Shown here: positions 1 through 64,000 of the stretch, in pieces
Position numbering within the stretch: position 1 is the first letter of the stretch
Layout of the letters: the number at the start of each line of letters is the position of its first letter
NCBI RefSeq assembly: GCF_036924515.1
Contig: NZ_JAZHRR010000001.1
Span: forward strand, 5,303,001 to 5,367,000
Reading direction: 5' to 3'
DNA from: Bradyrhizobium sp. AZCC 1610
Lineage (GTDB): Bacteria > Pseudomonadota > Alphaproteobacteria > Rhizobiales > Xanthobacteraceae
Length of the DNA: 64,000 nt
Notes under the pieces: model-generated
Database searches by the model: none
Seen by the model: only the letters and a program-made list of their open reading frames with translations
What the model was told of the DNA's origin: nothing
Program-made: the position numbers and the translations under genes

Positions 1-55
1 CTCCGCGATTGCCCGATCCGAAGAAATTGCCTTGCAACCAAAATGAACAGCCAAA

Positions 56-355
56 TCAGCGGCTGAGTTTCGCGAGCTTTCGACCGAGCCACGCACCAAT
101 GGATGTCATAATCAGCAAAGCGCCTAGGATGACGATGACGGTGATTGGATCGAATGCATTTGGCTGTCTGATCCACCACCCATAGGTTATCAAAGTACCG
201 ATTGCACTCACCAAAAAGCAGGCCATTAAGCTGTAATCTCTTCGCTTCACAAACATTCCGATTGCTAGGCCAAACGAGAGCCCCGGAATTGCTGCGACCA
301 AAAGTGCGCCGACGCCGAACGCTAGAAAAATGATAGCTACGCCAGCATCCGTCAT
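56..355 (-). CDS. Small hypothetical membrane protein
   Basis: About 99 residues with three strongly hydrophobic stretches (roughly residues 5-28, 40-55 and 70-90) separated by short charged loops, ending in a Lys/Arg-rich tail, so an inner-membrane protein is expected. The chosen ATG is at 355, preceded by a GAGGTG ribosome-binding site; an in-frame ATG at 367 lacks that spacing. No family is recognised and no function is offered. It sits alone at the window edge, followed downstream of its start by a short non-coding stretch that holds one copy of a direct repeat. Confidence 0.55.
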   Translation of the reverse strand: MTDAGVAIIFLAFGVGALLVAAIPGLSFGLAIGMFVKRRDYSLMACFLVSAIGTLITYGWWIRQPNAFDPITVIVILGALLIMTSIGAWLGRKLAKLSR

Positions 356-427
356 AGCGCACCTCAATCCAAATTTGGCATCACTCGCCTAGGCGTAGTA
401 AAACTGATTTAAGATTTGTTAAGCTGT

Positions 428-472
428 CGCTATTGGCCCTTCGCGACATATTGCGCCGCCGCGCAAGCTTGG
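428..472. repeat. Direct repeat copy A (partner at 2053-2098)
   Basis: A block of about 45 bp, including the core GCGCCGCCGCGCAAG, recurs in the same orientation at 2053-2098 with only a few substitutions and a single-base indel. Weaker similarity continues for about 30 bp beyond each copy. The two copies bracket the small genes at 539-2003. The nature of the repeat is not known. Confidence 0.55.
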
Positions 473-538
473 GTCGTTCGCGGGGCAGCGCGGACATTAA
501 CCGGCCGATAGTTCTGGCTGAATCGGTTATTGTCCACA

Positions 539-757
539 TCAGGGGCGCAGACGAACGCAGTCTGGTTCAATCCAGATGGAGTGCATGTAATTCTTATCGC
601 CGACGATTTCGCCCACGTGCAACTCCAGAAGCCCATTGTCGATGCCCGCAACAGGAAAGACGCGACCTGCACAAGCTTCGAACAACGCCTGAGTGCCCAT
701 TCCGGACGGCAGCGATGCCGGCACCGCTACGATTTCAACTCGATCCCCGATCTTCAT
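539..757 (-). CDS. Small hypothetical protein
   Basis: A 72-residue product with alternating hydrophobic residues suggestive of a small beta-barrel (VEIVAVPASL near the N-terminus, ELHVGEIV and IWIEPDCVRL near the C-terminus). No signal peptide or membrane segment is visible and no family is assigned. It lies on the same strand as the two genes at 807-1112 and 1129-1449. The ribosome-binding site is weak, so the start is uncertain. Competing frames on the plus strand have no recognisable protein character. Confidence 0.45.
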   Translation of the reverse strand: MKIGDRVEIVAVPASLPSGMGTQALFEACAGRVFPVAGIDNGLLELHVGEIVGDKNYMHSIWIEPDCVRLRP

Positions 758-806
758 GTCACACCATTCAGCAGCATCAGCTAGCAGATCTTTTCATATC
801 AGGAGA

Positions 807-1112
807 TCAATCTACGGAAGGCGGTTGTACCGGCCACGTCTTTCCATGGACATTGCAGAGGACGATGGTCATCCCCTCATGACCCTGCCTGTCAGCCGTA
901 AAATGTCGTCTGTCAATTTCGATTTGGCTCATGAATTTGACTTCGAAATCCCGCCACTCGTCATGCCATGCGCGGAGAAGCAGCGGCCGGCCGCGCTCAT
1001 CCCGCTCCTCGTATCCAACCGAATAGGGTTCAACGCTGTACCGTTCGCCTCGATGCGTGAACGACACCATTGCCCGCGCTGCTATGGCTTGACGGAGTAA
1101 TCCCGTGCTCAT
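807..1112 (-). CDS. Stand-alone WYL-like domain protein
   Basis: A 101-residue protein. The first ~65 residues read like a WYL domain: LLRQAIAARAMVSFTHRG, then VEPYSVGY, a variable turn, LLLRAWH and a region ending MSQIEIDRR. WYL domains usually sit behind a helix-turn-helix in transcription regulators and sense ligands or nucleic acid; here there is no DNA-binding domain and the protein is close to a bare domain. The C-terminal ~30 residues are unassigned. Function is not established; the call rests on the domain pattern alone. Confidence 0.55.
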   Translation of the reverse strand: MSTGLLRQAIAARAMVSFTHRGERYSVEPYSVGYEERDERGRPLLLRAWHDEWRDFEVKFMSQIEIDRRHFTADRQGHEGMTIVLCNVHGKTWPVQPPSVD

Positions 1113-1128
1113 GTCCGGTTACACATCA

Positions 1129-1449
1129 TTAGTGATCTCCGCCCCCGCCAGAACTATCGTGATGGTCGCCGCTGTGTTGGGCGCTCCCGCTACCGTCGCT
1201 TGATCCAGTCTCGGAATGAAAGAAGCCCCAGCGCTGCGCATCTATGACCATGGACGTGTAAAGTGCTCTAACCGCGCCGTATTCAGGGTCGGTAGGTCTG
1301 AGGTCATCAAGCCTCTTCCTCAGCTCGGCCAGATGTTTCAGCCTTGCTCGCTTATTGAAGAGCCAATAGATGCCGAGGCCCACCGCGAGAAGGGCAACAA
1401 CGCCGAACGCGATGCCGGTGATCGCTGCAGGACGCGTCAAGATGTCCAT
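1129..1449 (-). CDS. Single-pass membrane protein with Ser/Gly/His-rich tail
   Basis: About 106 residues. Residues ~5-28 form one transmembrane helix (ITGIAFGVVALLAVGLGIYW), followed by a basic, probably helical stretch (KHLAELRKRLDDL) and a low-complexity C-terminus rich in Ser, Gly, Asp and His (DHHDSSGGGGDH) that could bind metal. The ATG at 1449 has AAGGCG at proper spacing; an in-frame start at 1479 is less likely. No family is recognised. The His-rich tail is a visible feature, while metal binding is only an inference. Confidence 0.55.
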   Translation of the reverse strand: MDILTRPAAITGIAFGVVALLAVGLGIYWLFNKRARLKHLAELRKRLDDLRPTDPEYGAVRALYTSMVIDAQRWGFFHSETGSSDGSGSAQHSGDHHDSSGGGGDH

Positions 1450-1583
1450 TGTGGTTCGCCTTAAGGTGGTAGCGGCCACCTTATTAGTCGAAAGTGATTA
1501 AGGCTTGGCTGACCAATTCCGAAAATGTTTGCCTCTCTCGGCAAGCTCTGATTGTATGACCGAAGGAACTAAGGGTTGGATTG

Positions 1584-2003
1584 ATGCGCATTGTCGGTAC
1601 TGTTTTGGTAATCGCTTTTGTTTGGCTTCAATGTACTGACGTCGTTGCAGCAAGAAAACAAACACTGCCTGCTGATTACGTGGCGGAGCTTGTGCGAAGG
1701 TTGAACATAAGCAAAGTCTACCCATACCGGGCAAATACCGATTGCCGGGTACGAACGGCTTTAGTCAGATTTAATTTTGACAAGGATGGAGCATTGACTT
1801 TCGTTCGCGTCGTCAAGAGCAGCGGACTGCCCGATTTTGACAGAGCGGCAGTCATGACTGTTCAACGCGCTCAGCCATTTCCTCCTCGACCCGCAGGAGT
1901 TTCAAAGACTAGCTTCGGTCTACCGCTCGTGTTAAATCCCCTTCATCGCGAGGATGGGATCCCCAGCACTTGCCAGTTGCGCCAAGCTCAATCGCGCAAT
2001 TAG
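1584..2003 (+). CDS. TonB C-terminal-domain-like secreted protein
   Basis: About 139 residues with an N-terminal signal peptide (hydrophobic core VLVIAFVWLQ, cleavage near VVAARK). The rest resembles a TonB C-terminal domain: a polar start with YVAELVRRLN, then VRFNFDKDGALTFVRVVKSSGLPDFDRAAV and a segment ending in aromatic/proline residues. Unlike a true TonB it lacks the long Pro-rich linker, and no ExbB/ExbD is nearby, so it may be a periplasmic TonB-like fold rather than an energy transducer. ATG at 1584 is preferred over the TTG just before it; AAGG lies upstream. Confidence 0.6.
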   Translation: MRIVGTVLVIAFVWLQCTDVVAARKQTLPADYVAELVRRLNISKVYPYRANTDCRVRTALVRFNFDKDGALTFVRVVKSSGLPDFDRAAVMTVQRAQPFPPRPAGVSKTSFGLPLVLNPLHREDGIPSTCQLRQAQSRN

Positions 2004-2052
2004 GACGTGGTGCGAACTGAGTAAGACGCGCCCCGCATAATTAAGCGTTGTC

Positions 2053-2098
2053 CGCTAGTGGCCCTTCGCCACATAATTGCGCCGCCGCGCAAGTTTGG
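2053..2098. repeat. Direct repeat copy B (partner at 428-472)
   Basis: Second copy of the repeat at 428-472, same orientation, lying in the gap between the TonB-like gene and the convergent solute-binding protein gene. See the partner entry for the comparison. Confidence 0.55.
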
Positions 2099-2164
2099 TC
2101 CCGCGCAGGACAAAGCAGACATGATCCTCGTCGCGTCACGCCAGCAAGTTTATAGGCACGCGGC

Positions 2165-2968
2165 CTATTTCGTCTGTGTCCGTACCGGCCGATCCTTCAG
2201 GCCGTTATTGTCATAGGCCTTGCGCAACGTACCGTTGGCGATCGCCTCGGTCAGAAACTTCTCGGCAAACGCCAGCGACTGCGGACGATTGGGCGGTACT
2301 GCCACCGCCGTCACGGTCTGCTTGAAGGTTTCGTCCAGCACGCGGGTGCCCGGAATCTGTTTTGCCATGGCGTTGAGCTGGTCGCGCGACAGCGCGAACG
2401 CGTCGATCTCGCCGCCTTTGAGCAGGCCGAAGATCTCGTCGTAGGTCTGGTAGCCCGTGACCTTGGCATTCTTCAGATGCACGATCGCGCCGCGCATCGT
2501 GGTTGTGTTGTTGACCGCGGCGACCTTGATCCCGGGCTGATCGAGCGCCTGGAAATTCGTGACCTGTGAACCTGGCTTGACGATGTAGGTCGCGTCCGCG
2601 ACCTCATAGATCGGCCCGAACGACATCCTGCCCTCACGCTCCGGATCTTTCGGCAGGAAGGTGATGTCCCAGGTGCCCTTCGACGCCGCATCGACAATCT
2701 GCCCGGAATTGTTGTGTGCGACATACTCGACGGGGACGCCGAGCTGTGCCGCCATCTCACGGCCGAGATCGACCGGCACGCCGGCATAACCGGTTTCCGT
2801 CCTGGTCGACCAGAACGCGCCACCGGCCGGACTGATCGCAATCGCCACCCGCAGCTTGCCGGTTGGTGCGATCTCGTCCTTCAGGGCATCGGCGGCCGCG
2901 GGCGTCGTCATCATCACTGTTAATCCCAGCAAGAGGCCGGCCATTCCCGGCGAGGGTTGATTGAACAT
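2165..2968 (-). CDS. ABC transporter substrate-binding protein (family 3, amino-acid type)
   Basis: A 267-residue periplasmic protein with a signal peptide (residues 1-27, ending AAADA). It carries the family 3 solute-binding fold: GKLRVAIAI at the start of the mature protein, GVPVDLGREMAAQLGVPVEYV, then GTWDITFLPKDPER and later LLKGGEIDAFALSRDQL. Such proteins deliver amino acids or related small molecules to an ABC permease. No permease or ATPase gene is adjacent, so it is an orphan whose ligand cannot be read from context. AAGGAG lies 7 nt before the ATG. Confidence 0.8.
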   Translation of the reverse strand: MFNQPSPGMAGLLLGLTVMMTTPAAADALKDEIAPTGKLRVAIAISPAGGAFWSTRTETGYAGVPVDLGREMAAQLGVPVEYVAHNNSGQIVDAASKGTWDITFLPKDPEREGRMSFGPIYEVADATYIVKPGSQVTNFQALDQPGIKVAAVNNTTTMRGAIVHLKNAKVTGYQTYDEIFGLLKGGEIDAFALSRDQLNAMAKQIPGTRVLDETFKQTVTAVAVPPNRPQSLAFAEKFLTEAIANGTLRKAYDNNGLKDRPVRTQTK

Positions 2969-3023
2969 CGGGTGCTCCTTCCCCAGCCGGCGGCTGGCGT
3001 CGCCCTCACCCTTTCACGGATGA

Positions 3024-3692
3024 TCAGCGCTTCTTTTTCTTTGCTGCAGCGGGACCCTTTGGTGCCGCTGCAGCCGGCGTTGCCGGATCGGCCGTTTCAA
3101 ACTTTCCGATCACAATGATCTGGACGCGCGCATTGGCGAGCGAAGCCGGGCGATTGACATCCTGCAATTGTTCCTCGCCAAGACCAAGGGCCTGAAGCCG
3201 TTTCGGCGACACCTTGAAGGTGTTCACCAGGACATCCCGGACCGATTCCGCGCGCCGCTGGCTCAGGATCAGATTATGGTCGCGCCGGCCGGCGGATTCA
3301 ACGTGATCGACGATCAGATAGCGGTAGGGCCGCAATTTCGGATCGGTCAATGCATCGGCGATGCTGCCGATCGTCTGGTAGGAGGCCGGCCGGATCAAGG
3401 AGGAGTCCTGGTCGAACACGACGTCGAAACGGATTTGCGGCAATTTCGTCAGTTGGGGCGCGATCGGCGGCCGCTTCTGCGGCTGGGCATCCGCTCTCGC
3501 CTTGATGCGGTCGGCAGCCTGCTGGCGCAAGGCAGCCAGATCGATATCCGACTCTGCCTCAACGGCAAGCTTCTCGATGATATCTGCGCTCGACGTGGCC
3601 GTTTGCGCCCGCCCGGCCGCCATCGGCAAGGCAAACAGCGCCAAGGCGCCCAGCAACAGACCAATGCCGCGCAGCTTATTCCCCCAAGGCAT
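3024..3692 (-). CDS. OmpA-family (peptidoglycan-associating) envelope protein
   Basis: 222 residues. An N-terminal hydrophobic signal (GIGLLLGALALFALPMAAG) precedes a helical linker (~30-75) and a C-terminal OmpA-like domain with IRFDVVFDQDSSLI, YRYLIVDHVESAG and NLILSQRRAESVRDVL followed by LGLGEEQ. In that family the domain anchors the outer envelope to peptidoglycan. The tail is Ala/Pro/Lys-rich and ends KKKKR. The start was set at the ATG that overlaps the upstream stop by one base (TGATG), indicating translational coupling to the Cys-rich gene before it; a longer in-frame extension has no protein-like character. Confidence 0.75.
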   Translation of the reverse strand: MPWGNKLRGIGLLLGALALFALPMAAGRAQTATSSADIIEKLAVEAESDIDLAALRQQAADRIKARADAQPQKRPPIAPQLTKLPQIRFDVVFDQDSSLIRPASYQTIGSIADALTDPKLRPYRYLIVDHVESAGRRDHNLILSQRRAESVRDVLVNTFKVSPKRLQALGLGEEQLQDVNRPASLANARVQIIVIGKFETADPATPAAAAPKGPAAAKKKKR

Positions 3693-4108
3693 CAGCGATA
3701 CCCCGCTGCGCTGATCGCCTTGTTGCAGTTCGGGGTCGCCTTCTTGGTGGACTCCAACAGGCATTGCAGGCCCTTGACGGGATCCTGCCGAACCTCGCCG
3801 CACAGCTTGTTCAATTCCCAATTGCAAAGTTTTACAAGCGAGGTGCGCGCGGTAATGCGCTGCTGGATGGCGCCGAGGGCCTGGGGATAATCGGCCTTGC
3901 ACTTCGCCGACACCACGTCCTGATTGCGGCCCAGGCACTCCTTCAGGCGTGTCGCGTCGAGATTGACGCCGCGGCAGTTGTCATCGATGTCCTTGCCGCA
4001 GCTCGCGGCCAGCATGGCCGCGGCCTCCTCGAATTTCATGGTCTGCGCCGCCGCAAGCGAGGGCACCGATATCGCAATGATGCAAAGGAAAAGCCGGATT
4101 CGGGTCAT
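3692..4108 (-). CDS. Secreted cysteine-rich-repeat protein
   Basis: 138 residues with a cleavable signal peptide (LFLCIIAISVPSLAAAQ). The mature part has eight regularly spaced cysteines in two repeats (CGKDIDDNCRG, then LKECLGR and KCKADYP; LCNWELNKLCGE, then LQCLLES and CNKAI), resembling the cysteine-rich repeat found in Golgi-apparatus-protein-like domains and in many uncharacterised Bradyrhizobium secreted proteins. Disulfide-bonded periplasmic localisation is likely. Its stop overlaps the start of the OmpA-like gene, so the two are probably made together. Role unknown. Confidence 0.7.
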   Translation of the reverse strand: MTRIRLFLCIIAISVPSLAAAQTMKFEEAAAMLAASCGKDIDDNCRGVNLDATRLKECLGRNQDVVSAKCKADYPQALGAIQQRITARTSLVKLCNWELNKLCGEVRQDPVKGLQCLLESTKKATPNCNKAISAAGYR

Positions 4109-4316
4109 GCCCTCACCTCACACAAGGAGGGTAGCGATGGTCAAGTGTTCTGTTGATATGGCTGCGTTACCCCTGAGCTATTGCACCGCAGCAAATCGTC
4201 GCGGGTAGCCCAGGCGCGCACGCCCCGATATGCAATCCCCCCATGCCTTGGCCGCCTGCACCATGACAGGGTGATGACGCCATGAGTTCGACAGCCGCGT
4301 TTCTGGTTTCCTTTGC

Positions 4317-5498
4317 CTACGGCGCTGTCTGTGCCGCCGGCACCTTGATTTCCTGCGGCAGGATGAGCGCCGCCACGATCACCAGCAGGCAGAGCGCGCC
4401 GAACGTCTGCAGCATGGTGACGAAGCCGCCCTGCTCGTAGAGCCACGCAACGAGGCCAACGGACGCACCGGCCGCGGTAAAGCCGATGAAGTAGCGCACC
4501 GAGTAAGCGCGCGAGCGCCATTCCTCGCTGGTGTATTTGCCGACCATGGCATCATTGACGGTGACCTGGCCGAACGCGCCCATCACGATGCCGATGGAGG
4601 CGATGATCAGCGGCAGGTTCGACAGCGTCGCCGCGAAATACAGGAACGGCGCCAGCAAAAATGACAGCGGCAGCATCACGGTCTTCAGCGAATAGCGGTC
4701 GATCAGCTTGCCGATCGTGTATTGCGTCATCGCACCAAACACATAGACGCCCGCCGCGATCAGGCCGAGCAGCGCCGGGCTGTTGGTGACATCGGCCAGC
4801 CGCTCCGCAAACAATTTTGGCAGCGCCACGGTGATCGCATTGAAGGTGGTCGAGATCGCCAACACGACGATCAGCAGCGACAGGAATACCCGCCACATGT
4901 CCTGCTTGGCCACCCGCGCCTGCGCCGCCGCCTGCCTCGTGCCGCTTCGGTCCTCGTGCACCACCATCAGCGCAAAGGCCATGCCGATCAGCATGGTGAC
5001 GACGCCGGGGACGATGAAGGCCCAGCGCCAGCCGAGATATTGCCCGATCACGCCGGTGACCAGCGCCGAGGACGCCACACCGAGATTACCCCAGACGCCG
5101 TTCAGGCCCATCTCGCGGCCGAGCTTGTCGGCATAGGACACGATCATCGCGGTGCCGACGGGATGATAGATCGAGGCGAACAGGCCGATCGCCAGCAGCG
5201 CCGCGCCAAGCTGCAACGGCGTCTGCACGAAGCCGACCGCGACCATCGACGCGCCGATGCCTGAGAAGAAGATCACCATCATATGGCGGCGGCTCCAGCG
5301 GTCGCCGAGCCAGCCGGTGATCAGCGAACCCGCGCCGAACGCGACGAAGCCCGGGGTGGCGTAAGGCAGCAGTTCCGAATAGGCCATGCCGAGCGCCGGG
5401 CCCATGATGATGACGGCCGCGGCGAAAATCAGCATCGCATAATGGTCGATGAAGTGGGCGGCGTTGACGAAAGTGATCACCCGGCTGGGGCTGTTCAT
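4317..5498 (-). CDS. Major facilitator superfamily transporter
   Basis: 393 residues with about 12 hydrophobic segments. The loop between helices 2 and 3 carries the MFS signature (GWLGDRWSRRHMMV), and a central hydrophilic loop (VHEDRSGTRQAAAQARVAKQ) separates two six-helix halves. The N-terminus (NAAHFIDHYAMLIFAAAV) recalls the fosmidomycin-resistance-like branch, which would suggest drug or small-molecule efflux, but the substrate is not determinable. It is divergently transcribed from the AraC-type regulator at 5558 with a 59 bp shared gap, so that regulator is the likely controller. Confidence 0.8.
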   Translation of the reverse strand: MNSPSRVITFVNAAHFIDHYAMLIFAAAVIIMGPALGMAYSELLPYATPGFVAFGAGSLITGWLGDRWSRRHMMVIFFSGIGASMVAVGFVQTPLQLGAALLAIGLFASIYHPVGTAMIVSYADKLGREMGLNGVWGNLGVASSALVTGVIGQYLGWRWAFIVPGVVTMLIGMAFALMVVHEDRSGTRQAAAQARVAKQDMWRVFLSLLIVVLAISTTFNAITVALPKLFAERLADVTNSPALLGLIAAGVYVFGAMTQYTIGKLIDRYSLKTVMLPLSFLLAPFLYFAATLSNLPLIIASIGIVMGAFGQVTVNDAMVGKYTSEEWRSRAYSVRYFIGFTAAGASVGLVAWLYEQGGFVTMLQTFGALCLLVIVAALILPQEIKVPAAQTAP

Positions 5499-5502
5499 GG
5501 TC

Positions 5503-5514
5503 GATTCCCGAATC
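5503..5514. promoter_or_regulatory. Possible operator between MFS and araC-type genes
   Basis: A perfect inverted repeat GATTC-CC-GAATC lies a few bases upstream of the MFS start codon within the short divergent intergenic region. It could be bound by the neighbouring AraC-type regulator. Its short length makes chance occurrence possible. Confidence 0.25.
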
Positions 5515-5557
5515 CCGCAATTTTCCGAAATAGGTTATACGGGGATGTCCTGACGGG

Positions 5558-6367
5558 ATGTCGCCAATGAATATCGCCGAAAAGCCAATTGCCGCCATTA
5601 TCGGGCGCCGTATCTCGACCGGCGACGGCATCCACATGGTTGCCAACAGCTACCGGAAGGGTGTCCGGCTCGATACCCACATGCACCGCGAGGCGCAGCT
5701 CGTCTATGCGGCGAAGGGGACGATGCAGGTGACGACGCCGAAAGGCCGCTGGCTGGTGCCGCCGGACCGCGCGGTGTGGGTGCCTGCGCTATCGGAACAT
5801 GCGATCGACGTGCTCGCCGATATCGAGATGCGGACGCTCTATTTCGAGCTCGACTGGCTGCAGCGCGAAGCGCGCAGCCACAGCCTGGAGGCGGAATTCG
5901 TGGTGCGGGTGTCGCCGCTCCTGCACCAGACCATTCTCGCATTGTTCGACGATCGCGGCGACCGGGAACGAACCGCGCTTCTGCTGCGGCTGGCGATGAT
6001 GGAATTAGACCAGGCCGAGGATTCCGCGACCTTCATCCCGCTGCCGCATGAGCCGCGCTGCCGGCGCGCCGCCGACATCGTGCTATCCGACCCGACTGCC
6101 GACCACGAGATCGAGACGTTGGCGCGCGAAGTCGGCACCTCGGTGCGGACGCTGTCACGGCTGTTCTCGTCGGAGACGCAATTGAGCTTCAAGAGCTGGT
6201 GCCAGCGCGCCCGGATTGCTGCCGCCATCGAGAAGCTGTCGACGGACGCCGGCGTCTCGGTCAAGCAGCTTGCCTCCGATTTGGGCTATGCCAGTGTGCC
6301 CGCGTTTTCCCATGCCTTCCGGCAGGTTACCGGGAAAACGCCGACGGAATTTGCCGGGAAGGAATGA
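5558..6367 (+). CDS. AraC-family transcriptional regulator with cupin sensor domain
   Basis: 269 residues. The N-terminal half has a cupin-like pattern (THMHREAQLVYAAKGTMQVTT and WLVPPDRAVWVPALSEH), typical of AraC regulators that sense a small molecule. The C-terminal ~100 residues contain two helix-turn-helix units: LAREVGTSVRTLSRLFSSE and the AraC signature around VKQLASDLGYASVPAFSHAF followed by TGKTPTEF. It is divergent from the MFS transporter and probably controls it. An ATG at 5567 is an alternative start. A 93 bp composite repeat follows its stop codon. Confidence 0.85.
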   Translation: MSPMNIAEKPIAAIIGRRISTGDGIHMVANSYRKGVRLDTHMHREAQLVYAAKGTMQVTTPKGRWLVPPDRAVWVPALSEHAIDVLADIEMRTLYFELDWLQREARSHSLEAEFVVRVSPLLHQTILALFDDRGDRERTALLLRLAMMELDQAEDSATFIPLPHEPRCRRAADIVLSDPTADHEIETLAREVGTSVRTLSRLFSSETQLSFKSWCQRARIAAAIEKLSTDAGVSVKQLASDLGYASVPAFSHAFRQVTGKTPTEFAGKE

Positions 6368-6374
6368 ATGACTT

Positions 6375-6467
6375 GTCATACGCGGGCTTGACCCGCGTAT
6401 CCATCATTCTTCGTGAAATGCCTTTTACAAGAAGGAGATGGATGGCCGGGTCAAGCCCGGCCATGAC
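6375..6467. repeat. Composite palindromic (REP-like) repeat, intact
   Basis: Two ~31 bp arms in inverted orientation, each itself a hairpin: the left begins GTCATACGCGGGCTTGACCC, and the right ends GGGTCAAGCCCGGCCATGAC. The outer ends are GTCAT and ATGAC, and the inner ends CCATC and GATGG. The same design occurs at 14533-15926 and 61397-63213, where insertion sequences interrupt it. Confidence 0.75.
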
Positions 6468-6580
6468 GATGCTTGCAGAGGCATGACATATTTCCGTACG
6501 ATCCATGCGCTTGATTGTGATCGGCAGCGACCTAAATCCCGTATAGGATTCCGGCGCCCCCACTGGATTCGACCCACCAT

Positions 6581-7933
6581 ATGGCCAACGCCTTCTTCTC
6601 CGACCTTCTCGCGACGATATCAGAACGCGGCCGCACGCTGCTCCGGCGAGCCGGGCCGTCCAACGACGGCCAGGATGCGTCGGAGCTGATCGAACTTTGC
6701 ACGGCGCTGCTGTCCGGCCGCGGCGAAGCGTCCGGCACCGCGATGGCGCGCGACGTGCTCGACCGCTACCACGACCTCGACGCCGCCGGCCGGCTGACCT
6801 TCTTCGAAACGCTGGCCCGCGACTTCGGCCCGGACCGCGAGAAGCTGTCGCAGGCGATCGAGAGCTGGCGCAGCCAGCCGAACGACAGTGATGCCAGCGA
6901 CCTTCATTTTGCTTCCGAGCCGCAGCGGCAGGAGCTGATCCGCCGGCTCAACCGCGCGCCCGGCGGCACCAGCGAGCTGGTGGCGATGCGCGCCGACCTG
7001 CTTTCCCTGATGAAGGGCAACAAGGATCTGGCAGCGCTCGACCGCGACGTCGTGCATCTATTGTCTTCTTGGTTCAACAGGGGATTTCTCGTGCTTCGGA
7101 GGATCGACTGGTCGACGCCGGCGAATATTCTGGAACAGATCATCCGTTATGAAGCCGTGCACGAAATCCGCGACTGGAACGATTTGCGCCGCCGCATCGA
7201 CCCGGTCGATCGCCGCTGCTACGCCTTCTTCCATCCCCAGCTCAACGACGAACCGCTGATCTTCGTCGAGGTCGCGCTGACCGAGACGATTCCGACCGCG
7301 ATCGCGCCGCTGCTCGCCGCCGAGCGGGAGCCGGTGCCGATCGAACGCGCGCGCACCGCGGTATTCTATTCGATCTCGAATACGCAAAAAGGGCTTGGCG
7401 GCATTTCCTTCGGCAGCTTCCTGATCAAGCAGGTGGTCGAGGAATTGCGGCGCGAGTTGCCGAAGCTGGATACGTTCATCACGCTGTCGCCGGTGCCGGG
7501 CTTCATGCAATGGCTGAAACAGGCCGACGACGTGCCGGTCAGCGACGAGGAGCGGACGCTGCTGGAAAGCCTCGACAAGCCGGACTGGTTCGAGAACGCG
7601 GAACTGACCGCACAATTGCGTGCCGTGCTGGAGCCGCTGGCCGCGCATTATTTCCTCAAAGCCCGCACGCCGAAGGGCCGGCTGATCGATTCGGTAGCGC
7701 GCTTCCACATCGGCAACGGCGCGCGGCTGGAGAAGATCAACTGGCTCGGCGATCTCTCGCCGAAGGGCCTGCGCGAATCTGCAGGCGTCATGGTCAACTA
7801 CCTCTACCGCCTCGAAGACATCGAGAAGAACCATGAGGCCTACGCCAACCAAGGCGACATCGCCGCGTCCAGCGCGGTGAAGAAACTGCTCAAGGCGGAA
7901 GGCCGGCGGCTGTTGGATATGCGGCTGTCGTAG
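6581..7933 (+). CDS. Malonyl-CoA decarboxylase
   Basis: 450 residues, full length for the family. It converts malonyl-CoA to acetyl-CoA and CO2. The N-terminal half is the helical oligomerisation domain; the C-terminal half shows the catalytic acetyltransferase-like region, including the conserved stretch around SISNTQKGLGGISFG, LITLSP-like FITLSPVPGFMQWL, and later RFHIGNGARLEKINWLGD, which supplies the family's conserved His-Asn-Gly-Ala. In rhizobia this enzyme is often found with malonyl-CoA synthetase and a malonate transporter; neither is adjacent here, so its malonyl-CoA source is elsewhere. Confidence 0.9.
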   Translation: MANAFFSDLLATISERGRTLLRRAGPSNDGQDASELIELCTALLSGRGEASGTAMARDVLDRYHDLDAAGRLTFFETLARDFGPDREKLSQAIESWRSQPNDSDASDLHFASEPQRQELIRRLNRAPGGTSELVAMRADLLSLMKGNKDLAALDRDVVHLLSSWFNRGFLVLRRIDWSTPANILEQIIRYEAVHEIRDWNDLRRRIDPVDRRCYAFFHPQLNDEPLIFVEVALTETIPTAIAPLLAAEREPVPIERARTAVFYSISNTQKGLGGISFGSFLIKQVVEELRRELPKLDTFITLSPVPGFMQWLKQADDVPVSDEERTLLESLDKPDWFENAELTAQLRAVLEPLAAHYFLKARTPKGRLIDSVARFHIGNGARLEKINWLGDLSPKGLRESAGVMVNYLYRLEDIEKNHEAYANQGDIAASSAVKKLLKAEGRRLLDMRLS

Positions 7934-7980
7934 CCCGACGGCGAACTTCGCCGCTCGACTCGATTGGAAATCATGTTGCA

Positions 7981-9129
7981 ATGGCTTCCGATGGCGCCGC
8001 ATCTCCCCGGCCGATAAGCCCCGCAGGGCGGATCGACGCCATCGACGTGTTGCGGGGCCTTGCCTTGCTTGGCGTTGTCGCGATCAACGTCGTCAATGAA
8101 TTTCGCGTCTCGATCTTTGAACAATTTCTTTCCCCGAAGTCTCCGACATCGCCGATCGACAGCGCTATCGAAGCAATCTTGACGCTGGCCGTCGAGATGA
8201 AGGCGCTTGCACTATTTTCGCTCCTGTTCGGTGCTGGGCTTGCGATCCAGTTCGAGCGGCTTGCGAACAGTGAGCGCCGCACCTCGCTGCTCGTGCGGCG
8301 GCTCGTTGTGCTGCTGGTGTTCGGGCTGATTCACCTTTGCCTGATCTGGAACGGCGATATCCTCACCGAATATGCCCTCGCCGGCCTGATCGTCCTGCCG
8401 TTCCTGTTTGGTCCGCGCTGGCTACTGGCCGTCGCCGCGCTGGCATTTCTTGTGCTCTATCTTGCAATGCAGGCCGCTCCGCCGGATGGACTGTTTCCCA
8501 GCACAGCCACGATCACGCAGCACGTCGCGGATGCCAACCGCATCTATGCGACGGGCGGCTTCCTCGATGTGCTGGCGTTCCGGCTCCGCGAGATTCCTCT
8601 TATCGTTCCACTGCACGTCTTTGTCTTTCCGCGCACGATCGGGTTGTTTCTTTTCGGCGCGTTCGCCTGGCGCACCGGCATTCCACAAAGCCGACCCCGG
8701 CGCCTGCTGTCGATCGGCGCCCCCTGTATTGGCCTCGGCGCGGCATTGATCCTTGCCGGCGCCGACGCTCTCGGCACCATCCTGCTGGCGCTGGGTTATG
8801 GGGCGGTCATCATCGGCATCGCCCATCTCGCGAGCGGAAAGAAGCTGCTGGGCTGGGCCGCGCCGATGGGACGCATGGCATTCACCAACTACCTCGCGCA
8901 ATCCCTGATCTTCGGCTGGATCTTTTATGGTTACGGTCTCGGCCTGTTCGGCCGCCTCGGCGTCGCCAACGCGCTGGCCATCGGCGTTGCCGTCTATATC
9001 GGACAGGTGTTTTTCAGCGCCTGGTGGCTGCGCCGTTACCGGTACGGTCCGGTCGAATGGCTGTGGCGCACGCTGATGTATGGTGTGCCGCAACCGATGT
9101 TGCATTCACCGATTGAGGCCGTGCGATGA
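7981..9129 (+). CDS. DUF418-family membrane protein
   Basis: 382 residues with about nine to ten hydrophobic helices. The N-terminal RIDAIDVLRGLALLGVVAIN is the typical opening of the DUF418/YeiB family, and the C-terminal half (MGRMAFTNYLAQSLI, then FFSAWWLRRYRYGPVEWLWR) is the DUF418 domain. The family belongs to the acyltransferase-like membrane proteins; its substrate is generally not known. It follows malonyl-CoA decarboxylase by 47 bp and may be co-transcribed, without an obvious functional link. A hairpin terminator lies downstream at 9169-9196. Confidence 0.8.
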   Translation: MASDGAASPRPISPAGRIDAIDVLRGLALLGVVAINVVNEFRVSIFEQFLSPKSPTSPIDSAIEAILTLAVEMKALALFSLLFGAGLAIQFERLANSERRTSLLVRRLVVLLVFGLIHLCLIWNGDILTEYALAGLIVLPFLFGPRWLLAVAALAFLVLYLAMQAAPPDGLFPSTATITQHVADANRIYATGGFLDVLAFRLREIPLIVPLHVFVFPRTIGLFLFGAFAWRTGIPQSRPRRLLSIGAPCIGLGAALILAGADALGTILLALGYGAVIIGIAHLASGKKLLGWAAPMGRMAFTNYLAQSLIFGWIFYGYGLGLFGRLGVANALAIGVAVYIGQVFFSAWWLRRYRYGPVEWLWRTLMYGVPQPMLHSPIEAVR

Positions 9130-9168
9130 GCGCCGTCGTTCCTTGTGGAGATCGAGCCTCCCTCTAAA

Positions 9169-9196
9169 CACGATGCCCGACAAGCCGGGCATCGTG
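9169..9196. terminator. Hairpin terminator between convergent genes
   Basis: An 11 bp perfect stem (CACGATGCCCG / CGGGCATCGTG) with a 6 nt loop lies between the ends of the convergent genes at 9129 and 9214. A short T-rich stretch follows in the minus-strand direction. It probably terminates both genes. Confidence 0.6.
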
Positions 9197-9213
9197 ACGA
9201 GGTACGCGCGCTC

Positions 9214-10275
9214 TTACGCGGACACGGGCCGCAGCCGCAATAGCGTTGCGGGAAGATGGGCGGAGAGCCAGGCCGTGATGGCGCGCTCCTTGCGGTGATA
9301 GAAAAGACCGGCAGCGATAACCGCAATTCCGATCAGCGACAGCGAGAAGGGAAACAGCAGCGAGTCCTTGAAAACCTTCTCTGCGAGATGTCCGAGATAG
9401 AGACACACGCCGAACGCGCCAAACACGGCATAGGCACGCCGCATCAGGATCACGGCAATCGCCAGCAAGCCCACGTTGAACAGGCAGTAGACGGCTCTCC
9501 CCAGTTCAGTTGCGCTGTCCGAGGCAGTAATTCCGCCCCAGAAGGCCAGCAGCCCGAACAGATGCAGCCAGAAGGCAAAGTCGCCATTGCGGCTGCGATA
9601 GTCCACGGTCCAGGCCAAAGCGAGGACAAGAAATCCGAACCAGATCGACACCCTGCGCCGCATCGCGAAATCGAGATGATCCACGCCGCTGATCCATGGC
9701 GCCAGATCCATCGACATGAACCAGAGCGCGACCGCGATCAGCGCGACGATGAAGGGAAACCGGAAATAGCGCAGCGCGACAGCGCCGGCCACGACAGTCG
9801 CGATCTCCATGAAGACCCAACTGCCTTTGATCCAGACGTAGAAATCATGCACCGTCCCCGGCTTGCCGAACTTGCCCCACCAGCCAAGCGCGTCCTGGAT
9901 GCCGTAGACCGCGAGCGGCGCCATCGAGACCGCGACGGCGACCAGCAATCCGCCGGGAGTGCGCAGATTCTTGCCGTGCCAGAGGTAATGCCCTGCCACG
10001 ACAAATCCGATCGCATAGGCAATCGCGCAGGCCGTGAGCGCACCGCCGCCCATCTGCGAGAACGCCACGGTCGAAAACAGGCCCATGGCGCCGATCACGA
10101 TCAATGCGCCGGCGTACCAGAGCAGATGCGCGGCATCGAATTTTGCCGGGCCTGCGCCGCTGGCCGGCTCTCCCGCTTCACCGCCTGACAGAAAGGCCAG
10201 CAGCCGCTCCAGATCAGTCGCACTGATCACCCCGGCGCTTGCCGCACCCCGTAAATCTCTCTCCGAATATGGCAT
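9214..10275 (-). CDS. DUF2157-like polytopic membrane protein
   Basis: 353 residues. A cytoplasmic N-terminal helical segment of ~60 residues (SERDLRGAASAGVISATDLERLLAFL) precedes about ten transmembrane helices, an arrangement seen in DUF2157 proteins. The ATG at 10275 is preferred over the in-frame 10377 because a sigma70-type promoter with its -10 box at 10357-10362 would place the transcript start inside the longer version. Two palindromic operators overlap and precede that promoter. Function unknown; its regulator is not adjacent. Confidence 0.65.
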   Translation of the reverse strand: MPYSERDLRGAASAGVISATDLERLLAFLSGGEAGEPASGAGPAKFDAAHLLWYAGALIVIGAMGLFSTVAFSQMGGGALTACAIAYAIGFVVAGHYLWHGKNLRTPGGLLVAVAVSMAPLAVYGIQDALGWWGKFGKPGTVHDFYVWIKGSWVFMEIATVVAGAVALRYFRFPFIVALIAVALWFMSMDLAPWISGVDHLDFAMRRRVSIWFGFLVLALAWTVDYRSRNGDFAFWLHLFGLLAFWGGITASDSATELGRAVYCLFNVGLLAIAVILMRRAYAVFGAFGVCLYLGHLAEKVFKDSLLFPFSLSLIGIAVIAAGLFYHRKERAITAWLSAHLPATLLRLRPVSA

Positions 10276-10356
10276 GTGACTATCAATTCCTGCGTTGCGG
10301 GACGCGGCGGCTCGCGCCGCTGCCCCGAGAAAAAGAGCAAGGCTGTTACGAACCGG

Positions 10357-10384
10357 AGTATAGCAAAACTTGAGCAACGCTCAA
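10357..10384 (-). promoter_or_regulatory. Sigma70-type promoter of the DUF2157-like gene
   Basis: On the minus strand TTGAGC (10384-10379) and TATACT (10362-10357) are separated by 16 bp. The predicted transcript starts about 75 nt upstream of the ATG at 10275. The -35 box is part of the first operator palindrome, so repressor binding there would block RNA polymerase. Confidence 0.55.
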
Positions 10385-10406
10385 TAATAATTTGAGCGTC
10401 GCTCAC
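10370..10406. promoter_or_regulatory. Tandem palindromic operator
   Basis: Two copies of TTGAGC-N3-GCTCA(A/C): 10370-10384 (perfect, spacer AAC) and 10392-10406 (spacer GTC, last base mismatched). Their centres are 22 bp apart, about two helical turns, so two dimers would sit on the same face of the DNA. The pattern resembles TetR-type operators; no regulator gene lies beside it. Confidence 0.55.
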
Positions 10407-10462
10407 AAAATTTGATGAGTGCCCATCGATAGCCGTCGGACAGCCCGGACTGCCGAGGTTGG

Positions 10463-11633
10463 CTATGCAGCCAACGCCTTCATTTCCTTGTACAAATCGG
10501 ATTTCCCCTCGAATCCGATGCCCGGCAGGTCCGGCATGGTGATGTGGCCGTTCTCGACACGAACACCATCCGGGAAGCCGCCATAGGGCTGGAACAGGTC
10601 CGGATAGCTTTCATTGCCGCCGAGGCCGAGGCCGGCCGCGATATTGAGCGACATCTGGTGGCCCCCGTGGGGAACGCAGCGGCTCGGCGACCAGCCGTGG
10701 GTTTTCAGCACCGCGAGCGTGCGCTGGTATTCGCACAGACCATAGGACAGCGCGCAATCGAACTGCAGCCAGTCGCGGTCCGGCCGCATGCCGCCATAAC
10801 GGATCAGGTTTTTGGCGTCCTGGTGGCTGAACAGGTTTTCGCCGGTCGCCATGGCTGCGGGATAGAATTCGGCCAAAGCGGCCTGCAGCGCGAAATCGAG
10901 CGGATCGCCGGCCTCCTCGTACCAGAACAGCGGATACTCCCGCAGCATCTTGGCGTAGGCGATCGCGGTTTCCAGATCGAAGCGGCCGTTGGCATCGACC
11001 GCGAGCCGCGCGTCCTTGCCGATCTCCTTCAGCACGGCTTCGATGCGCTCGCGGTCTTCCGCGATCGGCGCCCCGCCGATCTTCATCTTCACGACATTGT
11101 AGCCGCGGTCGAGATAGCCGCGCATCTCGCCGCGCAGCGCCGATAGGTCCTTGCCGGGATAATAATAACCGCCGGCGGCATAGACGAACACGCGCGGATT
11201 TGCTTCGCGGCCGTGGCGCTCGGCGAGCAAACGAAACAGCGGCTTGCCGGCGATCTTCGCCACCGCGTCCCACACCGCCATGTCGATGGTGCCGACGGCG
11301 ACCGAGCGTTCGCCATGGCCGCCCGGTTTCTCGTTCGACATCATCGCCGCCCAGATCTTGTCCGGATCGAGATTATCGCCGTCGGCATCGAGCAAGCTCT
11401 TCGGATCGGCCTCCTTGAGCCGCGGCGCAAAACGTTCGCGGATCAGGCCGCCCTGCCCGTAGCGGCCGTTGGAATTGAAGCCGTAGCCGACCACGCGTTT
11501 GCCGTCGCGAAACACCGTCGGTAACGACGGCGACAAGGCTCGTCGTCATCTTGGTGAAGTCGATATAGGCGTTGCGGATCGGCGAGGAGATCGGCTTTGT
11601 GATTTCGCAGACGTCGACGATACGGACGGACAT
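10463..11633 (-). pseudogene. D(-)-tartrate dehydratase-like enolase-superfamily gene, frameshifted
   Basis: The product belongs to the mandelate racemase/enolase superfamily and closely matches, from memory, the D-tartrate dehydratase of Bradyrhizobium japonicum. Catalytic elements are present: the KMK motif in VVKMKIGG, metal ligands in VDANGRF, WYEEAGDP and TGENLFS, and the His in PHGGHQMS. However, the first 39 codons (from ATG at 11633) and the remaining ~350 are in different frames. The sequence shows a CC pair at 11515-11516 where a single C would restore a continuous frame reading VVTD-VFRDGKRVVGYGF. Either the gene is recently inactivated or this is a sequencing error. No alternative ATG opens the second part. 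Confidence 0.8.
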
Positions 11634-11666
11634 GGCGGATAGCTTTCAGTCGCTGGTTTTCCCGTC

Positions 11667-11684
11667 GTCATGGCCGGGCATGAC
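11667..11684. repeat. Short REP-like hairpin
   Basis: GTCATG-GCCGGG-CATGAC, a 6 bp inverted repeat containing the GTCATGGCCGGG word shared with the larger composite repeats at 6375 and 14533. It lies in the gap between the tartrate dehydratase remnant and the DUF3297 gene. Confidence 0.45.
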
Positions 11685-11717
11685 GGGTGTGTGGTGCGCG
11701 CGCAACGCGCGTTTCAA

Positions 11718-11987
11718 TCAGGACGACGTCTTGTCGCGGAAATATGGCTCGACGGGGCCATGCACCTTGATCGTCAGCGGGTTGCCGTAGCGGTCCTTGG
11801 CGTTGCCGGCGGTGACGCGCACCCAGCCCTCGCTGATGCAGTATTCCTCGACATTGGTCTTCTCGACGCCCTTGAAGCGAATGCCGACGTCGCGCGCGAG
11901 GATTTCGGCATTGTAATACGGGCTGTTCGGATCGACCGAGAGACGGTCGGGGAATTGGTCGCTCATTGCTTTGTTGGTCTCGCTCAC
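11718..11987 (-). CDS. DUF3297 family protein
   Basis: 89 residues matching the DUF3297 pattern: PDRLSVDPNSPYYNAEILARDVGIRFKG, KTNVEEYCISEGWVRV, and DRYGNPLTIKVHGPVEPYF. No signal peptide or membrane segment is present; function unknown. The ATG at 11987 overlaps the stop of the glutathione peroxidase gene by 4 bases, so the two are translationally coupled and the small protein may act with the peroxidase. Confidence 0.8.
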   Translation of the reverse strand: MSETNKAMSDQFPDRLSVDPNSPYYNAEILARDVGIRFKGVEKTNVEEYCISEGWVRVTAGNAKDRYGNPLTIKVHGPVEPYFRDKTSS

Positions 11988-12475
11988 AGCAGTGCCTCGA
12001 TTTCTCTTCGTAGCCCCTCAGGGGTGACGGTCGGTGCATAGCGCCCGACCACCTTGCCCGATCGGTCGATCAGGAATTTGGTGAAATTCCACTTGATCGA
12101 CGAACCGAGCAGCCCCGATTTCTCATTCTTCAGGTGGTTGAACAACGGATGCGCATGGCTGCCGTTGACATCGATCTTGGCGAACATCGGAAACGTCACG
12201 TCATACTTGCTCTCGCAGAACGTCTCGATCTGTTTGGCGTCGCCCGGCTCCTGCCCGCCGAACTGGTTGCAGGGAAAGCCGAGCACGGCAAAGCCCCGCG
12301 GCGCCAATTCGCGTTGCAATTGCTCCAGGCCCTTGTATTGCGGCGTGAACCCGCAGGCGCTCGCGGTGTTGACGATCAGGAGCACCTGACCTTCAAACCG
12401 CTTCAGCGGAACCTCTGCGCCGGCGATGGACTGCGCCGTAAAATCATAAACGCCTGGCATCATGGTCTCGTTCAA
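11984..12475 (-). CDS. Glutathione peroxidase-family thiol peroxidase
   Basis: 163 residues, the usual length for the bacterial BtuE-like family. The peroxidatic Cys41 sits in NTASACGFTPQ, Gln71 in FPCNQFGGQ, and Trp129-Asn130 in KWNFTKFL, completing the Cys-Gln-Trp-Asn active site. It reduces hydrogen or lipid peroxides in the cytoplasm, probably with thioredoxin as donor since it is a cysteine, not selenocysteine, enzyme. First gene of a coupled pair with DUF3297. The amidase gene on the same strand ends one base upstream of its start. Confidence 0.9.
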   Translation of the reverse strand: MNETMMPGVYDFTAQSIAGAEVPLKRFEGQVLLIVNTASACGFTPQYKGLEQLQRELAPRGFAVLGFPCNQFGGQEPGDAKQIETFCESKYDVTFPMFAKIDVNGSHAHPLFNHLKNEKSGLLGSSIKWNFTKFLIDRSGKVVGRYAPTVTPEGLRREIEALL

Positions 12476-12476
12476 T

Positions 12477-13868
12477 TCAGCCCGCAGGATCGATCGCCGC
12501 CGACGGCGTTCCGCCGGCTTCGATCGCCTCGCCGGCGGCGAGGCATAAATCCTCGCGGTAACGGCCGGAAACCAGTTGCACGCCGACGGGAACGCGCCCG
12601 ACCAGCCCGGTCGAAACCGTTAGCCCGGGAAGCCCCATGAAGGGAATGGCGATCTGCGGCAATTGCGCATGCCAGACGCGCGCAAACGACGCCTCGTCCT
12701 TGCGGTCGAGTTGATCGGGGAACGGCAATTCGCCGGATACCGGCATCAGCAGCACGGCATATTTTTCGAAGAACGCCAGCCATTCGCGCGTCAGCGTCGC
12801 GCGCCGCGTCAGTGCCTTCGACAGGTCGAACGGATGCACTTTTGCGCGGTTGCCACGCAGGCAGGCCAGCGCGCCGGGATCGCCTTCGCGCTCGGCGGCT
12901 TCCAGTTGCGCCTCGTAGCCGTCGCCGAGCCAGAGTTTTGTCTGGAGATCGGCGGCCTCGCGCAGCGGCGGCGTGTTGGCGATTTCCTCGACGATCCAGC
13001 CCGCGCGCTCGAGCCGCTTGCCGGCATCGGCAACCGCTTCCTTCACTTCGGGTACGGGATCGAGTCCGTCTGGGTTGAGACACATTCCGACGCGCTTGGG
13101 CATCGCCGGCCCTTCGAGCGGCGCCGGCACCCACCAGGGATCGCGATAATCCCTGGCCGACATCGCGGCCAGCGCGATCCTGATATCGCCGATGGTGCGC
13201 GCCAGCGGGCCCGAGACGGCGCTGATCTGCGGCCCGATCGGCCGTTCGGGGAGCGCCGCGTTGAACGCCGCGATGCGCCCCATGGTCGGCCGCAGGCCGT
13301 GCACGCCGCAGGCGTAAGCCGGATAGCGGATCGATCCCGCGATATCGGTGCCGTGCGCGATATGGCCGATGCCGGCCGCGACTGCAGCTCCAGCGCCGCC
13401 GGACGAGCCGCCGGGCGTGATGCCAGGGTCACGGGGATTCTTGGTGTCGCCATGGATGAGGTTGGAGGTGAACCAGCGATAGGAGAACGCCGGGCAATTG
13501 GTGCGCCCGAGAATGACGGCGCCGGATTTGCGCAGATTGTCGATTACTGGGCTGTTGCTCTTCGCGATGGCGTCGCGCTGCAGCTTCAAGCCGTTGGTGG
13601 TGGCAAAGCCCTCCTGGTCTATATTGACCTTCACCGTGACAGGCACGCCGCCAAGGGGGCCAACGTCCTCGCCCCGCCCGATCGCGGCATCGATGGCTGC
13701 GGCCTGCGCCAGCACCTCGGCCGGCTTGTGGTCGACCACGGCATTGATCCTGGGATTGACCGCGTCCAGCCGCGCTAGCGCCGCGGTCGCCGCCTCCTTG
13801 GCCGAGACTTTTTTCGACCTGATCAGCGAGGCCATTTCCGCAGCCGACAGGCGCCATAGATCTTGCAT
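12477..13868 (-). CDS. Amidase (amidase-signature family)
   Basis: 463 residues. The Ser-cisSer-Lys triad is visible: Lys80 in VPVTVKVNID, the Gly/Ser-rich PGGSSGGAG (Ser155/156) and the nucleophile Ser179 in GTDIAGSIR. It hydrolyses an amide to acid and ammonia in the cytoplasm, but the family is too broad for a substrate call. The GatA-like partners GatB/GatC are absent, which argues against a tRNA amidotransferase role. ATG at 13868 with GGAG 6 nt upstream is chosen over an in-frame codon at 13916. The gene ends 1 bp before the peroxidase start. Confidence 0.85.
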   Translation of the reverse strand: MQDLWRLSAAEMASLIRSKKVSAKEAATAALARLDAVNPRINAVVDHKPAEVLAQAAAIDAAIGRGEDVGPLGGVPVTVKVNIDQEGFATTNGLKLQRDAIAKSNSPVIDNLRKSGAVILGRTNCPAFSYRWFTSNLIHGDTKNPRDPGITPGGSSGGAGAAVAAGIGHIAHGTDIAGSIRYPAYACGVHGLRPTMGRIAAFNAALPERPIGPQISAVSGPLARTIGDIRIALAAMSARDYRDPWWVPAPLEGPAMPKRVGMCLNPDGLDPVPEVKEAVADAGKRLERAGWIVEEIANTPPLREAADLQTKLWLGDGYEAQLEAAEREGDPGALACLRGNRAKVHPFDLSKALTRRATLTREWLAFFEKYAVLLMPVSGELPFPDQLDRKDEASFARVWHAQLPQIAIPFMGLPGLTVSTGLVGRVPVGVQLVSGRYREDLCLAAGEAIEAGGTPSAAIDPAG

Positions 13869-13940
13869 GCAAAACTCCATCCGATTGCCGCCCTTGTAGC
13901 GCCGGGCGCAGGGCAATGCCAGCGGCGGCGCCGCCCGGAT

Positions 13941-14507
13941 TTAGCGCATGCGGGCGATGTAATGGGCGAGATCGACGATCTGCTCGGGCGTAATCGGCGC
14001 CATCACGTCGGCCATGCTGGCGTCATAGCCGTGGCGGCTGTTGTCCTTGTACTCGGCAAGGGTCTTGGCGAGATAGTCCTCGCGCTGGTTGGCGATGCGC
14101 GGGACGTTTTCCTTCCCCGACAGATCGGGGTTGTGACAGGCGTCGCAGCGGTGCTGCTGCACCAGCGCCTGGCCGCGCTGCATGCGTGCTGGGTCGCCAT
14201 TTTCCGCTGGCGGCGCGGGCTTTGGTATCTTGGCGATAAAGTCCGAGAAGAGGCGAAGATCGTCGTCGGTCAGCGGCTTTGCCATCTCGTTCATCGGCTC
14301 GGAGATGCGCAGCTTCTCGCGGAACATGAAGAGCTGGATCAGTGTGTAAGGCGCTTGCTGACCGCCGAGCGAAGGGGTGTTCTCGGTCTCGGACTGGCCC
14401 TTCTCGCCGTGACAGGCGAGACACGGCGCGATGCGTTGTTCGATTGGTTCGGCGTTGGCGGAAGCGGCGATGGAGGCGAACGCCAAAGCCAGGATTCGTT
14501 TTCGCAT
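13941..14507 (-). CDS. Dihaem cytochrome c (class I, c4-like)
   Basis: 188 residues with a signal peptide (residues 1-19, ending ASANA). Two haem c sites are present, CLACH (29-33) and CDACH (121-125), each followed by a class I cytochrome domain ending in a hydrophobic helix (the last reads [14 protein letters not shown]). It should be a periplasmic electron carrier. The start at 14507 is set by the signal peptide. The IS4-type element at 14553 lies only 45 bp upstream of the start codon, so the native promoter may be displaced. Confidence 0.85.
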
Positions 14508-14552
14508 CGATGAATACTCTGCAACAGGACCCGTCATGCCCGGCCTTGTGCC

Positions 14553-15822
14553 ACGGCTGTCCGGTTCGATTTTTATGGACAGGGTGCATGACGTGGATTC
14601 TTCTGTGTTTTGAGCGCTTCGCACACGTTCGAGACACGGAAGGAGATCCGCGCCATGCGGCATCAGAATAGCGTATTTCATAGTCTAACGAAGCACATTC
14701 CTTGGTCTAGATTCGAACAGATCGTGGAAAAGCACGGAGCCGACCGGTTGGTGCGCAAATTGACGACGAAGCGTCACCTCATTGCTTTGCTGTATGGGCA
14801 ATTGAGCGGCGCAACGAGCCTGCGGGAGGCCGTGACCGGAATGGCGAGCCACGAGACACGACTTTATCATGTGGGAGCGACACCGGTGAAGCGTTCGACG
14901 ATGTCGGACGCCAATTCGAAACGGCCTTGGCAAGTGTTTAGCGAGTTGTTTGCGCAAATGTTGCCGCAAGCGCATCGCGGGCTGCGGCGCGCGGCGGCAG
15001 ACGCGGTCCGGCTGATTGATTCCACCAGTGTTCGGCTCTCTAGCCTGAGCGAAGGCTGGGCGACGTTTTCGGCCGATGTGTTCGGGGCCAAGGCGCATAT
15101 CGTCTACGATCCGAATGCCGATCGACCGGTCTACTTTGCGGTGACACCGGCCAACGTCAACGACATCACAGCCGCCAAAGCCATGCCGATCGAGCCGGGT
15201 GTAACCTACGTCTACGACCTCGGTTATTACGATTACGGCTGGTGGGCGAGGCTCGATGATGCCGGCTGCCGCTTTGTGACACGGCTGAAGAAGAACACTC
15301 CGTTCAGCGTGGTCAAGGAGAACCGCGTTCCCAAGGGCAGCAATATTGTGAGCGACCGGATCGGTCACCTGCCGGCCCGGCTCGCCAACAGCCGCAACAA
15401 TCCGCTGCAAGTTCCGGTCCGGGAGATCCGCGTGATCATCGACACCGGTAAGTTGTTGCGCATCGTGACCAATGATCTCGACGCGCCGGCGCAGGAGATC
15501 GCAGACCTTTACAAACAGCGTTGGCAGATCGAGTTGTTCTTCCGCTGGGTCAAGCAGACGCTTCGAATCAGGCACTTCATCGGGGTCTCCGAGAATGCCG
15601 TTCGCATTCAGATCGCTACCGCCCTGATCGCTTTTCTCATCTTGCGTATGGCCCAGCTCGCTCAAAAGGCAATACACAGCCCCCTCGTATTTGCCCGGCT
15701 CGTCCGCTCCAACCTCATGCGCAGGCGCCCGATCAACCAGTTGCTCGAACCCCTACAGCCCATCCCGATCAACTCAAACCAGTTAAAACTCGGATTATAC
15801 TTACAATGAACCGGACAGCCGT
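14553..15822 (+). mobile_element. Complete IS4-type insertion sequence (1270 bp)
   Basis: Bounded by perfect 15 bp terminal inverted repeats, ACGGCTGTCCGGTTC at the left and its reverse complement at the right end. Both sides carry the 11 bp duplication GGCCTTGTGCC (14542-14552 and 15823-15833). One transposase gene occupies almost the whole element. The rebuilt target is a hairpin ATGCCCGGC-CTTGT-GCCGGGCAT, and the duplicated 11 bp is exactly centred on its apex (3 bp of stem, 5 nt loop, 3 bp of stem). The perfect ends, perfect duplication and open frame suggest a recent, possibly still active insertion. Confidence 0.92.
14655..15809 (+). CDS. IS4-family DDE transposase
   Basis: 384 residues. 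An N-terminal ~75-residue domain (DUF4372-like, [23 protein letters not shown]) precedes a DDE catalytic domain: Asp122 in [10 protein letters not shown], Asp188 in [11 protein letters not shown], and Glu293 within the IS4 YREK signature Y286-R289-E293-K300 ([16 protein letters not shown]). Start at ATG 14655, with AAGGAG nine bases upstream; an in-frame TTG at 14610 is less likely. No frameshift or stop interrupts it, so the enzyme is probably functional. It is oriented away from the cytochrome gene at its left. Confidence 0.92.
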
Positions 15823-15945
15823 GGCCTTGTGCCGGGCATCCACGTCTTAACTAAACCGCAGCAAAGACGTGGATGGCCGGGACATCTAGCGCGAAGACGC
15901 GCCTCGCGCTTTAGCCCGGCCATGACGATGTAACTGGACCGCTCG

Positions 15946-17235
15946 CTACGACTTCCCCGCCACCTTCTGCTTGCCGTAGCTGATGCGGTAGACGGCGCCG
16001 TTCCAGTCGTCGGAGACCAGCAGCGAACCGTCCTTCATCTGCAGCACGTCGACCGGCCGGCCGATATACTTGTTGTCTTCCAGGAAGCCGGTGAGGAACG
16101 GCTCCAGCGACTTCATGGTGCCGTCCTTGTTCAGCTTGGCGATGACAACGTCGCCGCCCACTTTCTTGGTCCTGTTCCAGGAGCCGTGCCGGGCGATGAT
16201 GGCTACGTTCTTATAGGCCTTCGGGAACATATTGCCGGTGTAGAACCGCATGCCGAGCGCTGCGGAATGCGGGCCCATCAGACCGACGGGCGCGGTGTAT
16301 TCGCTGCAGGATTTACCCCAGCCGAATTCGGGGTCGACGATGTTGCCCTGCAGGCAGAACGGCGCGCCGAAATGTTCGCCGACCTTGGTGATACGGTTCA
16401 GTTCGTCCTCGGGCACGTCTTCCGACATCCAGTCGCGCCCGTTGTCGGTGAAGTAGAGCTGCTTGGTCTCCGGATGCCAGTCGAATCCGACGGTCTGGCG
16501 AACGCCCCTGGCGATCACTTCCGCGCCTGAGCCGTCGAGATTCATCCGGCGGATCTGACCATGATCGTCGCTATGCAGCAGGTTGTTGCCGGGCTGGCCA
16601 ACCGGGACGTAGAGCTTGTTGTCGGGACCGATGCCGATGAACTTCCAGCCATGGGCTTCGTCCTTTGGCAACGTATCGTAGATCATGGTCGGCTTCGGAG
16701 GATTGTCCAGAACGTCCTCGACCTTGTCGATCTTGGAGACCCTCGACAGTTCGGCGATGTAGAGCGTGCCGTTCTTGAAGGCGAGACCATTCGGCCGATA
16801 GAGGCCGGAGGCCAGCACCTTGACCTCGCGCTTGCCGTCCTTGTTGACGATGGCATAGACCTTGTCGACCAGGCGGCTGCCGACAAACACCGTGCCCTTG
16901 TCGCCGAGCGCGAGCGAGCGGGCATTCGCCATGCCCGCGGCATAGACCTCGATGTTGAAGCCGGTCGGCACTTTCAGCTTCGCCGTCGGCAGCTTGTCCG
17001 GCGCCGCGGGGATCGGCGGCGGCGCATTCGGCGCGAGCTTGGCGGCGGCTTCGTTGCCGGCGGGACGTCCGATCAACGGTGATCCCGGCGGAAGCGCGGG
17101 CGCGGCCGCAGGTGGTGCGCCGGCAGCGGGCGGTTCGGCAGGCTGTTGGGCCGCGGCGGTTAGCGTGAAGGCACTGAGGAAGGCGCTGGCCAGCAACAGG
17201 CTGCGCGGCGTCGACGAATGACTTATCATGGGCAT
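15946..17235 (-). CDS. PQQ-dependent sugar dehydrogenase (glucose/sorbosone dehydrogenase family)
   Basis: 429 residues. A signal peptide (residues ~1-29) is followed by a long Pro/Ala linker (~30-80) and a six-bladed beta-propeller of the soluble PQQ glucose/sorbosone dehydrogenase type: GFNIEVYAAGMANARSLALG, NGLAFKNGTLYIAE, GFDWHPETKQLYFTDNGRDW, and PHSAALGMRFYTG. Periplasmic oxidation of an aldose or related sugar is expected. It lies about 740 bp from pqqA on the other strand, so cofactor synthesis and a likely user sit together. PQQ use is inferred from family and neighbourhood, not from a proven binding residue. Confidence 0.75.
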   Translation of the reverse strand: MPMISHSSTPRSLLLASAFLSAFTLTAAAQQPAEPPAAGAPPAAAPALPPGSPLIGRPAGNEAAAKLAPNAPPPIPAAPDKLPTAKLKVPTGFNIEVYAAGMANARSLALGDKGTVFVGSRLVDKVYAIVNKDGKREVKVLASGLYRPNGLAFKNGTLYIAELSRVSKIDKVEDVLDNPPKPTMIYDTLPKDEAHGWKFIGIGPDNKLYVPVGQPGNNLLHSDDHGQIRRMNLDGSGAEVIARGVRQTVGFDWHPETKQLYFTDNGRDWMSEDVPEDELNRITKVGEHFGAPFCLQGNIVDPEFGWGKSCSEYTAPVGLMGPHSAALGMRFYTGNMFPKAYKNVAIIARHGSWNRTKKVGGDVVIAKLNKDGTMKSLEPFLTGFLEDNKYIGRPVDVLQMKDGSLLVSDDWNGAVYRISYGKQKVAGKS

Positions 17236-17408
17236 TTCTCCCTGGCGGAAGCCTTTTCTCTACACGTGGCACGCGAGGGTGCCGCCGCCGGTGGCTTTCC
17301 GAACGGCAATCTCCGATATTTTTCCGTCGAAGCGCAACCTGAAACATGCTTCCACGGAAACCGGGCTGGCCGAATGAGCGGCCCGATGCCGACCGGCTTC
17401 AGCGCACG

Positions 17409-17666
17409 TCAGTGCTTCGTAACCGAGGCGCCGGGGGCATCGAGGATCGCTTCGGCGAACGGAAACTCCAGCACGACCTCGCCGTCGTCGTCGGTCACCT
17501 CGATGATCGCGCTCAACAACGCGCCATCGGCGCCGTCGGTCTTGAGCAGCTCCCGGATCATCGCGCGCGCCATTTCCCAGGCGCGATCGGGATCGACAAG
17601 CACTTCGCCGTCGGGATCGGAAATCAGCTCATCGCCGATACGGGTGTTGAAATAATATCGCGGCAT
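17409..17666 (-). CDS. DUF6894-type small protein
   Basis: 85 residues beginning MPRYYFNTRIGDELISDPDG, the typical opening of the small DUF6894 proteins abundant in Bradyrhizobium, followed by an amphipathic helix (RAWEMARAMIRELLK) and a beta strand/turn segment (IIEVTDDDGEVVLEFPFAEA). Cytoplasmic and acidic; no function is known. It lies between the sugar dehydrogenase and pqqA, transcribed away from pqqA. The start was set at the conserved MPRYYF; an in-frame codon 36 bases upstream would add an unlikely extension. Confidence 0.7.
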   Translation of the reverse strand: MPRYYFNTRIGDELISDPDGEVLVDPDRAWEMARAMIRELLKTDGADGALLSAIIEVTDDDGEVVLEFPFAEAILDAPGASVTKH

Positions 17667-17975
17667 CGGCGGAAACCTGGCTCCGGTTTGCGGCCCCGCC
17701 ACCGGAGGCCGTCGCTATCTCACAAGTTCTTTATCCGGAGCCGGCAGCGCTCCGTCACACCCAGAATTGCCACTCGCGACGGTGCGAACAACCACGAAAC
17801 GCTTGATCCCACGTTGTTTTGAGCGAGCCCCTCCGCACAACTCCGTGAAATCCCTTTGCAATGCAACATAAACAAATGAGGGTTCCACGCAAAAGATTTA
17901 ACTGGCGAACTTTCTGATCCGCAGTACCTTAACCTGGAAGGGCGGAGTTCGCCCGGCATCAAAAGGGAGAGGCAA

Positions 17976-18056
17976 ATGGCCTGGAAAGCGCCGAAAATCG
18001 TCGAAGTATCGGTCGGCATGGAAATCAACATGTATATGTGCGCCACCCGCAAGTAA
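17976..18056 (+). CDS. pqqA: PQQ precursor peptide PqqA
   Basis: A 26-codon gene reading MAWKAPKIVEVSVGMEINMY and ending MCATRK. The Glu16-x3-Tyr20 pair, which PqqE joins by a carbon-carbon bond to build pyrroloquinoline quinone, is intact, as are the family's N-terminal MxWxxP and C-terminal basic residues. A strong ribosome-binding site (GGGAGAGG) lies just upstream. A 148 bp gap separates it from pqqB, longer than any other gap in the operon, as is common where the precursor is needed in excess. It is easily missed by gene finders because of its size. Confidence 0.95.
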   Translation: MAWKAPKIVEVSVGMEINMYMCATRK

Positions 18057-18204
18057 GCGGCAGCGCATTTCGTAACTCACGCAGGTGGAGCCCCGGGCCT
18101 GACACGTTCCCGAGAGCGGAGCTGTGTCCAAGGCGGGCATCCACCTCGTGGCGTTTGTAGCCAAGCTCGTATCTTCAAGTTTTGCGATCTCCAGGAGACG
18201 GATC

Positions 18205-19134
18205 ATGCTTCGCGTCGTCGTCCTGGGCGCCGCGGCAGGTGGCGGCATTCCGCAGTGGAATTGCGGATGTCCGGTATGCCGGAAAGCACGAAGCGAAAAT
18301 CCCAAACTGCAAAGCACCCAGGCCTCGATCGCGGTCAGCGCCGACAGCAAGCACTGGTATCTCATCAATGCTTCGCCCGACCTGCGTCAGCAGGTGATTG
18401 CGACGCCGCAACTTCACCCCAAAGCCGGACAGGTCAGGCACAGCCCGATCGCCGGCGTCATCCTGACCAATGGCGAGATCGATGCGGTCGCAGGGCTGTT
18501 GTCGATGCGCGAGGGTTCGCCCTTTACGCTGTACGCGCATGAGCGGGTCCTTGCGATTTTGCAATCCAACAGCATCTTTAACGTGCTGGGCGAAAACAAC
18601 GTGAAGCGGCGGCCGATCGAGGTCGACAGGGCATTCGAGCCGGCCCTGCCCGACGGTTCCCCATCCGGCATGGAAATCCTCCCCTTCGCGGTTCCCGGCA
18701 AGGGCGCGTGGTATCTCGAAGGCAAGGCGCATCCGGCGGGCGGCGACGGCGCGGGCGATACGCTGGGCTTACGGATTCTGGACAAGGGAAGCGGCAAGTA
18801 CTTCTATTTCCTGGCCGCCTGCGCGAGGGTGACCGACGATCTCAAATCGCGCCTGGCGGGCGCCGCGCTGGTCTTCTTCGACGGCACCGTGTGGCGCGAC
18901 GATGAATTGATTGTTCAGGGCCTCGGTACCAAGACGGGACAAGGGATGGGCCATATTTCGATGTCGGGCGAACATGGAGCGATCGAGAGCCTTGCCGGCC
19001 TCGACATCGGCCGCAAGGTGTTCCTGCATATCAACAACTCCAACCCCGCTCTGCTCTCCGGCTCGGACGAGCGAAAGGCAGTGGAACAGGCGGGCTGGCA
19101 GATTCCCGCCGACGGAACGGAGATCACGCTGTGA
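18205..19134 (+). CDS. pqqB: PQQ biosynthesis protein PqqB
   Basis: 309 residues with the metallo-beta-lactamase-like fold of PqqB. It opens with VVVLGAAAGGGIPQWNC followed by the Cys20-Gly-Cys22-x2-Cys25 cluster, and later reads SPIAGVILTNGEIDAVAGLL and FFDGTVWRDDEL. PqqB is thought to hydroxylate the tyrosine of the crosslinked precursor, although some work proposed a transport role. ATG at 18205 with AGGAG eight bases upstream is chosen over an in-frame codon at 18124. The stop overlaps the pqqC start. Confidence 0.93.
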   Translation: MLRVVVLGAAAGGGIPQWNCGCPVCRKARSENPKLQSTQASIAVSADSKHWYLINASPDLRQQVIATPQLHPKAGQVRHSPIAGVILTNGEIDAVAGLLSMREGSPFTLYAHERVLAILQSNSIFNVLGENNVKRRPIEVDRAFEPALPDGSPSGMEILPFAVPGKGAWYLEGKAHPAGGDGAGDTLGLRILDKGSGKYFYFLAACARVTDDLKSRLAGAALVFFDGTVWRDDELIVQGLGTKTGQGMGHISMSGEHGAIESLAGLDIGRKVFLHINNSNPALLSGSDERKAVEQAGWQIPADGTEITL

Positions 19135-19910
19135 ATGTGGTGCCTACCAGCGGAATGACCGCGTACTCGATCGGCAAGGGCATCACGCTCAGCAATGCCG
19201 ATGAGCTCGAAGCGATGCTCCGCCACATCGGCGCGACGCGGTATCACAATCTGCATCCGTTCCACCGGCTGCTGCACGGCGGCAAGCTCAACAAGGGACA
19301 GGTGCAGGCCTGGGCGCTGAACCGCTATTTCTACCAGAGCACGATCCCGCTGAAGGACGCGATGGTGATCTCGCGGTTCCGCGACCGCGCCACAAGGATC
19401 GAATGGCGGCACCGGATCGAGGATCACGATGGTGATATCGGCAGCGAAGGCGGTATCGAGCGCTGGCTGAAGCTGACCGAGGGCCTTGGGCTCGACAGCG
19501 CTTATGTAGAATCGACCGAAGGCATCCTGCCCGCGACACGGTTTGCGGTGGAAGCCTACGTGCATTTCTGCCGCGACAGAACGCCGTTGGAAGCCATCGC
19601 CTCCTCGCTAACGGAACTGTTCGCGCCGAATCTGCATGAGGAGCGCATCTCGGGGATGCTGCGGCACTATGATTTCGTTAATCCCGATATCATGAGCTAT
19701 TTCAGCCGCCGCCTGACGCAGGCGCCGCGCGACGCGGGCTTCGCGCTGCAATACGTCAAGGCCAATGCAAGGACGCCGGCGGAGCGCGAGGCGGTCTGCA
19801 ACGCGCTGATCTTCAAGACCAATGTGCTATGGGTTCAGCTCGACGCGCTGTATCATGCCTATGTCGAGGGCCACATTCCGCCCGGCGCGTTCGTGCCCAA
19901 GGGAGACTAG
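19131..19910 (+). CDS. pqqC: Pyrroloquinoline-quinone synthase PqqC
   Basis: 259 residues. PqqC is the cofactorless oxidase that performs the last ring closure and eight-electron oxidation to PQQ. Family motifs: RYHNLHPFHRLLHGGKLNKGQVQAWALNR region, STIPLKDAMVISR, EWRHRIEDHDG, ELFAPNLHEERISGML and KTNVLWVQLDALYHAY, covering the active-site His, Arg and Tyr positions of the seven-helix bundle. The start is GTG at 19131, overlapping the pqqB stop, with GGAG about 8 nt upstream; an internal ATG at 19155 is an alternative. Confidence 0.94.
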   Translation: MNVVPTSGMTAYSIGKGITLSNADELEAMLRHIGATRYHNLHPFHRLLHGGKLNKGQVQAWALNRYFYQSTIPLKDAMVISRFRDRATRIEWRHRIEDHDGDIGSEGGIERWLKLTEGLGLDSAYVESTEGILPATRFAVEAYVHFCRDRTPLEAIASSLTELFAPNLHEERISGMLRHYDFVNPDIMSYFSRRLTQAPRDAGFALQYVKANARTPAEREAVCNALIFKTNVLWVQLDALYHAYVEGHIPPGAFVPKGD

Positions 19911-19916
19911 CGATCG

Positions 19917-20228
19917 ATGGCTTTGAGCCGCAACATCAGTGTCAGCGAGGCGAGCCGGCCGAAATTGCCGCGGCATGCCCGGCTGAAATTCGATGAGACG
20001 CGGCAGGTCTGGGTGATCCTGGCGCCGGAGCGCGTGCTGGCGCCGGACGAGATCGCGGTCGAGGTGCTGCAGCTTTGCGACGGCGTGCGCAGCGTTGCTG
20101 ACATGATCGACCAGCTTACCGTCAAGTACACAGCCCCCCGCGAGGCGATTGCCACCGACGTTATTGCGATGCTGCAGGACCTCGCCGACAAGGGTTTTCT
20201 GACCGAAGCGCGTGAGAAGACGTCATGA
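19917..20228 (+). CDS. pqqD: PqqA-binding chaperone PqqD
   Basis: 103 residues of the PqqD family (winged-helix-like RiPP recognition element): RHARLKFDETRQVWVILAPERV, then EIAVEVLQLCDGVRSVADMID and LQDLADKGFL. It binds the PqqA leader and presents it to the radical SAM enzyme PqqE. It follows pqqC by 6 bp and overlaps the pqqE start by 4 bp, indicating coupled translation. It is a separate protein here, not fused to PqqC or PqqE as in some bacteria. Confidence 0.92.
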   Translation: MALSRNISVSEASRPKLPRHARLKFDETRQVWVILAPERVLAPDEIAVEVLQLCDGVRSVADMIDQLTVKYTAPREAIATDVIAMLQDLADKGFLTEAREKTS

Positions 20229-21433
20229 ACGACATTCTCGCCGATGGCAAAACAGCCGGCACCGCGTCCAGCGACGGGCTCGCGGTTCTGGAATCGCAAC
20301 GTTCGACCGCGGAAACGTTCGGCATTCCGCTCGCCGTGCTCGCCGAGTTGACGCATCGCTGCCCGCTGCAATGCCCCTACTGCTCGAACCCGATCGAACT
20401 CGACCGTGGCGGCAGCGAACTGACGACCGAAGAATGGAAGAAGGTCTTAAGCGAACTCGCCGAAATCGGCGTGCTGCAAATCCATTTCTCGGGCGGCGAA
20501 CCGACCGCGCGCAAGGACCTGGTGGAGCTGGTGCAGCATGCGACCGACGTCGGGCTGTACAGCAATCTCATTACGTCAGCGGTGCTGCTGACAAAGGAAA
20601 AACTTTCCGCACTGGCCGATGCAGGGCTCTGCCATGTGCAGATCAGTTTCCAGGGCAACGAGCCCATGGTGGCCGATCGCGTCGCCGGGCTGAAAAACGC
20701 GCATGAGAAAAAGATCGAAGCCGCGAAGTGGACGCGCGAGCTCGACCTGCCGCTCACTGTGAACGCGGTCATGCACCGCCAGAACCTGCATCAGCTCCAG
20801 GATATTATCCAGATGGCGGTCGATCTCGACGCCGACCGGCTCGAGGTCGCCAACGTCCAGTATTACGGCTGGGCCTTGAAGAACCGCGCCGCCTTGATGC
20901 CGACGCTCGAGCAGATCGAGGAAACCAGCCGGATCGTCGAGGAAGCCGCCGTGCGGCTGAAGGGCATTCTCGCCATCGACTATGTCGTGCCGGACTATTA
21001 CGCGCTGCGGCCGAAGAAATGCATGGGCGGCTGGGGCCGACAGTTCTTCAACATCTCGCCTGCGGGCAAGGTCCTGCCCTGCCATGCGGCGGAAAGCATC
21101 ACCGGGCTCGAATTCGAATCCGTGCGCTCCAATCATTCGATCGCCTGGATCTGGCAGAATTCCGAGGCCTTCAACCGCTATCGCGGCACCGGCTGGATGC
21201 CCGAGCCGTGCAAGAGCTGCGAATTCCGCGAGGTCGATTTCGGCGGCTGCCGCTGCCAGGCCTTTGCGCTGACGGGAGACGCCGGCAATACCGACCCGGC
21301 CTGCACGCTGTCGCCGATGCACGAGAAGATCTTCAAGGACGCCGAACGCGAGGCGGCCGCGCACCAGGACCGCTTCCTCTATCGCAATTTCGCCGGCGGC
21401 ACGCTGGAAACGGAAGGCGAGCATGGCGCCTGA
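20225..21433 (+). CDS. pqqE: PqqA peptide cyclase (radical SAM) PqqE
   Basis: 402 residues. The radical SAM cluster motif C46-x3-C50-x2-C53 lies in HRCPLQCPYCSN, the SAM-binding GGE in HFSGGEPTARKDL, and a C-terminal SPASM domain carries auxiliary Fe-S cysteines (KKCMGGWGRQ, LPCHAAE, CKSCEFREVDFGGCRCQAF and DPAC). It forms the Glu-Tyr C-C bond in PqqA. Its stop lies 11 bp inside the next gene, an S33 peptidase, which suggests that the peptidase is made as part of the pqq operon. Confidence 0.95.
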   Translation: MNDILADGKTAGTASSDGLAVLESQRSTAETFGIPLAVLAELTHRCPLQCPYCSNPIELDRGGSELTTEEWKKVLSELAEIGVLQIHFSGGEPTARKDLVELVQHATDVGLYSNLITSAVLLTKEKLSALADAGLCHVQISFQGNEPMVADRVAGLKNAHEKKIEAAKWTRELDLPLTVNAVMHRQNLHQLQDIIQMAVDLDADRLEVANVQYYGWALKNRAALMPTLEQIEETSRIVEEAAVRLKGILAIDYVVPDYYALRPKKCMGGWGRQFFNISPAGKVLPCHAAESITGLEFESVRSNHSIAWIWQNSEAFNRYRGTGWMPEPCKSCEFREVDFGGCRCQAFALTGDAGNTDPACTLSPMHEKIFKDAEREAAAHQDRFLYRNFAGGTLETEGEHGA

Positions 21434-22409
21434 CGCCGACGCCGGCAAATCCATCAAACCCGCCGATCCGTTTGCGCCGCTGACGTCGGAGCAGCTCGCG
21501 GTCGGCGACGGTCACGATATCTATGTCGAAAGCGTCGGCCGCGTCGGCGGCATTGCCGCGGTCTATCTGCATGGCGGGCCCGGCAGCGGCTGCCAGCCGG
21601 ACCATCGCCGGCTGTTCGATCCCGAGCGCTTCCACGCCGTGCTGTTCGACCAGCGCGGCGCCGGCCGCAGCCGCCCCAAGGGCCGCCGCGAAGCCAACAC
21701 GCTGCCGCACCTGATCGCGGACATGGAGGCGATCCGCGAAAAGTTCGGCTTCGAACGCTGGATGATCGTCGGCGGCTCCTGGGGCGCGACGCTGGCGCTG
21801 GCGTATGCGCAGACCCATCCCGACCGCGTCACCGGCATCGTGCTGCGCGCGACATTCCTCGGCACGATCGGGGAAATCGAAACCGGATTTCTCAACACGC
21901 TGCCGCGTTTCTATCCGGACCTTTACGTCGACTTCCTGAGCGTGTTGCCGGAAGACGAACGCGCGCAACCGCTGCAGGCGTATTTTCGCCGCATCCTCGA
22001 CCCCAATCCTGACGTGAATATTCCCGCAGCGCGGGCATGGGGCGAAACCGAACGCATTCTTTCCGAACACGCGCCGAACCGCACACGCCTCGATCTGGCG
22101 GCGCTTGGTTCATCGCGAGGCCTGCCGACCACGCCATTCATGGAAGCGCATTATTTCGCCAATGACTGCTTCATGCCGCCCAACCAGTTGCTACATGAGG
22201 CGAGCAAGCTCGCCGGCATCCCCGGCATCATCGTGCAGGGCCGCTACGACCTGCTGTGTCCACCCGCAACCTCGCACGCGCTCGCAGCCGTATGGCGCGA
22301 GGCCGAGATCCGTTTCGTCGAGGGCGCCGGCCACACGCTGTACGATCCCGGCGTCCGCGACGCCGTGATGAAGGCGATCGCGGACATGGCTTCCAGAACT
22401 GGCAAATAG
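21423..22409 (+). CDS. Prolyl aminopeptidase-like S33 alpha/beta hydrolase
   Basis: 328 residues. The oxyanion-hole motif HGGPGSG (50-56), nucleophile elbow GGSWG (Ser119), acid in RYDLLCPP and His in EGAGHTLYD give a complete catalytic triad in family S33. The FDQRGAGRS segment is typical of proline iminopeptidases, which remove N-terminal proline. The gene overlaps pqqE by 11 bp. The PqqF/PqqG proteases that normally release the crosslinked dipeptide from PqqA are not in this window, so a role in PqqA maturation is conceivable but unproven; it may also be a general peptidase. Confidence 0.85.
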   Translation: MAPDADAGKSIKPADPFAPLTSEQLAVGDGHDIYVESVGRVGGIAAVYLHGGPGSGCQPDHRRLFDPERFHAVLFDQRGAGRSRPKGRREANTLPHLIADMEAIREKFGFERWMIVGGSWGATLALAYAQTHPDRVTGIVLRATFLGTIGEIETGFLNTLPRFYPDLYVDFLSVLPEDERAQPLQAYFRRILDPNPDVNIPAARAWGETERILSEHAPNRTRLDLAALGSSRGLPTTPFMEAHYFANDCFMPPNQLLHEASKLAGIPGIIVQGRYDLLCPPATSHALAAVWREAEIRFVEGAGHTLYDPGVRDAVMKAIADMASRTGK

Positions 22410-22420
22410 GAATCAAGAAA

Positions 22421-23086
22421 ATGCCTATGGCGGGTAAAGGCATGCTGCTGACGTCGATGAACATCGACGCTGCGCACGAGGCCGAGTTCAATCGCTGGTA
22501 CGACCGCGAACATCTCGAAGAGCGGGTGGCCATCGACGGCTTCCTCGAGGCCCGCCGCTACGTCGCGCACGACGGCAACCCGAAATATCTCAGCCTCTAC
22601 TCCACCGAGACCTTCGAGGTGCTGGACAGCCCGGCCTATCGCACCGCGCTGGCGAACCAGACGGAGTGGTCAAAGGCCAACATCGCCCGCTTCAAGAATA
22701 TGATCCGGGCGGTCGCGCGCATCACGATCAGCCAAGGCGCCGGCCGCGGCGCAGCGCTCGGCATTGTCAGGCTGCGCCCCCCGGCCAGCGGCGAGGACAA
22801 ATTGCGTGCCGCAATGAGCGAGCAACTCGATCCCACACAGCTCGACGGGATCATCTCCATGCACCTGATCGAGAGCGACCCGGCGCTGTCGAAGCCGATC
22901 ACTGATGATCCCTCTGCACCCAATCCGGGCGCCGGCGACTGGTTCGTGCTGATCGATGCAACCGATGTTGGCGCGGTGCCCGCAGCCATGCTGCGCTTCA
23001 GCGGCAATATCGCATTGAAGCCGCTGACGATCTCAAGCGGAATCTACCGGCTGCTGTGGGATCTGGCGAAGAGCGATATCGGCTAG
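22421..23086 (+). CDS. DUF4286/EthD-like dimeric alpha-beta barrel protein
   Basis: 221 residues. The N-terminal half reads MLLTSMNIDAAHEAEFNRWYDREHLEERVAIDGFLEARRYV, the signature of DUF4286 (ferredoxin-like, EthD-related) proteins, and a second half starting near residue 105 (GIVRLRPPASGEDKLRAAM) may be a degenerate repeat of the same fold. No catalytic role is known. It begins 11 bp after the S33 peptidase gene with AGGAA upstream, so it is probably the last gene of the pqq transcript. Start at ATG 22421; earlier in-frame codons lie inside the peptidase gene. Confidence 0.7.
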   Translation: MPMAGKGMLLTSMNIDAAHEAEFNRWYDREHLEERVAIDGFLEARRYVAHDGNPKYLSLYSTETFEVLDSPAYRTALANQTEWSKANIARFKNMIRAVARITISQGAGRGAALGIVRLRPPASGEDKLRAAMSEQLDPTQLDGIISMHLIESDPALSKPITDDPSAPNPGAGDWFVLIDATDVGAVPAAMLRFSGNIALKPLTISSGIYRLLWDLAKSDIG

Positions 23087-23570
23087 CTTGAGCGGCCATC
23101 CGAACCGGCCGGCGCGGCCCGACAGGAAATCCTGATACTGCGCTGTGCCGGCCAATCGAAATGGCCTGCGTCGAACACGCCGCCGGTAAGAAACCACCAA
23201 TGAAGGTGCTGTTAACGCAAGGTCGTGTAAACCGATGGCCGGGATTTGCCTTCAGGCAAGGATTGCTCGGTTCGGAGCGGGTCCGCACGATGAGTGCTTG
23301 CGCCAGGCGGCTTTGATTCTTCTTCTCACAATGGTCGAAGGCCTTGATAAGGCGGATGAGGACTTCCGCCGAAGCCTCTAACATCACTTTCGATTACCTT
23401 GCTCATGTTCTCTCTTAGATGTGTGATAGTCGCCTGGAATCGCTCCTTCATCTTCCTGGTGTCGACCGATCCGCTGAGCATGCGAAATGCATCTACTTTT
23501 TTGCTAAACGTTGTCCCAAGCGCTTGGTTGCCGGTTCCCGGTATTTTCAGCCGTCGATGGAGTTGAATGC
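23087..23570. other. 484 bp intergenic region without a supported gene
   Basis: Between the DUF4286 gene and chrA. On the minus strand short open stretches exist (one contains a plausible helical segment EVLIRLIKAFDHCEKKNQSR around 23280-23370) but the rest has random composition and would overlap the DUF4286 gene; it may be a decayed gene. No tRNA, repeat or terminator was recognised. Confidence 0.4.
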
Positions 23571-24767
23571 ATGGCGGAAAAATCTTCGGGCGGTATCGCC
23601 GAGGTTTTCGTCGCCTTCCTCAAGCTAGGCCTTACGTCGTTCGGCGGGCCGATCGCGCATCTCGGTTACTTCAGGGCGGAATTCGTCGAACGGCGGAAAT
23701 GGCTCAGCGAAAGCAGCTATGCTGACGTCGTTGCGCTCTGCCAGTTCTTGCCCGGTCCGGCATCCAGCCAGGTCGGCTTCACCCTCGGCATTTTGCGCGG
23801 CAACGGCCTGCTCGGCGGATTGGCGGCGTGGTTCGCCTTCACCATGCCCTCCGCCCTCATCATGTTCGCCTTTGCGCTCGGTGCAACGATCTTTACCGGC
23901 CCGTTCGCCGAAGGCGTTCTTCATGGCCTGAAGCTAGTCGCGGTCGCCGTGGTCGCGCAGGCGATCTGGGGCATGGCCAACAGCCTGACGCCGGACCGGG
24001 CGCGGGCGGCGATCGCGCTTGCGGCTGTTGCGATCGTGGTTTTCATCGGCGGATCGTTTGGGCAGATCGGCGCCATCGCGCTCGGGGCCGTAGCCGGGCT
24101 CTGGCTGTGCCGCGGAGATGGACCCGCGCCAACCGGCCACCTCGGATTCTCGGTGTCGCACCGCGTTGGCGTCATCGCACTCGTGCTCTTTGCGGTGCTG
24201 TTCGTGGTCACGCCGCTGGTGACGGCAAGGACCGGCTCGCAGGGCCTTGCCCTGTTCGACGCGTTTTATCGCTCAGGCGCGCTGGTGTTCGGCGGCGGCC
24301 ATGTCGTGCTGCCGCTGTTGCAGGCGGAAGTCGTGACGCCGGGCTGGGTCAGCAATGCGGATTTCCTCGCCGGCTACGGCATGGCGCAAGCGGTGCCCGG
24401 ACCGCTCTTCACCTTTGCGGCCTATCTCGGCGCCATTGGACCCGCTCCCAATGGTCTCGCCGGTGCCGCGATTGCACTCATTGCCTTGTCTCTGCCGGGA
24501 CTGCTGCTGGTCTATGGCATGCTGCCGTTCTGGGATGCGTTACGCCTGCGTCCCACCGCGCAGGCCGCCATGCGCGGCACCAATGCCGCCGTCGTGGGCA
24601 TCCTTGGCGCGGCGCTCTACAATCCGGTATGGACCAGCGCCGTGCTCACCCCACGCGATTTCGCCGTGGCGCTCGCCGGCTTCCTGCTGCTGACGGTTTG
24701 GAAACTCGCACCATGGATCGTCGTCGTCCTGTTGGGGACGACCGGCGCCATTCTGCGGTTGATCTGA
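23571..24767 (+). CDS. chrA: Chromate transporter ChrA (two-domain, long form)
   Basis: 398 residues with ten or more hydrophobic helices in two homologous halves. The N-terminal half has FLKLGLTSFGGPIAHLGYF and LCQFLPGPASSQVGF; the C-terminal half has FYRSGALVFGGGHVVLPLL and YGMAQAVPGPLFTFAAYLG. These FGGP/FGGG and PGP motifs define the CHR family. It exports chromate using the proton gradient and confers resistance. No chrB regulator or other metal-resistance gene is adjacent. ATG at 23571 follows GGAG; an in-frame codon at 23511 adds a non-homologous extension. Confidence 0.9.
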   Translation: MAEKSSGGIAEVFVAFLKLGLTSFGGPIAHLGYFRAEFVERRKWLSESSYADVVALCQFLPGPASSQVGFTLGILRGNGLLGGLAAWFAFTMPSALIMFAFALGATIFTGPFAEGVLHGLKLVAVAVVAQAIWGMANSLTPDRARAAIALAAVAIVVFIGGSFGQIGAIALGAVAGLWLCRGDGPAPTGHLGFSVSHRVGVIALVLFAVLFVVTPLVTARTGSQGLALFDAFYRSGALVFGGGHVVLPLLQAEVVTPGWVSNADFLAGYGMAQAVPGPLFTFAAYLGAIGPAPNGLAGAAIALIALSLPGLLLVYGMLPFWDALRLRPTAQAAMRGTNAAVVGILGAALYNPVWTSAVLTPRDFAVALAGFLLLTVWKLAPWIVVVLLGTTGAILRLI

Positions 24768-25054
24768 GCACACGTCCTCGCATCCACGTTTGCTCGACAT
24801 GCGCGAAGGCCATCCGGTCCGAAAGTTAAAGCTGCACTGCAAATGCTGCACTGCCGCATTGACGCTACGACGCCAAGTCCAAGCTCCCATGCAGTTGAAA
24901 GCTGGAGATCGCGCAAAATTGGCTTGTGTGCAGCTTCTGGAATGGCTCTAATAAGATAAGCCTATGATCCAATTCAAAAACCACAAGAACGCTCGTTAAG
25001 CGTTCGCAGGCAAAATAAGGCCGCGTTCCGGTTGCTGGCGCGGACAAGGTAGGA

Positions 25055-26854
25055 ATGAAACCGACTGATATCTCGGCGCCTGACTACTTTCACAAAGTGG
25101 TCGATTGCCAATGGGCCTGCCCCGCACACACACCGGTTCCCGAGTACATCCGTTTGATTGCCGAGGGGCGTTATAGCGACGCCTACATGATCAATTGGAA
25201 ATCGAATGTGTTTCCCGGAATTCTGGGGCGCACCTGCGATCGTCCGTGCGAGCCCGCATGCCGCCGTGGCCGCGTCGAGGAAACTCCGGTTGCGATCTGC
25301 CGCCTGAAGCGCGTCGCCGCCGACTTCAAGGACGACGTCAAGCACCGCATGCCGAAGCCGCTGGCCAAGAACGGCAAGCGCATTGCTCTCGTCGGCGGCG
25401 GTCCCGCTTCGCTGGCGGTAGCGCGCGACCTCGCGCCCCTCGGCTATCACTGCACCGTGTTCGATGCCGATCCCAAGGCGGGCGGCATGATGCGGAGCCA
25501 GATTCCAAAGTTCCGCCTGCCTGACACGGTCATCGATGAGGAAACCGATTACATCCTCAACCTCGGCGTCGAGTTCAAGGGCGGGCATCGCATCGACAGC
25601 CTGAAGAAGCTGCTCAACGAGAACTACGACGCGATCTTCATCGGCTCCGGCGCCCCGCGTGGCCGCGAGCTCGATATCCCCGGCCGCAAGGAAGCAGCCG
25701 CCAATATCCACATCGGCATCGAATGGCTGGCGTCGGTCTCGTTCGGCCATGTCGAGAAGATCGGCCGCCGCGTCATCGTGCTTGGCGGCGGCAACACCGC
25801 GATGGATTGCTGCCGCACCGCGCGCCGGCTCGGCGGCACCGACGTCAAGGTGATCGTGCGTTCCGGCTTCGAGGAAATGAAGGCGAGCCCCTGGGAAAAG
25901 GAAGACGCTCTTCACGAGGATATTCCGATCCTCAATTACATGGTGCCGGTGGCATTCAAGCATGTAGGCGGCAAGCTCATCGGCGTCACCTTCCAGAAGG
26001 TGAAAGCCGAATACGACGCCAAGGGCCGCCGCAACCTGGTGCCCTCGGGCGAACCCGATCAGACCATCCCCTGCGACGACGTGCTGGTCGCGGTCGGCCA
26101 GGAGAATGCGTTCCCGTGGATCGAGCGCGACTGCGGCATCGAGTTCGACAAGTGGAACATGCCGCAGGTCGACGCAAAGACCTTCGTGTCGACCAATCCG
26201 AAAGTGTTCTTCGGTGGCGACGCGGCGTTTGGCCCGAAGAATATCATCTGGGCGGTCGCGCATGGCCACGACGCTGCGCTGTCGATCCACAAGATGATCT
26301 CGGGCGAAGACATCACCGAGCGTCCGCTGCCCGAAGTGCAAATCTCCTCGCAGAAGATGGGCATCCACGAGTGGAGCTACGACAACGACATCTCCGGCGA
26401 CAAGCGCTACAAGGTGCCACATCGCGACAAGGTGATCGCGCTGAAGGATATCAAGACCGAGGTCGAGCTCGGCTATGACGTCAAGCTCGCGCTCGGCGAG
26501 GCGCAGCGCTGCCTGAACTGCGACGTGCAGACCGTATTCTCGGCGCCCGCCTGCATCGAATGCGACGCCTGCGTCGACATCTGCCCGATGGACTGCATCA
26601 CCTTTACAGAGAATGGCGAGGAAGAGGATCTCAGACAGCGGCTGAAAGCACCCTCGCCGCACCGCGACCAGGACCTCTATGTCGCCGACGGGCTCAAGAC
26701 CGGGCGCGTTATGGTGAAGGACGAAGACGTCTGCCTGCATTGCGGACTGTGCGCCGAGCGTTGCCCCACCGGCGCCTGGGACATGCAGAAGTACCTCATC
26801 GATATGACTCACGCGGGATCAACATGTCAGTCCAAAGCCCGATCAGCAGCGTAA
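25055..26854 (+). CDS. GltD-like FAD/NAD(P) oxidoreductase with terminal 2[4Fe-4S] ferredoxin domain
   Basis: 599 residues. Residues ~10-85 hold a cysteine-rich helical Fe-S domain as in GltD and dihydropyrimidine dehydrogenase (Cys18, 22, 61, 65, 69). Two Rossmann folds follow: FAD at VGGGPASLAVARDL (~113-126) and NAD(P) at VLGGGNTAMDCCRTARRLGG. The C-terminus has two ferredoxin clusters, CIECDACVDICPMDC and CLHCGLCAERCPTGA. It is the first gene of an operon with 2-oxoacid:acceptor oxidoreductase subunits and overlaps the next gene by 31 bp. It probably passes electrons between ferredoxin-type clusters and NAD(P), replacing a free ferredoxin. Confidence 0.85.
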   Translation: MKPTDISAPDYFHKVVDCQWACPAHTPVPEYIRLIAEGRYSDAYMINWKSNVFPGILGRTCDRPCEPACRRGRVEETPVAICRLKRVAADFKDDVKHRMPKPLAKNGKRIALVGGGPASLAVARDLAPLGYHCTVFDADPKAGGMMRSQIPKFRLPDTVIDEETDYILNLGVEFKGGHRIDSLKKLLNENYDAIFIGSGAPRGRELDIPGRKEAAANIHIGIEWLASVSFGHVEKIGRRVIVLGGGNTAMDCCRTARRLGGTDVKVIVRSGFEEMKASPWEKEDALHEDIPILNYMVPVAFKHVGGKLIGVTFQKVKAEYDAKGRRNLVPSGEPDQTIPCDDVLVAVGQENAFPWIERDCGIEFDKWNMPQVDAKTFVSTNPKVFFGGDAAFGPKNIIWAVAHGHDAALSIHKMISGEDITERPLPEVQISSQKMGIHEWSYDNDISGDKRYKVPHRDKVIALKDIKTEVELGYDVKLALGEAQRCLNCDVQTVFSAPACIECDACVDICPMDCITFTENGEEEDLRQRLKAPSPHRDQDLYVADGLKTGRVMVKDEDVCLHCGLCAERCPTGAWDMQKYLIDMTHAGSTCQSKARSAA

Positions 26855-28674
26855 ACGACTTCGTCGTCCGCTTCGCCAACGTCAACGGCTCGGGTTCGGC
26901 GAGCGCCAACGAACTGTTCGCGCGCTCGATCCTGCGCCACGGCGTTCCGGTCTCACCGCGCAACATCTTCCCCTCCAACATCCAGGGCCTTCCGACCTGG
27001 TACGAGGTGCGGGTGACCGAAGCCGACCATCTCGGCGCCCGCGGCGGGGTCGACTTGATGGTGGCGATGAACCCGCAGACCTGGGACAAGGACGTCGCCT
27101 CGATCGAGCCCGGCGGCTATCTGTTCTACGATTCGACCAAGCCGATGCCGACGTCGAAATTCCGTGCCGATATCAACGTGATCGGCGTGCCGCTGACCGC
27201 GATCACCAACTCGACCTATACCGATCCGCGCCAGCGCCAGCTGTTCAAGAACATCATCTATCTCGGCGCACTCTGCGCCCTGCTCGACATGGACCCGAAG
27301 CTGGTCGAGCAGCTCATCGGCGAGCAGTACAAGGGCAAGGAAAAGCTGCTGTCGTCGAACGTGCATGCGCTGCATCTCGGCCGCGACTGGGCACTGCAGA
27401 ACCTGAAATGCCCGATCGGGCTGCGGGTGAAGAAGTCCGACAAGGTCGGCGAACGTATCTTCATCGAAGGCAACAGCGCGGCTGCGCTCGGCGCGGTCTA
27501 TGGCGGCGCCACCGTCTGCGCCTGGTATCCGATCACGCCGTCGTCGTCGGTGGCGGAGGCCTTCACGAGCCACTGCAAGAAGCTGCGGCACGACCCTGAG
27601 ACCGGCAAGGCGAAATACGCGATCGTGCAAGGCGAAGATGAGCTCGCATCCATCGGCATCGTGATCGGCGCCTCCTGGAATGGCGCGCGGGCCTTCACCG
27701 CAACCTCCGGTCCCGGCATCTCCTTGATGACCGAATTCATCGGCCTGTCCTATTTCGCGGAAATTCCAGCCGTGATCATGAACATCCAGCGCGCCGGCCC
27801 CTCGACCGGCATGCCGACGCGCACCCAGCAATGCGACATCATCGCCTGCGCCTATGCTTCGCACGGCGATACCAAGCACATCCTGCTGTTTCCGGAAGAC
27901 CCGGCCGAAGCGTTCGAGTTCGCGGCACAATCGTTCGATCTCGCCGACCGGCTGCAGACCATGATCTTCCTGATGCTCGACCTCGACATCGGCATGAACC
28001 ATCGCCTCTGCCGCCCGCTGAAGTGGGATGACGCGCGGCAATATGACCGCGGCAAGGTGATGACTGCTGAAATGCTCGACGAGCCCGGCCGCGACTTCGG
28101 CCGCTATCTCGACGTCGACGGCGACGGCATTCCCTACCGCACTTATCCGGGCACGCACCCGACCAAAGGCTCGTTCTTCACCCGCGGCACCTCGCGCGAC
28201 CGCTACGCGCGCTACTCGGAAGAAGGCGCGGTTTATGCCGACAACATGCAGCGGCTGGTGCGCAAGTTCGAGACCGCGCAAGACATGGTGCCGCGGCCAT
28301 TGCAGGCCAACGCCGCCAAGCCGACCAAATACGGCGTGATCTATTTCGGCTCGACCGCACCCGCAATGGACGAGGCGATCGGGCTATTGGAAGCGCGCGG
28401 GCATCAGCTCGATCGGCTGCGCATCCGCGCCTTCCCGTTCCACTCCAGCGTGGCGAGCTTCATCGCCGACCATGATTTCGTTTACGTGGTCGAGCAGAAC
28501 CGCGACGGCCAGCTGCGCCAGTTGATCGTCAACGAGAACGGCATCGATCCGGTCCGGCTGGTACCGATCCTGCACTATGACGGCACCCCGATCACCGCGC
28601 GCTTCATCGCCAACGCCATCGGCGACCATCAGGACCATCTCAAAGTGACTCCTCTCCGCAAGGCCGTGTCATGA
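26824..28674 (+). CDS. korA: 2-oxoacid:acceptor oxidoreductase, fused gamma-alpha subunit (KorA-type)
   Basis: 616 residues. The N-terminal ~190 residues are the gamma domain (VNGSGSASANELFARSIL, then LPTWYEVRVTEADH); the rest is the alpha/pyrimidine-binding domain, with WYPITPSSSVAEAF, GEDELASIGIVIGASWNGARAFTATSGPG and PSTGMPTRTQQCD. Together with KorB it decarboxylates a 2-oxoacid oxidatively to an acyl-CoA, most likely 2-oxoglutarate to succinyl-CoA, though pyruvate or indolepyruvate cannot be excluded by eye. ATG at 26824 overlaps the end of the flavoprotein gene; the korB start overlaps its stop by 4 bp. Confidence 0.87.
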   Translation: MSVQSPISSVNDFVVRFANVNGSGSASANELFARSILRHGVPVSPRNIFPSNIQGLPTWYEVRVTEADHLGARGGVDLMVAMNPQTWDKDVASIEPGGYLFYDSTKPMPTSKFRADINVIGVPLTAITNSTYTDPRQRQLFKNIIYLGALCALLDMDPKLVEQLIGEQYKGKEKLLSSNVHALHLGRDWALQNLKCPIGLRVKKSDKVGERIFIEGNSAAALGAVYGGATVCAWYPITPSSSVAEAFTSHCKKLRHDPETGKAKYAIVQGEDELASIGIVIGASWNGARAFTATSGPGISLMTEFIGLSYFAEIPAVIMNIQRAGPSTGMPTRTQQCDIIACAYASHGDTKHILLFPEDPAEAFEFAAQSFDLADRLQTMIFLMLDLDIGMNHRLCRPLKWDDARQYDRGKVMTAEMLDEPGRDFGRYLDVDGDGIPYRTYPGTHPTKGSFFTRGTSRDRYARYSEEGAVYADNMQRLVRKFETAQDMVPRPLQANAAKPTKYGVIYFGSTAPAMDEAIGLLEARGHQLDRLRIRAFPFHSSVASFIADHDFVYVVEQNRDGQLRQLIVNENGIDPVRLVPILHYDGTPITARFIANAIGDHQDHLKVTPLRKAVS

Positions 28675-29726
28675 CCTACATTGCAAAGCCAAAATTCCAT
28701 CATCCCGGCCTGCCGAAGAACGAACTCGGCTATACCCACCGCGACTACGAGGGGAAGATCTCGACGCTGTGCGCCGGCTGCGGCCACGACTCGATCACTG
28801 CCTCGATCATCGAAGCCTGCTATGAGCTCTCGATCGAGCCGCATCGCGTCGCCAAGATTTCCGGCATCGGCTGCTCGTCGAAGACGCCGGATTATTTCCT
28901 CGGCAATTCGCACGGCTTCAACTCGGTGCACGGCCGCATGCCGTCGGTCCTGACCGGCGCCAACCTCGCCAACCGCGACCTGATCTATCTCGGCGTTTCC
29001 GGCGACGGCGACAGTGCCTCGATCGGCTTCGGCCAGTTCGCGCATTCGATCCGGCGCGGCGTCAACATGACCTACATCGTCGAGAACAACGGCGTGTACG
29101 GCCTGACCAAGGGCCAGTTCTCGGCCACCGCCGACCGCGGCTCGAAGTCCAAGAAGGGCGTGACGAACACCGACAACGCCATCGATCTGGTGGCGATCGC
29201 GCTGCAGTTAGGGGCGAGCTTCGTGGCGCGCAGCTTCTCCGGCGACAAGACACAATTGGTGCCGCTGATTGCGGCCGCCATCCGGCACAAGGGCGCGTCC
29301 TTCATCGACGTCATCAGCCCCTGCATCGCCTTCAACAACCACGCCGGCTCGACCAAGAGTTTTGATTACGTCCGCGAGCATAACGACGCGGTGAATCGCC
29401 TCGACGTGCTCACCGGCCGCGACCCGATCACGGTCGACTACGCGCCGGGCACGGTGCAGATGGTCGAGCAGCATGACGGAACGAGGCTGGCGCTGCGCAA
29501 GATCGACGCTGACTATGACGCCAACGACCGGCTGGCGGCCATGACCTTCCTGCAGAAGCACGCCGCCAAGGGCCAGGTGGTGACCGGGCTGCTCTACGTC
29601 GATCCAGACTCCGAAGACCTCCACAGCCATCTCGACACCGTCGAGACGCCGCTCAATACGCTGGAAGCCAAGGACCTGTGCCCCGGCGCGGGCGCGCTGG
29701 AAAAGATCAACGCCAGTCTGCGGTAG
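28671..29726 (+). CDS. korB: 2-oxoacid:acceptor oxidoreductase beta subunit (KorB-type, TPP-binding)
   Basis: 351 residues. The thiamine diphosphate motif GDGDSASIGFGQFAHSIRR (from residue 111) ends with VENNGVYGLTKGQ, and cysteines Cys34 and Cys37 in LCAGCGHDS plus GIGCSSK are the cluster ligands of the family. The enzyme type is usually oxygen sensitive, so an aerobic alphaproteobacterium would use it under low oxygen or in symbiosis or photoheterotrophy. It is the last gene of the operon; a 17 bp hairpin terminator follows. Confidence 0.9.
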   Translation: MTYIAKPKFHHPGLPKNELGYTHRDYEGKISTLCAGCGHDSITASIIEACYELSIEPHRVAKISGIGCSSKTPDYFLGNSHGFNSVHGRMPSVLTGANLANRDLIYLGVSGDGDSASIGFGQFAHSIRRGVNMTYIVENNGVYGLTKGQFSATADRGSKSKKGVTNTDNAIDLVAIALQLGASFVARSFSGDKTQLVPLIAAAIRHKGASFIDVISPCIAFNNHAGSTKSFDYVREHNDAVNRLDVLTGRDPITVDYAPGTVQMVEQHDGTRLALRKIDADYDANDRLAAMTFLQKHAAKGQVVTGLLYVDPDSEDLHSHLDTVETPLNTLEAKDLCPGAGALEKINASLR

Positions 29727-29788
29727 CCATAGCGTTTTCGAGCGAAGTGGGCACCGGTTCGCTTCAAGAAAACGCGTCAACAAAAATC

Positions 29789-29825
29789 TAGAGCCCGGTT
29801 CTGATACAATCAGAACCGGGCTCTA
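29789..29825. terminator. Strong bidirectional hairpin terminator
   Basis: A perfect 17 bp stem (left arm TAGAGCCCGGTTCTGAT) with a 3 nt loop lies between the convergent korB and spoVR genes. It is the longest perfect hairpin seen outside the repeats and would stop transcription from both sides. Confidence 0.75.
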
Positions 29826-29840
29826 TGCTGCCGCGGGTAG

Positions 29841-31385
29841 CTATGCTGCCACGGCAATGTTCCGCGGGTTGGCGACATACTCCTTCAAGACTTTGTTGGA
29901 CGTGTCGACCTCGACGAGCGATACGTCGTAGCTCCAGAGATCGGCAAGGTGCTGCAGCACGCGCTTGGTGTCGGCTTCGCTGAGCTGGGCGCCCTTTACC
30001 ACCGTATGGCGCAGCATCAGGCGGCGATCGCCGGCGAGGTCGACATCGACGACTTCGATGTTCGCGTCGATGAAGCCGACATCGTACTGCCGCGCCAGCT
30101 CGCGCCGCAGCCGGCGGTAGCCGCGCTCGTCGTGGATCGCGTCGACCCGGATGCCGGCGCGCTCCTCCGGATTGTCATGCAGGTGGAACATGCGGAATTG
30201 CCGCATCAGCCGCGGGCTCATGAACTGGCTGATGAAGCTCTCATCGCGATAATTGGCCCAGATGTCGCGCAGCACGCCCATCGTATCGCCGGTGCCGGCG
30301 ATATCCGGGAACCACTCGCGATCCTCGGCTTCGGGATTGGCGACGATGCGCTCGATGTCCTGCATCATCGCAAATCCCAGCGCATACGGATTGAAGCCGG
30401 AATAGCGCGGGTCGTCGAATTCGGGCTGGAACACGACGTTGGTGTGCGACTGCAGGAATTCGAGGAAATTGCCGTCCGTCAGCCGGCCCTGCTCGTGCAG
30501 CCGGCTGATGATGCGATAGTGAACGTAGGTCGCCGTGCCCTCGTTCATCACCTTGGTCTGGCTCTGCGGATAGAAATACTGCGCGATATTCCGCACGATG
30601 CGCAGCAATTCGCGTTGCCAGGGACGCAGGCGCGGCGCCGTCTTCTCGAGAAAATACAGCAGGTTTTCCTGGGGCAGGCCAAGCATCTGGCGACGGCGTT
30701 CAATGTCCAGTACCGCGCCGCTCTTCGCCGGACCGGTCGGAACGGTGCGCCACAAATCGTTGAATGCGCTCTCCTCATGGGCACGGCGCCTGCCCGCCCG
30801 CTTTTCCTCGGCGCGAAGGTCGAGACTCTTCTTGCCAGGATAGCGATCGATGCCGTGCGACATCAGGGCGTGCGCAGCATCGAGCGTGTGCTCGACCGCC
30901 AGCCGGCCGTGGCGCTCCTCGCAATGCGCCACATAGCGCTTGGCGAATTCGAGATAATCGAGAATGCCGTCGGCGTCGGTCCACTGCTTGAACAAATAGT
31001 TGTTCTTGAAGAAATGATTGTGACCGAAAGCGGCATGCGCAATCACGAGCGTCTGCATCGTCGCCGTATTTTCCTCCATCAGGTAGGAAATGCACGGCGA
31101 CGAGTTGATGACGATCTCGTAGGCCAGCCCCATCAATCCCTTGCGATAGGACGCCTCCTGAAAGGCAAAGTGCTTGCCGAACGACCAATGCTTGTAGAAC
31201 AAGGGCATGCCGACCGACGAATACGCGTCCAGCATCTGCTCGGCGGTAATGACCTCGATCTGGTTGGGATAGACGTCGAGCTTCAATTCGTCCCGCGCAA
31301 TCTGCTCGCAAGCGTCGCAGATCCGCTGCAGCGTCCGGAAGTCCCAGTCGGCGCCCTCAAACAGCAACTGGCCGGTCGCGGTCAT
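29841..31385 (-). CDS. spoVR: SpoVR family protein
   Basis: 514 residues, full length for the SpoVR/YcgB family, with characteristic YPNQIEVITAEQMLDAYSSVGMP, YEIVINSSPCISYLMEENT and the His-rich HAAFGHNHFFKNN. Name aside, in non-sporulating bacteria it belongs to a stress module with PrkA and DUF444. Biochemical function is not established. It is the last gene of that operon: its ATG overlaps the yeaH stop by 4 bp. Confidence 0.92.
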   Translation of the reverse strand: MTATGQLLFEGADWDFRTLQRICDACEQIARDELKLDVYPNQIEVITAEQMLDAYSSVGMPLFYKHWSFGKHFAFQEASYRKGLMGLAYEIVINSSPCISYLMEENTATMQTLVIAHAAFGHNHFFKNNYLFKQWTDADGILDYLEFAKRYVAHCEERHGRLAVEHTLDAAHALMSHGIDRYPGKKSLDLRAEEKRAGRRRAHEESAFNDLWRTVPTGPAKSGAVLDIERRRQMLGLPQENLLYFLEKTAPRLRPWQRELLRIVRNIAQYFYPQSQTKVMNEGTATYVHYRIISRLHEQGRLTDGNFLEFLQSHTNVVFQPEFDDPRYSGFNPYALGFAMMQDIERIVANPEAEDREWFPDIAGTGDTMGVLRDIWANYRDESFISQFMSPRLMRQFRMFHLHDNPEERAGIRVDAIHDERGYRRLRRELARQYDVGFIDANIEVVDVDLAGDRRLMLRHTVVKGAQLSEADTKRVLQHLADLWSYDVSLVEVDTSNKVLKEYVANPRNIAVAA

Positions 31386-32662
31386 GACCCGGTCCTTTCC
31401 TGCTGGCTACGGCGCTGGAAGAGATCGTGAAACACCGGAAAGATCTCGCTGCGTTCGTTGACCTTGCGCATCGATAGCGGCGCGCCGCTCGCGCGCAGGC
31501 CCTCGTAAAGGGTCCAGAGCGACGAATTGGGCATTTCGTAGGAAAGGCCGTTCTCCTGGCCGACTTCCAGATAGGCAAAAAACTGGGTGACCGGCAGGAT
31601 CTTGTCGGTCAGGAGCCAGCTCGTGACCTCGCCGTCCGCGTAGGAATTGTCGCCGTCGGAAGCCTGTGCAGCGTAAATATTCCAGTCCGCCGGCCGGAAC
31701 CGCGACCGCACGATGTCGTGCATCGCCTGCAACGCGCTCGATACCAGCGTGCCGCCGGAAGCCGGTCCGTAAAAGAACGTCTGCTCGTCGACCTCTTCGG
31801 CCCGGTCGGTATGCCGGATGAAAACGATCTCGACGTGGCGATAGCGCCGCTTCAGGAACACGTAGAGCAGCATGTAGAACCGCTTGGCGAGATCCTTCAT
31901 ATGCTCGGTCATCGAACCGGAGACGTCCATCAGGCAAAACATGACGGCCTGCGCCACGGGCTTCGGCACCGTCTCGAACCGCCGGTAGCGGATGTCGATC
32001 GGATCGATGAACGGAATCCGGCGCATCTTTGTCTTCAGGGCCTCGATCTCGGCCATGAGCTCGGCGCGGCGTGCCTCGTCGCTGCAATCCAGAAGCTCCG
32101 CCTCGAGGGCCGCCAGCGCCTCCGGCCTCGGCCGCCGCAGCGCAACGCGCCGCGCCAGGGCGCGACTTACCGTTCGGCTGACGGAAATGTTGGCGGGCGA
32201 GCCGGATGTCGTGTAACCCGCCCGGCGAATGCCCTCGCTTTCGACCTCGGCCAATTTTCGTTTGGCAAGGTCGGGCAATTCCAGGTCGTCCAGGAACAGG
32301 TCGACGAACTCGTCGCGGCTGAGAACGAAGCGGAACGTATCTTCGCTGTCGCCCTCGCCCGCACCCCTTCCCTTGCCACCGCTCGGGTTCGGCCGCGGAA
32401 GGTAATCGCCTTCGACGAACTTCTTGTTTCCCGGCAGCACCATGTCGCGCGTACCGCCTTCGCGGCGAAAGCGCGGCTCGTCCATGCCATCGATGGGGAC
32501 GCTGACCTCGCCGCCTTCCAGGACATCCTTGATGTCCCGGGTCTGCGACGATTTCTTCACCGCCCCCTGAACCAGCGCCTTGGCGCGACGCAAAAAGCGC
32601 TGGCGATTCTCGAGACTCTTGCTACCCGGATTCAGGCGCCGGTCGACAATGTGAATGGCCAC
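31382..32662 (-). CDS. yeaH: DUF444 (YeaH/YhbH) family protein
   Basis: 426 residues. The N-terminus (HIVDRRLNPGSKSLENRQRFLRR) and the central VWA-like region (FCLMDVSGSMTEHMKDLAKRFY, which has the DxSxS metal-ion motif; then VEIVFIRHTDRAEEVDEQTFFYG) define DUF444. A charged Gly-rich segment (NPSGGKGRGAGEGDSED) lies around residue 90-110. It is part of the conserved prkA-yeaH-spoVR operon linked to nutrient and general stress; molecular role unknown, though partnership with the PrkA kinase is supported by gene order. Confidence 0.92.
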   Translation of the reverse strand: MAIHIVDRRLNPGSKSLENRQRFLRRAKALVQGAVKKSSQTRDIKDVLEGGEVSVPIDGMDEPRFRREGGTRDMVLPGNKKFVEGDYLPRPNPSGGKGRGAGEGDSEDTFRFVLSRDEFVDLFLDDLELPDLAKRKLAEVESEGIRRAGYTTSGSPANISVSRTVSRALARRVALRRPRPEALAALEAELLDCSDEARRAELMAEIEALKTKMRRIPFIDPIDIRYRRFETVPKPVAQAVMFCLMDVSGSMTEHMKDLAKRFYMLLYVFLKRRYRHVEIVFIRHTDRAEEVDEQTFFYGPASGGTLVSSALQAMHDIVRSRFRPADWNIYAAQASDGDNSYADGEVTSWLLTDKILPVTQFFAYLEVGQENGLSYEMPNSSLWTLYEGLRASGAPLSMRKVNERSEIFPVFHDLFQRRSQQERTGS

Positions 32663-32674
32663 GTTTCATCCGCC

Positions 32675-34618
32675 TCAGCCAGCCTGTTTTACGCGCATGT
32701 ACCACTCGACCAACCGGCGGACTTGCCGCTCGGTGTAGCCGCGCTCGACCATGCGTGCGACAAAGTCGTCGTGCTTCTTCTCGGTCTCGCCGTCCTTCTT
32801 CGAGCCGAAGGATATCACGGGAAGCAGATCCTCGACCTGGGAGAATATCCGCTTCTCGATCACTTCCCGGATCTTCTCATAGCTGGTCCATGACGGGTTC
32901 TTGCCGCCGTTCTGGGCCCGCGATCGCAGCGAGAATTTTACGACCTCGTTGCGGAAGTCCTTGGGGTTGGCGATGCCGGCCGGCTTTTCGATCTTGGTCA
33001 GCTCCTGATTGAGCAGTTCGCGATCGAGCAATTGTCCGGTGTCGGGATCCTTGAAATCCTGATCCTCGATCCAGGCGTCGGCATAGTCGACATAGCGGTC
33101 GAACAGGTTCTGGCCGTAATCCGAATAGGATTCGAGATAGGCCTTCTGGATCTCGTGCCCGATGAATTCGGCATAGCGCGGCGCCAGCTCGGCCTTGATG
33201 AATTCGAGGTAACGCTTCTCGACCTCGTCGGGAAGCTGCTCGCGCCGGATCGCCTGCTCCAGCGTGTACATCAGATGAACCGCGTCGGCACCGACCTCAC
33301 TGGTGTCGTGGTTGAAGGTCGCGGCGAGGACCTTGAATGCGAAGCGGGTCGAAACGCCGTCCATGCCTTCATCGACGCCGGCGGCATCCCTGTATTCCTG
33401 AACGCTGCGCGCCTTCGGATCGGATTCCTTGAGGCTTTCACCGTCATAGATCCGCATCTTGGCGAACACGGTCGAATTCTCGTGCCTGCGCAACCGCGAC
33501 ATCACCGAGAAGCGCGCCATCGTTTCAAGCGTGGCCGGGGCGCAGGGCGCGGTGGCCAGTTCGGAGCCCTGGATCAGCTTTTCGTAGATCTTCTGCTCTT
33601 CGGTGACACGCAGGGAGTACGGCACCTTGATGACGCAGATACGGTCGATGAAGGCCTCGTTGTTCTTGTTGGCCTTGAAGTTTTGCCATTCCGACTCGTT
33701 GGAGTGCGCGAGAATGATGCCGGTGAAGGGAATCGCGCCGATATTTTCGGAGCCGATGTAGTTACCCTCCTGCGTCGCAGTCAGCAGCGGATGCAGCATC
33801 TTGATCGGCGCCTTGAACATTTCGACGAATTCAAGGATGCCCTGATTGGCGCGATTGAGCCCGCCGGAATAGCTGTAGGCATCAGGATCGTTCTGGGCGA
33901 AGATCTCCAGTTTGCGGATATCGACCTTGCCGACGAGCGAGGAGATGTCCTGATTATTTTCGTCGCCGGGCTCCGTCTTGGCGATCGCGATCTGGCGCAG
34001 CCGCGACGGCTGGATCCTGGCGACGCGGAATTGCGAGATGTCGCCACCGAAGGCTTCGAGGCGCTTGTAGCACCACGGACTCATCAGTCCGCTGAGGCGG
34101 CGGCGCGGAATGCCGTACTTTTCCTCGAGCATCGGCCCCAGTGAATCCGGGTCGAACAGGCTGAGCGGGCTCTCGAACACCGGACTGAGTTCGTCACCGG
34201 CCTTCAACACGTAGATGGGGTGGACTTCCATCAACGACTTGAGACGTTCGGCAAGCGAGGATTTTCCGCCGCCGACAGGCCCGAGCAGATAGAGAATCTG
34301 CTTGCGCTCTTCGAGGCCCTGGGCCGCGTGGCGGAAGAAGCCGACGATACGCTCGATCGTGTCTTCCATTCCGTAGAAGCCGGCGAAGGCCGGATAGAGC
34401 CGCATCGTGCGATTCAAAAAGATACGGCCAAGGCGAGCGTCCTTGGCCGTGTCAATCATCTGAGGCTCACCGATCGCAGCTAGCAGCCGTTCGGTTGCAT
34501 TGGCATATCGCATCGGATCGCTTCGACACGACTCGAGATATTCCGCCATCGACATGTCGGTCTGGCTTCTAGCTTCGAAGGACCGGGCGAAAGCATTGAA
34601 CAGAGAATCGTTGTACAT
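32675..34618 (-). CDS. prkA: PrkA family serine protein kinase (YeaG)
   Basis: 647 residues. An AAA-type ATPase domain with Walker A GPVGGGKS (113-120) occupies the N-terminal half and a PrkA C-terminal kinase-like domain the rest. In E. coli YeaG acts in sustained nitrogen-starvation and stress responses. First gene of the operon with yeaH (12 bp gap) and spoVR. ATG at 34618 is chosen because the product then aligns with the family start (SFEARSQTDMSMAEYLESCR) and because GGAGA lies upstream; in-frame ATGs at 34633 and 34639 are close to the predicted transcript start of an EcfG-like promoter. Confidence 0.92.
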   Translation of the reverse strand: MYNDSLFNAFARSFEARSQTDMSMAEYLESCRSDPMRYANATERLLAAIGEPQMIDTAKDARLGRIFLNRTMRLYPAFAGFYGMEDTIERIVGFFRHAAQGLEERKQILYLLGPVGGGKSSLAERLKSLMEVHPIYVLKAGDELSPVFESPLSLFDPDSLGPMLEEKYGIPRRRLSGLMSPWCYKRLEAFGGDISQFRVARIQPSRLRQIAIAKTEPGDENNQDISSLVGKVDIRKLEIFAQNDPDAYSYSGGLNRANQGILEFVEMFKAPIKMLHPLLTATQEGNYIGSENIGAIPFTGIILAHSNESEWQNFKANKNNEAFIDRICVIKVPYSLRVTEEQKIYEKLIQGSELATAPCAPATLETMARFSVMSRLRRHENSTVFAKMRIYDGESLKESDPKARSVQEYRDAAGVDEGMDGVSTRFAFKVLAATFNHDTSEVGADAVHLMYTLEQAIRREQLPDEVEKRYLEFIKAELAPRYAEFIGHEIQKAYLESYSDYGQNLFDRYVDYADAWIEDQDFKDPDTGQLLDRELLNQELTKIEKPAGIANPKDFRNEVVKFSLRSRAQNGGKNPSWTSYEKIREVIEKRIFSQVEDLLPVISFGSKKDGETEKKHDDFVARMVERGYTERQVRRLVEWYMRVKQAG

Positions 34619-34644
34619 GATCCGTCTCTCCATGGTCACCTGTA

Positions 34645-34670
34645 AATGCCGGACGCACCACTCGGGTTCC
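34645..34670 (-). promoter_or_regulatory. Candidate EcfG (general stress sigma) promoter of prkA operon
   Basis: On the minus strand GGAAC (34670-34666) is followed after 17 bp by CATT (34648-34645), one mismatch from the alphaproteobacterial GGAAC-N16/17-CGTT consensus. Transcription would begin about 20 nt before the prkA ATG at 34618. Plausible because the operon is a stress module, but a single mismatch leaves chance open. Confidence 0.35.
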
Positions 34671-34708
34671 AGTGTCGGAGCGTCTCAGCTTCCGTTCGCG
34701 AATCACAA

Positions 34709-34831
34709 TCAGCACATAGGTTGATTGGACACGCGAGCGACTTCACAATGCAATGCAATAGTCGTGCTAACGGCCTCCTCCTCGTAAAGATACGGTGCCA
34801 TTTCGCTCGCGTTGTAGCCGTGCTGCAACAT
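34709..34831 (-). CDS. Possible 40-codon ORF upstream of prkA
   Basis: ATG at 34831 opens a frame reading MLQHGYNASEMAPYLYEEEA and then 20 more residues to a TGA at 34709. Composition is protein-like, with an acidic patch and two Cys near the end, but the ribosome-binding site is poor and no family is recognised. It lies in the otherwise empty ~500 bp between prkA and the gene at 35122, in the same direction as prkA. The rest of that gap (34832-35121) shows nothing recognisable. Confidence 0.25.
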   Translation of the reverse strand: MLQHGYNASEMAPYLYEEEAVSTTIALHCEVARVSNQPMC

Positions 34832-35121
34832 TTTTCACCGGGTAAGTACTGAGCACGCCGTAAGGGATTTTTTAAGGAATCTGAGCGGTCGCGCGGCTCG
34901 AATCTGCATCCGCCTGGCAAACCCCGAACAGCCAAACGGAGCACTTCGGGGCTCTGAAACGGCCCGGACGCGCGATAACCGCGCCTTTTGTGACCTTCGG
35001 GCGGCCGGTCAGCGGCAAATAAGGCCAAGATTAACACGCGTTCATCGCGGACGGGGTGTTGAACGCACCCGGCGCCAACTGCAACTAAAGTAACATGCCG
35101 CGCGTTTAACCCGAGTCTGCC

Positions 35122-35751
35122 ATGAAATACGCCTGCATCGTCGCCGCCGTTGCCTCCGTCATCGTCGCCGCCGTTGCCTCCGTCATCGGAGCCCATGCCT
35201 GTCACGCCCAGGAAGGCGTCGACAAAGCCAAAGCCACCGCCTTCTATACTCAGATGTTCGGCGGCCCGCTCAGCCACAAGACCTATGCCTGCTTCGTGCG
35301 TCGTTATGACGCCAGCCATCTGGCGCAGCATCCGAAGCAGAAGGTCAGCGCAATGAAGCTGTTGGTGACGGCCGAACACGCGCCGGAAGACAAGACCGTC
35401 AATTATTCGTTCCGCCTCGGCTTCAAATATCGCCATCGCGCGGGCAATTTCGATTCCAGCGGCTACTGCAATCACATTGTCGCCGAAAACAGCGGCGGCG
35501 AAATCCGACTTGGCTGCGGCGTCGATTGTGAAGGCGGCGGCATTGACGTGGCGATGAAGGACGACAAATCCGCGCTGATCCGGCTGGAGCGGATCAGGAT
35601 CTGGGAGCGCAACAAGGCCGACGACGACGCCAGCAATGATCTGGTTGCCGGCACCGACGACAAGATCTTCCGCGTCGATCGCGCGGACTTGCACGAATGT
35701 GCCGAACTGGTGACAGACCGCAAGGAACTTGCGGCGCTCAGGCGCAAGTGA
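35122..35751 (+). CDS. Secreted hypothetical protein with duplicated signal-peptide segment
   Basis: 209 residues. Residues 1-30 are a signal peptide ending HACHAQ whose hydrophobic core holds an exact in-frame duplication of eight residues (IVAAVASV twice), caused by a 24 bp tandem repeat. The mature protein has five or six cysteines (TYACFVRRY, SGYCNHIV, RLGCGVDCEGG, LHECAEL), probably disulfide bonded in the periplasm. No family is recognised. It is followed 28 bp later by a secreted DsrE-like protein on the same strand. Confidence 0.7.
   Translation: MKYACIVAAVASVIVAAVASVIGAHACHAQEGVDKAKATAFYTQMFGGPLSHKTYACFVRRYDASHLAQHPKQKVSAMKLLVTAEHAPEDKTVNYSFRLGFKYRHRAGNFDSSGYCNHIVAENSGGEIRLGCGVDCEGGGIDVAMKDDKSALIRLERIRIWERNKADDDASNDLVAGTDDKIFRVDRADLHECAELVTDRKELAALRRK
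35137..35184. repeat. 24 bp perfect tandem duplication in signal peptide
   Basis: Unit ATCGTCGCCGCCGTTGCCTC plus CGTC occurs twice head to tail (35137-35160 and 35161-35184) with no mismatch, adding eight residues in frame to the hydrophobic core of the signal peptide of the 35122 gene. Confidence 0.9.
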
Positions 35752-35779
35752 GCTTCACTATTCAGCTTGGGAGAACGCC

Positions 35780-36229
35780 ATGCATCGACGCAATATCCTG
35801 TGGGGCGCGATTTCGGCCTTGCCTGCTGTGTTTGCCGCTTCTCGCGCCAGCGCGGCTACCGACGCAGCGCCTCCGCAAAAATTGAAAGTGGTCTATCACC
35901 TCAACCATCTCGACAAGGTCAGCTTCGTCCTCGGCAACATCCAGAATCATCTCGACGGCGTCGGCGGCCCCGACCATGTCACGATCGCGCTGGTGGTTCA
36001 TGGCCAGGCGTTGCGGGCGTTTCATTTGACTTCCGCCAACCCCGATCTTTCGAAGCGCGTCGGGCAATTCTCCAAAGCCGGTCTCGAACTCGCCGCCTGT
36101 GGCAACACCATGAAATCCCAGAATGTCGCGCTGAAGGATTTGCTGCCGGGCTTCCTTGCCGCCGAGCGCGGCGGCGTGGTCCGGATCGCCGAGCTGCAAT
36201 CGCAGGGCTATCTTTACCTGAGGCCTTAG
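35780..36229 (+). CDS. Exported DsrE-family protein
   Basis: 149 residues. The N-terminus HRRNILWGAISALPAVFAAS has a twin-arginine-like signal with cleavage near SRASA. The mature domain is DsrE/DsrF-like: LKVVYHLNHLDKVSFVLGNIQNHL, HVTIALVVHGQALRAF, and LAACGNTM with the conserved Cys. DsrE proteins carry sulfur on that Cys or act as small binding proteins; the exported variants have no established function. ATG at 35780 follows GGGAGA. It shares direction with the secreted Cys-containing protein just upstream. Confidence 0.75.
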   Translation: MHRRNILWGAISALPAVFAASRASAATDAAPPQKLKVVYHLNHLDKVSFVLGNIQNHLDGVGGPDHVTIALVVHGQALRAFHLTSANPDLSKRVGQFSKAGLELAACGNTMKSQNVALKDLLPGFLAAERGGVVRIAELQSQGYLYLRP

Positions 36230-36248
36230 ACCTTCAGATCTTGCCAAC

Positions 36249-36269
36249 TGACGTGAACCTTTCACGTCA
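36249..36269. terminator. Hairpin between convergent genes
   Basis: A 9 bp perfect inverted repeat (TGACGTGAA / TTCACGTCA) with a 3 nt loop lies in the 45 bp between the convergent DsrE-like gene and the small gene at 36275. Probable terminator, though not GC-rich and without a clear T tract. Confidence 0.45.
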
Positions 36270-36274
36270 ATCGC

Positions 36275-36538
36275 TCATTTGGGCGATTTGATCGCCGTAC
36301 TTTCGCCCGCTGCATCGAGCTGAATACTTCTTGTGTTCGGATTCAGTTGCGATGGCGCCTGCGCGCCCGCTCCCACGCCGACATGCGGGTTGTTTCCCCC
36401 TGCAACGGCCCGCGGAATGTTTTGCGCATGAACCCTCAAATGCACGCCGAGGCCGGCCGCTTCCGCCGTGGTCACGCCAAGCGCGAGCAGGCCACACAAA
36501 AGCATGAGGCAGGCGGGGAGCGAGAAACGACGGCTCAT
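36275..36538 (-). CDS. Small secreted hypothetical protein
   Basis: 87 residues. A clear signal peptide (SRRFSLPACLMLLCGLLALG, cleavage near TTAEA) is followed by a low-complexity mature region rich in Gly, Ala, Asn and Gln (AGGNNPHVGVGAGAQAPSQ). A strong AAGGAGG ribosome-binding site eight bases before the ATG at 36538 supports this start; a longer in-frame reading upstream lacks protein character. No family recognised. It is divergent from the tal-pgi operon. Confidence 0.6.
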   Translation of the reverse strand: MSRRFSLPACLMLLCGLLALGVTTAEAAGLGVHLRVHAQNIPRAVAGGNNPHVGVGAGAQAPSQLNPNTRSIQLDAAGESTAIKSPK

Positions 36539-36785
36539 GACGGCCTCCTTCACGACTTCGTGCTTGTGCCCGTTGGTGTCGCCATTCCGAAAGCCGGTTC
36601 GACCGGCCCGGTCGTATCGAGCCGGCAAGACCGGCCATTCTCGGGATCGAACCGGAGCCAATGGCGTTATCGTCCCGGACCGCCCCATTCCATCCGGCTG
36701 CATGCCCAACCAAAATGTTGACTTTCCGGCCCTGCCCCCGAAAGCTGCCGGAAACCCAAAAAACCGACCGAACAGAACAGGCACC

Positions 36786-39632
36786 ATGAATCCCGTCAAA
36801 GCACTCGAAAATCATGGCCAGGCGATCTGGCTGGACTTCCTCGCCCGCGGCTTCGTTGTCAAAGGCGACCTCAAGGCGCTGATCGATACCGACGGCGTCA
36901 AGGGCGTGACGTCGAACCCCTCGATCTTCGAAAAGGCGATCGGAAGTTCGGACGAATACGACGGCGCGATCGGACATGCCCTGCAAGCGGGCGACCGGCC
37001 CGTCGCCGACCTGTTCGAGGCGCTCGCCGTCGAGGACATCCAGAGCGCCGCCGACGTGCTGCGCCCAGTCTACGACCGCTTGAATGGCAATGACGGTTTC
37101 GTCAGCCTCGAGGTCTCGCCCTATCTGGCGATGGATACCAAGGAGACCATCGCCGAAGCCGAACGGCTCTGGAAGGACGTCAAGCGGCAGAATTTGATGG
37201 TGAAGGTACCGGCCACGCCGGAAGGCCTGCCCGCGATCGAACATCTGATCGGCGAAGGCATCAGCATCAACATCACGCTGCTGTTCTCGCAGGACGTCTA
37301 TCGCGAAGTGGCGGAGGCCTATATCGCGGGCCTTGAAAAATACGTCGCCAACGGCGGCGATCCCGCGCCTGTCGCCAGCGTCGCGTCTTTCTTCGTCAGC
37401 CGCATCGATAGCGCGGTCGACAAGCAGCTCGACGACAAGATTGCAAAGGCCAATGACCCCAGCGAGAAGGAGCGGCTGAGCGCGCTGAAGGGCAAGGTCG
37501 CCATCGCCAACGCCAAGCTTGCCTATCAGGACTACAAGCGGCTGTTCGCAGGCCCCCGTTGGGACAAGCTTGCAGCCAAGGGCGCAAAGCCGCAGCGTTT
37601 GCTGTGGGCGTCCACCGGCACCAAGAACAAGGACTACAGCGATGTGCTGTATGTCGAGGAACTGATCGGCGCCAACACCGTCAACACCGTGCCGCCGGCA
37701 ACGCTCGATGCGTTCCGCGACCATGGCAAGCTGCGCGACAGTCTCGAGGAAAATATCGAGGACGCAAGGCGCGTGCTGGAAGAGCTCGAAAAGTCCGGCA
37801 TCTCGCTTGACGCCATCACCGCCGAACTGGTCAGGGACGGCGTCAAGCTGTTTGCCGATGCCGCCGACAAGCTCTATGGCGCAGTGGCGTACAAGCGCGC
37901 CACCGTCCTCGGCGGCGGGATCGACCGGCAGCAGCTCGCACTCGGCGACGGCATCAGGAAGGCCGTGGAGAAGAGCACCGAGGACTGGCGCGCGTCGGCT
38001 ACAATCCGCCGCCTCTGGCAGAAGGACAAATCCGTCTGGACCGATGACGACGAGAACAAATGGCTGGGCTGGCTGAACAGCCCTGCGGCCGCCGACGTCG
38101 CCGATTACGAGGATTTTGCCCGTCGCGTGAAGGGACAGAATTTCAGCGATACCGTCGTGCTCGGCATGGGCGGATCGAGCCTCGGGCCGGAAGTGCTGGC
38201 GGAAACGTTCGCCAGGAAATCCGGTTTTCCGAAGCTGCATGTGCTCGATTCCACCGATCCCGCGCAGGTCCGCGCGATGGAGGATGCGGTCGATCTCGCC
38301 CACACGCTCTTCATTGTCTCCAGCAAATCCGGCGGCACCACCGAGCCGAACGTGATGAAGGATTATTTCTTCGATCGCGTCTCCAAGACCATCGGCAAGG
38401 ACAAAGCCGGCCATCGCTTCATCGCGGTGACCGATCCCGGCTCGTCGCTGGAGAAGGTCGCGATCAAGCAGGGCTTTGCCCGCATCTTCCATGGCGATCC
38501 CGCGATCGGCGGACGCTATTCCGTGCTGTCGCCGTTCGGACTGGTGCCGGCGGCTGCCGCCGGTATCGATGTACGCAGCTTGATCACCCATGCGCTCGCG
38601 ATGGTGCGCTCCTGTGGCGCCGACGTGCCGCCGCACGAAAATCCCGGCGTGCAGCTTGGGCTGGCCATGGGGCTCGCCGGCCTCGAAGGCCGCGACAAGG
38701 TGACGATTACCTCGTCGGAGAAGATCGCCGATTTCGGCGCCTGGGCCGAACAACTGATCGCCGAATCCACCGGCAAGGAAGGCAAGGGCCTGATCCCGAT
38801 CGACGGCGAGCCGCTCAGCGATCCCTCGCTTTACGGCAACGATCGCTTCTTCATCGATATCCGGACCGAAGGTGAGGACGACGCCTCGCATGATGACAGG
38901 CTCAAGGCGCTTGAGGAGGCAGGCCACCCCGTGGCCCGCATCGTCATGAAGTCGATCGACCATATCGGTCAGGAGTTTTTCCGGTTTGAGATGGCCACCG
39001 CCGTGGCGGGCGCGATGCTCGGCATCAATCCGTTCAACCAGCCCGATGTGGAAGCAGCCAAGATCAAGACCCGCGAACTGACCGGCGCATTCGAGAAGAC
39101 CGGCGCGCTGCCTGCGGAGAAGCCTGTTATTTCGACCGATCAGGCCGATCTCTACACCGACGCGCACAACGCGGCCGAGCTGCGCAAGGCCGGTGCCGAC
39201 GGCACGCTCGGCTCCTGGATCAAAGCGCATCTTTCGCGTTCGGAGAGCGGCGACTATGTCGCCCTGCTCGCCTATATCGCGCGAGACCCCGGCACGATCG
39301 GCTCGCTACAGAAGATGCGGCTCGCGGTACGCGACACGCGTCAGGTCGCGACCTGCGCCGAATTCGGCCCGCGCTTCCTGCATTCCACCGGGCAGGCCTA
39401 CAAGGGTGGCCCCGACAGCGGGGTATTCTTGCAGATCACCACCGACGACGCCGAGGATTTGCCGGTGCCGGGACAGAAGGCGAGTTTCGGCATCATCAAG
39501 GCGGCGCAGGCGCGCGGCGATTTCGACGTGCTCACCGAACGTGGGCGACGCGCGCTGCGCGTCCATCTCAAGGGCGACCTCGGATCGGGACTGTCCGCGC
39601 TCGATGCCGCGATTGCGGAAGCGCTCAGTTAG
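36786..39632 (+). CDS. Bifunctional transaldolase / glucose-6-phosphate isomerase
   Basis: 948 residues, a fusion. Residues ~1-370 are transaldolase: VTSNPSIFEKAI, and the Schiff-base Lys140 in QNLMVKVPATPEGLPAI. Residues ~385-948 are phosphoglucose isomerase: GMGGSSLGPEVLAETF, SSKSGGTTEPN, and GQEFFRFEMATAVAGAMLGINPFNQPDVE. It links fructose-6-phosphate, glucose-6-phosphate and sedoheptulose-7-phosphate pools in the cytoplasm. First gene of an operon with gnd, zwf, pgl, gntK and a HAD phosphatase. ATG at 36786; in-frame codons further upstream are not homologous. Confidence 0.95.
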   Translation: MNPVKALENHGQAIWLDFLARGFVVKGDLKALIDTDGVKGVTSNPSIFEKAIGSSDEYDGAIGHALQAGDRPVADLFEALAVEDIQSAADVLRPVYDRLNGNDGFVSLEVSPYLAMDTKETIAEAERLWKDVKRQNLMVKVPATPEGLPAIEHLIGEGISINITLLFSQDVYREVAEAYIAGLEKYVANGGDPAPVASVASFFVSRIDSAVDKQLDDKIAKANDPSEKERLSALKGKVAIANAKLAYQDYKRLFAGPRWDKLAAKGAKPQRLLWASTGTKNKDYSDVLYVEELIGANTVNTVPPATLDAFRDHGKLRDSLEENIEDARRVLEELEKSGISLDAITAELVRDGVKLFADAADKLYGAVAYKRATVLGGGIDRQQLALGDGIRKAVEKSTEDWRASATIRRLWQKDKSVWTDDDENKWLGWLNSPAAADVADYEDFARRVKGQNFSDTVVLGMGGSSLGPEVLAETFARKSGFPKLHVLDSTDPAQVRAMEDAVDLAHTLFIVSSKSGGTTEPNVMKDYFFDRVSKTIGKDKAGHRFIAVTDPGSSLEKVAIKQGFARIFHGDPAIGGRYSVLSPFGLVPAAAAGIDVRSLITHALAMVRSCGADVPPHENPGVQLGLAMGLAGLEGRDKVTITSSEKIADFGAWAEQLIAESTGKEGKGLIPIDGEPLSDPSLYGNDRFFIDIRTEGEDDASHDDRLKALEEAGHPVARIVMKSIDHIGQEFFRFEMATAVAGAMLGINPFNQPDVEAAKIKTRELTGAFEKTGALPAEKPVISTDQADLYTDAHNAAELRKAGADGTLGSWIKAHLSRSESGDYVALLAYIARDPGTIGSLQKMRLAVRDTRQVATCAEFGPRFLHSTGQAYKGGPDSGVFLQITTDDAEDLPVPGQKASFGIIKAAQARGDFDVLTERGRRALRVHLKGDLGSGLSALDAAIAEALS

Positions 39633-39644
39633 GAAAGTCAGGAT

Positions 39645-40640
39645 ATGCAACTCGGCATGATCGGGCTCGGCCGGATGGGCGGCAATATCGTCCGCCGGCT
39701 GATGAAGAACGGCCACACTGCCGTGGTCTACGACAAGGATGCCAAGGCGGTCGCCGCGCTTGCGGCGGAAGGCGCCGTCGGCGCTGATGCGCTGGAAGAT
39801 TTTGTGGCGAAACTGGAGAAGCCGCGCGCCGCCTGGGTGATGCTGCCGGCCGGCAAAATCACCGAGGCGACCATCGAGGCATTGGCAAAGCTGATGCAGC
39901 CCGGCGACGTCATCATCGATGGCGGCAATACGTTCTGGCAGGACGACGTTCGCCGCGGCGCGGCGCTGAAGGCAAAGGGCCTGCATTATCTCGACGTTGG
40001 CACCAGCGGCGGTGTCTGGGGCATCGAGCGCGGCTATTGCATGATGATCGGCGGCGACAAGGCGGTGGTCGACCGGCTCGATCCGATCTTCAAGACGCTG
40101 GCGCCCGGCATCGGCGACATCCCGCGCACGCCGGGGCGTGAGGGCCGCGACCCGCGTATCGAGCAGGGCTACATCCACGCCGGCCCGTCCGGCGCCGGGC
40201 ACTTCGTCAAAATGATCCACAACGGTATCGAATACGGCCTGATGCAGGCCTATGCCGAAGGGTTTGACATCCTAAAGAACGCCAACATAGAGGCGCTGCC
40301 GCCGGAGCATCGCTTCGACCTTGATATCGCTGATATCGCCGAGGTGTGGCGGCGCGGCAGCGTAATCCCGTCCTGGCTGCTCGATCTCACGGCGTCCGCA
40401 CTTGCCGAAAATCAGACGCTGGATAACTACTCCGGCTATGTCGAGGATTCCGGCGAAGGCCGCTGGACCGTGAATGCCGCGATCGATGAAGCCGTGCCGG
40501 CAGAAGTGCTGACGGCGGCGCTCTACGCACGCTTCCGGTCGCGCAGGGATCACACTTTTGCAGAGAAGATTCTGTCTGCGATGCGGGCAGGTTTCGGCGG
40601 CCACAGGGAGCCGCCGAAAAAACCTGACACGAAGGCCTGA
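39645..40640 (+). CDS. gnd: 6-phosphogluconate dehydrogenase, decarboxylating (short form)
   Basis: 331 residues. The Rossmann motif [13 protein letters not shown] starts near residue 7; [33 protein letters not shown] and the catalytic Lys-containing [16 protein letters not shown] follow. It produces ribulose-5-phosphate, CO2 and NAD(P)H. At about 330 residues it belongs to the short bacterial subclass, whose members often prefer NAD+ to NADP+; cofactor preference here is inferred from length only. It starts 12 bp after tal-pgi and ends 6 bp before zwf. Confidence 0.92.
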
Positions 40641-40646
40641 GCACCC

Positions 40647-42158
40647 ATGGCGGTCGGTCAGATAGCACAGAAGAAGCCCGATCCCTGCTCCTTCGTCATT
40701 TTCGGCGTGACCGGCGATCTCGCGCACCGGCTCGTCGTCCCTGCGCTTTACAACCTCGCGGCGGCCGATCTCTTGCCGGACAAATTCTGCGTGGTCGGCA
40801 TCACGCGCGAAGGGATGTCGAGCGACGCACTTCGCGACAATCTGATGAAAGGCCTGCGAGAGTTTGCGACCCGCCCGGTGGACGATAAGATCGCGCGGCG
40901 CCTGCTTGAATGCGTCACCTGCATCGAGGCCGATCCAAAGCGTCCAGCGTCGTTCGATGCAATGAGCAAACAGCTCGGCGAACTGGAAGCCGCGCGAAAC
41001 ACCGGCGGCCACCGGCTGTTCTATCTGGCGACCCCGCCCAACGCGTTCCTGCCGATCAGCCGCGAGCTTGGCCGCACCGGCATGCTGGCCGAGAACGGTG
41101 CGTGGCGGCGGCTGGTGGTGGAAAAACCGTTCGGCACCGATCTCGCCTCCGCGAAGGCGCTGAACAGCGAACTGCTCAAGCTCGTCGACGAGCACGAGAT
41201 CTACCGGATCGATCACTATCTCGGCAAGGAGACGGTGCAGAACATTTTGGTGCTGCGCTTCGCCAACGGCATGTTCGAGCCGATCTGGAACCGCAACCAC
41301 ATCGACCATGTTCAGATCACGGTCAATGAACAGCTCGGCGTCGGCCACCGCGGCAGCTTCTACGACCAGACCGGCGCATTGCGCGACATGGTGCCGAACC
41401 ATCTGTTTCAATTGCTGTCGCTGGTCGCGATGGAGCCGCCGATCCGCTTCGATGCGCATTCGGTCCGCACCGAAAAGGCGGATGTGCTCGCCGCGATCCA
41501 GGTCCAGAGCGAGGCCGAGGCGCTGCGAAATTCGGTGCGCGGCCAGTATTTGGCCGGCCGGATCGGAGAGAGCGAGATCGCCGACTACCGCAAAATCGAG
41601 GACGTCGCACCCGGCAGCACCACCGAAACCTATGCGGCGCTGAAGCTTATCATCGACAATTGGCGCTGGGCAGGCGTTCCCTTTTACCTGCGCACCGGCA
41701 AGGCGCTCGGCGTCAAGCGCACTGAAGTCGCGATCAAGTTCAAGCAGGCGCCGTTCGCGATGTTCAACTGCACGCCGGTGGAGCGGCTGGCGCAAAACTA
41801 CCTCGTGATCGGTGTCGCGCCGAACGAGGGCATCGCGTTGCAGTTCAACACCAAGGTGCCCGGCCCCTCGATCCTGATCGACGGCGTCGAGATGAAGTTT
41901 CGCTACAAGGATTATTTCAAGGCGGAGCCCTCGACCGGCTACGAGACGTTGATCTATGACTGCATGATCGGCGACAACATCCTGTTCCAGCGCGCCGACA
42001 GCGTCGAGGCCGGCTGGAAGGCGGTACAACCGTTCATCGATGCCTGGAAGAAGGCGGGAGCCAACGGGTTGAAGACATACAAGGCCGGCAGCGAAGGCCC
42101 GGGGGAAGCGAACGATTTGTTGACCCGCGACGGCCGAAGCTGGCGAAAGCTCGGGTGA
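40647..42158 (+). CDS. zwf: Glucose-6-phosphate 1-dehydrogenase
   Basis: 503 residues. The N-terminal nucleotide motif VIFGVTGDLAHRLVVPALYNL, the substrate signature RIDHYLGKETVQNILVLRFAN and the C-terminal FKQAPFAMF and VEAGWKAVQPFIDAW regions identify Zwf. It oxidises glucose-6-phosphate to 6-phosphogluconolactone. The classical GASGDL becomes GVTGDL, within family variation. The gene is immediately followed by pgl (3 bp gap), which hydrolyses its product. Confidence 0.95.
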   Translation: MAVGQIAQKKPDPCSFVIFGVTGDLAHRLVVPALYNLAAADLLPDKFCVVGITREGMSSDALRDNLMKGLREFATRPVDDKIARRLLECVTCIEADPKRPASFDAMSKQLGELEAARNTGGHRLFYLATPPNAFLPISRELGRTGMLAENGAWRRLVVEKPFGTDLASAKALNSELLKLVDEHEIYRIDHYLGKETVQNILVLRFANGMFEPIWNRNHIDHVQITVNEQLGVGHRGSFYDQTGALRDMVPNHLFQLLSLVAMEPPIRFDAHSVRTEKADVLAAIQVQSEAEALRNSVRGQYLAGRIGESEIADYRKIEDVAPGSTTETYAALKLIIDNWRWAGVPFYLRTGKALGVKRTEVAIKFKQAPFAMFNCTPVERLAQNYLVIGVAPNEGIALQFNTKVPGPSILIDGVEMKFRYKDYFKAEPSTGYETLIYDCMIGDNILFQRADSVEAGWKAVQPFIDAWKKAGANGLKTYKAGSEGPGEANDLLTRDGRSWRKLG

Positions 42159-42161
42159 GCG

Positions 42162-42917
42162 ATGGCAGCGAATGACAACCGCCAAGTGATCGCGGTCGCC
42201 GATCGGGCGGCGATGGCGGCGACCGCCGCCGAACATTTGCTGGCCAGAATGGCCGCCAACAGCGGCCGCGTGGCGATCTGCCTGACCGGCGGATCGAGCC
42301 CGAAGCAGCTCTATCAACTGCTCGCAACCGATCCCTATCGAAGCCGGATCCCGTGGCAGCGCGTGCATTGGTTCATCGGCGACGAACGGTTCGTGCCGGC
42401 GGACGATCCGCTCAACAACATGGGCATGGCGCGAACGATTTTCCTGAATCAATACGCGCCAACGGCGAACATCCATCCGATTCCGACCGCAACCGCCGAC
42501 CCAGCCGATCCCGACCGGGGCGCCGCGCTTTACGAGCAGGAATTGCAATCGTTTTACGGGGCAGACACGCTCGACCTGGCCAGGCCGCTGTTCGATCTCG
42601 TGCTGATGGGCGTCGGCCCCGACGGCCATACGGCCTCGCTGTTTCCAGACGATCCCGCGCTCGACGAGACGGCGCGCTGGGTCGTCGGCGTCCCTCGCGC
42701 CAATGTCGAGCCATTCGTGCCACGCGTGACCCTCACGCTGCCCACCCTCGCCTCGTGCCACGAAATGCTGTTCGAGGTTTCAGGCCGCGATAAACGTGCG
42801 ATCTTGACGCGCCTCTTCGCAGGCGAGAACCTGCCCGCCAACTGCGCGCAGCCCTCCGGCGAGGCGGTCTGGCTGGTGGACCGGGAAGCACTTCCGGAGA
42901 ATTTTGGTGGGCAATAG
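42162..42917 (+). CDS. pgl: 6-phosphogluconolactonase
   Basis: 251 residues of the DevB-type lactonase family: ICLTGGSSPKQLYQLLA, HWFIGDERFVPADDPLNNMGMAR, and LVLMGVGPDGHTASLFPD supply the phosphate-binding and catalytic positions. It hydrolyses 6-phosphogluconolactone to 6-phosphogluconate, closing the Zwf step. Short gap after zwf and an 11 bp overlap with the gluconokinase start show tight operon packing. Confidence 0.93.
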   Translation: MAANDNRQVIAVADRAAMAATAAEHLLARMAANSGRVAICLTGGSSPKQLYQLLATDPYRSRIPWQRVHWFIGDERFVPADDPLNNMGMARTIFLNQYAPTANIHPIPTATADPADPDRGAALYEQELQSFYGADTLDLARPLFDLVLMGVGPDGHTASLFPDDPALDETARWVVGVPRANVEPFVPRVTLTLPTLASCHEMLFEVSGRDKRAILTRLFAGENLPANCAQPSGEAVWLVDREALPENFGGQ

Positions 42918-43428
42918 GACTCCCTGTGCGCTGGTGGTGATGGGCGTTTCCGGCTCGGGCAAGAGCACCATCGCGGATCATCTCGCTGGACGACTCGGCT
43001 GGCGCTACGAGGACGGCGACAGGTTTCACCCGCCGGGCAACGTCGCGAAGATGAGCGCCGGCCATCCGCTCACCGACGCGGACCGCTGGCCGTGGCTGCA
43101 GGCGATTGCCGACGAGATCGACCGCCTCTCGACCGCCGGTGAGCGCGCTGTCATCGCCTGCTCGGCGCTGAAGCGCGCCTATCGCGACGTTCTCGTGCAC
43201 GGCCGCGACGATGTCCGCATCGTCTTTCTCGACGGAACGCAGGATCTGATCGCCGCCCGCCTCGCCGCCCGCAAGGGCCACTTCATGCCGCCGGGCCTGC
43301 TCGCCAGCCAGTTCAAGACCTTGGAGCGGCCGGGAGCGAACGAACGGCCGATCACGGTATCGATCGATGCGCCGGTCGAGCGAATCGTGGATGACATCGT
43401 CACTCAATTGAACCTGGTTCCCCAATGA
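42907..43428 (+). CDS. gntK: Gluconokinase
   Basis: 173 residues. P-loop GVSGSGKST near residue 13, then YEDGDRFHPPGNVAKMSAGHPLTDADRWPWL, the GntK substrate region, and ACSALKRAYRD. It phosphorylates gluconate to 6-phosphogluconate, feeding the oxidative pentose phosphate or Entner-Doudoroff route, for example from periplasmic glucose oxidation by PQQ enzymes. The GTG at 42907, with CGGAG upstream, is taken as start; TTG at 42904 is an alternative. Overlaps pgl by 11 bp and the HAD gene by 4 bp. Confidence 0.92.
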   Translation: MGNRTPCALVVMGVSGSGKSTIADHLAGRLGWRYEDGDRFHPPGNVAKMSAGHPLTDADRWPWLQAIADEIDRLSTAGERAVIACSALKRAYRDVLVHGRDDVRIVFLDGTQDLIAARLAARKGHFMPPGLLASQFKTLERPGANERPITVSIDAPVERIVDDIVTQLNLVPQ

Positions 43429-44228
43429 CCCGCATTGCGCTTGTCGTCTCCGACGTCGACGGCACCCTGTTGACGAAGGACAAAGTTCTGACCGACGGCG
43501 CAAAGGCCGCCGTACGCAGGCTGCATGCGGCCGGCATCGGCTTCACCATCGTCTCCAGCCGGCCAACCATCGGCATGGGTTTTCTGATCGATCCGCTTTC
43601 GATCACGCTTCCCGTTGGCGCCTTCAACGGCAGCTCGATCGTCGACGCAAGCCTCAAGCCGATCGAGCAGTATCTGATCGCCCCCGCCGTGGCGCAACGC
43701 AGCCTCGACGTGCTCAATGCGTTCGGCGTCGATATCTGGCTGTTCACCAACGATCGCTGGTACACGCGCAATCCCGACGGCGAATACGTCCCGCACGAGA
43801 AGCGCGCGATCAAGGCCGATCCGACCATTATCCCGGATTTCACGCCGTATCTCGGAGAAGCCTGCAAGATCGTCGGCGCCAGTTCGGACGCGGCGCTGCT
43901 TAAGCGTTGCGAGGTGGCGATGCGAGAAGCCGTCGGGGCGGAGGCGACCGCGGTCCGCTCGCAGACGTATTATCTCGACGTCACGCCGCCCGGTCACGAC
44001 AAGGGCACCTTCGTGGATGCGATGACCAGGCGGCTCGGCATTCCGGCCGCGGCGGTAGCGACCGTCGGCGACATGGAGAACGATCTTCCGATGTTTGCCA
44101 GGAGCGGCGTTTCGTTTGCGATGGGCAATGCGGCCGATGGCATCAAGCAGCACGCAACGCATGTGACCGACAGCAACGAGCGCGACGGATTTGCCGCTGC
44201 GATCGAGACGGTGCTGCAGCTCGGATAG
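43425..44228 (+). CDS. HAD-superfamily sugar phosphatase-like hydrolase (Cof type)
   Basis: 267 residues. HAD motifs: DVDGTLL (motif I, nucleophile Asp in VVSDVDGT), IVSSRP (motif II), a C2-type cap between ~85 and 190, a Lys in DKGTFVDAM (motif III) and VGDMENDLPMF (motif IV). Cof-like phosphatases hydrolyse sugar phosphates and other small phosphoesters. Its start overlaps gntK by 4 bp, so it is translated with the hexose-phosphate operon and may recycle a side product; substrate unknown. Confidence 0.82.
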   Translation: MTRIALVVSDVDGTLLTKDKVLTDGAKAAVRRLHAAGIGFTIVSSRPTIGMGFLIDPLSITLPVGAFNGSSIVDASLKPIEQYLIAPAVAQRSLDVLNAFGVDIWLFTNDRWYTRNPDGEYVPHEKRAIKADPTIIPDFTPYLGEACKIVGASSDAALLKRCEVAMREAVGAEATAVRSQTYYLDVTPPGHDKGTFVDAMTRRLGIPAAAVATVGDMENDLPMFARSGVSFAMGNAADGIKQHATHVTDSNERDGFAAAIETVLQLG

Positions 44229-44588
44229 GGATTCTTTTCTGACGCGTTTTCTGCGCAGATAAGTCTACGCAATCTGCGTAAACTTGATTGCTATGCGAAC
44301 CGGCATCCACCCCGGATCAAGTCCGGGGCAGGCTTTCGCTCGAAAACGCTATGCTCCGCCGTATCAAGCCTGCGTGAAGGATAAATCGAGGAATCCTCAA
44401 AGTCTTCGTGTGGCGAATCCGCTCCTGTTGGCCGGCACGATCGGCAAGCGCGAGCCGGTGTCCGACCGCCGTCTCCTCCCATGAAGGCAGGTTCATCCCA
44501 GCCCGGGCCTGCTGCGGCGAAGACGGATGCCGGCTCGCGCGACTTCCTAGTGATGGCATCCGGGCTACGAAGAGAGAGACGACGGCCG
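44229..44588. other. Intergenic region with REP-like palindrome
   Basis: 360 bp between the convergent HAD and GH15 genes. It contains the palindrome CCCCGGATCAAGTCCGGGG at 44310-44328, a word common in Bradyrhizobium intergenic repeats as I remember them, followed by a GCAGGCTTTCGCTCGAAAACG tail. No gene is supported in any frame. Confidence 0.5.
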
Positions 44589-46388
44589 CTATTTCGAGCG
44601 CTGCTTCGCCGGCTTCTCGGTCGATTGCTTCGTTGCACTCAAATTATGCGCGGTGTTGATCAGCGCGATGTGCGTCAGCGCCTGCGGGAAATTGCCGGTC
44701 TGGCGGCCGGCCGCCGTATCGTATTCCTCGGCCAGGAGGCCGAGATCGTTGGCGACCGCGACCACGCGGCCAAGCAGCTCTTGGGCCTTGCCCAACTCGC
44801 CCGCCAGCACATAAGCGTCCGCCAGCCATAGCGTGCAGGCGAGGAACGCGCCTTCCGCCGGTTGCTTCTCCACTTCGCGGGGATCATGCCGCAGCACAAA
44901 ACCGCCGCGCATCAGATGCCGTTCGACCGCGACAAGCGTGCCGCGCACGCGCGGGTCTTCCGGCGGCAGGAACCCGACCGACGGCAGCAACAGGATGCTG
45001 GCATCGAGCATCTTCGAGCCGTAGGACTCGACAAAGGAATTCAGTTCGGGATCGAAGCCTCTTGCGCAGACGTCGCGATGAATGGCGTCGCGCAGCACAC
45101 GCCACTTCTCGAGCGGCGCCTTGAACCCGAACGTCTCGGCGCTCTTGATGCCGCGGTCGAACGCGACCCAGGTCATCACCTTCGACGAGACATAATGCCT
45201 GCCCGCGCCGCGGCGCTCCCAGATGCCGTGATCGGGCTTGTCCCATTGCCCGGCGAGGTGCTGCAGGACGGCGCATTCCATCGCCCAGCTGGTTTCATCC
45301 AGCTCGAGTTTTGCCACGCGCCACTGGTGAAAGGCGTCGATCAGTTCGCCGTAGACGTCGAGCTGCAGCTGCGCATGCGCGGCGTTGCCGATCCGCACCG
45401 GCTTTGCGCCCTCATAGCCGGGCAGCCATGTGGCTTCCCATTCCAGGAGGCGGCGCTGGCCCATGATGCCGTACATGATCTGCATGTTGGCGGGAGAACC
45501 CGCCGCTGCCCGCAACAGCCAATGGTGCCAAGCGGAAGCTTCCTCGGTATAGCCGGAATTCATCAGCGCCAGCAGCGTGAAGGTGGCGTCGCGCAGCCAG
45601 CAGAAACGATAATCCCAGTTGCGTTGCCCACCGAGCTTTTCCGGCAGCGAGGTCGTTGGCGCGGCGACGATGCCGCCGGTCGGGGCGTAGGTCTGCGCCT
45701 TCAGCGTGATCAGTGAGCGCATCACGAGGTCGCGGTGCTCGCCCTGGTAGGTGCAACGGCTGCACCATTCGGTCCAGAACGCCTCGGTATCCTTCAACGC
45801 ATACGAAGGGTCGATCGGCTTGGGCACGGGCAGATGGGATGGCCCGTAGGTCAGCACAAAGGGAACGGTGTCGCCCTCGCCCACCTCGAAATCGGCGACC
45901 GTCGTCAGGTCCTCGCCGTGGGTTTCCACCGGCGTCCGCAACACCGTCATGTCCTGCCCGCAGATCGCGAGCAGCGCCGAACCGTCGTCGTTTCTCTTGA
46001 CCCAGGGAATATCGGTGCCGAAGCCGAAGCGGATCACCAGTTGCATGTGCATCCTGACCCGGCCACGAACGCCGCGCACCAGCCGCACCACATCGGAGGC
46101 GTTGCCGCGCGGCGGCATGAAATCGATCAGATCAACCGCGCCGTCAGCCGTCTCGAACCGGGTCTGAAGGATCAGGGTGTCATCCCAATAGCGGCGCGAG
46201 GTGCCGGTAATCTCGTCGGCCGGCGCGATCAGCCAGCGGCCGTGCTTCTCGGTGCCGAGAAGTGCTGCAAAGCAGGCATCCGAATCGAAAGCCGGCCAGC
46301 ACAGCCAGTCGATCGATCCGTCCCGGCCGACCAGTGCCGCGGTTTCGCAGTCGCCGATCAGCCCATAATCTTCGATACGGCACGGCAA
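44589..46388 (-). CDS. Glycoside hydrolase family 15 protein (glucoamylase/trehalase-like)
   Basis: 599 residues. An N-terminal beta-sandwich domain opens with RIEDYGLIGDCETAALVGRDGSIDWLCWPAFDS, the hallmark of bacterial GH15 proteins, and the (alpha/alpha)6 catalytic domain follows (NWDYRFCWLRDATFTLLAL; later DHGIWERRGAGRHYVSSKVM). Members hydrolyse alpha-glucans, isomaltose or trehalose to glucose. No signal peptide, so it acts in the cytoplasm, in line with its neighbours in glucan and trehalose turnover. It is 17 bp downstream of malQ on the same strand. Confidence 0.85.
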   Translation of the reverse strand: MPCRIEDYGLIGDCETAALVGRDGSIDWLCWPAFDSDACFAALLGTEKHGRWLIAPADEITGTSRRYWDDTLILQTRFETADGAVDLIDFMPPRGNASDVVRLVRGVRGRVRMHMQLVIRFGFGTDIPWVKRNDDGSALLAICGQDMTVLRTPVETHGEDLTTVADFEVGEGDTVPFVLTYGPSHLPVPKPIDPSYALKDTEAFWTEWCSRCTYQGEHRDLVMRSLITLKAQTYAPTGGIVAAPTTSLPEKLGGQRNWDYRFCWLRDATFTLLALMNSGYTEEASAWHHWLLRAAAGSPANMQIMYGIMGQRRLLEWEATWLPGYEGAKPVRIGNAAHAQLQLDVYGELIDAFHQWRVAKLELDETSWAMECAVLQHLAGQWDKPDHGIWERRGAGRHYVSSKVMTWVAFDRGIKSAETFGFKAPLEKWRVLRDAIHRDVCARGFDPELNSFVESYGSKMLDASILLLPSVGFLPPEDPRVRGTLVAVERHLMRGGFVLRHDPREVEKQPAEGAFLACTLWLADAYVLAGELGKAQELLGRVVAVANDLGLLAEEYDTAAGRQTGNFPQALTHIALINTAHNLSATKQSTEKPAKQRSK

Positions 46389-46405
46389 GATGCTTCACCG
46401 CCTGA

Positions 46406-48355
46406 TCATATCGCGGCGCGCGACCGCTCATGGGTTGCCGCCTTGAGCGCGGCGACGTCGACCGTGGATGTCATTTCCTCGATCGGCACCGGGAGCCGCT
46501 GCCGCCAGTTCGGATGCTCGTTGACGGTGCCGGGAATGTTGGGCTGGTCCACCACCCCGAGCAGGTCCTCCAGCGAGATCGCGAGCAGTCGCGACTTGGT
46601 TCGCGCCAGAAAGTTCGCCACCGCATAGAGATCGTTGCGGTCGATGGCGTGATGGCGCAGCACGTCGTCCAGCATCGCAAGTGCGCGCCAGCGCGCATCG
46701 TCGCTCTCGCCCGGATCGATCCCGAGCGAACGCTTCAGCGTGAGGTCGCCGAACGAGCGCCAGCCGGCATAGGTCGAGAGATCGTGGGTGTTGAAGGTGA
46801 CGAGCGCATTGGTCAGGTAATGATCGATGCTGCGGAACGAGCCGCCGTCGTCGCGCTCGAACATCATCACGAGATACGACCAGATGCCCCAATCGGCGAT
46901 CTGGTCGCGAAATCCTTCCGGCACGGTGCCGAGGTCTTCGCCGATCACGACGCAGCGGTTAGCAACGCTTTCCTGCGCCGTCACCGCCAGCAGCGCCTCG
47001 AACGGCATCTGGACGTAGACGCCGTCGCGTGCGCTGAAGCCTTGCGGCACCAGATAGAGCCGCTTCAGCCCGAGCACATGGTCGAGACGGATGGCGCCGG
47101 CATGGCGCATCGAGGCGCGCAGCATGTCGCGGTACGGCGCAAAGGACTCAAACTCGAGCCCGACGGCATTGAACCCGGCAAGGCCCCAGGTCTGGCCGGC
47201 GGTGTTGAGCGGATCGGGCGGCGCTCCGACGCCGAGATGGCGGGAGATGGCGACCTGCTCATTCCAGGCGTCGAACCCATCGGCCTGTACGCCGACCGCG
47301 ACGTCGAGATAGAGCCCGACCTTCATGCCGAGCTGCTTCGCCAGATCGGCGGCGGCCCCCAACTGCCGGTCGGCGGTCCATTGCACGAATTCGACGAACT
47401 CGATTTCGCCGGCGTCTTCGCCCTGGCGCAACGCGGCGCATGTGGCATCGTCCGGCTGCCGCCACTCTACCGGCCATTCCCACCACGGCTTGCCGAATTT
47501 GTGCCGCAGCACCTCGAAGCAGGCAAAGTGCGACAGCAAGGTGCCGCGCTCGGCGCGGAATTTGTCAAAATCCTGTTGGCGGCCCGGCTTGGCATTGGCC
47601 TTGAAAGCAGCAAAGGCCCTGCGGAGCGCCCGCCACTTCAGACCGGCGACGCCGACGTAATCGACGACATCGCCTGCCCGCAACGGCGCCAGCGCCTCAC
47701 GGGTTTCGGAGTCGGGCTGAAATTCGGGCAGCTTTTCGACATCGATATAGAGCGCGTTGAGAAACAGCCGGCTGTTCGGCGAATAGGGGCTGCAATCGCC
47801 CGGGCGATCGTCGAACAGGACATGCAGCGGATTGAGGCCGACGCCGTCGGCGCCGAGATGATCGGCGAGTTCGATCAGGCCGGCGAGATCGGTGAAGTCG
47901 CCCATGCCCCAGTTGCGCGCGGAGCGGACGCCGTAAAGCTGGGCCGCGAGCAGCCAGCAACGGTCGAACTCGCCGCCAAACGCCCGTTCCGGCGCCGAGA
48001 TCAGCGGCACGTCCTCGGCGGTCGTGGCGTCGCTCACCTGAAGCCGGTAGACGCCGAGCGGCAGGTCCCTGGGCCAGTCGATGGCGTGATCCGAGCTCTC
48101 GCCCTTGGCGATAAGCCCCGAGCCCGTAACGATTTTCCACTCCACTGGAAGCCTGGCTGTAGCCGGGAGCTCGGTTCGCGACGGCCGCCCGGACCGGACC
48201 ACCACCGGGTGGCCGACCAGCGGTCCCGGGGCCTGCGGCGGCAGGGCATCCAGAATGATTTTGAGCGCGGCGGCGTCCGTCACACGGCGGTGACCTTGGC
48301 CGTCCAGGAACTCGGTCTGGATTCCCTGGGCTTTGGCTTGAGCAAAAAGGTCCAT
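46406..48355 (-). CDS. malQ: 4-alpha-glucanotransferase (amylomaltase)
   Basis: 649 residues of GH77. Catalytic positions are visible: the nucleophile Asp in GAIRLDHVLGLKRLY, the acid Glu in VVIGEDLGTVPEGF, and the third Asp in VTFNTHDLSTYAGW. It transfers maltosyl and longer glucan segments, disproportionating maltodextrins released from storage glucan. ATG at 48355 is chosen; in-frame ATGs at 48364 and 48373 are possible and no clear ribosome-binding site decides. It is divergent from the treS-mak/glgB operon across ~200 bp. Confidence 0.9.
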   Translation of the reverse strand: MDLFAQAKAQGIQTEFLDGQGHRRVTDAAALKIILDALPPQAPGPLVGHPVVVRSGRPSRTELPATARLPVEWKIVTGSGLIAKGESSDHAIDWPRDLPLGVYRLQVSDATTAEDVPLISAPERAFGGEFDRCWLLAAQLYGVRSARNWGMGDFTDLAGLIELADHLGADGVGLNPLHVLFDDRPGDCSPYSPNSRLFLNALYIDVEKLPEFQPDSETREALAPLRAGDVVDYVGVAGLKWRALRRAFAAFKANAKPGRQQDFDKFRAERGTLLSHFACFEVLRHKFGKPWWEWPVEWRQPDDATCAALRQGEDAGEIEFVEFVQWTADRQLGAAADLAKQLGMKVGLYLDVAVGVQADGFDAWNEQVAISRHLGVGAPPDPLNTAGQTWGLAGFNAVGLEFESFAPYRDMLRASMRHAGAIRLDHVLGLKRLYLVPQGFSARDGVYVQMPFEALLAVTAQESVANRCVVIGEDLGTVPEGFRDQIADWGIWSYLVMMFERDDGGSFRSIDHYLTNALVTFNTHDLSTYAGWRSFGDLTLKRSLGIDPGESDDARWRALAMLDDVLRHHAIDRNDLYAVANFLARTKSRLLAISLEDLLGVVDQPNIPGTVNEHPNWRQRLPVPIEEMTSTVDVAALKAATHERSRAAI

Positions 48356-48558
48356 TCGGCACATACTTTGCACGCAAACATCAAACGGATGTCGCGAAAT
48401 TGTCTAATTGCGGGAAGGAGATAGACGGTGTCTAACGCTCGGGCCCATCAACGGTTCCAAGGGAACCAAAGCGAGTCGAGCGGCTTTCTATCTCAGTTCG
48501 GAACGTCTCCCTTCTGCAAACGAAACGGGGACGTCATTTCCATGGCAATGGCATCACC

Positions 48559-51500
48559 GTGAACAAAAAAGCGCAAACCGCCGAGAGCTCCAACGCCGGC
48601 GTCTCCCTCACTATCGACGGTGCCTATCCACTGAATCCGGATGGCAGCCTTGTAATCGAAGCAAAGCGAGGGCCAGCCGTCGACGCCGTCACCGACGAAC
48701 TCTGGTACAAGGATGCGATCATCTATCAGTTGCACGTCAAGGCCTTCGCCGACAGCAACAATGACGGCATCGGCGACTTTGCCGGGCTGACCGAGAAACT
48801 GGGGTACCTGCAGGACCTCGGCGTCACCACGCTGTGGCTGTTGCCGTTCTACCCTTCCCCCGGCCGCGACGACGGCTACGACATCGCCGATTACGGCGAC
48901 ATCAACCCCGATTTCGGGACCATGAAGGATTTCCGCCGCTTCATCCAGGAAGCCAAGAAGCGCGGCTTGCGGGTCATTACCGAGCTCGTCGTCAACCACA
49001 CTTCCGATCAGCACGACTGGTTCAAGCGCGCCCGCCGCTCGGACCCGAATTCCTCTGCCCGCAACTGGTACGTCTGGAGCGACACCGACCAGAAATATCT
49101 GGGCACGCGGATCATCTTCACCGATACCGAGAAATCGAACTGGACCTGGGATCCGGAAGCCGGCCAGTTCTACTGGCATCGCTTCTTCTCGCACCAGCCC
49201 GACCTGAATTTCGACAATCCGCGCGTGGTGAGCGCGCTGGTGCAGGTGATGAAGCGCTGGCTCGACACCGGCGTCGACGGTTTCCGCCTTGACGCTATTC
49301 CCTATCTCTGCGAGCGCGACGGCACCAACAACGAGAACCTGCCCGAGACGCATGCGATCATCAAAGGGCTGCGCCGCGAGCTGGACGCCTATGCGAAAGG
49401 CAAGGTGCTGCTGGCCGAGGCCAATCAATGGCCGGAGGACGTGCAGGAATATTTCGGCCGCGGCGACGAATGCCACATGGCCTATCATTTCCCGCTGATG
49501 CCGCGCATCTACATGGCGATCGCGCAGGAAGACCGTTTCCCGATCACCGACATCCTGCGCCAGACGCCGGATATCCCGGGCAACTGCCAATGGGCGCTGT
49601 TCCTGCGCAACCACGACGAGCTGACGCTGGAAATGGTGACCGACGTCGAGCGCGATTACCTGTGGTCGACCTACGCCAACGATCCCCGGGCGCGCATCAA
49701 TGTCGGCATCCGCCGGCGGCTGGCGCCGCTGATGGACAATGACCGGCGCAAGATCGAGCTGATGAACTCGCTCTTGCTGTCGTTCCCGGGCACGCCGATC
49801 ATCTATTACGGCGATGAGATCGGCATGGGCGATAACATCTATCTCGGCGACCGCAACGGCGTCCGCACCCCGATGCAATGGACGCCGGACCGCAATGGCG
49901 GCTTCTCCCGCGCCGACCCGGCAAGACTATACGCGCCGACCATCATGGACCCCGTCTACGGCTATGAATCGGTCAATGTCGAGGCACAGTCGCGCAGCCT
50001 GTCCTCGCTGCTATCGGCCACCAAGCGGCTGATCGCGGTCCGCAAATCGACGCTCGCCTTCGGCCGCGGCACCATGACGTTCATTCGCCCGGAAAACCGC
50101 TCGGTGCTGTGCTACGTGCGTCAATATCAGGGCGAAGTCATCCTGTGCGTTGCCAACCTGTCGCGATCGGCTCAGGCGACCGAACTGGATCTCTCCGCCT
50201 TCAAGGACCGCATTCCGCTGGAAATGCTCGGCCGCACACGCTTCCCGGCGATCGGCGAGCTGCCCTACATGATCACGCTGTCGCCTTACGGCTTCTACTG
50301 GTTCGAACTGCAGGAGCGCGACAAGTCGGCGCCGGTGGTGCAGCGGGCCGTGCCCGAGTTCGAAACGCTGGTGGTGCCGCTGAACGCGACCTGGGTGTCG
50401 CTGGCGCGCGAGCGCGGCGTGTTCGAGCGCGACGTGCTGCCGGGACATCTGGCGCGCAGCCGCTGGTATCCGGAACGATCGCCCAAGGCGATCCGTCCGA
50501 CCCTGACTTCGGCGATTCCGTTCTGCGACATCGGCGACAACCGGCCATGGCTCGCCTTTTTCGAAACGACGCAGCGCGGCATCACGACGCGCTACCTGCT
50601 GCCGATGCAGATCGAATGGGTGCGCTTCGACCGCGAGCGCTACAACCCGCACGCGCTGGCCGCCGTTCGGCAAGGAGCCCGCGAAGGCACTCTACTCGAT
50701 GTCGCCACCGACCAGATCTTCATCGCGCTATTGTTGCGCAATCTGCAGCAGTCGCTGACGGTCGACGAGAGCGAACAGGGCTTGCGGCTCGAATTCCGGC
50801 CAACCAACCGCTTCAGCGACAAGCCGATCCGGCAGCCAGAGCACATCCGCACCGTCGATTCCGAGCTGCCCCGCAGCACCGCGCTCGTGGATGACGACTG
50901 CGTCGTCAAGATCTACCGGACGCTTCAGGTCGGACCCAATCCCGAAATCGAGATCGGACGCTTCCTCACCGACATCGCCAACTTTGCCAACACCCCGGCG
51001 CTGCTCGGCAGCGTCGAGTTGGTCGAGGGCAACGAGAAGAGCGCGGTCGGTGTCGTTCACGCCTTCGTCGCCAATCAGGGCGACCTCTGGACCGTGAGCG
51101 CCGCCTATCTCGACCGCTTCGTCGAGGAGCAGCGTCTGCTGGCGGAGAGCATCCACCCCGGCGAACGCGAGGAAGAGATCCCCTATCTGCGTCACATGTC
51201 GCAGGCGGGGCGGCGCGTGGCCGAGCTGCATGTTGCGCTCGCCGGCAACAACGAGTTGGCCGAATTCGCGCCGGAGCCGACCGGCCGCGAGGATGTGCAG
51301 CGCTGGATCGACGATCTGATGCTCTGCGCCGGCCGCGTTTTCGATGCGCTCCGGCAGCGGCGGGATACGCTGAGGGAAGCCGACCGCCTGCTGGCCGACC
51401 AGGTGTTGGCGTTGCAGCCGGTCCTGTCGGATTGGCTGGAAACGCTGCTGCTGCGCGAGGCCGATGCCGCCAACATCCGCGGCCATGGCGATCTCGATCT

Positions 51501-51945
51501 CAGTCAGTTGCTGATCGTCAAGGACGACATCTTCATCGTCGACTTCGAAGGCGCGCCGCGGCGCACTATCGCCGAACGCCGGCGCAAGACGCCCGCGGCG
51601 CGCGATATCGCCAGCCTGGTTCGATCGATCGATTATTCGGCAACCGCAGCCCTTGAGCGCGCGCTCAAAGTGGCTCACGATGAGCCAGGCAAGCTCGGCG
51701 CGGCGCTTGGCGAGTGGCGCGACCGGGCGACAACCGCATTTCTCGCCGCCTACCACGAGGCCATGACCGATCAGCGGCTGTGGCCGGCCGATCCGAAGGC
51801 GGCAGACGGCTTGCTGACCTTTTTCATGCTCGAGAAGGCCTTGAACGAGATCGAACACGAGCTGTCATTCCGGCCGGAATGGCTGCGCGTGCCGCTGACC
51901 GGGATCATCAGAATGTTGTCACAACCGACCTTCGAGGCCTCATGA
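48559..51945 (+). CDS. treS: Trehalose synthase (TreS) - maltokinase fusion
   Basis: 1128 residues. Residues ~45-600 form a GH13 trehalose synthase with nucleophile Asp245 ([10 protein letters not shown]), acid Glu288 ([11 protein letters not shown]) and Asp353 (LRNHDELT), which interconverts maltose and trehalose. Residues ~640-1110 form a maltokinase with [11 protein letters not shown] and [11 protein letters not shown] as catalytic and metal-binding loops. The fusion turns trehalose into maltose-1-phosphate, normally used by GlgE to build alpha-glucan; no glgE is in this window. The start is GTG; glgB starts at the overlapping ATGA of its stop. Confidence 0.92.
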
Positions 51946-54089
51946 CCAAGCTACCCGCCGAGGCCTATGCCATCATCGAAGGCAAGCATTCCGATCCGTT
52001 TCGCTATCTCGGCTTGCACAGCGAAGGCGGCCACAGCGTGGTGCGTGCTTTCATCCCCGAAGCTTCCAACGTGGAGGCGATCGGCGAGCATGGCGAGACG
52101 GCGCCGCTTCAACGGATTCACGATGCCGGGCTGTTTGCGGGCGCGCTGCCGAACGGCTCCAAACGCTACCAGCTCCGCGCCCGCTTCGGCGAAAACGTCG
52201 TCGATCTCGACGATCCCTACCGCTTTCCGCCGGTGCTCAGCGACTTCGATCTCTATCTGCTGGGTGAAGGCACTCACCGGCGGATCTACGACAAGCTCGG
52301 CGCGCATCCGATGACGCTCGATGGCGTCGATGGTGTGGCGTTCGTGGTGCTGGCGCCGAACGCCAAGGCCGTCAGCGTGGTCGGCGATTTCAATTTCTGG
52401 AATGCGCGGCGGCATCCGATGCGGGTGCGCGGCGTCGGCTATTGGGAATTGTTCGTGCCCCATGCCCACGCCGGCGACCGCTACAAGTTCGACATCACCG
52501 GCTCCGACGGACGACATCTGCCGCTGAAATCCGATCCGGTAGCGTTTGCGGCGGAGGTCCGGCCCTCAACGGCCTCGATCGTCGTCGACGAAAGCAGAAT
52601 CCCGCATCCCCGCGCCGCACCATCGGGCATCAACGCGGTGGGCGCGCCGATCTCGATCTACGAGGTGCATCTCGGTTCCTGGCGGCGCAAGAACGGCAAT
52701 GAATGGCTGAGCTACCGCGACCTCGCCGAACAGCTCCCGGCTTACGCGAAGGACATGGGCTTTACCCATCTCGAGTTTCTGCCCGTCAGCGAGCATCCGT
52801 TCGACGGCTCCTGGGGCTACCAGCCGACCGGCCTGTATGCGCCGACCAGCCGGTTCGGCACGCCGGAAGACTTTTCTGCGCTGGTCGATGCCTGCCATCG
52901 CGAGGGGATCGGCGTATGGCTCGACTGGGTGCCCGGACATTTTCCCGACGATCCGCATGGGCTCGGCTATTTCGACGGCACCGCGCTCTACGAGCATGCC
53001 AATCCGATGCAGGGCCGCCACCTCGACTGGGGCACGCTGATCTACAATTACGGCCGCACCGAAGTGGTCAATTTCCTGGTTTCCAACGCGCTGTTCTGGT
53101 TCGATCGCTACGGCGTCGACGGCCTGCGTGTCGATGCCGTCGCCTCGATGCTCTATCTCGACTACAGCCGGCCCGCCGGCGAGTGGATTCCGAACCGGCA
53201 TGGCGGCCGGGAAAACCTCGAAGCCATCGAATTCCTGCGCCGCTTCAACATCGAACTGTTCGGGCATTTTCCGGAAGCCACCACGGCTGCGGAGGAATCC
53301 ACCTCATGGCCGCAGGTCTCGCAGCCGGTCGAATATGGCGGGCTCGGCTTCGGCTTCAAATGGAACATGGGCTGGATGCACGACACGCTGAAATATATCG
53401 GCAAGGATCCCGTGTACCGGAAGCACCATCACGGCGACGTCCTGTTCGGCCTGCATTACGCATTTTCGGAGAATTTCATCCTGCCGCTGTCGCATGACGA
53501 AGTCGTGCACGGCAAGCGGTCGATCCTCGGCCGCATGCCGGGCGACGAGTGGCAGCGATTTGCAAACCTGCGTGCCTATTACAGTTTCATGTTTGGTCAT
53601 CCCGGCAAGAAGCTTTTGTTCATGGGCTGCGAGTTCGGCCAGGAGCGCGAGTGGAATCACGATCATTCGCTGGACTGGCACCTCTTGGCGCAGCACCGCC
53701 ATACCGGCGTCCAGAATCTGATCCGCGATCTCAACCGGCTCTATCGCGCCGTGCCGGCGCTGCACGAGATGGACTGCAACCAGGCGGGATTTGAATGGGT
53801 CATCACCCATGATTCCGGCAACAACATCTTTGCCTGGCTGCGCAAGGGTTTCGACGCGCACGCGCGCTGTCTCGTGGTCGTGAACTTCTCGCCGAACGTC
53901 TATCGCAATTATCGCGTCCGGGTGCCGTTCGCCGGCAAGTGGAAGGAAGCGCTCAATTCCGACTCCGCGCATTATGGCGGCAGCAATGTCGGCAATGTCG
54001 GCGAAGTCCACACCCTCGAAGGCAGCATCCCCGAGCTCAGCCTGACCATCCCGCCGCTGGCTGCGATCTTTCTCGTACCGGAAAGCTGA
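51942..54089 (+). CDS. glgB: 1,4-alpha-glucan branching enzyme
   Basis: 715 residues. An N-terminal CBM48 region (roughly 100-210, [19 protein letters not shown]) precedes the GH13 barrel: [17 protein letters not shown] (nucleophile), AEESTSWP (acid), and [16 protein letters not shown]-terminal beta domain ends the protein. It introduces alpha-1,6 branches in glycogen-like glucan. The start was set at ATG 51942, which overlaps the treS-mak stop by 4 bp. Working with GlgX downstream it remodels the same polymer. Confidence 0.95.
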
Positions 54090-54092
54090 CGC

Positions 54093-56168
54093 ATGCGATT
54101 GTCCGCGGGAAGCCCCGCCCGCCTCGGAGCAAGCTGGGACGGACGGGGCACCAACTTTGCGTTGTTCTCGGCCAATGCGGAGAAGGTAGAGCTTTGCCTG
54201 TTCGACGGTCAGGGCCGGCGCGAACTCGAGCGGATAGAACTGCCCGAGCGCAACGAGGACGTCTGGCACGGCTATCTCAACGACGTCTCGCCCGGGCAGC
54301 TCTATGGCTATCGCGTCCACGGCCCCTATGCGCCCGAGCGCGGCCACCGCTTCAACGCCAACAAGCTGCTGCTCGACCCCTATGCCAAGCGGATCGCCGG
54401 CCGGCTGGTGTGGAGCGACGCGCATTTCGGCTATCGCACCGGCAGCGCGCGCGAGGATCTTTCCTTCGACCGACGCGACAATGCGCGCGGCATGCCGAAG
54501 GCGGTCGTGGTCGACGAGACCTTCAACTGGGGCCGCCGCGAGATACGGCCGAACATCGCCTGGGAAGACACCATCATCTACGAGGCCCACGTCAAGGGCC
54601 TGACGCAAAAGCGCAGCGACGTCGCGCCAGGCTGGCGCGGCACCTATGGCGGGCTCTGCTCGCCGGCGATGATCGATCATCTCAAGCGGCTCGGCGTTAC
54701 CACCATCGAATTGCTGCCGATCCACGGGCTGATCGACGACCGCGTGCTGGTCGAACGGAAGCTTGCCAACTACTGGGGTTACAACACGCTGGCGTTCTTC
54801 GCGCCGGAGCCGCGCTATGCGCAGGACAACGCGCTCGACGCGTTCCGCACCACGGTGGCGCGGCTGCACGACGCCGGCATCGAGGTGATGCTCGACGTGG
54901 TCTATAACCACACCGCCGAGGGCAACCATCTCGGCCCGACGCTGTGTTTCCGCGGCATCGACAACGCGTCCTATTACTGGCTCAGCAAGGACAATCCGCG
55001 CTACTATGACGACTTCACCGGCTGCGGCAGCTCGGTCAACCTCACCCATCCGCGGGTGCTGCAGATGGTGATGGATTCGCTGCGCTACTGGGTCGAGGTC
55101 TGCCATGTCGACGGCTTCCGCTTCGACCTCGCCACCACGCTGGCGCGGGAGCCGCACGGCTTCGATCGCAATTCCTCGTTTCTGACCGCGGTGCGGCAGG
55201 ACCCGGTGCTGGCGACCGTCAAGCTCGTCGCCGAACCGTGGGACCTCGGCATGGGCGGCTATCAGGTCGGCGCATTTCCCTCGCAATGGTCGGAATGGAA
55301 CGACCGTTATCGCAGCGCGATGCGGCGCTACTGGAGCGGCGAAGGCAGCCTGATCGGCGAAGTATCGCGCCGCATGACCGCCTCATCCGACCTGTTTCAT
55401 CACGACAACCGCGCAACCCGCGCCAGCGTCAATCACATCACCGTCCATGACGGTTTTACGCTGGCCGACCTGTTCAGCTACAACGAGAAGCACAACGAGG
55501 CCAACGGCGAAGGCAATCGCGACGGCTCCAACGACAACCACAGCAACAATTGCGGCCATGAGGGCCCGACCAACGACGCCGCGATCGTTGCGCTGCGCCG
55601 CCAGCTCCGCAAGAACCAGCTCGCCTGCCTGTTCCTCGCGCAAGGAACGCCTTTGCTGCTGGCCGGCGACGAGGTCGGCAATTCGCAGAACGGCAACAAC
55701 AACGCCTATTGCCAGGACAACGAGACCGGCTGGGTGAGCTGGGACAATCTCGGCAAGCCAGGCGACGACCTCACCGATTTCGTCAGCCACATGACCGCGC
55801 TGCGCCGGCGCTTCGCCCAACTGCGCTGCCAGCGCTGGCTCTCCGGGCGCCGCAAGGATGGCTCCTACGGCGTGCTGTGGCTGACGCCGGCGGCCGAGGA
55901 AATGCAGGAGGCCGACTGGAATTTTCCGGAAGGACGATTCCTCGCCTATGTGCTGGGGCCATTGGAACAAGGGCAGCCGCCGATCTTTATCGTGTTGAAC
56001 GCCGCCCCTGAAGAGATCGCTTTCAAATTGCCGCAGATGCCCGAATACAAAAACTGGCAGCAGGTGCTGAACACGACCGAGGCCGTGCAGAGCCTCACCA
56101 GATTCGCTTCGGGCACCGCGACCAGCGCGCCGCCGCGGTCGGTGCTTGCCTTTGCGGGCACGGCATGA
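54093..56168 (+). CDS. glgX: Glycogen debranching enzyme
   Basis: 691 residues of the GlgX/TreX isoamylase family. CBM48-type N-terminus (SWDGRGTNFALFSANAEKVELCLFD); GH13 positions DGFRFDLATTLAR (nucleophile), LVAEPWDLGMGGYQVGAFP (acid) and VHDGFTLADL; plus the typical NHNEANGE-like segment NEKHNEANGEGNRDG. It removes alpha-1,6 branches, giving linear maltodextrins that TreY can act on. It follows glgB by 3 bp and overlaps treZ by 4 bp, so the product hand-over matches gene order. Confidence 0.93.
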   Translation: MRLSAGSPARLGASWDGRGTNFALFSANAEKVELCLFDGQGRRELERIELPERNEDVWHGYLNDVSPGQLYGYRVHGPYAPERGHRFNANKLLLDPYAKRIAGRLVWSDAHFGYRTGSAREDLSFDRRDNARGMPKAVVVDETFNWGRREIRPNIAWEDTIIYEAHVKGLTQKRSDVAPGWRGTYGGLCSPAMIDHLKRLGVTTIELLPIHGLIDDRVLVERKLANYWGYNTLAFFAPEPRYAQDNALDAFRTTVARLHDAGIEVMLDVVYNHTAEGNHLGPTLCFRGIDNASYYWLSKDNPRYYDDFTGCGSSVNLTHPRVLQMVMDSLRYWVEVCHVDGFRFDLATTLAREPHGFDRNSSFLTAVRQDPVLATVKLVAEPWDLGMGGYQVGAFPSQWSEWNDRYRSAMRRYWSGEGSLIGEVSRRMTASSDLFHHDNRATRASVNHITVHDGFTLADLFSYNEKHNEANGEGNRDGSNDNHSNNCGHEGPTNDAAIVALRRQLRKNQLACLFLAQGTPLLLAGDEVGNSQNGNNNAYCQDNETGWVSWDNLGKPGDDLTDFVSHMTALRRRFAQLRCQRWLSGRRKDGSYGVLWLTPAAEEMQEADWNFPEGRFLAYVLGPLEQGQPPIFIVLNAAPEEIAFKLPQMPEYKNWQQVLNTTEAVQSLTRFASGTATSAPPRSVLAFAGTA

Positions 56169-57922
56169 ACGGCCGGCAATTCGGCCCGTGTCTGGCAAAC
56201 TATGGCACGCGGTTTCGGCTGTGGGCGCCGGCGACGAAACGCGTCGACGTCATTCTGGAGCAACCGCACGCGATGAAGCGCGGCGAGGACGGCTGGTTCA
56301 CGGCCGACATCGCCGGCGTGAAGGCCGGCGCGCGCTACAAATTCCGCATCGATGACGAGATCGATGTGCCGGATCCGGCGTCGGCGTTTCAGCCCGATGA
56401 CGTCTTCGGCCCCAGCGAAGTGATCGATCATGAAGCCTTTCCATGGCGCGCCGCGAACTGGCGCGGGCGGCCGTGGCAGGAAGCGGTCGTCGTCGAGGCC
56501 CATGTCGGGACTTTCACCGAACAAGGCACCTATCGCGCGATGATCGACAGACTCGATCATCTCGCAGATACCGGAATCACCGCGCTGGAATTGATGCCGC
56601 TGGCTGACTTCGCGGGTGCGCGCAACTGGGGCTATGACGGCGTCCTGTGGTACGCGCCCGACAGCGCCTATGGGCGGCCCGAAGATCTCAAGGCGCTGAT
56701 CGACGAGGCGCACCTGCGCGGGCTGATGGTGATGCTCGACGTGGTCTATAACCATTTCGGCCCTGAAGGAAATTATCTCGGCCGCTATGCGCCTTCCTTC
56801 TTCACCGAAGCACACACGCCCTGGGGCAGCGCGATCGATTATCGCGTGAAAGAAGTCCGCGCTTTTGCGATCGAGAACGCGCTCTTCTGGTTGCGCGACT
56901 ATCGCTTCGACGGGCTGCGGCTCGATGCCGTCAACTCGATCGTCGAGCCCGGCGGGCTGTCGCTGCTGCACGATCTCAGCGCCGCCGCCGGCAAGCTCGC
57001 CGCGGAAACCGGCCGGCACATACATCTGGTCTTGGAGAACGGCGACAACCGTGCCAGCATTCTGGACGCCGTTCGGGATCCGCCGCGCGGAAAATATCGC
57101 GCGCAGTGGAACGACGACTATCATCACGCCTGGCGCGTGCTGATGACCGGCGAGACGCAGGGCTATTATGGCGACTACCAGCGCGCGCCGATCTCGGATA
57201 TCGCACGCTCGCTGTCATCAGGCTTCGTCTATCAAGGGGAGCTGTCGGCATTTCGCGGCGGCAAGCGGGGCGAGCCGAGCGGCCATCTGGCGCCTGTCGC
57301 CTTCATCAACTTCCTGCAGAACCACGACCAGATCGGCAATCGCGCGTTGGGCGACCGGCTCGAAAGCTATACGGATGCGCGGGCGATCGAAGCGGCGCTG
57401 GCAGTGCTGCTGCTGGCGCCGTCCATTCCCATGCTATTCATGGGCGAGGAATGGGGCTCGAAGGCGCCCTTCCCGTTCTTCTGCGATTTCGGCGGCGAAC
57501 TCGCCGATGCCGTCCGCAAGGGTCGCCGCGCCGAATATGCCTGGGCCTATGCGGAATTCGGCGACGAGGTGCCGGACGCACTCGATCCATCGACGCGCGA
57601 TTCCGCCGTGCTCGACTGGAACGAGCGCGACGCGCCGGCGGCACGAAAGCGGCTGGCGCTGGTGCGGGACCTGCTGAAAATCCGCCGGCAGGAGATTGTC
57701 CCGCGGCTCGCGGGTGCCGCCTTCGGCGAGGCGCACGCAGCGTCCAATCGCCTGCTGACGGCCCATTGGCGGATGGGCGATAGCGCCACGCTTCGCCTGC
57801 TCGCCAACCTGTCGGACCAGGCCGTCAGCCATGCGCCCGATGGCCCCGCGGGAACCCTGATCTGGGGCAACGAGTTGGGCGACAGCGTCCCGCCATGGAC
57901 GGTGCTCTGGCGCATCGGATAG
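56165..57922 (+). CDS. treZ: Malto-oligosyltrehalose trehalohydrolase
   Basis: 585 residues. The start region PCLANYGTRFRLWAPATKRVDVILE is the CBM48-like domain; the GH13 barrel shows DGLRLDAVNSIVEPGG (nucleophile), LVLENGDNRASIL (acid), and NFLQNHDQIGNRALGDRL. It cleaves trehalose from the end of maltooligosyl-trehalose made by TreY. Its ATG overlaps the glgX stop and treY begins 4 bp after its stop. Confidence 0.94.
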   Translation: MNGRQFGPCLANYGTRFRLWAPATKRVDVILEQPHAMKRGEDGWFTADIAGVKAGARYKFRIDDEIDVPDPASAFQPDDVFGPSEVIDHEAFPWRAANWRGRPWQEAVVVEAHVGTFTEQGTYRAMIDRLDHLADTGITALELMPLADFAGARNWGYDGVLWYAPDSAYGRPEDLKALIDEAHLRGLMVMLDVVYNHFGPEGNYLGRYAPSFFTEAHTPWGSAIDYRVKEVRAFAIENALFWLRDYRFDGLRLDAVNSIVEPGGLSLLHDLSAAAGKLAAETGRHIHLVLENGDNRASILDAVRDPPRGKYRAQWNDDYHHAWRVLMTGETQGYYGDYQRAPISDIARSLSSGFVYQGELSAFRGGKRGEPSGHLAPVAFINFLQNHDQIGNRALGDRLESYTDARAIEAALAVLLLAPSIPMLFMGEEWGSKAPFPFFCDFGGELADAVRKGRRAEYAWAYAEFGDEVPDALDPSTRDSAVLDWNERDAPAARKRLALVRDLLKIRRQEIVPRLAGAAFGEAHAASNRLLTAHWRMGDSATLRLLANLSDQAVSHAPDGPAGTLIWGNELGDSVPPWTVLWRIG

Positions 57923-57926
57923 GAAA

Positions 57927-60716
57927 ATGCCCCCGGCGATCCCGATCGCGACCTACCGCCTGCAATTGTCGGCGGATTTCGATTTCGACGCCGCCGCTTC
58001 CGTGGTGCCCTACCTGAAGGCGTTCGGCATCACCCATCTCTATGCCTCGCCCTTCATGCGCGCCCGCAAGGGTAGCACGCATGGCTACGACGTCACCGAC
58101 CATGCCCGGTTCAATCCGGAGCTCGGCGGCGAAGCCGGCTTCGAGCGGCTGAGCGCCGTGCTGCGGCAACACGATCTCGGGCTGATCCTCGACTTCGTGC
58201 CCAATCATGTCGGCGTGCACTACGACGATAATCCATGGTGGCTCGACGTGCTGGAGTGGGGTCCCGCCTCGCCGCACGCGGCTTCCTTCGACATCGACTG
58301 GGAGCAGTTGCCATATCGCGCCCGCGGCGGCGTGCTGCTGCCGATCATCGGCTCGTCCTACGGCCACGCATTGGAAAATGGCGAGATCGAGCTTCGCTAC
58401 GATCCCTCCGAGGGCAGCTTCTCAGCCTGGTATTTCGAGCATCGGCTGCCGATCGCGCCGGAACGCTACGGCGAAATCCTGCGCATGATCGTCATGGAGG
58501 CGGGTGCCGAGGAAAGCGCGCCCGGCAAGGCGATGCTTGCGCTGGCCATCCGTTATCAGGGGCCGCGACGCCCCAACCGCAAGGAAGCGCCTGCCTTCAA
58601 AGCCGAACTGAAGGCCATCATGGGAGCCGCGGACATCATCGCGCGTGGACTGGACGCCTATCGCGCCGGAGCGGATCGCACAGCGCCGACGCTATCGCTG
58701 CACCATCTGCTCGAACGCCAGCACTACAAGCTCGGCCACTGGCGGCTCGCTTCCAGCGACATCAACTACCGGCGCTTTTTCGACATCAATACGCTGGCAG
58801 GCTTGCGCGTCGAGGACGCCGGCACCTTCGAGGCGATCCATCGCCTGGTCAAACGGCTGATAGCGGAGGGAAAGCTTGGCGGGTTGCGGCTCGACCACAT
58901 CGATGGCCTGCGCGATCCCGTCCAGTATTTCCAGCGCCTGCGCCGGCTGGTCCGCGAAGCGCATGGCGGCCGAAACCAACCCTTCTACGTGGTGATCGAG
59001 AAAATTCTCGGCGAGCACGAAAAGCTGCCGTCATTCGCCGGCGTTCACGGCACCACCGGCTATGAGTGGATGAACGCGATCACCCATGTGCTGACCGACG
59101 GCCGCGGCCTGAAGCCGCTCGACGAGGTCTGGCGGCAGGTCAGCAACCATTCGCCAAAACTCGAACCGATCCTGCGGGAGGCAAAACGCCGCGTGCTGGA
59201 AACGTTGCTGACCAGCGAGTTCACGGTGCTGACGCGCCTGCTGGCGCGGATAGCCAGCGGACATTACTCCACCCGCGACTATTCCGCCGACAGCCTGCGG
59301 CAGGCGCTCGAACTCTACGTGCTGCATTTCCCGGTCTACCGCACCTACCTGACCTCCTCAGGTCCATCCGCGCATGATCGCCAGTTGATATCAGGGACGA
59401 TCGAACGGTCGCGCGCTGACTGGTTCGCTGCAGACGACGGCATTTTTGACTTTCTGCGCGATACCCTGACGATGGATCTGATCAAGCCCGGGCGGGCACA
59501 CCACAGCGCGCCACGCGTCAGACGTTTCGCGTTGAAGGTGCAGCAGTTCACCGGCCCCATGATGGCGAAGTCGCTGGAGGACACCACGTTCTACCGCTAC
59601 CACCGCCTGCTCGCGCTCAATGAGGTCGGCGGCGATCCGGCGGCAAAAGCGCTTTCGGCCGGCGATTTTCACGGAATGATGCAGGCCCGCGCCAACGAAT
59701 GGCCGCTTGGCATGACGGCGACCGCAACACATGACACCAAGCGCGGCGAGGATGCGCGGACGCGCATCATGGCGCTGGCGGAAATTCCGGGCGAATGGAC
59801 CAGTGCGGTAGCCCGATGGAAGCTGCTTAACGCGCCGCATCTTTCGGTCAATGGCGATTTTCGCGCGCCGTCGGCAACGTTCGAATATATGCTGTATCAG
59901 GCGCTGCTCGGGGCATGGCAGCCAAACGACGCTTTGTTTCCGGAGCGAGTACAGGAATATGCGCTAAAGGCCGCGCGCGAGGGCAAGCAGGAAACGAGCT
60001 GGCTCAATCCCCACGCAGCCTACGAGGCGGGCGTAAAGGGCTTCATCGAAAAAATTATCGATCCTTCGCTCTCAGGCGAATTCCTGAACTCGCTGCAAAC
60101 GCTCGCGCAGCGGCTGTCGTTGCTGGGCGCCTTGAATTCACTCAGCCAGATCACGCTGAAGGCTATGCTGCCGGGCGTGCCGGATTTCTATCAGGGCACG
60201 GAGCTTTGGGATTTTTCGCTGGTCGATCCCGACAACCGGCGGCCAGTCGACTTTGCCGAACGCGCAGGCCGGCTCGGTGCGCTGGAGAAGCCGGATTGGG
60301 ATCACCTGGTCGAGAAGTGGCCGAGCGGTCATCTGAAGCTGGCCTGGACACGGCATCTGCTCAAGTTTCGGACCGAACTCGCCGACATATTTACGGAAGG
60401 CGATTACGAGCCTTTGGAAGTGAACGGGCCGCATCGCGACCATTTCATCGCGTTCGCCCGGCGGCGCGGCCGCGAGGCCGCGATCACCGTGGTCACGCGC
60501 TGGTTTGCGCCGTTGACCGACGGCGGCAGACATTGGCCTGGTCCGGAGAACTATGACGCCGCGCTCGATGTCGGCGGCTATGCGGTGGAAGGTTTTGCCG
60601 ACGCCGATGCCACGCAGTTGCGGCTGTCGGATCTACTGGCGCACCTGCCGGTCGCCGTGCTGCGGGCAAGATTCAACGGCGCGGCGAAGCCGGCACCCAA
60701 GCGCGGGCGCGTTTAG
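57927..60716 (+). CDS. treY: Malto-oligosyltrehalose synthase
   Basis: 929 residues. N-terminal IATYRLQLSADFDFDAAASVVPYLKAFGITHLYASPFMRARKGSTHGYDV is family-typical; catalytic positions GLRLDHIDGLRDP, YVVIEKILGEHEKLP, and TATHDTKRGEDARTR. It converts the reducing-end linkage of a maltodextrin from alpha-1,4 to alpha,alpha-1,1, so TreZ can release trehalose. Last gene of the plus-strand glucan/trehalose operon; it ends 7 bp before the convergent PHA-system gene. Confidence 0.94.
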   Translation: MPPAIPIATYRLQLSADFDFDAAASVVPYLKAFGITHLYASPFMRARKGSTHGYDVTDHARFNPELGGEAGFERLSAVLRQHDLGLILDFVPNHVGVHYDDNPWWLDVLEWGPASPHAASFDIDWEQLPYRARGGVLLPIIGSSYGHALENGEIELRYDPSEGSFSAWYFEHRLPIAPERYGEILRMIVMEAGAEESAPGKAMLALAIRYQGPRRPNRKEAPAFKAELKAIMGAADIIARGLDAYRAGADRTAPTLSLHHLLERQHYKLGHWRLASSDINYRRFFDINTLAGLRVEDAGTFEAIHRLVKRLIAEGKLGGLRLDHIDGLRDPVQYFQRLRRLVREAHGGRNQPFYVVIEKILGEHEKLPSFAGVHGTTGYEWMNAITHVLTDGRGLKPLDEVWRQVSNHSPKLEPILREAKRRVLETLLTSEFTVLTRLLARIASGHYSTRDYSADSLRQALELYVLHFPVYRTYLTSSGPSAHDRQLISGTIERSRADWFAADDGIFDFLRDTLTMDLIKPGRAHHSAPRVRRFALKVQQFTGPMMAKSLEDTTFYRYHRLLALNEVGGDPAAKALSAGDFHGMMQARANEWPLGMTATATHDTKRGEDARTRIMALAEIPGEWTSAVARWKLLNAPHLSVNGDFRAPSATFEYMLYQALLGAWQPNDALFPERVQEYALKAAREGKQETSWLNPHAAYEAGVKGFIEKIIDPSLSGEFLNSLQTLAQRLSLLGALNSLSQITLKAMLPGVPDFYQGTELWDFSLVDPDNRRPVDFAERAGRLGALEKPDWDHLVEKWPSGHLKLAWTRHLLKFRTELADIFTEGDYEPLEVNGPHRDHFIAFARRRGREAAITVVTRWFAPLTDGGRHWPGPENYDAALDVGGYAVEGFADADATQLRLSDLLAHLPVAVLRARFNGAAKPAPKRGRV

Positions 60717-60723
60717 AGCAACA

Positions 60724-61035
60724 TCAGCTTTTCTTGGTCAGCAGCAATTGGCCGCGGCTGCGGATCGCCGCCTGGGCCACTTCGGCAAAGCGTTGCAGCA
60801 GCCATGGCAGCATGACTTCGACCTGCACATGATCTTCCGCCACGTCGACATGGCCGGCAGCCGCCTGGCCGAGCACGCGAACGCGAAAAATCATGCGGTT
60901 GTCTTCCCAACGCTCCTCATCAACGCTCAGCACCGGTACGCTTGAAGTGGCGCGCGAAAGCCCGGTCTTCAGGCGGCGCATCGCCTCTTCGCGTCCCAGG
61001 CTATGCGGGATCGAAACCACCAGCGGTTTAGTCAT
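60724..61035 (-). CDS. Polyhydroxyalkanoic acid system family protein
   Basis: 103 residues matching the PHA-system (PHA_gran_rgn) family: TKPLVVSIPHSLGREEAMRRLKTGL, RVRVLGQAAAGHVDVAEDHVQVEVMLPWLLQRFAE. Family members are small proteins found near polyhydroxyalkanoate genes; no PHA gene is in this window. ATG at 61035 is set by the conserved MTKPLVVSIPH; an in-frame upstream extension to 61167 is not conserved in character. AGAGGGA lies upstream. Confidence 0.75.
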   Translation of the reverse strand: MTKPLVVSIPHSLGREEAMRRLKTGLSRATSSVPVLSVDEERWEDNRMIFRVRVLGQAAAGHVDVAEDHVQVEVMLPWLLQRFAEVAQAAIRSRGQLLLTKKS

Positions 61036-61119
61036 CGCAGAGATCCCTCTCGTGTCCAACCGGATGTAATTGCACTTGCTTCGAAAGAAAGGGCTGCGCG
61101 CATTATCGCAACGCAAAGC

Positions 61120-61144
61120 GGAACTTAGATGACTCCCCGCGGTT
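61120..61144 (+). promoter_or_regulatory. Candidate EcfG promoter of the DUF3309 gene
   Basis: GGAAC (61120-61124) is followed after 16 bp by GGTT (61141-61144), one mismatch from GGAAC-N16-CGTT used by the alphaproteobacterial general stress sigma factor. A transcript would start around 61151, 50 nt before the DUF3309 ATG. DUF3309 genes are frequent stress-regulon members as I recall, which supports the call. Confidence 0.45.
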
Positions 61145-61199
61145 GATCCACGCGAAGGGCAGAGCATACAGAACCATCTTTTGGGCTGAGGAGAAGTTT

Positions 61200-61364
61200 A
61201 TGTCTATCGGCACCATCATTCTGATTATTCTCATCATCGCCCTGCTCGGCGGATTCAGCGGCATCGGCGGCGGGCCGTTCTACGGCACCGGATATTACGG
61301 TGGCGGTGGGTTGGGCCTGGTGATCGTGATCCTGCTAATCCTGCTGCTGCTCGGGAAAATTTGA
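61200..61364 (+). CDS. DUF3309 family small membrane protein
   Basis: 54 residues: two hydrophobic helices (SIGTIILIILIIALLGGF and GLGLVIVILLILLLLGKI) flanking a Gly/Tyr-rich loop (GGPFYGTGYYGGGG), the DUF3309 pattern. An excellent ribosome-binding site (GAGGAGA) precedes the ATG at 61200. Function unknown. The small size makes it easily overlooked. Downstream lies the left arm of a composite repeat that an IS110-family element has split. Confidence 0.82.
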   Translation: MSIGTIILIILIIALLGGFSGIGGGPFYGTGYYGGGGLGLVIVILLILLLLGKI

Positions 61365-61495
61365 TAGGCACGGCCGATCTTGCGTTCAACAGGACTGTCA
61401 TCACCCGCGAAAGCGGGTGATCCAGATGCTATGGGGGGAGCGGCGGCGAGGGTGTGGATACCCTCGAGCGCCGTGATCACGCAATGGAGCACCCC

Positions 61496-62668
61496 ATGTC
61501 GCAATCGTTTGACGCCAGCAGGTCCCTCACCGCCTTCGAACAGGATAGCACGTTGGTCGCAGTGATCGAGATGAGCCAGTCGAAGTGGCTTGTTGCGGCT
61601 ATGATCCCGGGGGTCGAGCGCCAGCCCCTGAAGAAGCTTGGTGCAAATGCGGACGCTCTGCTGAAGCTGTTGCAGCGCTGGCAGGATGAAGCGCGCAAGG
61701 CCGGGCGGACGGTCAGGCGGATCGTCTGCGCCTATGAGGCCGGGCGAGACGGATTCTGGCTGGCGCGCTGGCTGCAGGCGCGCGCCATCGAGGCCTACGT
61801 CATCCATGCCGCAAGCATCGCAGTGTCCCGCGAGCACCGCCGGGCCAAGACCGATCGGATCGATACGGAACTGCTGATGCGCTCGTTTCTCGGCTGGCTG
61901 CGTGGCGAGAAGCGCCATTGCAGCATGGTCGCGATCCCGACCATGGCGGAAGAAGATGCGCGGCGGCCGAGTCGTGAGCGGGAGAGCCTCGTGGGCGAGC
62001 AAACACGGATCGTCAACCGGATCAAGGCTGTCCTCGCCCTGTTCGGCATCGGCGGGTTCAATCCGAGGCTGCGCAAGGCGGCGCAGAAGCTGGAGACACT
62101 GCACACCGCGGAAGGAACACCGTTACCGGAAAATGCCCACGCCGAATTGCGCCGCGATCTGGAGCGGCTGCGCCTGGTGCACGACCAGATCCACATCATC
62201 GAAAGTGAACGGTTGCGCCGGCTCGCGCTCGCGCCGGCCGCAACGACAAGGCCTCACGCGATGGTTCGTCTGATCGCAAGGGTTTTTGGCGTCGGCATCG
62301 AGACCGCCGACATGCTGGTAAATGAGGCGCTGGCGCGCAAGCTGCGCGATCGCAAAGCTGTTGCGCGCTATGCTGGACTGACCGGCGCGCCGGACGAGAG
62401 CGGCAAGCGCCGGCGCGAGAAGGGACTGGCCCGCGCCGGCAATGGTCGGGTCCGCCGCGGCATGATCCAACTGGCCTGGCGCTTTCTGATCTTCCAGAAG
62501 GATAGCCGGCTCGTCCGCTGGTTCCGCGAGCGCACCGCAGATGGCCGCAGCGCCACGCGCAAAACCATGATCGTGGCGCTGGCGCGCAAGCTGCTCATCG
62601 CGCTGTGGCGGCTGGCAACCACCGGCGAGATGACGGAGGGGCTCAGGCTGCGCCCGGCCGGAACCTGA
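61496..62668 (+). CDS. IS110-family DEDD transposase
   Basis: 390 residues. The N-terminal RuvC-like domain shows acidic residues Glu25 (in AVIEMSQSKW, where Asp is more usual), Glu81 (CAYEAGRDG), Asp120 and Asp123 (AKTDRIDTELL). The C-terminal domain carries the Transposase_20 pattern VFGVGIETADMLV and YAGLTGAPDESGKRRREKG, including the conserved Ser, followed by GNGRVRRGMIQLAW. The frame is intact. ATG at 61496 follows GGAG; in-frame starts at 61484 or 61454 are possible. The Glu-for-Asp exchange at the first position should be checked for activity. Confidence 0.88.
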   Translation: MSQSFDASRSLTAFEQDSTLVAVIEMSQSKWLVAAMIPGVERQPLKKLGANADALLKLLQRWQDEARKAGRTVRRIVCAYEAGRDGFWLARWLQARAIEAYVIHAASIAVSREHRRAKTDRIDTELLMRSFLGWLRGEKRHCSMVAIPTMAEEDARRPSRERESLVGEQTRIVNRIKAVLALFGIGGFNPRLRKAAQKLETLHTAEGTPLPENAHAELRRDLERLRLVHDQIHIIESERLRRLALAPAATTRPHAMVRLIARVFGVGIETADMLVNEALARKLRDRKAVARYAGLTGAPDESGKRRREKGLARAGNGRVRRGMIQLAWRFLIFQKDSRLVRWFRERTADGRSATRKTMIVALARKLLIALWRLATTGEMTEGLRLRPAGT

Positions 62669-62742
62669 CCATGCAGCTTCCGCAACCCCAACACGATTGA
62701 CGGTTCAGCAGCCGGCAGTCTGCCGACGACATCCGAGGTGGC

Positions 62743-62868
62743 GGTGATCCGCCGGAATACATGGCCTTTGCGCCGCGACCCAGAATGGACCCGCCGCCCC
62801 GGAGCTTCGCCCCCCGATGCGCATGCATGCATCATGGTTCTGGTCCCGATCGATCAACCGAATACAAG
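62743..62868 (+). ncRNA. Candidate bridge (seek) RNA guide region of the IS110-family element
   Basis: Within the non-coding 3' part of the element, GGTGATCC (62743-62750) equals the target left of the insertion point (61416-61423). After 3 nt, GGAATAC (62754-62760) is the reverse complement of the target to the right (63141-63147, GTATTCC). Further on, ATACAAG (62862-62868) equals the element's own right end (63135-63141). This order and sense/antisense split match target- and donor-binding loops of bridge RNAs. Exact RNA ends and the second donor guide were not identified, so the span marks guides only. Confidence 0.4.
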
Positions 62869-63250
62869 TCTGCGACGCGGTATCGCGTCCACGGTGGGCT
62901 CGCCTCGGAAGTCGTCCCTATGCCGCTAACGCCAAACCTCGTCCCGCCCTCAAGCCTGCCGCCGGGCTCACGACCGTCAAGGGCTGCGTCGCTCCGCGAT
63001 GGCCTGCGGCCACCCTTGACCGTCGTTCCGCCCAGGCGGCTAGTCGTCTCGGGGTCGGGACGAGGAGATGTCGGTCTTCGTCGAACAAGGAGACGACAGC
63101 AATGATCTGACAACGATCACTCTTGATCACCCCCATACAAGTATTCCAGAGACACCAGCTATTGAGCCGATAAGCCGCGGCGTACTGGTTACTCCGCTTT
63201 CGCGGAGTATGACCCGCTGTGGGTGAAACGGCGGACATGGACTACATCAG

Positions 63251-64000
63251 CTACTTCCCAGCCAACTTCTTCATCGCCGGCTTGATCGACGCTGCGGCGT
63301 CGTCGTAGCCGTCCCAGGCTTTTGTCTTGGCCAGCAGCGAAGGCACGGTGCGCACCGTGTACTTCTTCGGATCGAGATCGCCGCGCACCTGCGTCCAGGT
63401 CAGCGGCATCGAGACGGTGGCGCCGTCGCGTGCACGCGGCGACAGCACGGCAACCGCCGTCGACATCCGGTCGTTGCGCAGATAGTCGAGGAAGATCTTT
63501 CCCTTGCGCAGCTTCTTCGACATGTTGAGCAGATAGCGCTCGGGGTCGTCATTCGCCATCCACTGGCAGATGCCTTGCGCAAAGGCCTTGGCTTCCTTCC
63601 AGCCTACCTTGTCCCGCGCACCATGGAGCAGCGGCGCCACCACGTGCAGCCCCTTGCCGCCGGTGGTCTTGCAGAAGCTCTCGAGACCGACGGCGGTCAG
63701 GCGTTGCCGCATGTCCTTTGCGGCCTCGATCACTTCCGAAAATTCAACGTTCGGAGCTGGATCGAGATCGAACACCAGCCGCCCCGGCGTGTCGTAGTCA
63801 TCAGGCGCACAATTCCAGGGATGCAGTTCGAGTCCGCCGATCTGCGCCACCGCCGCCAATCCCTCGACCTGATCGATCTGCAAATAGGGTTTACGGTCGC
63901 CCGCGACCTTGGCGAGTTTCAGGAGATCGGAGCCGCCCTGCATAGCGTGACGCTGGAAGAATTTTTCACCGTTGATGCCGTCGGGCGCGCGGAGAATCGA
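63251..64000 (-). CDS. ligD: LigD-type DNA repair polymerase domain (partial, 5' end beyond window)
   Basis: 250 codons of a gene continuing past the window; the frame stays open to base 64000 (reading [22 protein letters not shown]). It is the primase-polymerase (PolDom) part of LigD, usually the C-terminal domain in alphaproteobacteria: the catalytic DxD in [10 protein letters not shown], then [14 protein letters not shown] and [33 protein letters not shown]. It acts with Ku in non-homologous end joining, filling gaps at breaks. Ligase and nuclease domains would lie upstream. The stop is 37 bp from the right arm of the composite repeat. Confidence 0.88.

Follow-up and report, generated by a model that had tools for sequence, protein, structure and literature searches.

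An IS110-family element of 1,716 bp (positions 61426-63141, forward strand) splits a composite REP-like repeat in the 64,000-nt stretch of Bradyrhizobium sp. AZCC 1610 DNA analysed here (the window). The question raised by this locus is how the element finds its site. A preliminary description, made from the letters of the DNA alone, had proposed, for the non-coding sequence at the 3' side, a bridge/seek RNA with split guides that correspond to the element's own site and ends. Such an RNA is predicted from covariation among homologues, and both covariation and fold strongly support this part of the proposal. We give a probability of about 0.95 to the reading that the element is a natural RNA-guided insertion sequence, made up of a recombinase and a downstream structured RNA with two guide-bearing regions and inserting at CCAG/TATTCC (the slash marks the junction).

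Ends, copies and target repeat of the element

The element and the repeat that it splits comprise the following features (all on the + strand):

61397..61425: left hairpin arm of the composite REP-like repeat; the orthologue is uninterrupted in L114 and L119
61424-61425: core AG, closing the left target, which is the last 7 nt of the left arm (GATCCAG; from copies and empty sites)
61426..63141: insertion sequence, IS110 family (12 same-junction copies, precise empty sites)
61430..61437: left subterminal inverted repeat TATGGGGG, preceded by the 4-nt left end ATGC (from the sequence)
61454..62668: transposase/recombinase, 404 aa from GTG or 394 aa from the in-frame ATG at 61484 (Pfam, NCBIfam, fold)
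63130..63137: right subterminal inverted repeat CCCCCATA, followed by the 4-nt right end CAAG (from the sequence and homologues)
63142..63213: remainder of the composite repeat, with the right target TATTCC, the inner spacer, and the right arm (63185-63213)

The ends were fixed at 61426 and 63141 because 12 copies share the same junction and the orthologous repeat is uninterrupted at two loci of genus relatives (L114 and L119), where the element is absent and the left arm is continuous with the right flank; the ends named in the preliminary description were borne out. A DNA search of the 7.75-Mb chromosome revealed 12 near-full copies including the window copy, the other eleven being 95–99% identical to it. 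All 12 have one junction and one orientation, with a left flank ending in CCAG, then the element, then TATTCCAGAG. Target duplication was absent at the junctions. Instead, a 2-nt AG is shared (61424-61425 and 63140-63141), which makes the junction ambiguous by 2 nt and is the expected shared core. The transposase frame was unbroken in 8 of the 12 copies and split in 4, and the target-loop sequence was identical in all of them. The split-frame copies (L006, L008, L010, and L011) keep the target loop unchanged and therefore could be moved only by protein made elsewhere.

The composite repeat (~100 bp) consists of two hairpin arms around an inner spacer. The arms, described earlier as 29-bp inverted repeats of each other, do match in this way, but imperfectly (22 of 29 positions). 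Among seven orthologous neighbourhoods in genus relatives (L114-L120), the repeat was present at two; the other five loci (L115-L118 and L120) had no composite repeat, which suggests that this repeat moves or is frequently lost. The genome contains 26 exact occurrences of the right-core marker CCRCGGCGTACTGG, 12 adjoining the element and 14 not. The genome search for empty repeats that had been proposed at the outset gave three exact CCAGTATTCCAGAG junctions, so that 12 of 15 junctions of this form (occupied plus exact empty sites) are occupied. When up to three mismatches to GAYCCAGTATTCCAGAGAC were allowed, 12 empty-junction places were found, vs. two for the reversed control pattern. The term high-copy repeat was too strong for this genome, where 26 exact markers make the repeat moderately abundant; the target junction was present in 191 of the 195 genomes searched, source genome included. 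The opposite arm read outward gives CCAG/TACGCC. Not one of the 12 insertions lies there, in line with discrimination by the right guide.

The subterminal repeats TATGGGGG and CCCCCATA match perfectly over 8 bp and at 10 of 11 positions when extended by eye; in homologues they were 7–10 bp, perfect, where found. In the predicted circle-junction sequences (CATACAAG-ATGCTATG), 8 nt would separate them (4+4, or 6+2 with the core assigned to the left side).

Guides and fold of the predicted downstream RNA

The 473 nt downstream of the transposase gene (62669-63141) are non-coding. The features predicted there (all on the + strand) are:

62732..62868: bridge/seek RNA core, from the outer stem through the left-donor guide (structure conserved in 38 elements)
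62737..62798: target loop region enclosed by stems 1 and 2
62737-62744 with 62791-62798: stem 1 (alignment fold)
62748-62751 with 62786-62789: stem 2 (alignment fold)
62752-62761 x 62776-62785: internal loop with both target guides (RNAalifold)
62754..62760: right-target guide GGAATAC, antisense to core G plus TATTCC (covaries with the right flank)
62762..62775: hairpin between the target guides, 62762-62765 with 62772-62775 (84.5% of cells paired)
62777..62783: left-target guide GACCCAG, sense to the left target, AG core included (covaries with the left flank)
62816..62833: GATGC/GCATC hairpin, 62816-62820 with 62829-62833 (paired in all sequences)
62828-62833: right-donor guide TGCATC, antisense to core G plus ATGC of the left end (follows the left end)
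62862..62868: left-donor guide ATACAAG, same as the element's right end (follows the right end)
63123..63128: putative -35-like TTGATC, 17 nt ahead of the left-end TATGGG once the ends are circle-joined

A scan of genome contigs yielded 62 homologous loci, of which 53 were examined for ends; nine (L068-L070 and L077-L082) lay outside this examination. Sixteen of the 53 were dropped with no identifiable end and 37 were kept, or 38 with the window copy. L033 was excluded from the covariation test (left flank of only 5 nt). The ends of the homologues agree with small variation (a flank ending in AG, then ATGCTATGGGG on the left; CCCCATACAAG on the right), with a left end of the TATGGGG type in the 37 kept, whereas their targets differ. 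Alignment of their non-coding regions showed two variable blocks. The first is antisense to the right flank; the second is sense to the left flank and ends in AG ahead of a conserved AATGG.

Both blocks follow the targets. Among 26 non-redundant elements, agreement with the target extended to 113 of 130 variable positions for the left guide, where permutations averaged 36, and to 136 of 182 for the right guide, where they averaged 50; none of 20,000 permutations came up to either score. For all 37 usable elements, the values were 159/185 and 201/259, respectively, again with 0/20,000 permutations each. These permutations ignore kinship, and some elements share targets (L037/L072/L076, L093/L095, L092/L096, and L084/L085). 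Eleven further elements, three close and eight ISRel9-like including ISRel9, gave 43/55 for the left guide (permutation mean 18.8, max 40) and 69/77 for the right guide (mean 33.9, max 60), with 0/20,000 in each case; here the right guide could shift by one base, in control pairs as in true ones, and loop anchors were picked by eye. These eleven came from a second set of 20 loci, from which seven distant IS110s (L105-L108 and L110-L112) were excluded because recognisable anchors were absent, L094 because no right end was found, and L123 as a duplicate of L086. L123 lies on a Bradyrhizobium barranii plasmid, one flank being identical to that of L086 in a genus genome; the plasmid search fetched four records, among 40 listed of 381. 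The covariation of guides and insertion sites, which the preliminary description had proposed as a check, was thus positive for GGAATAC and GACCCAG, and such covariation across different targets strongly supports a predicted bridge/seek RNA with split guides.

Matching was at background to the left of -7 and waned on the right past +6 to +7. L045, L047, and L053 fit better by eye when shifted by one, which makes the fixed alignment conservative; the right-target fit was poor in L062. GG stands in place of the AG core at the left junction of L025 and L062, and therefore the core may tolerate GG. At the 12 sites of the element itself, the right guide fits every time, while GACCCAG is exact at four (L002-L005), has one mismatch (GATCCAG) at six (L001, L006, L007, L008, L011, and L012), and two mismatches (CGCCCAG) at two (L009 and L010).

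The donor guides follow the element ends. ATACAAG had been noticed earlier as a match to the right end, and its assignment as left-donor guide held: guides of this type matched at 337 of 343 positions in 49 elements (20,000 permutations: mean 304.0, max 327). Right-donor guides of the TGCATC type matched at 224 of 245 positions in the same number of elements and permutations (mean 201.8, max 212). The contrast between guide and end types lies largely between two related groups. Joint changes were found as GCTTC with AAGC (6 elements), ATGTGAG with ATGTGAG (4), and ATATGAG with ATATGAG (2). Mismatches occurred as well: GCATC with ATAC ends (3), with ATGA, ATGG, and AAGC ends (2 each), and in L090. 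L025, L026, L031, and L062 have right ends CATACAGG and a left-donor guide that is still ATACAAG.

RNAalifold and the mapped structure comprised the outer stem, stems 1 and 2, the internal loop, its closing hairpin, the GATGC/GCATC hairpin, and, ahead of the left-donor guide, one more stem. GACCCAG lies on the strand of the internal loop facing GGAATAC and begins 17 nt past the end of that guide. In 37 distinct sequences, 93.5% of the cells of the mapped structure were paired, vs. 38–54% in slid controls; helices 3 and 5 were weaker (84.5%). Conserved structure around 62743-62868, on which the preliminary description had made its proposal depend, was therefore found. Double-changed cells numbered 28 (slid controls 2–7, shuffled mean 9.0), and seven pairs had a double change (shuffled mean 4.4; 16 of 500 shuffles reach 7). 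A second folding run recovered stems 1 and 2, the GATGC hairpin, and a small number of additional pairs, 20 pairs in all and five of them with double changes, and did not predict the closing hairpin between the target guides or the stem before the left-donor guide. Since the structure was derived from the same sequences, the pairing figures are support rather than an independent test for a predicted RNA fold conserved with some compensatory changes. No Rfam family matched the window in a scan at gathering thresholds.

Of 38 elements, 37 have TTGA[C/T] no more than 48 nt from the right end, and 30 have it at exactly 24 nt; a matching -10 was not identified for most of the 38. The position of this motif is suggestive of a promoter that would form when the ends join, as described for the IS110 and IS1111 families (PMC11187229).

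The guide assignment has to be weighed against other readings. The preliminary description had taken GGTGATCC (62743-62750) as the left-target guide, in sense and 3 nt ahead of the antisense GGAATAC. GGTGATCC is indeed 8 nt of the left target of the window copy, and sense followed by antisense is the IS621 order; GGAATAC, with six right-target bases plus the core G, was read correctly as the right-target guide. However, GGTGATCC lies in stems 1 and 2, GGTGA[C/T]CC recurs at its position in 7 of 37 homologues with other targets (the target-sharing L037, L072, and L076 are related), and the exact sequence occurs in L022, whose left target ends in CCTGTAG. GGTGATCC matched the targets at 34 of 156 positions (permutation mean 32; 7,577 of 20,000 permutations reach this score), against 113/130 for GACCCAG, and was rejected as a guide. 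The sense-then-antisense order was rejected after the homologues were aligned, the left guide following the right one, and we regard this IS110-type layout as highly improbable. One non-coding sequence at unrelated targets, named beforehand as a refuting observation, is what we see for GGTGATCC and not for GGAATAC or GACCCAG. Nor was the original match as unlikely by chance as had been claimed, since in 9.7% of dinucleotide shuffles at least one 8-mer of the 20-nt left flank turns up in the 473-nt region; in 0.4%, a left 8-mer has an antisense right 7-mer no more than 40 nt away. By the second rule, the real sequence has one left match but lacks a right one, as the core G is part of the right 7-mer.

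It is also hard to believe that the recombinase itself recognises the repeat and that the resemblance to guides is coincidental. Data of this kind leave room for some role of the protein in choosing the site, but guide-target covariation spans elements at 60–75% and ~40% protein identity, and the RNA is required in relatives (PMC11187229). The shared site of the 12 copies might instead reflect copying, if a single insertion had been carried along as the repeat spread; the same repeat type and orientation in 12 of 12 copies would fit this. The flanking repeats, however, are on average only 76.8% identical pairwise (61–90%), vs. 98.1% (95.1–99.7%) for the IS copies, so the insertions were independent, and two orthologous repeats are empty. 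The chance that the copies arose by repeat spread is therefore very small.

RNA-guided insertion would proceed as follows. The element would supply a RuvC/Tnp-type recombinase and a structured downstream RNA that bears guides in two regions. Of the donor guides, TGCATC would pair with the left end, and ATACAAG matches the right end. On the RNA, the recombinase would bring the repeat junction CCAG/TATTCC together with the excised circle, at the point where the ends of the element are joined, and strands would be exchanged at the shared AG core without target duplication. For RNA transcription and processing, circle formation, and strand-exchange chemistry, we infer these steps from published work on IS621 and ISEc11.

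The recombinase and its place among known systems

The recombinase contains a RuvC-like domain (PF01548) and a C-terminal domain (PF02371), both above the Pfam cut-off, and matched NF033542, 'IS110 family RNA-guided transposase' (NCBIfam), with 162.1 bits (cut-off 140). Its fold resembles those of ISCro4 and IS621 (VIA-align), both of which were also found in a profile search of PDB sequences. A PDB-sequence search with the single protein gave one match, which was spurious. Foldseek and VIA-align also rank TIGR-Tas proteins among the structural matches. The catalytic residues predicted by homology are E39, E95, D134, D137, and S316. The motif thus reads EEDD in place of the strict DEDD tetrad, with the second to fourth acids and the Tnp serine present, and it is homology, fold, and RNA, not the strict motif, that place the element in the IS110 family in the wide sense. 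Glu at the first position is clade-wide and is the least expected feature of the element: among the 120 closest homologues listed, 119 have the equivalent of E39 and the remaining one has a gap. In the E39 codon region (61567-61572), L060 was the only bearer of Asp among 29 aligned proteins. A literature search for 'EEDD' with 'transposase' returned nothing related, which is weak evidence given its thin coverage of subscription journals and preprints.

The guide order, antisense (right) followed by sense (left), is that of IS1111, in which the segment pairing with the top strand lies 5' of that pairing with the bottom strand, while IS110 has the reverse (PMC11187229). According to the same source (Siddiquee et al., 2024), the IS1111 seekRNA elements ISEc11, ISPa11, and ISKpn4 likewise have the non-coding region 3' of the transposase gene and share the guide order, subterminal inverted repeats, and absence of target duplication with our element; ISPa11 also targets REP sequences. 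Differences concern the transposase (330–350 aa in IS1111 vs. ~390–404 aa), its motif (GL-P----S(T)G vs. GLTGAPDESG), and the circle spacing (10 (7+3) or 9 (6+3) vs. 8 nt). Subterminal repeats of IS1111 are 11–13 bp long and perfect or near-perfect; those of our element are perfect over 8 bp and match at 10/11 positions when extended by eye. The element would work like IS1111 and departs from strict IS1111 in protein size, motif, and extensions. It departs from the strict IS110 group as well, which has a long upstream non-coding region with the bottom-strand-pairing guide first; only ~58 nt precede the ATG at 61484.

The IS621 studies (Durrant et al., 2024, PMC11208160; Hiraizumi et al., 2024, PMC11208158) describe a two-loop RNA with left and right target and donor guides, a 2-nt core, a REP target, natural guide/target mismatch, and a protein fold, all shared with our element. 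In IS621, however, the RNA is at the opposite element end with the opposite guide order on the gene's strand, the core is CT vs. AG (CT on the other strand), and D11 stands where our element has Glu. Read on the other strand, the target GGAATA-CT-GGRTC has the IS621 layout with a CT core, and therefore both guide orders may be the same layout, differing in which way the RNA gene faces relative to the core.

The ISRel9-like element L121 (name from the record annotation) has the same guide architecture and order, a left guide GCTTTAG matching at 7/7 positions including the core, a right guide matching at 7/7, and Glu at the first catalytic position. It differs in its target, ends (ATCCC... and ...CATGTGAG), and protein (~40% identity). 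We tentatively suggest, at somewhat less than even odds, that our element and ISRel9 represent a distinct recombinase branch, combining RNA position and guide order of the IS1111 type, a protein of IS110 size, and clade-wide EEDD, in which the first metal ligand, an essential Asp in IS621, would now be Glu with mobility kept. ISRel9 was absent among the literature matches listed, which again is weak evidence because subscription journals and preprints were thinly covered. Specific insertion into REP sequences is also reported for ISPsy8, ISPpu9, ISPpu10, ISRm19, and ISRm22 by Tobes and Pareja (2006, PMC1525189).

Two side observations concern other relatives. In one genus genome (G031, with L094 and other places), a relative at 41% identity is present in ten full-length copies of equal score, which makes it a second multicopy element suited to such an analysis. 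L049 sits in a 23-bp tandem repeat CCGATTGAAACCGCCACCTGAGG (L049:1-45 and 1740-1762), and a CRISPR-like nature of its flank was rejected, since it is this repeat.

The analysis provides a covariation-tested full guide map for a bridge RNA of a lineage for which the accessible literature yielded no worked-out member, and a resource of 37 usable guide/target pairs plus 11 more. Natural guide/target mismatches and naturally altered donor guides are available for study. The case also calls for caution, in that the stretch of a bridge RNA that matches its target over the greatest length can belong to a stem, and only by comparing homologues is the guide found. A few loop bases can pick one of two near-identical hairpin arms. 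With Glu conserved as the first catalytic residue, a question on the active site of the recombinase can be tested directly. To the already known RNA-guided IS110 family, the element adds a predicted IS1111-like RNA paired with an IS110-size protein.
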